A DNA stretch of 26,101 nucleotides from a virus. A model generated the notes under the pieces. It did no database searches, was not told the origin of the DNA, and saw only the letters and a list, made by a program, of their open reading frames with translations. Location of the stretch: positions 7 through 26,107 of the IMG/VR virus record IMGVR_UViG_3300002231_001788. One strand, written 5' to 3'. Positions 1 to 26,101 of the stretch are shown in pieces (positions within the stretch are counted from its first letter, which is position 1; each line of letters opens with the position of its first letter). The translations under genes were made by a program, and so were the position numbers.

Positions 1-35
1 AATGTGGGGTATGGTGCTTGTCCTGCGTTTGCCAT
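1..35 (-). CDS. 5' end of a further gene, truncated by the window edge
   Basis: An ATG at 35-33 overlaps the TAA of the upstream 652-aa gene in a TAATG arrangement, the same coupling used elsewhere in this operon. A good ribosome binding site (AAGGAG, then TTGAATA before the ATG) lies inside the end of the upstream gene. Only eleven residues are visible (M-A-N-A-G-Q-A-P-Y-P-T), so no function can be assigned. By position it continues the virion/ejection block. Confidence 0.7.
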   Translation of the reverse strand, partial: MANAGQAPYPT

Positions 36-1993
36 TATTCAACTCCTTGGGCTAATTTTGTTGCTGTTTGGGGCAATCTGTCGAAAATTGTTTTCAATAA
101 TTTTGTCATCTCTCCGCTATTGGGATCTAATTCTGATGCGGCTAGTATAAGATTCTTTCCTTTGCCTGTTGAAAAGAATTTCTCAAACTGTGTAATTAAT
201 GGGGCAATACCTAGAGAAGCCTTCGCCTTAAACCCATCTTGAGCTAATAAAAGCCTTTGCCCTGTTGGTGGGTTTTCCATGTACTGCCCCGCCCTTTTTG
301 ATGCTCTCATTAGACGCTTAACTCCCTCTAAATACTTTTGTTTTGCGGGTGTCATGAATATTTTAGTCTGCTCATCCAGTTTCTTTATTTGGTTGGCAAA
401 ATTAACAGGACTGTAGACCTCGCCAAACTCAGTATCAACCTTTGCTTTTTCAAGCGCAGTTTTAACTATTCCAGACTCAATCGCCTCTTTTCCTTCAGCG
501 TCCATGTGCCTGTAAAGTTTTCTGGCCTGATCGCCCTCACCATCTTTGATTAACTTTCTAAATACCCTGTCTGGGTGCTCTTCCTTTAAAAGAGCTTTTA
601 GGGTATTGCTTTCTTTAAACGGGATCACTTCTTCTCTATAATGCTTTTTTGCGATCTCATAATCCCTCTTAAGCTGTTTCCCGCCGGGAATTTGTTTTAT
701 AACCTCATCCATGTCTTTTTCGACCGCTTTTCTTACCTGCTTTAATGCGCCTCCCGCTGATGGATTCGATGTCATAAAATCTTTTGCATCTTTTCCAAGT
801 GCTTCTCTGGTTGCCCTTAATTGAGAATAGTTGGGCTTATCATCCAGTAAATTCATCTTCAGCCCCTCCAAATATTCGGTGGCGGGGTTTTTCTTTGTGG
901 TTTTAGATTTACCAGACTGCTCTAACATTTCGTCTATTGCATTTACTGTATTTTTCGGCTCAACCGTAGCCTTACCAGATCCAGCCTCAACTTTGTCATA
1001 ATACTTGGTTGCCTTTTCTTTGGCTTGTTTCTGTACTTTTTTCGCAGACTCTTTCATAGAACTGCCAATCTTTGAAAATGACTTGTCCGTCTTAAACTGC
1101 CTCCCAACTTTGTTCAATACCTTGTCTACATCTTTAGATTGAGATTCCCTGAATGAACTTAAGCCCCCGGTTTTTGACTCCATGTTTACTTCTGCTTTCC
1201 TGGTTCCCGCCTTTCCTGTGACATCACCTTTTGATAGCTTGACTCCATATGACTCAGCCAAATCCTCTAGTTCTTGTACTGAGGCACTGGCGTACCGCTT
1301 TTTAAGGGCGTTTACCACCCTCGATCCTAATTTACCTACCAGCGCACCACCGGCACCAAACAAGCTACCAAGCAGTGCGTCTGTGCTTCTCTCTTCCTCA
1401 TCCGTTCCAGACAAGGCACCAATAGCACCACCAGTGGCAGTACCCATTGCAATACCAGAAACGGGCGTTGCCAAATAAGGCACAGTACCACCCACAAACT
1501 CACCGGCACCCGTTGCAAAGTCACCCTCTGTCATTCCCTGAAAGCCTGCTTTTTTTGTTTTCATCTGCTCAAGCGATCTGCTAATACCTGAAACCCTAGC
1601 CTTTTGTTTTTCAATTAATCTGTCAAGTTGTGGTAAATCTTCCTCATCAGCGTCCAGTTTCATTTCTTCTAAGCGTGTAATATTATCTTGAAAATGTCCT
1701 TTGTCTCCTGTTTGAAAGGCTGACTTGATACCCCGCCAAGCATTCAGCATCCCCTCACCCTCACCCAAACCAAACCGGGAAAAGCCCGAAAGGGCTGAAA
1801 ACTCTTTTTTTCTGGCTCGTGTGATCTTCTTTTTTCTGCTTTCTCTCATTATCTGGGCCATATCTGCCCGATCCATATTGGCTAATAAATCAGGCTTTTT
1901 CTGCGCCACCATCTGAATTAAATCAGTATCATCTAAATGGGCATATTCAGGCTTTCTCTCCCTGACTTTGTTGGCAAATTCGTTCACTCTCAT
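35..1993 (-). CDS. Putative DNA-ejection (internal virion) protein, 652 aa
   Basis: Last complete gene of the structural operon. The N-terminus (about residues 3-40) has a short helical segment of the kind seen at the start of phage internal virion proteins (FANKVRERKPEY, then DDTDLIQMV). A basic stretch follows at 52-63. Residues about 165-222 form a long Gly/Ala-rich hydrophobic region that could insert into a membrane, as expected for a P22 gp16/gp20-like ejection protein. The remainder is Lys/Glu-rich and predicted helical or coiled coil. No lysozyme or transglycosylase motif is evident. The start is supported by an AAAGGTG ribosome binding site. Position after two other candidate ejection genes supports the role; the exact P22 equivalent cannot be set from sequence alone. 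Confidence 0.7.
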   Translation of the reverse strand: MRVNEFANKVRERKPEYAHLDDTDLIQMVAQKKPDLLANMDRADMAQIMRESRKKKITRARKKEFSALSGFSRFGLGEGEGMLNAWRGIKSAFQTGDKGHFQDNITRLEEMKLDADEEDLPQLDRLIEKQKARVSGISRSLEQMKTKKAGFQGMTEGDFATGAGEFVGGTVPYLATPVSGIAMGTATGGAIGALSGTDEEERSTDALLGSLFGAGGALVGKLGSRVVNALKKRYASASVQELEDLAESYGVKLSKGDVTGKAGTRKAEVNMESKTGGLSSFRESQSKDVDKVLNKVGRQFKTDKSFSKIGSSMKESAKKVQKQAKEKATKYYDKVEAGSGKATVEPKNTVNAIDEMLEQSGKSKTTKKNPATEYLEGLKMNLLDDKPNYSQLRATREALGKDAKDFMTSNPSAGGALKQVRKAVEKDMDEVIKQIPGGKQLKRDYEIAKKHYREEVIPFKESNTLKALLKEEHPDRVFRKLIKDGEGDQARKLYRHMDAEGKEAIESGIVKTALEKAKVDTEFGEVYSPVNFANQIKKLDEQTKIFMTPAKQKYLEGVKRLMRASKRAGQYMENPPTGQRLLLAQDGFKAKASLGIAPLITQFEKFFSTGKGKNLILAASELDPNSGEMTKLLKTIFDRLPQTATKLAQGVE

Positions 1994-2005
1994 AGTTCAC
2001 CTTTT

Positions 2006-3397
2006 TTATAAACCGTCTATTTCACTATTCAACAAATCAACATTTTCCTGCTCAATTTGGCCGGGAGTCTTAATTACCCCTAAAAATTCCGTTCCGCTCC
2101 ATTCAACACCGCCGGGAACAGTTATGCCTTCCTCATTAAAACTAAGCCTTTTTCTGGGGGGGCCATTCCCTACGCCGTGAATTGCATCCATATAGATGTT
2201 ATATATTCGCTTCATATTGTCTAAAAGAATAGGGGGCTTTTGAGCCACATCAAGCGAACCGAGTAACTGCATTAAATATTCTTGCTGTTGCACCGGCACT
2301 TGTCCTAACGCTCCACCTGTTGGGCTGGCCTCTCTCATAGCCTGTAACCTGTCAATGGAAATATTAGACTTAACAGAGGTTGCGTATTTTTCTAAAACAT
2401 CAGCGTCAGAAGCAGGCAGGTATTGCATTACTGAGCCTATAGGCCCTGCCGCCGTTGTTATAAGCCCTTCCATGTTTTTCTCTAAAATTTGCATTCCCCG
2501 GCCCATATCCTGAACAACCGTTTTTGCGGCTAAGTCTGTACCGGCCTTTTTAAGCCCTTTTTTGGTTCTTTCCCGGTTTACTTCTGCCATCCATTTTTCG
2601 TTTTGCCTTTCTTCTACACTTCTGGCAATTCCTAATTTAGCCCCTTCAATTCCAAGTTTTTCTTCTGCAATACCTACTTTAGCATCCTTATCCAATCGGG
2701 TTCTTTCGCCCGTTCCCTTGTTAATTAAAAACTGATCCTTTCCAATTGTCTCTACAGTAAACCCTTTGGATGGTACGAATTTTTTAGGGGTTTCTAGCCC
2801 TTCCACTGAATAAGGTTTCATAAAAGGGTTTGCAGGATCTTTGCTCAATAACCAGGGGTGGCCTGCTTCGTCATACATCACCTGTCCAGCTATATTTGAA
2901 GTCTTGCCCCGGCCCATTTCACTATTGAGGCTCATGTAATTTAATTGATCCTCTACACCCTTATTGTATTGATCGGGCCATGTTTCTGCACCCCTAACAC
3001 CCCTATTAATTGCTTGTGTTTTCATTAAAGGCCATGCTTCAGCCCTGTTTTTAGAGCCTAAAACTGTGCTGGACTGATCGCCCATCCATTTCTGCTCATT
3101 GTCCATTTTGGTAATTCTTGCTTTCTCTGCCTGCCTTGCCATTACCACCACTTCATTTGCTTTCTCTGGCATTCCTGCTAACTGGTAGGCTTGTGCTTTG
3201 CCTTTGGGGTTGTTAAAGAAACTGGTTTCTATCTCCTGTACCTTTCTCTTTCTTTCTGCCTCTTTCTCTGCATTACTTAAAGTCAAGTCAGCTAGTGACT
3301 GCTGTCGCCTGTTCTGCTGGGCGGCCATGTAATTCTGAATAGCCGGTTGAATGTTCATTGTCTGAGACTGTAGTGGTATCTGGGTATTCAATGGCAT
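2006..3397 (-). CDS. Putative phage DNA-injection protein, 463 aa
   Basis: Mostly helical and charged. It begins with a Gln/Asn-rich stretch (residues about 9-40) and a Glu/Lys/Arg coiled-coil-like segment (about 40-60). Near residues 355-375 it carries MREASPTGGALGQV, which I associate with podovirus ejection proteins, followed by helical sequence ending in an NIYMDAIHG segment. No enzymatic motif was seen. The ATG lies directly after the TAA of the 530-aa gene, and its ribosome binding site GGAGGT lies inside that gene's last codons, so the two are translationally coupled. Together with its two neighbours it probably forms the set of proteins ejected ahead of DNA. The specific role is inferred. 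Confidence 0.65.
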   Translation of the reverse strand: MPLNTQIPLQSQTMNIQPAIQNYMAAQQNRRQQSLADLTLSNAEKEAERKRKVQEIETSFFNNPKGKAQAYQLAGMPEKANEVVVMARQAEKARITKMDNEQKWMGDQSSTVLGSKNRAEAWPLMKTQAINRGVRGAETWPDQYNKGVEDQLNYMSLNSEMGRGKTSNIAGQVMYDEAGHPWLLSKDPANPFMKPYSVEGLETPKKFVPSKGFTVETIGKDQFLINKGTGERTRLDKDAKVGIAEEKLGIEGAKLGIARSVEERQNEKWMAEVNRERTKKGLKKAGTDLAAKTVVQDMGRGMQILEKNMEGLITTAAGPIGSVMQYLPASDADVLEKYATSVKSNISIDRLQAMREASPTGGALGQVPVQQQEYLMQLLGSLDVAQKPPILLDNMKRIYNIYMDAIHGVGNGPPRKRLSFNEEGITVPGGVEWSGTEFLGVIKTPGQIEQENVDLLNSEIDGL

Positions 3398-4990
3398 TTA
3401 CGCACCTCCAAAAAATGTTCCTAACAGCCCTGCCACATTCCCGGCCCCTTGCTGTCTCGCATTTGCACCACCGACAAGTCCTGCCGCCTGTGCATTCGCT
3501 CCACCGTACATGGCATCAGTTATATTAGCACCGTAGGACTGCCCCAGGTTAGCTAAGTTCTGGTTAGCAAGCATATTCATGTTTGCCAGCCCCGCAAGGT
3601 TGTTGTAGTTCTGCTGGCCCTGCTGGTTATACATATTGTAATTCTGCTGGTTGGCGGCTTGGTTTGCTCCTTGTGCGAACTGCCTGTCCTGCTGGTTCAT
3701 GCCCTGCCCTGTCCAGTAGTTGGCGTTATTCATGTTCTGGGCCATTATGTTATTCTGGTTGGCCATATTCTGCCCGAATTGAAAGGCGTTCTGTCCGTAT
3801 TGGTTGGCCATGTTGCTCTGGTTTGCATCTATGCCCGTTCCGAACTGATAATTTCCTATTGCTGCTTGGTTGGCTAGGTTCTGCTGTTGAGCGTCTAAGC
3901 CCATTCCAAATTGATACTGGTTCTGTCCAAACTGGTTTGCAAGGTTGCTCTGCTGTGCGCCTAAGTTAGCCCCGAATTGATATTGGTTCTGTCCAAACTG
4001 GTTAGCCCTGTCGGCCTGTCCTGCACCAAAACCCCTGTCACTCTCAAACTGCCCTCTGGCTCGGTTGAATTGGTTCCCGTAGTCCTGTGCCGCTAAACCA
4101 CTCGCATATTCGGCAATCTCCTTATCAGTGCCCCCGGTGAATCTTCTGCCCTCTGCTGAAGCCCTGCCCTCAATTGCCTTAATTCCCTCATCCCTTGCAA
4201 ACTGATAACCGGGACTCTCTTCATAGTTAAAGTCGAAATTTCCTGCATTTGCCCTCTCGAACTGTGGCCCCTGTCCTGCGTTGTACTGCTGGAATTGTGG
4301 CCCTGCATCCCTCCGAAATTGGTTGAAGGTAGGATCGGCACCCCTCTGGAATTGGTTGAAGCCGGGATCGGTTCCCTGCTGGAATTGGTTGAACCCCGGC
4401 GCACCCTGTGGCTGTCCACCCCTTACTTGGGCTAGACTCTGCCCCCCTTGTGGGGTTCCGTGCTGTTGCATCCATGCGTTCTTATCTGCTTGGTAGTTTT
4501 GATACACATGCTGCCCCGGTTGTGGGCCATAATTCACACCACCACCCATTATCCCCCCGTTTGGGGGTGTAAATGCTGGTTGCCCGTACTGTTGGGCTTG
4601 GTATTGCCCTGTCTGAAACTGACTTGGATCTGTCTGGAATTGCCCTGTGTTTGTCATATTCGACAAATTGTTGTAATTCTCTGCACCAGTGAAAGGGGCC
4701 AGATCACCTCTTGACTGACTGTACATATCCTGGTTGAAGTTTATCGCATTATTAGCGGCATCTTGCTGTATCCTTGCGGCTTCAATTGCTGCGGCTTCTG
4801 AGTTTCTGCCAAGAAGATCACCTAATGGCCCCTCATCGGCTGAACCCATTGCACCACCCGTAAAATGCCCTAAAAGTTCACCTCCGCTTTTACCAGTACC
4901 ACCAGCAACACCGCCCACAACACCACCCAGCGGCCCACCAATTAGAGTTCCATACCCCACACCTTTTGCTACATCCCACCAATCAGCCAT
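3398..4990 (-). CDS. Gln/Asn-rich putative DNA-transfer (ejection) protein, 530 aa
   Basis: The N-terminus (residues 9-52) is Gly-rich and hydrophobic and could insert into membrane. Residues about 64-90 look helical. Residues about 110-250 are Gln/Gly/Pro/Phe-rich with short FNQF repeats. Residues about 257-315 contain a block I recognise from P22 gp7-like and other podovirus DNA-transfer proteins: SPGYQF, then KAIEGRASAEG, GGT and QDYGNQFNRA. Residues about 327-414 hold four 22-residue repeats with an ANQFGQNQYQFG core, and the C-terminus is again Gln/Asn-rich, ending in Gly/Ala. The start has a strong AGGAGG ribosome binding site. The composition is far from the neighbouring genes, and long antisense and alternate-frame open frames here are by-products of it. 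Confidence 0.72.
   Translation of the reverse strand: MADWWDVAKGVGYGTLIGGPLGGVVGGVAGGTGKSGGELLGHFTGGAMGSADEGPLGDLLGRNSEAAAIEAARIQQDAANNAINFNQDMYSQSRGDLAPFTGAENYNNLSNMTNTGQFQTDPSQFQTGQYQAQQYGQPAFTPPNGGIMGGGVNYGPQPGQHVYQNYQADKNAWMQQHGTPQGGQSLAQVRGGQPQGAPGFNQFQQGTDPGFNQFQRGADPTFNQFRRDAGPQFQQYNAGQGPQFERANAGNFDFNYEESPGYQFARDEGIKAIEGRASAEGRRFTGGTDKEIAEYASGLAAQDYGNQFNRARGQFESDRGFGAGQADRANQFGQNQYQFGANLGAQQSNLANQFGQNQYQFGMGLDAQQQNLANQAAIGNYQFGTGIDANQSNMANQYGQNAFQFGQNMANQNNIMAQNMNNANYWTGQGMNQQDRQFAQGANQAANQQNYNMYNQQGQQNYNNLAGLANMNMLANQNLANLGQSYGANITDAMYGGANAQAAGLVGGANARQQGAGNVAGLLGTFFGGA
3749..4012 (-). repeat. Four 22-residue (66-bp) tandem repeats inside the Gln/Asn-rich gene
   Basis: Translated residues about 327-414 divide into four 22-residue units, each starting near ANQ and carrying a YQFG or FQFG core followed by an acidic or amide-rich QQ/NQ end. 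The units are similar but not identical, with single-residue substitutions and one unit reading AAIGN in place of FGQNQ. A 22-residue period suits an amphipathic helical repeat. Confidence 0.75.
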
Positions 4991-5040
4991 AATTCCTCCT
5001 AATCATCTACTAATAACAATTCAAAATCTACATACACAGC

Positions 5041-5226
5041 TTACTTGTCTGTAGATTTACCCAATGCCGTTTCTTCTAGTGCAGGTTCTTTTGCTTCAGT
5101 TTGTTGCTTCTGAAATTGAAGCTGAAGATTCCCAATCAATTTGGCTGTCATTTTATAAGGCCGTTCGCCTAATGAATCAACAACCATATTTGCTTCTTGT
5201 TCTGTTAATTTGAAAGTATACTGCAT
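5041..5226 (-). CDS. Small conserved phage protein, 61 aa
   Basis: A short soluble protein. The first half (YTFKLTEQEANMVVDSLGE) has the pattern of a small phage protein often found beside tail and ejection genes, with a conserved LTEQEAN and a following helix. The second half is Gln/Lys-rich and probably helical. The ATG is preceded by AAGGAGAACAA. It sits between the fibre gene and the ejection block, so a virion or assembly role is possible but not shown. There is no Cys, membrane segment or enzymatic motif. Confidence 0.75.
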   Translation of the reverse strand: MQYTFKLTEQEANMVVDSLGERPYKMTAKLIGNLQLQFQKQQTEAKEPALEETALGKSTDK

Positions 5227-5243
5227 TTGTTCTCCTTTGTTGG

Positions 5244-8200
5244 TTATGCTACCTTTACCGTTCCCGAATCATTCCATAATGATCCCGCTGTACCTGCTGA
5301 TACTGGCAGGTTTAAAAATACTTCGTTACTTGTTGCTACTGTAAAATCAGCACTAACAGTAGTGGCTTGTTTCATCGTTATAGCAGCCGCCCCAAATACA
5401 GCTATATCGCCCGTTCCCGTTCCACCAATATTCAGCGTTTCTGCACCAGCATCAAGAAAGAGAAAGTGAGTGTCTGCATTTGACTCGGCACGAAAATCAC
5501 CCGCCACATCCGAATCTTCGTTTACAACCAAACCAACGGGGACGTTTAAATTCCCATCAGCAAATACATAATCTTTATTGACTGCCAGTGCTGTTTGTAC
5601 TGTTATTTCAATCGTTCCGTTTAGGGTTGCATCCGTAACATCTCTCGCATACCCTGTAATCTCGGCAAATTTCCTATTGGTGCCTGTATCTGTATGCGAC
5701 CTCCATTGAAATGTTCCGATGACATCATCATCGGCAGGACTAGCACCCCATTTCTCAAATAGGATTGTTGGCCCGAAAGCATCAGCATTAGTATTTCTTA
5801 CATGGAAATTGGGATTCGAGAACGCTCCGGTTCCTATAAGGTATTGATTGTTATCGTTAACAGTTAAGGACCCCGTAATGGTTGGATTATTAACTATGCC
5901 AATAGTTATTGTCTGTCCGCTTGCGCTCGTTTCAATCTCATTAGCCGTACCTGCCAAAGTAAATGTCTGAGAATCAAGGTCAACCGCTCCCGTGCCAGAA
6001 TCACCAGCAAAATCAAGGTCTGATGTCGTTACCTGCGCATCAACATAAGCCTTTATGCTTTCACTTGTAGCCAAAGTTGTAGCACTCGCAGTGGCAAAAG
6101 AATCATCGTCTAATGTCCCCGTAATTGAGACTGTGGAACCAATATTAAGAGTAGCCGGGGCTTTTATTGTCACATCGTCCAAAAACTGAAAAGCATCTGA
6201 AACGCCTAGCCAATTAATAACCCCATCACTTGCGCTACTATCAAACGTTAAGGCTACATTCGGAGAGGCACCATCACCAAGAGTTAATGTTGTAATAGTG
6301 ACTGCACTGGGTAATCCTATAGTAATTGTTTGCCCTGATGCGCTCGTATCAACCTCATTTACTGTACCGGATATTGTAAATGTCTGTGAGTCTAAATCCA
6401 CTGCACCAGTACCGGAGTCACCAGCAAAATCCAAATCCTCTGCTGTTAAATCAGAAAGTAAAGCAATAACCCCATCAGAATCTGGCACCTGTAATGTTCT
6501 GGTATTCCCAGTTGTGACCAATGTGCCCACATCGAGATTTAATATCTTAGTTGTATCTGTTTCATCAAATACAGAGAATTGATTATCAGGAAAATCAGTG
6601 ATCATTCCAGTAGAACCCGTACCAGATGAAACGGTAGATGACCTTAAATCCAAAGTTGAAATATGTGTTAACGTCCCAAGACCCCCAGTCCATTTTAAAG
6701 TCATTCGACAAATTGGGGTCCCTGTTGACGAATCCAAACCGAACTCTCTCGGCATCGTCCTATCATCGTATCCGTCAACATCATTCAATGCGCTGGATTC
6801 TGTTACATAACCCCCCCCAGGGAGTTTACACATTATTGGTGCAAATTCTCCGGTCTTATTTCCAACAGCGAAAAAGAATACATTAAAGTATTTATTGTTT
6901 AATCCAGACCCGGTTGAGTCTGCGGTTATATCAAATAAATCGCTGAACTCATGGTAAGCATCACCAGACCAATTAACCGCATACAGAATATCAGACCCAG
7001 AAGTATCTACGGCTGGCATCGTATGTTTGTGCATTTGGTAGATAATGCCAGAGGTTGATTTAAAATAAGCCGCCGCACCAGCAGAGTCATCAAAATAACT
7101 GGTAGCCGCCGCTTGGTCTGTACCATTAGGATCTATTCCTGAGAAATAATTAGCACCACCATGCCTGATTCTTTCTTCAATATGAGTTAAATGCCCTTGG
7201 TTATCGGTTCCCTCAATATGGTCGTTCCAGTTCTGATTAATTAAAGCACCGTTTGTTTGAACGGTTGTTGCGCTTTGAACAAAGAAAAATCCGATTTTAA
7301 TATGCTCCGCAGAAGGCCATGCAGAAGTAGACTTTGTGAGGACTTTTGATGATTGCAAGATATAGATATAATTTGCTTGTGGAGCGGTGTCACTTCCAGC
7401 AGTCAAGGCTATTGTTGCCGCCGGGGTACAATCCAAGGTCGTATCCCCATCACTAAATTGCATGATAAGGTCACCGCCACCTGATTGTTCAATGCTCATT
7501 GTAATTGTTGCACCATCTGAAGTGACCAAAGCATCAAATGATTCTTTTATGGTGCCATTGTACATATCCCGGAGGGCAAATGTATTATCACCATAGGCCT
7601 TTATGCTTTCGCTTGTGGCTAAAGTTGTGGCAGATGCGGTTGTAAATGTGTCATCATCAATGGTTCCAGATATTAAAACTGTTGCCCCGATATTAAACCC
7701 ACCATTTGGTATTAAGACTTGACCACTGGTGTCTGTATTCAAGGTTAAACTTGATGCGTCTATAAACATTGCCAGATATGCGGCACCTGTATCATCATAT
7801 GCATTTATCTTTAATCTTGTGGCACTCATGAAAAAATCACCACGATACCTTGTTGAACCTGTTTGTCTGGTTCTTATTCCAGCATCAACAAATACGGCCC
7901 CATGAGAATGAATTGTCCCATCTGTTAAGGCTCCTCCAACACCTAAAGACGTGGCAATAGTAACAGCAGAGGGAAGCCCAATAGTCAAAGTCTGCCCGGA
8001 CATGGATGTTTCTATTTCGCTGGCAGTACCGGCAATAGTAAGAACTTGTGAATCAAGGTCTACCGCACCTGTACCGGAGTCACCGGCAAGGTCTAAGTCT
8101 TGAGCGGTTACTTGAGAGTCAACATAGGCTTTAATGCTTTCGCTTGTGGAAATCGTAGTATTTGTCGCTGTTGCAAAAGTGTCATCGTCAATGGTGCCTA

Positions 8201-8501
8201 CTATGGCTATCGTTGAACCAATATCTACTGCGCCTGAAAAATTAGCCGCCGCCGCTGTAATGGTTCCCGTTAAAGTAGGGCTTTCTGACATTACATTAGA
8301 AACCGTGCCTGTATTGGCTACGCTCGTTAATAACCCATCCGAATCAGTCTGTACGTCTTTATCAGGATCTAACGTGGTTCCTGGGGCGGTTCCGCTTGAA
8401 CTCTCCAAACCCTGAAAAAACTCTATCCAAGGCCATGAAGGAAAGCCCTTCTGCTCACGGCTTAGAAATTCATGCTCAATAGGGGCTACTTTGTCAGTCA
8501 T
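5244..8501 (-). CDS. Long tail fibre / host-recognition protein, 1085 aa
   Basis: The N-terminal 60 residues are distinct (EFLSREQKGFPSWPW) and are probably the virion anchor. The rest is Thr/Ser/Asp/Ala-rich beta-structured sequence built of modules. A module of about 90 residues, beginning near IGSTIAI, passing TSESIKAYVD and ending near SGQTITIG, occurs at about 94-183 and 787-870. A first half alone occurs at 271-309 and a second half alone at 688-737. Its core is LDFAGDSGTGAVDLDSQ. Residues about 310-680 are a non-repeated central domain. The C-terminus (FLNLP, then WNDSGTVKVA) resembles the end of other phage fibres; no peptidase S74 chaperone domain is seen. The start overlaps gp10 by ATGA and has a GGAG ribosome binding site. 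No catalytic depolymerase motif was seen. Confidence 0.85.
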   Translation of the reverse strand: MTDKVAPIEHEFLSREQKGFPSWPWIEFFQGLESSSGTAPGTTLDPDKDVQTDSDGLLTSVANTGTVSNVMSESPTLTGTITAAAANFSGAVDIGSTIAIVGTIDDDTFATATNTTISTSESIKAYVDSQVTAQDLDLAGDSGTGAVDLDSQVLTIAGTASEIETSMSGQTLTIGLPSAVTIATSLGVGGALTDGTIHSHGAVFVDAGIRTRQTGSTRYRGDFFMSATRLKINAYDDTGAAYLAMFIDASSLTLNTDTSGQVLIPNGGFNIGATVLISGTIDDDTFTTASATTLATSESIKAYGDNTFALRDMYNGTIKESFDALVTSDGATITMSIEQSGGGDLIMQFSDGDTTLDCTPAATIALTAGSDTAPQANYIYILQSSKVLTKSTSAWPSAEHIKIGFFFVQSATTVQTNGALINQNWNDHIEGTDNQGHLTHIEERIRHGGANYFSGIDPNGTDQAAATSYFDDSAGAAAYFKSTSGIIYQMHKHTMPAVDTSGSDILYAVNWSGDAYHEFSDLFDITADSTGSGLNNKYFNVFFFAVGNKTGEFAPIMCKLPGGGYVTESSALNDVDGYDDRTMPREFGLDSSTGTPICRMTLKWTGGLGTLTHISTLDLRSSTVSSGTGSTGMITDFPDNQFSVFDETDTTKILNLDVGTLVTTGNTRTLQVPDSDGVIALLSDLTAEDLDFAGDSGTGAVDLDSQTFTISGTVNEVDTSASGQTITIGLPSAVTITTLTLGDGASPNVALTFDSSASDGVINWLGVSDAFQFLDDVTIKAPATLNIGSTVSITGTLDDDSFATASATTLATSESIKAYVDAQVTTSDLDFAGDSGTGAVDLDSQTFTLAGTANEIETSASGQTITIGIVNNPTITGSLTVNDNNQYLIGTGAFSNPNFHVRNTNADAFGPTILFEKWGASPADDDVIGTFQWRSHTDTGTNRKFAEITGYARDVTDATLNGTIEITVQTALAVNKDYVFADGNLNVPVGLVVNEDSDVAGDFRAESNADTHFLFLDAGAETLNIGGTGTGDIAVFGAAAITMKQATTVSADFTVATSNEVFLNLPVSAGTAGSLWNDSGTVKVA

Positions 8502-9937
8502 CCTAACTCCACATGTGCATCTACTATATTGAACTTGGTAGGCTCTGAATAGGTAATTTCAAATACCCTGTTTCGGGCTTGTCCTAACCTGTTTTTCTTA
8601 ACCCTTGTCCGATACTCCCCTATCTTACCCGCTGACAGTTGGGTTTCATTTGTCCATGTCCTACCGGCATCGTTTGAATGCCTATACATGACTTTAGGAT
8701 CTGAACCTTGCCCACTCGTTAAACCTTGCCCTGCTTCAATATCCAGTTGAAAACTCTTGTAATAAACCCTGTCAAGTGCATTCCACACCACAGGGCTGAT
8801 CCTTTTGCGGATAATAGTATCACCGTTATCTGTGTAAGTATTTTTGTTATATGAGTAAATTTTCCCACTCTCATGGTCTCCCAGATAGTTTTTCCCATTA
8901 AAAAAGGCGTGGACTCTACTTCTATGCCTCTCTGTTTTACCAAGTGTGGTGTTCTGGTATTCTTTTTCGTTCCACTGGCCTGTTTGTAAATTATAAGCCC
9001 ATGTCTTGTTATCTGTTGGAAAAGTCAGTTGATAAAAGCTATTTCCATCTTCCTGATAACAATATCCTTCAGCGTCCGTAGTAGCAGTGTAATTGCTTAT
9101 CGCCGTTTCAAGGGGTTGGGTGGAAATAGGCACAGCGTCAAATCCCGCTGACTTATAAACCTTACCGAAACCTGAAGCATTTGAACCCAACCAGTAAACA
9201 GAGTTACCATCTTCTGCAAGTGAATCTGGTGCTTGGTTGCCAATATTTTTTGCCGTACCCTCTAATCTCAGAAACTGGTTATTACTGTTTCCTGTATTAC
9301 GGAATATTTCTCTGCTCTGTTTTCCAAATACCCATATTCTGCGATTTGAGACTATAAAACTATTAACAAAGTCCTCTTTTCCCTCTTTTGACATTGTTGA
9401 TAGACTGCTCCAGGTTGTGGGATCGTCTACTGCGCTGTAAAGTATAAGCGTTGAATTAGGCTTATTTGCTAAGTAAAACCCGTCTAATATACCGCAATGA
9501 GTAGCTGCGGGAAAGTCTGCGTCACTTATCTGAGTAGCAACATTTGTTGACAGGTTGTATGTCCAGCCATCCGTACCGTCTACAAGCATTAACTGAGTCC
9601 CGTTATCTACCATTCTGACAATTGTACTTGTCGGTTCTGTGGCCCCGGTGTTAATTGTAAATCTTGAGGTTTCAGTATTGCTGGTGTCAAACTCTGCTAC
9701 ACCGTTCCCCCTACAGGCAAATAACCTTTCAGTAGATGTCTGGTACATCCCCCTCATTTTGTTAGCCCCTGCTGACATAGTGGCCTCTAAATCAAGTCCG
9801 GGGGTAGTGGTTAAACTAGCAGATACTTTAGCGTTTTGATCGCTATAGCCCTCTAACTGCATATTAACGCACCTTTGGGCTGAAACATCCAGCGCAGAAG
9901 CCTCGTAACTTTGTCCAATGAACGGGATATTGATCAC
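8498..9937 (-). CDS. P22 gp10-like tail hub / packaged DNA stabilisation protein
   Basis: The protein (479 aa, near the length of P22 gp10) starts with MINIPFIGQSYEA and then SAQRCVNM and TTPGLDL, the usual N-terminal pattern of the Phage_stabilise family. The body is beta-rich, with repeated Trp/Tyr/Phe strands, a propeller-like layout and motifs such as FVNSFIVSNRRIWVFG and QSREIF. In P22 this protein joins the gp4 ring to the needle and tailspikes. It is directly downstream of the gp4-like gene with a 4-bp ATGA overlap, exactly the P22 order, which strengthens the call. Confidence 0.9.
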   Translation of the reverse strand: MINIPFIGQSYEASALDVSAQRCVNMQLEGYSDQNAKVSASLTTTPGLDLEATMSAGANKMRGMYQTSTERLFACRGNGVAEFDTSNTETSRFTINTGATEPTSTIVRMVDNGTQLMLVDGTDGWTYNLSTNVATQISDADFPAATHCGILDGFYLANKPNSTLILYSAVDDPTTWSSLSTMSKEGKEDFVNSFIVSNRRIWVFGKQSREIFRNTGNSNNQFLRLEGTAKNIGNQAPDSLAEDGNSVYWLGSNASGFGKVYKSAGFDAVPISTQPLETAISNYTATTDAEGYCYQEDGNSFYQLTFPTDNKTWAYNLQTGQWNEKEYQNTTLGKTERHRSRVHAFFNGKNYLGDHESGKIYSYNKNTYTDNGDTIIRKRISPVVWNALDRVYYKSFQLDIEAGQGLTSGQGSDPKVMYRHSNDAGRTWTNETQLSAGKIGEYRTRVKKNRLGQARNRVFEITYSEPTKFNIVDAHVELG

Positions 9938-10650
9938 AGAAATAAACTCCTATATTCACCTGAGTTTCTGCCGTTATCAAAAATGTTCTCTAAACCAGTA
10001 TTCATTTTGGGCCGATCATTGCTGTTCACCCGCTTGATCCATGCCATGCGCTCTTTTGCCTGTTGCTGTACCAGAGGGAAAGTCTCTGTTAGTTTATACT
10101 CCGGGGCGATCCTTACCGCTAAAATAGGCTTAATGGCTGAAATATACCCCGGTGGAAGATCAACAGAAGTTGAAACTGTTGCAATACTTGCAATAGTTGC
10201 CCATGTTTCTAAAAACATTGTATATGTAGTATCAGGGACGGGGTATAAATTAGCCACTGTTAAGGGGTATTCTTCACGGAAATACACATATTCGGGGTAA
10301 CTTGACTGTATTGTTTTTTGCCAAATCTCTGAATATCTGTCATTGGGTAAAATTGTCATTGGATAGTCATTATTACTTGAATCCCTTATCCATGCTTTTG
10401 TCACCCTCACTGGCCTTGTTGAGTTATCGCCTCCGGTTCCGAAAGTATAGGTGGCAGTCCCTCCCACTAAAGCCTGAGACAATTGAACCTTGTTTGTCTG
10501 CATATATCCCTGTAGACTCCATTCATCAAGCATATCATTCAGGGCTATTAGACCATCAGCAGCATCATCTGCGCTCAATGACTCACCAGCCTCAAGCACT
10601 CCTAAAAGTCTTAAAGAGGCTTTAATTATTGCTTCTGCCTTTTCTGCCAT
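9934..10650 (-). CDS. P22 gp4-like tail accessory / head completion protein
   Basis: The 238-aa protein opens with a helical pattern typical of the P22 gp4 family: KASLRLLGVLEAGESLS, then ADDAADGLIALNDMLDEW. The middle is mostly beta, and a helical C-terminal part contains PPGYISAIKPILAVRIAPEY. In P22, gp4 binds the portal ring and closes the filled head; some gp4 proteins also have muramidase activity, which I cannot see or exclude here. The ATG shares its A with the TAA of the preceding gene (TAATG). The neighbour downstream is the gp10-like hub, as expected. Confidence 0.9.
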   Translation of the reverse strand: MAEKAEAIIKASLRLLGVLEAGESLSADDAADGLIALNDMLDEWSLQGYMQTNKVQLSQALVGGTATYTFGTGGDNSTRPVRVTKAWIRDSSNNDYPMTILPNDRYSEIWQKTIQSSYPEYVYFREEYPLTVANLYPVPDTTYTMFLETWATIASIATVSTSVDLPPGYISAIKPILAVRIAPEYKLTETFPLVQQQAKERMAWIKRVNSNDRPKMNTGLENIFDNGRNSGEYRSLFL

Positions 10651-10985
10651 TATTTACCCGCTTTTTTAGCTTCTCTATTTTTCTTTCTGGTAATTGCCGC
10701 TTTCTGTCCTGGTGTTAATTTTTCCTCAATTCCCGGTATTACATCATCAAGTATTCCGTTCTCTACAGGGTGTTTGGGTTCTTCAAGGGGATCAATATTT
10801 GTTGCCTGAACATCAACAGGCTTAACCCTTAACACCTCTTTATCAGTGCCTTTTTCCCGTTCATTTACTTCAGGGTTCCAATGTCTTTCATAACCCTTTA
10901 AGCCAGCCTCATATTCTTCTATTTCATTGTGAACCAATATTCTGTCCTCTCTGCCTTTGGCTAATCGTCTTGGATATTGTCTCAT
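10650..10985 (-). CDS. Small charged protein between glycosyltransferase fusion and gp4, 111 aa
   Basis: Not recognised as a named family. It is strongly charged: basic at the start (RRLAKGREDR), acidic in the middle, and Lys-rich at the end (AAITRKKNREAKKAGK). A short YERHWNPEV segment is the only striking aromatic motif. No Cys, membrane segment or catalytic motif is present. It is coupled on both sides: its ATG overlaps the stop of the fusion gene (ATGA) and its stop overlaps the gp4 start (TAATG). The ribosome binding site is AAGGAGACGAT. Co-transcription with head genes suggests a small virion or assembly protein. Confidence 0.75.
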   Translation of the reverse strand: MRQYPRRLAKGREDRILVHNEIEEYEAGLKGYERHWNPEVNEREKGTDKEVLRVKPVDVQATNIDPLEEPKHPVENGILDDVIPGIEEKLTPGQKAAITRKKNREAKKAGK

Positions 10986-12229
10986 ATCGTCTCCTTTGTG
11001 TAGTTAATCATTTTGTAGTTAAAAACTGCTGACAGTCTGCTTGCGCCAAATACCATTACATTCTCGCCCCACTCGCCCAATTCTTCATAGTCATCAAACA
11101 ATACTCTGGTATCATGTTTCAGATAGTCCTTTAGAATATTCCTGTTTGAATCTTTTCTTGGCGGCCCATCACATACCACCAGGGAACATTTAGGGATCTC
11201 ATCCACCCCATACCACATTTCCTCAATAGGGGCATAAATTATCTCAATATTCTTAATTCCGTATCTTTCGGCTTCTTTTTGCAAATGTGTGGCCCATATC
11301 GGGTTATGCTCTAAACAATAAACCGTATTGTCTGTCACTGTGGCCATTGCAAGGGTGGTCATGCCCGATCCACACTCCAATATATTACCCTTTGCCTCTC
11401 TGGCTTCTTTAATGCACATGTATAAAAATTCTGGACTAGCTTGAAAGGTTGGGTTACCCCACTGCTCGGTAATGTCAATAATAGTCTGAACATTCTCTTT
11501 TTTTTCTTTGATCACCTCAAGCATAGGCTTAATTCCAAGACCTAACTTGTTCTTTAAATACTGTCCATATGTCCCAGAGTAGCATTTAGTCCCATAATGC
11601 TCTAATCTATACCGGGGATCAATGTGAACCCTGCCCCCCAGCTTACGCCACTTCAAACAAAATGTGTAATCGCCACCCCATCGGGTAGTGCCTGAATGCG
11701 TCCTTTCAAATATAAGAGGGATCATTCTCCTTCCCTCAATATCGTCTTTAGAGGGGAAGTGCCCTGAAACGCTATCAAGCTCCTCTAATACTTCTCTTTT
11801 AATTTTTAAAAAACCTGTAGGAACCCCCTCAACTTCGATCAGCCCGTCCTTATCGCTCCAAATATCACCGGGAATATGCCTTACAGGGTATCCGGTTGTC
11901 TCATGCTTTAATGGGTAAATTCCCGCCACTACAGCCCTTTCATGTAAAATAAGACTCTTTAAGTCTGCTGGCTCCCATCTTACATCAGGATCAACAAAAA
12001 CCAACTGTTTACAGTCGCTTTCTAAAAAATCCCTGACACACCTGTTTCTACCATCATCTACATGACAATTTTCTGAGAATATCTCAAGTTCAATAGGTAT
12101 CCCATCACGGGTCAATTCAATACATGACTGTGCAAGCGCAAAAGCCCACTCAGGGCTAATGTTCCCGCAAGGGGTAGTGATAAAGGTAGCCCCTTTCACA
12201 GAGCTACCCTTATGTAACACTTTCGGCAT
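10982..12229 (-). CDS. Glycosyltransferase (GT-A like) fused to a class I methyltransferase, 415 aa
   Basis: The N-terminal part (about 10-225) looks like a GT-A glycosyltransferase: DGRNRCVRDFL at 59-69, the putative metal-binding DPD in FVDPDVRW at 78-85, then GVPTGFLKI, and GGDYTFCLKWRKLGG near 185-199 in the place of the usual acidic catalytic motif. The C-terminal part (about 255-415) looks like an AdoMet-dependent methyltransferase: ILECGSGMTT at 283-292, an acidic CLEHNP at 305-310 and VVCDGPP at 351-357. The gene lies between the coat-linked 73-aa gene and the gp4-like gene and overlaps both neighbours by 1-4 bp. It could glycosylate and methylate a capsid or tail protein, or alter host surface glycans. 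The substrate is unknown. Confidence 0.75.
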   Translation of the reverse strand: MPKVLHKGSSVKGATFITTPCGNISPEWAFALAQSCIELTRDGIPIELEIFSENCHVDDGRNRCVRDFLESDCKQLVFVDPDVRWEPADLKSLILHERAVVAGIYPLKHETTGYPVRHIPGDIWSDKDGLIEVEGVPTGFLKIKREVLEELDSVSGHFPSKDDIEGRRMIPLIFERTHSGTTRWGGDYTFCLKWRKLGGRVHIDPRYRLEHYGTKCYSGTYGQYLKNKLGLGIKPMLEVIKEKKENVQTIIDITEQWGNPTFQASPEFLYMCIKEAREAKGNILECGSGMTTLAMATVTDNTVYCLEHNPIWATHLQKEAERYGIKNIEIIYAPIEEMWYGVDEIPKCSLVVCDGPPRKDSNRNILKDYLKHDTRVLFDDYEELGEWGENVMVFGASRLSAVFNYKMINYTKETI

Positions 12230-12450
12230 TAACCGATTAGTCCCAAGTTCTGCAATGCAGTTCTGATAGCGTCTATATCAGTTTGCAATGCTGTGGTTGT
12301 GGCGGTGGTAGTGGTTGTAGCCGCTACTGTTGCCTGGACAATCGGAGTAGAACCGTGAAATGCAATGAGATCAGTGGTGGTCGTGCCTAAACGAGTCCCG
12401 TCTGAACCCTCATCTGATAGTTCTTTTACTCCTGCTGCGTTTGTTGCCAT
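12229..12450 (-). CDS. Small coat-adjacent protein, 73 aa (possible head decoration)
   Basis: A low-complexity protein with a Ser/Gly/Asp N-terminus, a central FHGSTPIVQATV segment, a Thr/Ala run (about 44-55), and a C-terminal helix with DIDAIRTALQNLGLI. I recognise this layout (a phrase like FHG-x-TP-V-Q, a Thr/Ala-rich stretch, then an INAIRTAL-N-LGLI helix) from small genes next to major capsid genes in many phages. The role is not established; head decoration or fibre-like use is inference. The ribosome binding site is GGAGG seven to eight bases before the ATG. It directly follows the coat gene and its stop overlaps the next start. Confidence 0.75.
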   Translation of the reverse strand: MATNAAGVKELSDEGSDGTRLGTTTTDLIAFHGSTPIVQATVAATTTTTATTTALQTDIDAIRTALQNLGLIG

Positions 12451-12475
12451 AATATGGCCTCCATTAAGTTAAAGG

Positions 12476-13669
12476 TTAGAAGCCGTAAAGTCGGCAAGCA
12501 TAATCAGGGATTACAGTTGTAACGCCGTGAACAATGTCAAATCTTAAATAAGAGTCATCATTCATACCGTCATAGAACTCAAGCATTCTCATTGAAACGC
12601 CATCTTCCACTACCCTCTGGCCCCAAGTTGCACCTCTGGGTATTTCCAGATCGGCGAAACCAGCGCAGAAAGCGTCAGGATGATAAGCGAGACTCTGTGG
12701 ATATGCAGTACTAGCAGTACCCATGAATACCAAGTCATCATTTACGGCGGGCTGTGAGTCAACATTCTGTAAGGGGCCTTCATAATAAATGCCTTCTTCC
12801 AGAGTGAGAGTTACAGATCCACCGGCTGATGCCGTTTTAACCACATGCTGTTTTAAAACGCCGGTTGACTGCTTCGTGAGCTTATTCACCTCGAAAACCG
12901 AATCGATTGTGAAAGTATCACCAGCGGCAATTGTCCCGGTTCCAGTATCTACCACTAAGCTAGTTGCGCCATTTGCAGGGGCAGTAGCCACATCGTAGTT
13001 TGCATCATAACCGCCCGTAGTATGTGTGGGGAGGTTCTGAGTCATACCGAAATTGAAGCCAATTGAAGGCATTCCAACAATACCATCTTTGTATTGCTGG
13101 CTGACGTTTGGTGCGGCGTTAAACAGCCCTGACATATCATTGGTTACATCCATCATCCCTTGAGGGGGAAGTAGAATAGTCCGCTGTCCGTCACGGGGTG
13201 CCATGCTGTTGTCCAGCTTAACACCGGCTCTCAGAACGTCTGCCCTGTCCAGGTTTGTAACTGGGAGGGTAACTGCCTGATTTACCTGTTTATACACTGT
13301 AGACAGCATTGAACTGTCAACCTTTGCCGCAAGGGTAGCCATTGCTGGTTTTACCTTGTTCTGGTTGAACCTGTCAACATTGTCCTGAGTGAGTTCAGCA
13401 CTTGAGTATTTAATATCAATACCCGTAATAGTAGCCACAGTCAATGTTTTGTTTGTCTGGGTTACATCCTGGGTGCTGATCGCTTTTGTGCTTCTCGTAC
13501 TGAAAAGCTGTGGTTTCTGAATCCTAATTGCGTCACCGGCTTTTGCGCCCATAACTTGGTAGGATGAATCATACTCCCGTTTTATTGAGTTGCAGAACTT
13601 GGTATTATTCCGAAAGACTCTTACACCTTCTTTCATAACCAAGTCATTCACTAGGTTAGTATTAGCCAT
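12476..13669 (-). CDS. Major capsid (coat) protein, P22 gp5-like
   Basis: The 397-aa protein is a little shorter than P22 coat (430 aa). It has the N-terminal region with VFRNNTKFCNSIKREYDSSY, then KAGDAIRIQKPQLF, and an internal segment about 245-300 with AAGDTFTIDSVFEVN followed by TKQSTGVLKQHVV, typical of P22-type coat proteins. It folds as an HK97-type shell subunit by family inference and forms the capsid on the scaffold encoded just upstream. The ATG is preceded by AGGAGATACT. The 85-bp gap from the scaffold gene holds two hairpins and is one of the few non-coding stretches in the structural block. Confidence 0.92.
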   Translation of the reverse strand: MANTNLVNDLVMKEGVRVFRNNTKFCNSIKREYDSSYQVMGAKAGDAIRIQKPQLFSTRSTKAISTQDVTQTNKTLTVATITGIDIKYSSAELTQDNVDRFNQNKVKPAMATLAAKVDSSMLSTVYKQVNQAVTLPVTNLDRADVLRAGVKLDNSMAPRDGQRTILLPPQGMMDVTNDMSGLFNAAPNVSQQYKDGIVGMPSIGFNFGMTQNLPTHTTGGYDANYDVATAPANGATSLVVDTGTGTIAAGDTFTIDSVFEVNKLTKQSTGVLKQHVVKTASAGGSVTLTLEEGIYYEGPLQNVDSQPAVNDDLVFMGTASTAYPQSLAYHPDAFCAGFADLEIPRGATWGQRVVEDGVSMRMLEFYDGMNDDSYLRFDIVHGVTTVIPDYACRLYGF

Positions 13670-13708
13670 AGTATCTCCTATGCCATTTAAGGTTTGAGCG
13701 AATAGGAG

Positions 13709-13746
13709 CAGCCGTTAGGCTGGGTATAAGGCTATTTAGCCCTATA
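13709..13746 (-). promoter_or_regulatory. Two tandem hairpins between scaffold and coat genes
   Basis: On the plus strand CAGCC-GTTA-GGCTG (13709-13722) is a perfect 5-bp stem with a 4-base loop. Two bases further, TATA-A-GGCT-ATTT-AGCC-C-TATA (13725-13746) is an 8-bp stem with one mismatch. No U-run follows in the direction of transcription, so these do not look like a terminator. They could be a processing site or an attenuator that sets coat mRNA level apart from scaffold. The role is inferred. Confidence 0.5.
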
Positions 13747-13754
13747 AAGTCGCA

Positions 13755-14525
13755 TTATGTTCCAAAGTTCACCCGTCTATTGTACTCTGCTTGAGTCTCA
13801 TTAGTCGGGTTCGCTTGTACTTGTGCGCTATCTGTTCCAGAACGTACCGGATCAGGTGCGGAGCTAACTTTTTTAACTGGTTTAGCTTCCAGTTTTGCTT
13901 GTAGCTTTCCTAAAAGAAAAGCCCTTTCTGCTTGCGGTGAACTTGCTATATCTAACAGTTCCTCCGGGTGGGTTCCTAGATGTTTAACCATTCTAGGCCC
14001 AATTTCTTTTGCTTTTAAAATCAAATCTTGTAATTCTGGTGCGCCGTATGCGTTTACATGCCTGTCAATCTCTACCTCATAATCACGGAACTTGGGATCG
14101 TCTTTTGCATATTGCTCACGGCTCTTTAAATATTCGGCCTGGTTGGCTTGTCTCGCTTGTTCTGCTTGTTTCTGGTGCTGTTCCTGCTGGACTTTCTGGG
14201 TTACCCTGGCTTCTATTTCCTGCTCTTTCTGGGCGGCCCATCTGTCTTTATCCTCTTGGAATTTGGTGAAATCAGCGTAGTCATCCTCTTTGGGTTCGAC
14301 TTTCAATTTCGTTTGCGCCTCCAATTCTTCTCGGGCTTTCTTTTCTGCTTCAAACTGCCTCTCTGCCTCTCTCCGCTTCCAAGTTTCCTCTTTAAGCCTG
14401 TCGCTTAGTCTTTTCTTTGCTTTTTCCTTTTCCTGCTGTTTTTCCTCTGATTTTTCCTCTGGCTTTTCAATTACAGGGGTGTCAGGTTCGTTTGCTATTT
14501 CCTCTAAGGGTGTTTCTTCTGTCAT
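13755..14525 (-). CDS. Capsid scaffolding protein
   Basis: 256 aa, highly charged and almost entirely helical. It has an acidic N-terminus (TEETPLEEIANEPDTP), a Glu/Lys coiled coil (about 22-75), a Gln/Glu-rich helix (about 95-135), DPKFRDYEVEIDRHV near 143-157 and a flexible C-terminus. It has no Cys and no membrane segment. Placement directly upstream of the coat gene, and this composition, fit a scaffold that is released on DNA packaging; a basic or helical C-terminal coat-binding part, as in P22 gp8, is not obvious. The start has AGGAGACGAA, in an 18-bp segment also found at the 58-aa gene near 23.2 kb. Confidence 0.85.
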   Translation of the reverse strand: MTEETPLEEIANEPDTPVIEKPEEKSEEKQQEKEKAKKRLSDRLKEETWKRREAERQFEAEKKAREELEAQTKLKVEPKEDDYADFTKFQEDKDRWAAQKEQEIEARVTQKVQQEQHQKQAEQARQANQAEYLKSREQYAKDDPKFRDYEVEIDRHVNAYGAPELQDLILKAKEIGPRMVKHLGTHPEELLDIASSPQAERAFLLGKLQAKLEAKPVKKVSSAPDPVRSGTDSAQVQANPTNETQAEYNRRVNFGT

Positions 14526-14533
14526 TTCGTCTC

Positions 14534-14866
14534 CTAATTAAAATGAGCCTCAACAATTGCCATTATTAAGCCTATTTCCTCTTCTCCGTCCAGCTTTTCT
14601 TGTAAATGCGTTTCATACGTTTCTTGACTTTCCGTTACTCCCTGTACATATTGTACTTCTTTTATATCAGGGGTTTCAACTACTTCACTTAATATAGAAT
14701 TATCCGGTACTTCAGGGGTAACTATTTCTCCCTGCTGTATCTTTCCAAACTTTGTTCTATTCTCCCATTCTTCTGTCGTTCCCCCAAGTTCATCTTGAAC
14801 TGGGTTTGATGGCCCAAACCATTGCGGCCCAAACCATGATGCACCAAAAAAGGAATGCCCAAACAT
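14534..14866 (-). CDS. Hypothetical acidic protein with aromatic N-terminus, 110 aa
   Basis: Not recognised. The first 20 residues are striking, Phe/Trp/Gly-rich (MFGHSFFGASWFGPQWFGP), a pattern I associate with short phage proteins near head genes. The rest is acidic and Glu/Thr/Val-rich without clear motifs, ending in a helix (EIGLIMAIVEAHFN). Its ATG overlaps the stop of the 109-aa gene (TAATG) and the scaffold gene follows after 8 bp. It could be a minor virion or assembly factor; no function is assigned. Confidence 0.7.
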   Translation of the reverse strand: MFGHSFFGASWFGPQWFGPSNPVQDELGGTTEEWENRTKFGKIQQGEIVTPEVPDNSILSEVVETPDIKEVQYVQGVTESQETYETHLQEKLDGEEEIGLIMAIVEAHFN

Positions 14867-15195
14867 TAAGTACCATCCAGGGTTACATCCTCACGGTTGC
14901 CGTATTTATCAGAAACGCCGGTTATCCTTGCTTTTGTGTCTGCTAAGTTTCTGTAAATGGGCCTGCCATCTTTTAAACCTGTTGCCTTGCCTACAAGGGC
15001 AGAAGCAAATATCCTCATTAATTCCTGTGCCTCTAAACTGTTATCAAGTATCTCTTTCCACACAAATTGGGCAATTTTACTGGCATCCTGATCGCTTATT
15101 ATCGAACTATCACCGGAATTATACCCGGCCCGTACTACATCGGCAATAGTGCCGAAAGAGCCGTAACCCCTTGTAACTAGTGTCGCTATACTCAA
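14866..15195 (-). CDS. Putative virion-associated protein, 109 aa (TTG start)
   Basis: The reading frame opens with TTG, which overlaps the stop of the 266-aa gene as TTGA and has AAGGG six bases upstream; no ATG is suitably placed. The N-terminus TRGYGSFGTIADVVRAGY is a short motif I know from phage proteins near fibres. The remainder holds a helix (EILDNSLEAQELMRIFASALVG) and a terminal beta part (RNLADTKARITGVSDKYGNR). The second half resembles the end of several phage virion proteins in which a helix leads into a small beta unit. It is co-translated with the fibre-like gene upstream. Confidence 0.7.
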   Translation of the reverse strand: MSIATLVTRGYGSFGTIADVVRAGYNSGDSSIISDQDASKIAQFVWKEILDNSLEAQELMRIFASALVGKATGLKDGRPIYRNLADTKARITGVSDKYGNREDVTLDGT

Positions 15196-15992
15196 GTTGC
15201 CCTTGTGGTTGAGGTGGGACTCGTTGCATCATCCAGTGTGAAGGTTGCCGCTGTGGTTGAACCATCCAGCTTTTTAACGGTTCTGGTAGTATCCGCAATT
15301 GCAAACTCATGTAAACTCTGTTGAATAAGGAATAATGCCTGTGCCAGTGTCGGGGCTGTTCCGTCTGCTGCATAAGCCTCTGTCATCTGGGTTGTGAGAA
15401 TACCAGCAACAGTAATTGCATCTGCATTCGTGGTGACAGTATCACATAATTGAATATCAGTTGCGCTTAAGTCATTTGCAGTCGTTTTATTCTCTACGTT
15501 CCCCCAATCAATTCCAGCGGTCCCGCCTATGGTGACATCTAATGTCCTTCCTGCGGTTGTAGGCTTTAAGGGGGCGTAATTGCCTTGAGTAGTGGCTAAA
15601 GTGGCCCCATCTGAACCAGTAAGAGTGTCTAAGTCATTCTGAGCGGTAGTGAGTGCGCTTGCAAGGGCTAGATCGTCTATCTGGTTTGCACTGGTTTGAA
15701 TATTTACTATCACATCTGCCCATTCTGCTCCCGCAGCATCACTACAGACTAAAGTCGCATTATCCCCGTTCATTTCACTGGCTGAAAGGGTAATTTTTAC
15801 CATTTTACTAGCCGCTGGAGTTACCGCCGGGAGTGTTCCCAGGTTTCCCAATGCCCCGCCATCTGTAGCAACTTTAAAGTCACCCGCCGCTATGGTTGGG
15901 CTTGACTTAAACAGCTTAGTGTCAGCTTGATCGGGAAGGCCGATATAAAATATATATTCAGCGTTTTTCTTTGGTGTTACATAACTAGCCAT
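15192..15992 (-). CDS. Putative virion appendage protein, 266 aa
   Basis: The N-terminal half (about 1-110) appears to be a beta-sandwich: YIFYIGLPDQADTKLF, then AAGDFKVATDGGALGNL, MVKITLSASEMNGDNATLV and ADVIVNIQTSANQIDD. I have seen this layout in phage appendage proteins. The second half is Thr/Ala/Asp-rich low complexity with a short helix (ALFLIQQSLHEF) and a terminal beta section ending in a Thr-rich tail. No enzyme motif is seen. It has an AGAGG ribosome binding site and lies between the beta-helix gene and the 109-aa gene with overlaps, so the three are probably made together. A fibre, adaptor or head-decoration role is inferred. Confidence 0.7.
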   Translation of the reverse strand: MASYVTPKKNAEYIFYIGLPDQADTKLFKSSPTIAAGDFKVATDGGALGNLGTLPAVTPAASKMVKITLSASEMNGDNATLVCSDAAGAEWADVIVNIQTSANQIDDLALASALTTAQNDLDTLTGSDGATLATTQGNYAPLKPTTAGRTLDVTIGGTAGIDWGNVENKTTANDLSATDIQLCDTVTTNADAITVAGILTTQMTEAYAADGTAPTLAQALFLIQQSLHEFAIADTTRTVKKLDGSTTAATFTLDDATSPTSTTRAT

Positions 15993-17378
15993 TTATGAGC
16001 CTCTTTGTAAGTGTGAATAATTAAGGTTTCTTGCTTGGTATGTGGCGGCCACCCCACCAGATGCCGCAGGGGGCATGAACGGCCCCACTGTCCAGGGGCT
16101 TGCATATGTCACCCCGGCCATGTCTGTTGTGGCGGTGTTTGGTGCCACTCCTGTTGATGTAAAGCCAGAAGCAGTATGACAATATTCTGCATTTGTATCA
16201 TCACTGCTTATTAATTCCGTTGCCTCTGTCCTTGAATTATTCGGGTTATTTCCCGGTGCAGAGGTATCAGTTGCAGAGTTATTATCCCCTGTGGCTGAGT
16301 CCATTGTTTCAAAGTCTGTGGTATTTCCGTAACTCCAGCAATTTCTAAAGTCAGGGGCGGCGACAGTGTCATTGCATTTAAATCCAGCAGATCCGCAACT
16401 CCTTGCCCCGCAGTTCTCAACTAACCACTGGTTAGCGGCATCGGTGTAATATCCGTAATCACAGTCCCATGCTACGTTGTTGTAAGTTGTATGCTGAGAG
16501 GCTTTACAGGTTATGTAGCACCCGGCACCTGTTAGACTTCCACCATCATACCACATATCCCTTGCGGCTATTAAACAGCCTGAGTTAGTCCCAATTAACA
16601 GCCCTCGGGTACTGTTTGAACCGTTTGTGCTTCTTGTCTTTCTGAAGCCTGACTCAATGTGGTTGCCGCCTCCGGTTACATTCCATGCAATACCGTGAGA
16701 ATTATGGTTCACCGTCATAACCGGGGCCGCTGTGACATCACCGCCATGCGCTATATTTGAACCAAATGTTAACACGAACCCGCCAGAAGCATTTGAAAAG
16801 TTTGCCAGGGCAGTATCCGTGAAATTACCATTGGCATTGAAAGTTAAATTCCCTACCATAGTCCCTGCGTCTGCCGCCGCCGCCGCTGCATTGGCGTAGT
16901 CGTCCCCTACGTCAGGCCCGACTAAATATGTACCACTGGTCATGGCTTTGACATCACGGTATTTATTCCCCTCTGTCCATTCCTGCTCAAGTGCGGCTTT
17001 AGTTATTTTCTGAAAATCAACCGTCTTTGCGTCCAGCATTCCCATTGTATCGGGACTGCGCCATTTGCTTTTTAAGTCTGCATTCTTAAGGGCTGTTGAT
17101 AACTCATCCTCAAGAAAAAATAACTGTCTATCCCTTATTATCTGCCCCGGTATCACACCCTCAATAGGCTCCATAATTGCTTTCAGCCAGGGTAATAATG
17201 CCCTGTCCACCTCCATATGGGTAAAGGCTTCAGACTGTAACTTTTTAGGGTTTAGAATAAACTCCCCCGTTGTGGCCTCATCATGCCAGAAACAAGGCAT
17301 CAAGTGTTTTAGGCCCCCGTTCTTTTGGAGAGGGTTGTACTGGTCGTTTCTCTTTAAACAGAGTATTAAACGGTTCAT
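15993..17378 (-). CDS. Right-handed beta-helix protein, possible receptor-binding or depolymerase, 461 aa
   Basis: Residues about 1-150 are an unrecognised mixed region (CFWHDEATTGEF, then GVIPGQIIRDRQLFFLED). From about 150 the sequence becomes a likely right-handed parallel beta-helix: TYLVGPDVGDDYANAAAAA, then rungs with repeated Asn/Gly/Ser turns (NLTFNANGNF, NHNSHGIAWNVTGG, NNVAWDCDYGYYTDAANQW) and several Cys. Such folds occur in tailspikes and polysaccharide lyases or hydrolases, but I cannot identify catalytic residues. It starts at ATGA overlapping the 48-aa membrane protein. Its position between portal and scaffold is unusual for an appendage gene. The N-terminal domain may anchor it to the virion. 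Confidence 0.75.
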   Translation of the reverse strand: MNRLILCLKRNDQYNPLQKNGGLKHLMPCFWHDEATTGEFILNPKKLQSEAFTHMEVDRALLPWLKAIMEPIEGVIPGQIIRDRQLFFLEDELSTALKNADLKSKWRSPDTMGMLDAKTVDFQKITKAALEQEWTEGNKYRDVKAMTSGTYLVGPDVGDDYANAAAAAADAGTMVGNLTFNANGNFTDTALANFSNASGGFVLTFGSNIAHGGDVTAAPVMTVNHNSHGIAWNVTGGGNHIESGFRKTRSTNGSNSTRGLLIGTNSGCLIAARDMWYDGGSLTGAGCYITCKASQHTTYNNVAWDCDYGYYTDAANQWLVENCGARSCGSAGFKCNDTVAAPDFRNCWSYGNTTDFETMDSATGDNNSATDTSAPGNNPNNSRTEATELISSDDTNAEYCHTASGFTSTGVAPNTATTDMAGVTYASPWTVGPFMPPAASGGVAATYQARNLNYSHLQRGS

Positions 17379-17521
17379 TTCTTGCGGGTTGCCTCAAATA
17401 AAAGGTTCCAGATCCAGCCTATCTTATTCACTATCTCATCATCGCTCTTGGTGGGAGTCAGACGGGTAATAAGTGAAACTGCTGTGTATATTGCCGTGCC
17501 TATTGCTATGTATTCTGTCAT
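17375..17521 (-). CDS. Small single-pass membrane protein, 48 aa
   Basis: Starts MTEYIAIGTAIYTAVSL and contains a hydrophobic segment at about residues 4-19, then a polar part (TRLTPTKSDDE) and a helical end (GWIWNLLFEATRKK). GAGG lies six bases before the ATG. Its TGA overlaps the beta-helix start as ATGA. Its layout (one short membrane segment, then a charged tail) recalls small phage membrane proteins of unknown role; a lysis role is possible but unsupported. Confidence 0.65.
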   Translation of the reverse strand: MTEYIAIGTAIYTAVSLITRLTPTKSDDEIVNKIGWIWNLLFEATRKK

Positions 17522-17527
17522 AGTGCC

Positions 17528-17671
17528 TCACTTGCTTTTTCTTCTCGTTGCCGGTTTCCGTGATGGAGCTTTTTTAGCTATTTTCTGCATAGCCTTTGCC
17601 TCGGAAAGGGTTCTAGCATAACCTTCTTCTTCCCATTTCTTATTTTGTGTGCTCATTGATACGTTTGCCAT
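17528..17671 (-). CDS. Small basic protein, 47 aa
   Basis: Reads from an ATG at 17671 with a strong AAGGAGG site five bases upstream. The translation begins MANVSMSTQNKKWEEEGYAR and ends in a Lys/Arg-rich tail (KKAPSRKPATRRKSK). The tail could bind nucleic acid or acidic protein surfaces. It has no recognised domain. Its position between the 108-aa TM protein and the 48-aa TM protein is well filled (9-bp and 6-bp gaps), which supports it being real. Confidence 0.65.
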   Translation of the reverse strand: MANVSMSTQNKKWEEEGYARTLSEAKAMQKIAKKAPSRKPATRRKSK

Positions 17672-17680
17672 ATCGCCTCC

Positions 17681-18007
17681 TTATTTGCTTTTAAATATCT
17701 CTCCTGAAATTATCCTTACCTCTGAACCAAGTTCATTTACTCTTGTATGGGTGCGCTCTCCTGTTCGTTTTACATCCATTAAGGTGTCATTTCTGCGATC
17801 ACCCTTCTCTGACATTGAGACTAGAATTTCCTTCATATCACCCACTAAACCCTTTAAATTTGTTTTATACTCCATATCCTTTATATCAGCTTCAGTCAAT
17901 TGTGGGCTTTTGGGTGTTAGAGACTTAATTAATTCAAATAGCTTGCTTATCACAAATACACATACAGCACCCAAAACGCCTATCTCTGAAGGGGTTAATT
18001 CACTCAT
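17681..18007 (-). CDS. Membrane-anchored coiled-coil protein, 108 aa
   Basis: Residues about 8-27 form one transmembrane segment (IGVLGAVCVFVISKLFELI). The remainder is polar and mostly helical, with an N-proximal LTPKSPQLTE linker and a heptad-like C-terminal part. This layout fits a spanin-like, holin-like or XhlA-like protein, but no family can be assigned. It overlaps the portal stop as ATGA, with GGAAGG upstream. No endolysin gene is visible in the window, so a lysis role rests only on topology. It could also be a virion or assembly membrane anchor. Confidence 0.65.
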   Translation of the reverse strand: MSELTPSEIGVLGAVCVFVISKLFELIKSLTPKSPQLTEADIKDMEYKTNLKGLVGDMKEILVSMSEKGDRRNDTLMDVKRTGERTHTRVNELGSEVRIISGEIFKSK

Positions 18008-20298
18008 TCACCTTCCTTTGTTTCCACGTTGTACGTTTTCCCTTCAGGTGTGGTGATGACTGACTTTTTCACTTTTGAACCCTCAACCGATACGTTCACC
18101 ACTGGGGGTTTTGTATCAGTTTTTGGCTCTGGTTTCGGCTTTTCTTCTGGCTTATTCTCTATGGTAGCCTTTTGCAGTTCAATTTTCTGCTGTTCGATCT
18201 TAATATCCTCTAACTGGGCCTCTCTGTCACGCTGGTGTTGAGACTGTATCTTTATCATTTCAACTTGTAATTTATCTGAATTAACCTTTTCGGTGGACTC
18301 TGTCTCAAGATCCACTTTAAGCAGGCTCTGCTCTAATTCCTTTGCCTTGAGGTTCAATTCCCCCTCTATCTGCATTTTCTTCAACTGCAAGTCCTGCGCC
18401 TTTAGCTGTAATTCCTGCATTTTGTTCTGTTGGTTCTGGACTTCTGCTGCGCTCTTATCGGCCTGAGACTTCTCAAGTGCCTGTTGCATCTGCATCATTT
18501 GCTGTTGGGCTTGCTGTAACTGTTGCTGACACTGTTGCAACTGCTGTTGCAATACAACCATTTCGTTATTTTCGCCCTCTTCTGCCTTAACCTGTGTAGT
18601 AATACCGGGGATCTGCTGTTCAATAGCAAATTCTAGTCTGTCAGCTAACGGGTCTTTGCCTTTCCAATCCTGTGTTCTTACCACTAAATCACTAGCTACA
18701 TTCTGAACAAGGGGAACATGACTAATTAATTCCATCATTCCCGCCGCCTGTTCTTCCCTGGCAGTATTTGTACTCGGGCCAGTGGCTACAGTTACGTTAA
18801 ATTCACCTGTGCCTAAACCGGGATCATCCTCATTCTGTAGAATCTGTAATACATCTTCCTCATCATCTTCACCCATTATTGTAAGTGCTCGGGGCGTGTC
18901 GTATACAATCGGTAAGGCTGAGTTAATCACTCTGCCCTCATGGGTGACACCATAAATACTGTTTTGAGTGTAGTGGTAATTGGCGTTTTCCCCTTGTGCC
19001 TGTCTGGCTCTAATTGCTACACCTGACGTTTCATTACTCCGCTGACCAATTGAGGCATCGTAAATGCCCGTTATAGCCTTGCAGTCCTCAATTATCTCAT
19101 GTCTCTGGTTTACCAGCCCTTGAGGTACACCGGCAAACTGTGTTCTTTGTGGGGGTGGGACTAAGTTTCCTTCAAAAGTGGTTGGTTTGTAAAGTAGGGT
19201 GGAATCATTACTGCGGTTGGCATTTGCCCACATCTTCTCATAACCCTCATCCTGGCCCTCTGCCATTACCCACGGACTGCGGGGGCTGAGTGCTATTAAT
19301 TCTGCCTCTTGGCTTGCTACATAGTTGTAAAGAGTAAGCGGATCACGAATATCCCTTAACAGTCCTTTTAATATCAGCCTGCCGTCAACCGTTGTTTCCC
19401 TGCCTATATTCGTTATAATTGGAATGAACTTAAAGGGAAGCCTCTCCCTATCCAGTATCTCCTCACTGGTTATCTTATACCACCACCATTCAGCGTCCTC
19501 AACCTCTCGTTTCTTGATAATCTTTTCATGTGGGTGAAGCTCTCTTTCAAGCATGTCCTTATAAACTGTTACCGTCTCACCTTCCGATCCGTCCTCACCA
19601 TACCCCTCAATGACTAAAAGTGTTCTTTTCTTAGGCTTCAAACAGTAGTATTCAGCCCATGTCACACGATCAACGGTACTCCATTTGTGGTTGGAATAAC
19701 CCTCCCATGAGGAGCTTTTAGCGTCTGGGTATTCTTCTTTAAATTCTTTTCTGCGCTGTGTATGAACTATAAATCCGAATTTACAGTCAGAATAGTCTGG
19801 TTTCTTTCGGTTAATGTCCATATAAACCGTAAATGGATCGGGAATAGGCTCTACAATTATCTTTTTATCTACACTCTCGGGGTTCTCCCACTCTGTTTTG
19901 ACAATGTAGTGGCCCCGGCCCATATCAACGGCATCATCAAAAGCCTGGTTTCTGGCCATGACTGACTTGCTGTCATACTGAATGTGCCTGATTACGCCCT
20001 GTCGCCTTTCGGCTACCTTTTCGTTGTCGCCTTCTGTCGTAGGGGAAATTTTAATACTTGGGGCTATCTGCCTATTTTGGTTTTTCAGATGGTCTGTAAA
20101 TTGGTTGCTGCGCTGGACTGTTAAACAGAACCGGCCTCCGTCCTCTCTTGACTTTCTGTCATTCGGATCCCATTGATCGCCAAGTCCAAACAGCTTATCA
20201 AGGCGCATCTTTTCCCGCTGCTCACCCTCAAAGTCCTCTACCTCTTTAAACCGTTCTAAGGCCAGTGTTAATAGTTCTTGATCTTTTTTACTAGCCAT
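18004..20298 (-). CDS. Portal protein, P22 gp1-like
   Basis: 764 aa, close to P22 portal (725 aa). The N-terminal region carries the family pattern: FGLGDQWDPNDRKSREDGGR, then LTVQRSNQFTDHLKNQNRQ, and GRGHYIVKTEW near 130. Middle sequences ITGIYDASIGQRSNETSG and AIRARQAQG are also typical. Residues about 584-716 are a long Gln-rich coiled coil, the likely barrel helix extended into the capsid, followed by a Pro/Lys linker and a short beta tail (about 734-764). ATG at 20298 is preferred over an in-frame GTG six bases upstream because AGGAG lies five bases before it. The portal forms the dodecameric DNA gate on which TerL docks. Confidence 0.92.
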   Translation of the reverse strand: MASKKDQELLTLALERFKEVEDFEGEQREKMRLDKLFGLGDQWDPNDRKSREDGGRFCLTVQRSNQFTDHLKNQNRQIAPSIKISPTTEGDNEKVAERRQGVIRHIQYDSKSVMARNQAFDDAVDMGRGHYIVKTEWENPESVDKKIIVEPIPDPFTVYMDINRKKPDYSDCKFGFIVHTQRRKEFKEEYPDAKSSSWEGYSNHKWSTVDRVTWAEYYCLKPKKRTLLVIEGYGEDGSEGETVTVYKDMLERELHPHEKIIKKREVEDAEWWWYKITSEEILDRERLPFKFIPIITNIGRETTVDGRLILKGLLRDIRDPLTLYNYVASQEAELIALSPRSPWVMAEGQDEGYEKMWANANRSNDSTLLYKPTTFEGNLVPPPQRTQFAGVPQGLVNQRHEIIEDCKAITGIYDASIGQRSNETSGVAIRARQAQGENANYHYTQNSIYGVTHEGRVINSALPIVYDTPRALTIMGEDDEEDVLQILQNEDDPGLGTGEFNVTVATGPSTNTAREEQAAGMMELISHVPLVQNVASDLVVRTQDWKGKDPLADRLEFAIEQQIPGITTQVKAEEGENNEMVVLQQQLQQCQQQLQQAQQQMMQMQQALEKSQADKSAAEVQNQQNKMQELQLKAQDLQLKKMQIEGELNLKAKELEQSLLKVDLETESTEKVNSDKLQVEMIKIQSQHQRDREAQLEDIKIEQQKIELQKATIENKPEEKPKPEPKTDTKPPVVNVSVEGSKVKKSVITTPEGKTYNVETKEGE

Positions 20299-20367
20299 GC
20301 GCACTCCTGCGGGTAAAATGTGGGTGCGCCACTAAGGCGGGGAGCAGTTTTCAGGCATACTCAAGCC

Positions 20368-20568
20368 CTAATATAAAATTCTTATTGCAATGTTGGTATT
20401 AAAAAATGCCTCATCAAAATTATAGTCAATGTGAGCCTGTTCATATACCTCACAATCGCAGAGACTACAGCGGTATTCTCCTACATCATGGCCTAAAGCA
20501 GAATATCTGTTATGCCATATAGCCTCACTGCCACAGTATTTGCAAATAGGTGTCATTGGTTCTCTCAT
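20368..20568 (-). CDS. Zinc-ribbon mini-protein between TerL and portal, 66 aa
   Basis: Two Cys pairs, CKYCG near residue 9 and CSLCDC near 33, flank a short WHNRYSALGHDVGEYR segment, giving a probable one-zinc ribbon. The C-terminal part is acidic and aromatic (HIDYNFDEAFFN). The start could be either ATG (20568 or 20556); neither has a strong ribosome binding site, and I report the longer one. It is not a known portal or terminase component to my knowledge. Adjacent gaps are 63 bp (portal side) and 127 bp (TerL side). Confidence 0.65.
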   Translation of the reverse strand: MREPMTPICKYCGSEAIWHNRYSALGHDVGEYRCSLCDCEVYEQAHIDYNFDEAFFNTNIAIRILY

Positions 20569-20695
20569 AATGCTTACTTTCTATAACTAATATATTTCCA
20601 TAACTGCTTAATACAAGCTAAAAGTGTCAATCAGTCCCGGCTGGGTAATTTCTCTCTGTTTCTGTTGGATGCTTAAAATATCTCATATAATTCCC

Positions 20696-22030
20696 TTATC
20701 CAAATGCACTACTTGGTATGTGTACAATGCGCTCTTTCTTCTTGGTTTGATCTCTCACTAGGGAGGGAAATAGCTCTGTAATAGCCCATACAAGCGCATC
20801 ACCCCTGTTTGGGGAATCCTCGCCCACATAGCCCACTGTTGAAAAGCCCTGTAATTCATCCTCTAACTTGCCAAAATGGCCCACATGGCGCACCTTGCCC
20901 TGCTCATACAATGCGCTTATGGGTTCTGCCCTCACTGACTTGCCCCTACTAGCGGTTACGAACTTAAAAGGGACGTTAGGCTTTGCTGTCTGGATGGTAA
21001 AGCGTACCATCTCACCGCCATAGTTCTTTTCACCCACTATTATATCTGCTAAATGCCTATCAAATGCGCTTGTAGCTACTGTTCCCCATGTCTTAGGGCC
21101 AGCTTTGACTGTGCAGTCCTCTAAAACATAAGAATTACCATCAGTGCCCATTCCAGCTATAATTATGCCTATTTCATCATTATGGGCGTTGTCCTCATCA
21201 CCACTCCCAGAGGGATCAACAGCTACCACTACCCTCACAAAATCAGGTAATTGGCCATCAATAACCCTGTATTGATCAATTATGACATCTGAGAACAAGG
21301 CGTTTGGGTTGGCATCAGCAAATTCACCCTCAAAGAACCTCTTTTTCATTCTGGGTGACATCTGGGCCAATGAGTCAACATATGACTGGTTCAGGTTCTC
21401 CAAGTTGTCACCAGGGTTCATTTGTAAGCTACAGTAATTATCCATTAAGGCTACATTCTTCTTGGTATCGGGATCTAATTTCCTTATAAATAATAGGTAA
21501 CTCCAATGAATCATGCTTGAGGGGTTGCAGTCGTAATACATTCTGGGCTTCATTATCCTGCTTTCGCCGTCTATTTTCTGCTCTACAAGCTGTGCAAGGC
21601 GGGTTGTGACCGTCTCCCTGGCTGAGTTGCTTATCTGGCTGCACTCATTCAGGTAAATAGTCACATACTCATTTCCCAGTATCTTTTCTGTTCGTTCCTT
21701 ATCATCCAGCCCCCCGAACCATATCTCAGAACCATTGCTGAAACTGGCAAAGAAGTCTGTTTTGTTCATATTGTAGGGAATATCAGGGAATGCCAGTGTC
21801 ATTATCTTTGGGAAGGTGTCAAGAACTACAGAGCTTTTAATGTGGTTGAATCTGTATCTTAATACAGCGTGTCTGCTCTTTGGGGCTTTTAAAGCTCTAA
21901 TAATGGTGCAATAGATGAGAAATGCTGTTTTGCCACTCCTGGACCCACCAAATAGCATAATGTGTTCAGCCTCACCAGTTGCTAGCTCATGAGCTTCTTT
22001 CTGCTTGGCAGTGAGTTTAAAGTTTGTCAT
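20696..22030 (-). CDS. Terminase large subunit (packaging ATPase and nuclease)
   Basis: 444 aa. The ATPase domain has Walker A GGSRSGKT (about 28-35), a Walker B-like YVTIYLNE (about 122-129, Asn before the catalytic Glu) and a coupling motif YYDCNP (about 165-170). The RNase H-like nuclease domain has VVAVDPSGSG (about 268-277, catalytic Asp) and DSPNRGDALVWA (about 405-416). TerL cuts concatemers and drives DNA into the portal. ATG at 22030 is taken; an adjacent upstream GTG is less likely. The start overlaps the end of the small-terminase gene by 14 bp, so translation is coupled. Length and motifs fit the family used by many short-tailed phages. Confidence 0.95.
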   Translation of the reverse strand: MTNFKLTAKQKEAHELATGEAEHIMLFGGSRSGKTAFLIYCTIIRALKAPKSRHAVLRYRFNHIKSSVVLDTFPKIMTLAFPDIPYNMNKTDFFASFSNGSEIWFGGLDDKERTEKILGNEYVTIYLNECSQISNSARETVTTRLAQLVEQKIDGESRIMKPRMYYDCNPSSMIHWSYLLFIRKLDPDTKKNVALMDNYCSLQMNPGDNLENLNQSYVDSLAQMSPRMKKRFFEGEFADANPNALFSDVIIDQYRVIDGQLPDFVRVVVAVDPSGSGDEDNAHNDEIGIIIAGMGTDGNSYVLEDCTVKAGPKTWGTVATSAFDRHLADIIVGEKNYGGEMVRFTIQTAKPNVPFKFVTASRGKSVRAEPISALYEQGKVRHVGHFGKLEDELQGFSTVGYVGEDSPNRGDALVWAITELFPSLVRDQTKKKERIVHIPSSAFG

Positions 22031-22301
22031 CACCCTTATTGAGTGTTACGGTCATTTCGCTTTTAACGTCTGCTTCTATCTCTGTTGGTTGTTTTCTTTC
22101 AACATAAGGGAGTAGGACTTCAGCTATTTTTCTTTTAATGCTTGGTTCTGTGTTTTCTGCCCACATTTCCTCAAGCAGGACTTCAACCGGGCCTTGTTTG
22201 CCGCTTGCTCTTATTTGTTCTAATAGCTTAGCCCTTCTACTTGACTTTCCTTTAATGGAGCCACCGTATTTTTTTCCACCTTTTGGCCTACCTGCTGGCA
22301 T
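22017..22301 (-). CDS. Probable terminase small subunit, 94 aa
   Basis: A basic N-terminus (MPAGRPKGGKKYGG) resembles small DNA-binding terminase partners. A helical part follows (KLLEQIRASGKQGPVEVLLEEMW), then a second helix (IKRKIAEVLLPYVERK) and an acidic C-terminus. It lies just upstream of TerL with an overlap, the usual place for TerS. No full helix-turn-helix can be drawn from the sequence, so the assignment is mostly from position and general shape. It is shorter than P22 gp3 (162 aa), which also argues for caution. Confidence 0.6.
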   Translation of the reverse strand: MPAGRPKGGKKYGGSIKGKSSRRAKLLEQIRASGKQGPVEVLLEEMWAENTEPSIKRKIAEVLLPYVERKQPTEIEADVKSEMTVTLNKGDDKL

Positions 22302-22337
22302 AACTAAAAATTACTGTTAAGTATTTAGTTTTTTGAG

Positions 22338-22391
22338 TTAGTACCCACTAGGTTTGGGGCGTTTTACTCGTTTAGTTGGTTTCTTTTTCAT
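22338..22391 (-). CDS. Very small basic peptide, 17 aa
   Basis: The ATG overlaps the TGA of the preceding 58-aa gene (ATGA). The peptide is M-K-K-K-P-T-K-R-V-K-R-P-K-P-S-G-Y, almost all basic and Pro. A TGGGAAT stretch upstream is a weak ribosome binding site. The coupled overlap and extreme composition are the only support. It may be a real micro-protein or a translational link leading to TerS. Confidence 0.35.
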   Translation of the reverse strand: MKKKPTKRVKRPKPSGY

Positions 22392-22564
22392 ATTCCCATT
22401 TGATCCCATTCCTCAACCAGTGCCTCTCTTTCTTCCTGGGAGGCTGAGTAGTATTTGTCTTTGACAATTTGTTTCATTTTGGTAAAGTGATCGGTTAGTC
22501 TCAGTCCTTTATCATTGCATATCTGTATAGCGACTAAATCGAGTCTGTGTTGTAAACCACTCAT
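22388..22564 (-). CDS. Small hypothetical protein, 58 aa
   Basis: Starts MSGLQHRLDLVAIQICNDKG, with a helical middle (HFTKMKQIVKDKYY) and an acidic end (EEREALVEEWDQMGI). The ATG at 22564 is chosen because it overlaps the stop of the 28-aa membrane ORF as ATGA and has CAGGT upstream; a longer reading from 22579 lacks a ribosome binding site. No family is recognised. It is one of the small genes leading into the packaging operon. Confidence 0.65.
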   Translation of the reverse strand: MSGLQHRLDLVAIQICNDKGLRLTDHFTKMKQIVKDKYYSASQEEREALVEEWDQMGI

Positions 22565-22647
22565 TGAGTACCTGTACATAGAGTATAAAGAATTATTGCT
22601 GTTATAGCAAGTATTAAAACTATTTCATGGGGTTGGGGCGTGTTCAT
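22561..22647 (-). CDS. Tiny single-pass membrane peptide, 28 aa
   Basis: From ATG at 22647 the peptide reads MNTPQPHEIVLILAITAI and continues ILYTLCTGTQ, with one hydrophobic segment from about residue 8 to 24. Its TGA overlaps the next ATG (ATGA). There is no obvious ribosome binding site. The gap to the helix-turn-helix gene is only 13 bp. The membrane segment and coupling support a real gene; the function is unknown. Confidence 0.5.
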   Translation of the reverse strand: MNTPQPHEIVLILAITAIILYTLCTGTQ

Positions 22648-22659
22648 TGGTGTTGTTTG

Positions 22660-22815
22660 TTAATGGGTGTCATGGCCCCTCAAGGTGAATCCTAGCTTTT
22701 TAATGGCCCATAAGGGAATGGTTTCAAGTTTAATCCAGTTTAGTACTGTTCTGTAGCTTACTCCGCAGGTTTCAGCTATTTCATAGCGGGTGTGGTGTTT
22801 AAGTAGAGGGTTCAA
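22660..22815 (-). CDS. Small helix-turn-helix DNA-binding protein, 51 aa (TTG start)
   Basis: Read from TTG at 22815, which has AGGAG five bases upstream (AGGAGTTTAATTG). The peptide begins M-N-P-L-L-K-H-H-T. Residues about 10-30 form a clear helix-turn-helix: RYEIAETCGVSYRTVLNWIK, with Ala in helix 1, Gly in the turn and Val/Leu/Trp packing in the recognition helix. The rest (ETIPLWAIKKLG) continues as a short helix. It overlaps the upstream gene's end by 17 bp. It has the size of a Cro-like or excisionase-like regulator. It is the third gene after the 23.27-kb promoter, so autoregulation is possible. Confidence 0.65.
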   Translation of the reverse strand: MNPLLKHHTRYEIAETCGVSYRTVLNWIKLETIPLWAIKKLGFTLRGHDTH

Positions 22816-23059
22816 TTAAACTCCTGATATGGTTATACATTCCCCTTTGGGCGGTTCCAATTTCCCCCATGCCGTGAAAGTCAATTAATACCTTTAATTC
22901 TGCTCTTAAAGAAATCAGAGGCTCGGAAGAGTCCGACTCTTTTAATACCCTCTTACTTTGCCCTTGCAATGGCGGGGTAAGCCTCTTTGAGCGTGATTCT
23001 ATTGTTTTTCTAGCGTCTCTCTGGAAGGCGTGAGCCTCCCAAAATTCACCGTCACTCAT
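22799..23059 (-). CDS. Hypothetical protein, 86 aa
   Basis: No family recognised. It has an N-terminal helix (GEFWEAHAFQRDARKTIE), a basic/Pro linker (SKRLTPPLQGQSKR), a Ser-rich joint, and a C-terminal helical part (LISLRAELKVLIDFHGMGEIG). No Cys or membrane segment. It follows the promoter-proximal 58-aa gene with an ATGA overlap and its end contains the start region of the helix-turn-helix gene. Confidence 0.7.
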   Translation of the reverse strand: MSDGEFWEAHAFQRDARKTIESRSKRLTPPLQGQSKRVLKESDSSEPLISLRAELKVLIDFHGMGEIGTAQRGMYNHIRSLIEPST

Positions 23060-23232
23060 ATTTCTATTCCTCTGAGTGAAACTACCTTTGCAAGCTGTCC
23101 ATCATTCCAAACCCCGTTAGGCTCTACACCCATTCTTGAGTATAATTCAGATAATTTTGTTGAGTTAAGCTGTGTTTTGATGATGTGGAGGTTCTTATTA
23201 AAAGTCTCTGTTAATTTTGTGAAGTCTGTCAT
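23056..23232 (-). CDS. First gene after the main promoter, hypothetical, 58 aa
   Basis: Starts MTDFTKLTETFNKNL, helical, with YSRMGVEPNGVWNDGQ near the middle and a short basic end. ATG at 23232 is chosen: AAGGAGACGAA lies just upstream, whereas an in-frame upstream ATG (23262) lies at the predicted transcription start and has no ribosome binding site. Function is unknown. The 18 bp around its start are identical to those at the scaffold gene start (14518-14535). Confidence 0.75.
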   Translation of the reverse strand: MTDFTKLTETFNKNLHIIKTQLNSTKLSELYSRMGVEPNGVWNDGQLAKVVSLRGIEI

Positions 23233-23270
23233 TTCGTCTCCTTGGTTTGTTGTGTTGTTCATATACTTAT

Positions 23271-23299
23271 ATAATACGAAATATATTTCACATTGTCAA
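23271..23299 (-). promoter_or_regulatory. Sigma70-type promoter with palindromic operator in the spacer
   Basis: Read on the minus strand: -35 TTGACA (23299-23294), a 17-bp spacer, -10 TATTAT (23276-23271), with an AT-rich tract upstream. The -35 is a perfect consensus and the -10 has one mismatch. The spacer contains the 12-bp perfect palindrome GAAATATATTTC (23278-23289), a candidate repressor site between -35 and -10. The predicted start near 23264 gives a short leader ending at the AAGGAG of the 58-aa gene. The promoter points toward the terminase and structural genes. Confidence 0.85.
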
Positions 23300-23326
23300 G
23301 GGGTTTATGAAAATTAATTCACTTTT

Positions 23327-23536
23327 TTATGGTGCGTTCCTCAACCATCTAAGCTGATCCATCCTCTCTGAGAGGATAGCTGAGCGTAGTTCCTTTATTT
23401 TGGCTTTTAGCTGTTCAATTTCCAGTTTTTGGGCTTTAAGGGTTTCAATGGTCTTTAAGTCACCGGCAGCTTGGAACCGCTCGGAGTATGCCCTGGCCAT
23501 GCCAGAGGCTTTAAATTCTGTTACTTTAAGATCCAT
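23327..23536 (-). CDS. Coiled-coil hypothetical protein, 69 aa
   Basis: Begins MDLKVTEFKASGMARAYSER, and residues about 27-58 form a likely coiled coil (TIETLKAQKLEIEQLKAKIKE). It ends in a basic/aromatic tail (QLRWLRNAP). ATG at 23536 has AGAGG four bases upstream; a GTG start at 23575 would add 13 residues but has no clear ribosome binding site. It is the last gene before the promoter. No family or function recognised. Confidence 0.6.
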   Translation of the reverse strand: MDLKVTEFKASGMARAYSERFQAAGDLKTIETLKAQKLEIEQLKAKIKELRSAILSERMDQLRWLRNAP

Positions 23537-23591
23537 CTTACCTCTGTCCACTCCCCGGTTATATCTGTAGTCCACACATACTTTAAAGTAG

Positions 23592-23738
23592 TTATTCAGG
23601 GGGGTAGGGCAAGCTATTTCCCCAGTACCTGGACTGATATTTTTTAAACTGACTCAGCACTGAGTCTAAAACTCTGGGTTCTGTAGCATCCCCATATCGG
23701 CACATAATCCTGACGAGGTTTCTTTCAAGCTGTTTCAT
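23592..23738 (-). CDS. Small hypothetical protein, 48 aa
   Basis: From ATG at 23738 it reads MKQLERNLVRIMCRYGD, then VLDSVLSQFKKYQSRYW and a Pro-rich end. GAGGTAGACAA gives a good ribosome binding site, and the ATG overlaps the stop of the 118-aa gene as ATGA. No family recognised. The junction sequence at its start is shared with the next upstream gene boundary. Confidence 0.65.
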   Translation of the reverse strand: MKQLERNLVRIMCRYGDATEPRVLDSVLSQFKKYQSRYWGNSLPYPPE

Positions 23739-24091
23739 TTGTCTACCTCACTTAAAGCTTTAATTAGTGCTTTCCAGCATGTTTCTGGCTTAGCGGTGTG
23801 TAAATCCCACCCACTTATAGGTTTTCCACGCTCATTATACCGTATATAATCGTAATAAATGTCTGAAACATCGTGGTATTCGTCTATGAGCGTACTTTTC
23901 ATCTTCTCCCAAATCTCATCCCACCATTTGCGTCCTTCATTGGGTTCCCATTGTGAAATGTGCAGTTCTTCTTTTGTTTTATCAGTATAAAACCCTTTCC
24001 AATATGGGCCATCAGGTTGTTGATACTCATTTGCGTATCTCCACCCCATCAGCTTTTCAGCTACCAGTTTTTTTTCTTCTTCAAGTGTCAT
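23735..24091 (-). CDS. Hypothetical protein, 118 aa, possibly phage ABA-sandwich-like
   Basis: The start TLEEEKKLVAEKLMGW and the end TAKPETCWKALIKALSE recall the small phage ABA-sandwich proteins, which begin with a helix leading to a MGW motif and end with a Cys/Trp-containing helix. The middle is Trp/Tyr-rich (GPYWKGFYTDKTKEEL, IYYDYIRYNERGKP). The family call is a weak resemblance. ATG has AGAGG upstream, within a junction repeated at the next boundary. Function of this family is unknown. Confidence 0.7.
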   Translation of the reverse strand: MTLEEEKKLVAEKLMGWRYANEYQQPDGPYWKGFYTDKTKEELHISQWEPNEGRKWWDEIWEKMKSTLIDEYHDVSDIYYDYIRYNERGKPISGWDLHTAKPETCWKALIKALSEVDK

Positions 24092-24405
24092 TTGTCTACC
24101 TCTTTGCTGTTGTCAAAAAGTTTGAGTGCTTTTTTAAGGCAATTCTTGCAAATATCTGCTGTGCTACTTTCATAATCTGGTTCCTCTCCGATTGTAACAA
24201 CGATAGAAAATGATTTTCCGCATTCATCGCAGTCTGGAACAGCCGTCCAAGATTTATTACCTATTATTTTATCAACATCATTGGGGTTAGGGTTGTCGCC
24301 CAATGCTTTTAACATTTCTCTAATATCAAAGTTACTGCTTGGATATTGATTAATCCAATTTTTTAAAACAGTTTTTGCCCTTGTTTTTCGAGTTACTTTT
24401 TCCAT
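24088..24405 (-). CDS. Zinc-binding hypothetical protein, 105 aa
   Basis: Start at 24405 is supported by GGGGGAGG upstream; an earlier in-frame start would add 12 Gln/Gly-rich residues and has no support. The N-terminus is basic (KVTRKTRAKTVLKNW). A CDEC pair and a CKNC pair, about 30 residues apart, suggest one zinc site. It ends NSKEVDK, a tail that is essentially the reverse side of the next gene's ribosome binding site. No family identified. Confidence 0.7.
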   Translation of the reverse strand: MEKVTRKTRAKTVLKNWINQYPSSNFDIREMLKALGDNPNPNDVDKIIGNKSWTAVPDCDECGKSFSIVVTIGEEPDYESSTADICKNCLKKALKLFDNSKEVDK

Positions 24406-24596
24406 CACCCCTCCCCCTCTTTGCTGTTGCGGGTGTTCCATGCTTTAATGACTTTTTTTGTATTAGTGTTTGATGATTTTAGCCAAGTGCTGGGCATTAT
24501 CAAACACTTTTTATTTCGGCACGAAATATTTGCCTTTTCAAAAACGATGCTTGTTTCTGGTGCTTCTCCACAAAATGGACATGGTAATAATTCCAT
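24405..24596 (-). CDS. Lar-like (restriction alleviation type) zinc mini-protein, 63 aa
   Basis: Starts MELLPCPFCGEAP and has a second pair in ISCRNKKCLIM, then IKAWNTRN near the end. CPFCG, a central CxxxxC and the terminal AWN-R are the pattern of Lar-type and related phage zinc-ribbon proteins. Lar from Rac prophage modulates type I restriction; many relatives have no tested activity, so an anti-restriction role is inference. ATG at 24596 is used (GTG at 24599 is also in frame); GGGGAGG lies upstream. It overlaps its neighbours by 1 bp on each side. Confidence 0.75.
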   Translation of the reverse strand: MELLPCPFCGEAPETSIVFEKANISCRNKKCLIMPSTWLKSSNTNTKKVIKAWNTRNSKEGEG

Positions 24597-24862
24597 CACC
24601 CCTCCCCCTTTACTTGCAACACAGCCCTTAAAACTTCTGGTAAGTTTCCTAAAAGAGTGTCAATAAATTCATATACTGTGAGAAACTTGAAAATTACAGC
24701 GTGTTTTTCTTTGTCTGTCAGTTTTTCCCATAAAATATTAAAGTGTCTGTGGTTGATGTCTGGGTTGAATAAGTGGTGGACGTTACCAGAAATATCATTG
24801 TAAGACTTGCTTACATCCCGGCCCATCATCTCAGCCAACTGTCTGCGCTCTTGTTCTGTCAT
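24596..24862 (-). CDS. Hypothetical accessory protein, 88 aa
   Basis: Starts MTEQERRQLAEMMGRDVSKS, then HHLFNPDINHRHFNILWEKL and a helical end (YEFIDTLLGNLPEVLRAVLQ). The motif NPDINHRHFNILWEKL and the terminal helix bear a loose likeness to small phage ABA-sandwich proteins, but I do not assign it. Its stop lies inside a 19-bp repeated junction. The ATG overlaps the stop of the next upstream gene (ATGA). Confidence 0.7.
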   Translation of the reverse strand: MTEQERRQLAEMMGRDVSKSYNDISGNVHHLFNPDINHRHFNILWEKLTDKEKHAVIFKFLTVYEFIDTLLGNLPEVLRAVLQVKGEG

Positions 24863-25020
24863 GTGTCCTCACTGGGTTTTAGTATTTTCATTAAACCGTT
24901 ACACATATCACATTGCCACGGCCCGGTACTGGTTCCGCTCCACGGCCTATCTGCCGGGTGTCCCGGCGGGTGTGATACCGTTCCCTGTCCATTACATTTC
25001 GGGCATAGTTGCCATTCCAT
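24859..25020 (-). CDS. Two-CxxC zinc mini-protein, 53 aa
   Basis: From ATG at 25020 the peptide reads MEWQLCPKCNGQGTVSHPPG and later WQCDMCNGLMKI. CPKCNGQG and CDMCNG are in the style of DnaJ-type CxxCxG zinc fingers, with a His/Pro-rich linker. GGAAGG precedes the ATG. Its stop overlaps the next gene as ATGA and its ATG overlaps the preceding stop. Function unknown; such mini-proteins occur in phage accessory regions. Confidence 0.7.
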   Translation of the reverse strand: MEWQLCPKCNGQGTVSHPPGHPADRPWSGTSTGPWQCDMCNGLMKILKPSEDT

Positions 25021-25247
25021 CACCCACCTTCCTTTGCTGGGGTTAAAAGTTCGTCAATTAATTCTTGCTTTTTGAATACTTTAATTACAGCGGAGGCGTT
25101 TACTTCTTTAACCGCTTTCAATGTTCCCAGAAGCTCTTTTATACGGGCTTGCTGGGTGTCATAAACGTCTTTTATTTCGGCTAAGTAACAATTGCAAGCG
25201 TAATTATCCGCACTGCACGTTTCACATTCCCATTCTGTACCTTCCAT
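25020..25247 (-). CDS. Cys-rich hypothetical protein with helical C-terminus, 75 aa
   Basis: The N-terminus holds four Cys in WECETCSADNYACNCYL, which could bind one zinc. Residues about 22-65 are helical (QARIKELLGTLKAVKEV). It ends TPAKEGG, again formed by the next gene's ribosome binding site. ATG at 25247 is supported by GGAG eight bases upstream. No family recognised. Confidence 0.7.
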   Translation of the reverse strand: MEGTEWECETCSADNYACNCYLAEIKDVYDTQQARIKELLGTLKAVKEVNASAVIKVFKKQELIDELLTPAKEGG

Positions 25248-25347
25248 CGCCTATTCTCCATTGGTTGGGGTTATCCGCTTCCGATTCCGTCTCCGCTTCC
25301 GATTCCGTCTCCGATTCCGTTTCCGTATCCGCTTCCGCTTCCGTCAT
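25222..25347 (-). CDS. Possible acidic dipeptide-repeat protein, 41 aa
   Basis: ATG at 25347 follows the stop of the DUF6948-like gene by three bases. The peptide starts MTEAEADTETESETESEA and continues as Glu alternating with Thr, Ser or Ala to residue 24, then DNPNQWRIGDGRYRMGM. The ribosome binding site is weak (GGAAAG at a long distance). Its end overlaps the 75-aa gene by 26 bp. It could be a real acidic micro-protein or only an open frame through a hexanucleotide repeat. Confidence 0.4.
   Translation of the reverse strand: MTEAEADTETESETESEAETESEADNPNQWRIGDGRYRMGM
25274..25344. repeat. Hexanucleotide (TTCCGN-type) tandem repeat, 71 bp
   Basis: The stretch is built of TCCG-containing hexamers with variable last bases. 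It contains an exact tandem duplication of the 18-mer TCCGCTTCCGATTCCGTC (25274-25291 and 25292-25309). It is in frame with the acidic ORF, so length changes by six bases would keep that frame. Confidence 0.85.
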
Positions 25348-25350
25348 GTG

Positions 25351-25713
25351 TCACGCTTTCCATACATCGACCCCATCCAGGCTTTCTTTCGCTTTGTCGG
25401 TAAGGCTTAGAATTTCAATGGCCTCTGTCAATGTGACAGTGTCCACGATTTCAGGAAATTTGCATTTACTTTTATCGGGCGTTCCGCTTTGAGCGCACTC
25501 GCTTAAAGACGCTCCGAACCATCTCCACATTCTACGGGCCTTTTTAAGAACAGCCGTTTTGCCCTCAAGGCTTTTCAGGTATCCGTAAAAAACACCGGCA
25601 GAATATGTTCGCACAATTACTGCCTCCATACCATCCAGCTTTTCAGCCTTTTCGGGAATACTGTCTTTTCTGACGTATTCAATTTCATTTATTTTTAATG
25701 TATTTGGTTCCAT
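25351..25713 (-). CDS. DUF6948-like phage protein, 120 aa
   Basis: Contains AVIVRTYSAGVFYGYLKSLE near 33-52, then LKKARRMWRWFGASLSECAQ near 64-83 and VTLTEAIEILSLTDKAKESL near the end. These match what I remember of the DUF6948 family, common in phages and of unknown function: VRTYSAGV, NARR-W-W-GA-SL-E-A and EI-LTEAIEI. ATG at 25713 has AAGGAG seven bases upstream; the ATG at 25719 is too close to it. A 120-bp stretch with a possible micro-ORF lies upstream. Confidence 0.78.
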   Translation of the reverse strand: MEPNTLKINEIEYVRKDSIPEKAEKLDGMEAVIVRTYSAGVFYGYLKSLEGKTAVLKKARRMWRWFGASLSECAQSGTPDKSKCKFPEIVDTVTLTEAIEILSLTDKAKESLDGVDVWKA

Positions 25714-25728
25714 AATCATTCTCCTTTG

Positions 25729-25827
25729 TTATTGTGTGGTTAGTGATGACAAGGCAGGGGACGCTGGTAGTTGCAACCGACAACACGCATAAAGCGAATC
25801 GTTACCAGCCGGATATTCAATCACCAT
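25729..25827 (-). CDS. Possible micro-protein, 32 aa
   Basis: ATG at 25827 with AGGTGG seven bases upstream. The peptide starts MVIEYPAGNDSLYACCRLQL and continues PASPALSSLTTQ, with a Cys pair. It fits between the repeat gene stop (25840) and the next ribosome binding site. The region also holds a 7-bp inverted repeat (GCTGGTA at 25763-25769 and TACCAGC at 25803-25809), so an RNA structure is an alternative explanation. Confidence 0.45.
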   Translation of the reverse strand: MVIEYPAGNDSLYACCRLQLPASPALSSLTTQ

Positions 25828-25839
25828 ACCTTGCCACCT

Positions 25840-26101
25840 TTATACATAGTCAATTTTATAAGATTTGTCGGCTACACATATTTTCTTACCTTTAATAATA
25901 ATACCGCCGATTTGTGATTCGATGACACCTCCATCCACAGACTCGATGCTCCCTCCATCCACAGACTCGATGCTCCCTCCACGCACAGACTCGATGCTCC
26001 CTCCATACACAGACTTGATGACACCTCCATCCACAGACTCGATGCTCCCTCCATACACAGACTCGATGCTCCCTCCACGCACAGACTTGATGCTCCCTCC
26101 A
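25840..26101 (-). CDS. Octapeptide-repeat protein, 3' end only (truncated by the window)
   Basis: An open frame enters from the right edge and ends at TAA 25840-25842. The visible part is nine octapeptide units, GG-S/V-I-E/K-S-V-x, followed by a short end domain (KICVADKSYKIDYV). The last position varies between Tyr, Asp and Arg. Gly-Gly turns with alternating Ile/Val suggest a narrow beta-solenoid. No signal peptide can be judged because the start is outside. An in-frame GTG at 26082 is inside the repeat and is not the likely start. Function unknown. Confidence 0.75.
   Translation of the reverse strand, partial: GGSIKSVRGGSIESVYGGSIESVDGGVIKSVYGGSIESVRGGSIESVDGGSIESVDGGVIESQIGGIIIKGKKICVADKSYKIDYV
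25885..26101 (-). repeat. 24-bp tandem repeats coding for the octapeptide, nine units visible
   Basis: Units of 24 bp run from the window edge to about 25885. Seven are nearly identical and differ mainly in the last codon (TAT, GAT or CGT), one base changing Glu to Lys (GAG/AAG), and Ser to Val (AGC/GTC). The two units nearest the stop (GGVIESQI and GGIIIKGK) are more degenerate. The array may continue beyond the window. Confidence 0.9.

Follow-up and report, generated by a model that had tools for sequence, protein, structure and literature searches.

Does a phage gene that ends in a run of 24-bp repeats, differing from one another at only a few codons, encode a surface that the phage diversifies, or is such a run the slippage-prone tail of an unimportant gene? 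The question is raised by one end of a 26,101-nucleotide stretch of viral DNA, positions 7 to 26,107 of IMG/VR record IMGVR_UViG_3300002231_001788 (hereafter the window), whose contig terminates within the repeats. The phage is P22-like in its portal and coat proteins (Pfam PF16510 and PF11651). We argue here that the array, far from being junk DNA, probably serves as a binding surface that diversifies, because the N-terminal domain of the gene is present in dozens of phages with equally changeable tails, some of which are rewritten by a diversity-generating retroelement (DGR). The more specific reading towards which we lean is that the array is a variable C-terminal beta-solenoid module of an early-region phage protein, interchangeable, diversified and putatively ligand-binding.

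The repeat array and its gene

The frame that holds the array (minus strand, 25840-26100) is open and coding, and the features of this end of the window are collected in Table 1. TRF reports a period of 24 with 7.2 copies, 88% matches and a score of 271 at 25928-26101; the self-identity at period 24 is 0.87 for 25916-26101, and the highest value reached by 20,000 first-order Markov sequences was 0.469. The units read GGSIKSVR GGSIESVY GGSIESVD GGVIKSVY GGSIESVR GGSIESVD GGSIESVD GGVIESQI, after which come the cap and the stop codon.

Table 1. Features of the repeat gene within the window
Feature	Position	Strand	Basis
C-terminal part of hypervariable repeat protein gene	25840..26101	(-)	open frame; gene runs off contig end
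Tandem array, eight 24-bp / 8-residue units, consensus GGSIESV[DRY]	25909..26100	(-)	TRF, codon table, shuffle test
C-terminal cap GGIIIKGKKICVADKSYKIDYV and stop codon	25840..25908	(-)	conserved in L048, L056

The initial annotation had counted nine octapeptide units that differ at one codon and at one Glu/Lys position. The array is real, but the part of it inside the window comprises eight units, of which seven are regular and the last is degenerate; a ninth is discernible as GGIIIKGK. The variation was correctly placed at position 8 (codons GAT, CGT and TAT; three Asp, two Arg, two Tyr and one Ile) and at position 5 (six Glu, two Lys), but position 3 also varies (six Ser, two Val); the remaining positions are nearly invariant. 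In the window array a single codon is thus strongly variable, and two further positions each alternate between two residues. The degeneracy close to the stop codon had been taken as the mark of homogenisation from one end; it belongs instead to a conserved C-terminal cap, which has counterparts in the relatives L048 (GGVIIYPNDKKIVVADPNYKLELF) and L056 (GGIVIFKDGDSKRIVVADKRIKLEIF).

The N-terminal end of the gene was obtained from a near-identical contig, IMGVR_UViG_3300002231_000340 (36,895 bp; 99.73% identity to the window over 24.4 kb), which carries the array at each of its two ends, as is expected when a genome is circular and its assembly was interrupted within the repeats. Here the N-terminal part (L003:7662-8099 in this contig) follows a Shine-Dalgarno-like AAGGAG ahead of the ATG (L003:7662) and reads MCNFFSAVV...DHHSDILEKFGIKDD...FVKVEYTP...VDQDFIPEWY...LKDSTIESVD GGVIKSVY GGSIESVR GGSIESV. 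The 24-bp repeats therefore do lie in a protein-coding phage gene, as had been proposed, and this gene has a separate N-terminal domain: a conserved region of about 110 residues (MCxFKS...DSH...FVRxE...VDQDxxPDW) is followed by at least about 12 octads, since on our reading of the sequence the two contig ends cannot overlap within the array, and then by the conserved cap. Over the stretch readable in both phages the two arrays are identical, which counts against diversification; scanning twice for exact DNA matches revealed no strain variant besides the known contigs.

Several other features of these genomes deserve mention. Window positions 48-1724 do not align to the near-identical contig, which elsewhere is 99.7% identical; this mosaic patch replaces most of the open reading frame (35-1993) of a P22-like DNA-transfer (ejection) protein. 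The gene next to the repeat gene (25351-25719) has a DUF6948 domain (PF22253, 1.2e-28) of unknown function. Two different hexanucleotide tracts flank the repeat gene, one on each side in circular order: a TCCGCT-type tract at window 25274-25345 and an AAGCCG/AAGCCT tract at L003:7430-7605. In-frame tandem repeats of 66 bp and 33 bp (window 3867-4003 and 4305-4393) lie inside a Gln/Asn/Gly-rich open reading frame (3398-4990). Just upstream of the repeat gene is a true pentapeptide-repeat gene (L003:6036-6773; PF00805, 2.3e-34), and the phage thus has two unrelated solenoid genes near each other.

The N-terminal domain and its C-terminal partners

The N-terminal domain gave no match above noise in Pfam, PHROGs or NCBIfam and no convincing sequence match in the PDB. 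It occurs in gut phages, and a profile search placed it at over 50 non-redundant loci of phages and prophages; the matches in bacterial genomes are to Bacillota, mostly MAGs, and plasmids gave none. Judged by its sequence, the window gene is a member of this family, whose signature is MCxFxS...DSH...FVRxE...VDQDxxPxW: the domain of the 99.7%-identical contig (L004:3001-3336, the same gene as that at L003:7662) aligns with 53 others, and C2, S6, H25, E47, P50, W63, D68, P73 and W75 are invariant or nearly so in diverse members. With the query genomes counted in, the domain occurs in 3 of 391 genomes of the same class and 2 of 397 of the same family, few enough to indicate that the gene is mobile and does not belong to the core. 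Some apparent relatives were discarded: L005-L007, from a single-protein search with the domain, are false matches to an unrelated protein through a shared EKFGIKDD peptide, and the matches of a GGxIxxV DNA pattern to L046, L049, L050, L051, L054 and L057 are chance Gly-rich frames.

What follows the domain differs widely from member to member and is mostly repetitive or hypervariable. We analysed 38 octapeptide or nonapeptide arrays, of the types GGTIxxV, SATVxA, SSQVGEM, NATSxH and others, a set that includes L053 and L056, where the N-terminal domain is absent or was not seen. Other ends are LRR-like (L013, L017), MORN-like (L034; PF07661) or consist of the C-type-lectin domain DUF6273 (PF19789), counted in 19 records, with matches that pass the curated cut-off in L018 and L025 and are weaker in L020 and L021. 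The ends of L028, L031 and L015 are weakly periodic or not periodic at all, and these members count against the reading that we prefer. Arrays of the GGTIxxV type are also found joined to an unrelated N-terminal domain (L053:5914-6627) and an SSVSGG[DY][RSI] octad array lies in another protein (L058), so that the solenoid module moves between families.

The DUF6273-type relatives are full, bona fide DGR targets. Across 16 distinct VR/TR pairs, 223 of the 231 mismatches fall at template adenines; the template repeat lies about 490 bp downstream, and in 18 loci an Avd-like open reading frame and then a reverse transcriptase (RT), both identified by PHROGs, follow. Of the 19 DUF6273 records 17 have the RT, and none of the 41 array or other records does. 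In a tree of the N-terminal domain, unrooted and built on few columns, 18 DGR members form a single branch (SH-aLRT 87) that is nested in a well-supported group (99) which also holds nonapeptide arrays; modules have therefore been swapped. The presence of this DGR-diversified domain on the same N-terminal domain is an independent argument for a selectable surface of the variable kind that the initial annotation proposed.

Known DGR variable proteins (C-type-lectin/DUF6273 proteins, the small 'tgt2' proteins of PMC10743442 and the Faecalibacterium prophage targets of PMC11792537) likewise join a constant N-terminal part to a hypervariable C-terminal surface, and in one branch it is this very N-terminal domain that bears such a DGR domain. 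The window protein differs from them in its tandem-repeat array of predicted solenoid fold, for which no RT or template repeat was found and whose variation ordinary mutation and the shuffling of repeats account for. The window gene was itself considered as a DGR target and is disfavoured as one, its variation not being adenine-specific and the 36.9-kb near-identical contig (G027), searched in place of the window phage, having no RVT_1 match. In the open-access literature, whose coverage is incomplete so that an earlier mention elsewhere is possible, we found no description of the domain family or of an array/DGR interchange on one domain; taken singly, DGR lectins, beta-solenoids and variable repeats have all been known before.

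Genomic neighbourhood and predicted fold

Array genes are mostly located among early genes and not among tail genes. The commonest PHROGs among their 132 near neighbours are repressors, the Sak4 annealing protein, SSB, Gam and anti-repressor; helicase also occurs. Among the best 25 of 148, terminase is represented once and tail families are absent. In the window phage itself the terminase gene is only about 4 kb away from the repeat gene, which counts against the reading that we prefer. The DGR-type genes have sigma factor-like, transposase, nucleotidyltransferase and unknown genes as neighbours, and tail genes do not figure among them. The sequences show no evident signal peptide, in keeping with an N-terminal domain that is probably cytoplasmic, and together with the early neighbours this favours an early, probably intracellular, recognition protein whose surface diversifies.

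It is unlikely, in our judgement, that the protein is a virion or tail adhesin, a receptor-binding or decoration protein that would retarget the particle as is thought for most phage DGR targets. In its favour, tailspikes often contain beta-solenoids, and the DUF6273 C-type-lectin DGR targets of gut phages are as a rule taken to be receptor-binding (PMC10743442, PMC11792537). Against it stand the mainly early neighbours of the array genes, the transposases, sigma factors and nucleotidyltransferase beside the DGR-type genes, and the lack of any PHROG tail family that matches the N-terminal domain. Variable-number tandem-repeat surface proteins and beta-solenoid tailspikes or adhesins share with the window protein the in-frame change of repeat number and the predicted solenoid; the window gene differs in lying among early phage genes and in having no signal or virion-attachment domain that we could find.

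The array protein is predicted to be a beta-solenoid, as the initial annotation had suggested, and not to be disordered. The relative L048, which has the window's repeat type and cap, was modelled at full length by AlphaFold2 from an alignment of 35 relatives, the window array included; the result (pLDDT 86.9, pTM 0.76) is a confident beta-solenoid in which every unit supplies a strand of six residues and a turn of two. By VIA this model resembles a synthetic beta-solenoid (4yc5; Z 11.1, rmsd 3.4 over 131 residues) and, at Z 9-10, the MfpA and Qnr solenoids. A Foldseek search of the PDB with the whole model returned nothing at E<0.001, and its three matches in BFVD (one uncharacterised phage fragment and two poxvirus proteins) are uninformative on function. 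The N-terminal domain of the window phage, modelled alone (pLDDT 84), had no Foldseek match and resembles no solved fold convincingly, which counts against the reading that we prefer; exosome/RNase PH subunits, the best VIA candidates at Z 4.9, scored too low to be trusted.

The likeness to MfpA and Qnr, and the presence of a true pentapeptide-repeat gene nearby, would suit a nucleic-acid mimic, an anti-restriction protein or gyrase modulator whose solenoid imitates DNA, but we find this improbable. Pentapeptide repeat proteins are likewise beta-solenoids of short peptide repeats; the repeat here, however, is of 8 or 9 residues and not 5, with a different motif, strongly variable positions and a separate N-terminal domain, and the A(D/N)LXX repeat of PF00805 is absent from the array, which has no Pfam match. 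Moreover, the arrays are inconsistently acidic (22 of 37 are net negative and 10 of 37 net positive, with a mean of -0.18 per unit), and a mimic of DNA would need neither diversification nor replacement by a DGR lectin.

Change in the arrays and its putative role

The number and the order of units differ between close relatives, in agreement with the changeable array first proposed. L101 and L104 are 99.98% identical over about 4.7 kb and fully identical over the opening 300 bases of the gene and through the N-terminal domain, yet their arrays differ by exactly six units, a difference that could reflect assembly collapse over an 81-bp internal duplication. In L083 and L090, paralogues about 5 kb apart on one phage contig (IMGVR_UViG_3300031111_000008), the DNA of the N-terminal domain is 99.7% identical and the arrays are reshuffled. 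Several arrays of the family run off contig ends, and short-read assembly thus conceals their length. Codon changes at positions 1, 2 and 3 number 114, 155 and 40, against 134, 140 and 35 for random mutation, a fit for which directed mutagenesis is not needed; over all columns, non-synonymous and synonymous codon steps number 275 and 58. A test for amino-acid excess on the variable columns only is partly circular and was given less weight.

The hexanucleotide tracts close by might raise the suspicion that the array, too, is a simple repeat slipping passively at the end of a gene where little depends on it, yet this is harder still to credit: core positions are fixed across the arrays while a few columns vary, synonymous change is the rarer kind overall, the predicted fold is confident, the N-terminal domain and cap are conserved, and the DGR provides a parallel solution. 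Least probable by far is a DGR acting on the repeats themselves through adenine-directed reverse transcription, for although the third base is retained in many variable codons, the array and other records lack an RT, the codon-position spread is that of random mutation, and silent adenines, such as that of the GGA codon, remain fixed.

If the array is instead a diversified solenoid module of an early-region protein, as we prefer, a constant N-terminal domain, about 110 residues long and probably cytoplasmic, would carry a rigid beta-solenoid, to which each 8-residue repeat would contribute a short strand and a turn. The hydrophobic residues and those of the turns would be held fixed, and a few positions per repeat, whose side chains presumably point outward, would be Tyr, Asp, Arg, Trp, Cys, Lys or Glu. 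In-frame gain, loss and shuffling of repeats would result when 24-bp units that are almost alike recombine with each other, a process in which the phage recombinases encoded nearby may assist, and selection would favour new combinations of side chains. The array would then be a putative ligand-binding surface, quick to change its length and chemistry as a host or rival-phage ligand changes, and its role would equal that which the DGR-hypermutated C-type-lectin domain has in related prophages, where it is joined to this N-terminal domain.

More tentatively, this widespread and unnamed family may be an intracellular variable recognition protein of the infected or lysogenic cell, in which a constant effector domain is combined with either of two diversity modules, an octa- or nonapeptide solenoid or a DGR lectin, and tracks a changing target, for example a defence or rival-phage protein. 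The DGR-bearing members sit in long prophage-like contigs, several apparently from isolate genomes, and the ligand could therefore be sought directly in culture. The shared N-terminal domain links two routes to diversity, tandem-repeat recombination and hypermutation by reverse transcription, suggesting that phages use them interchangeably, and it draws attention to a phage protein that is diversified and, for the most part, encoded away from the tail genes.
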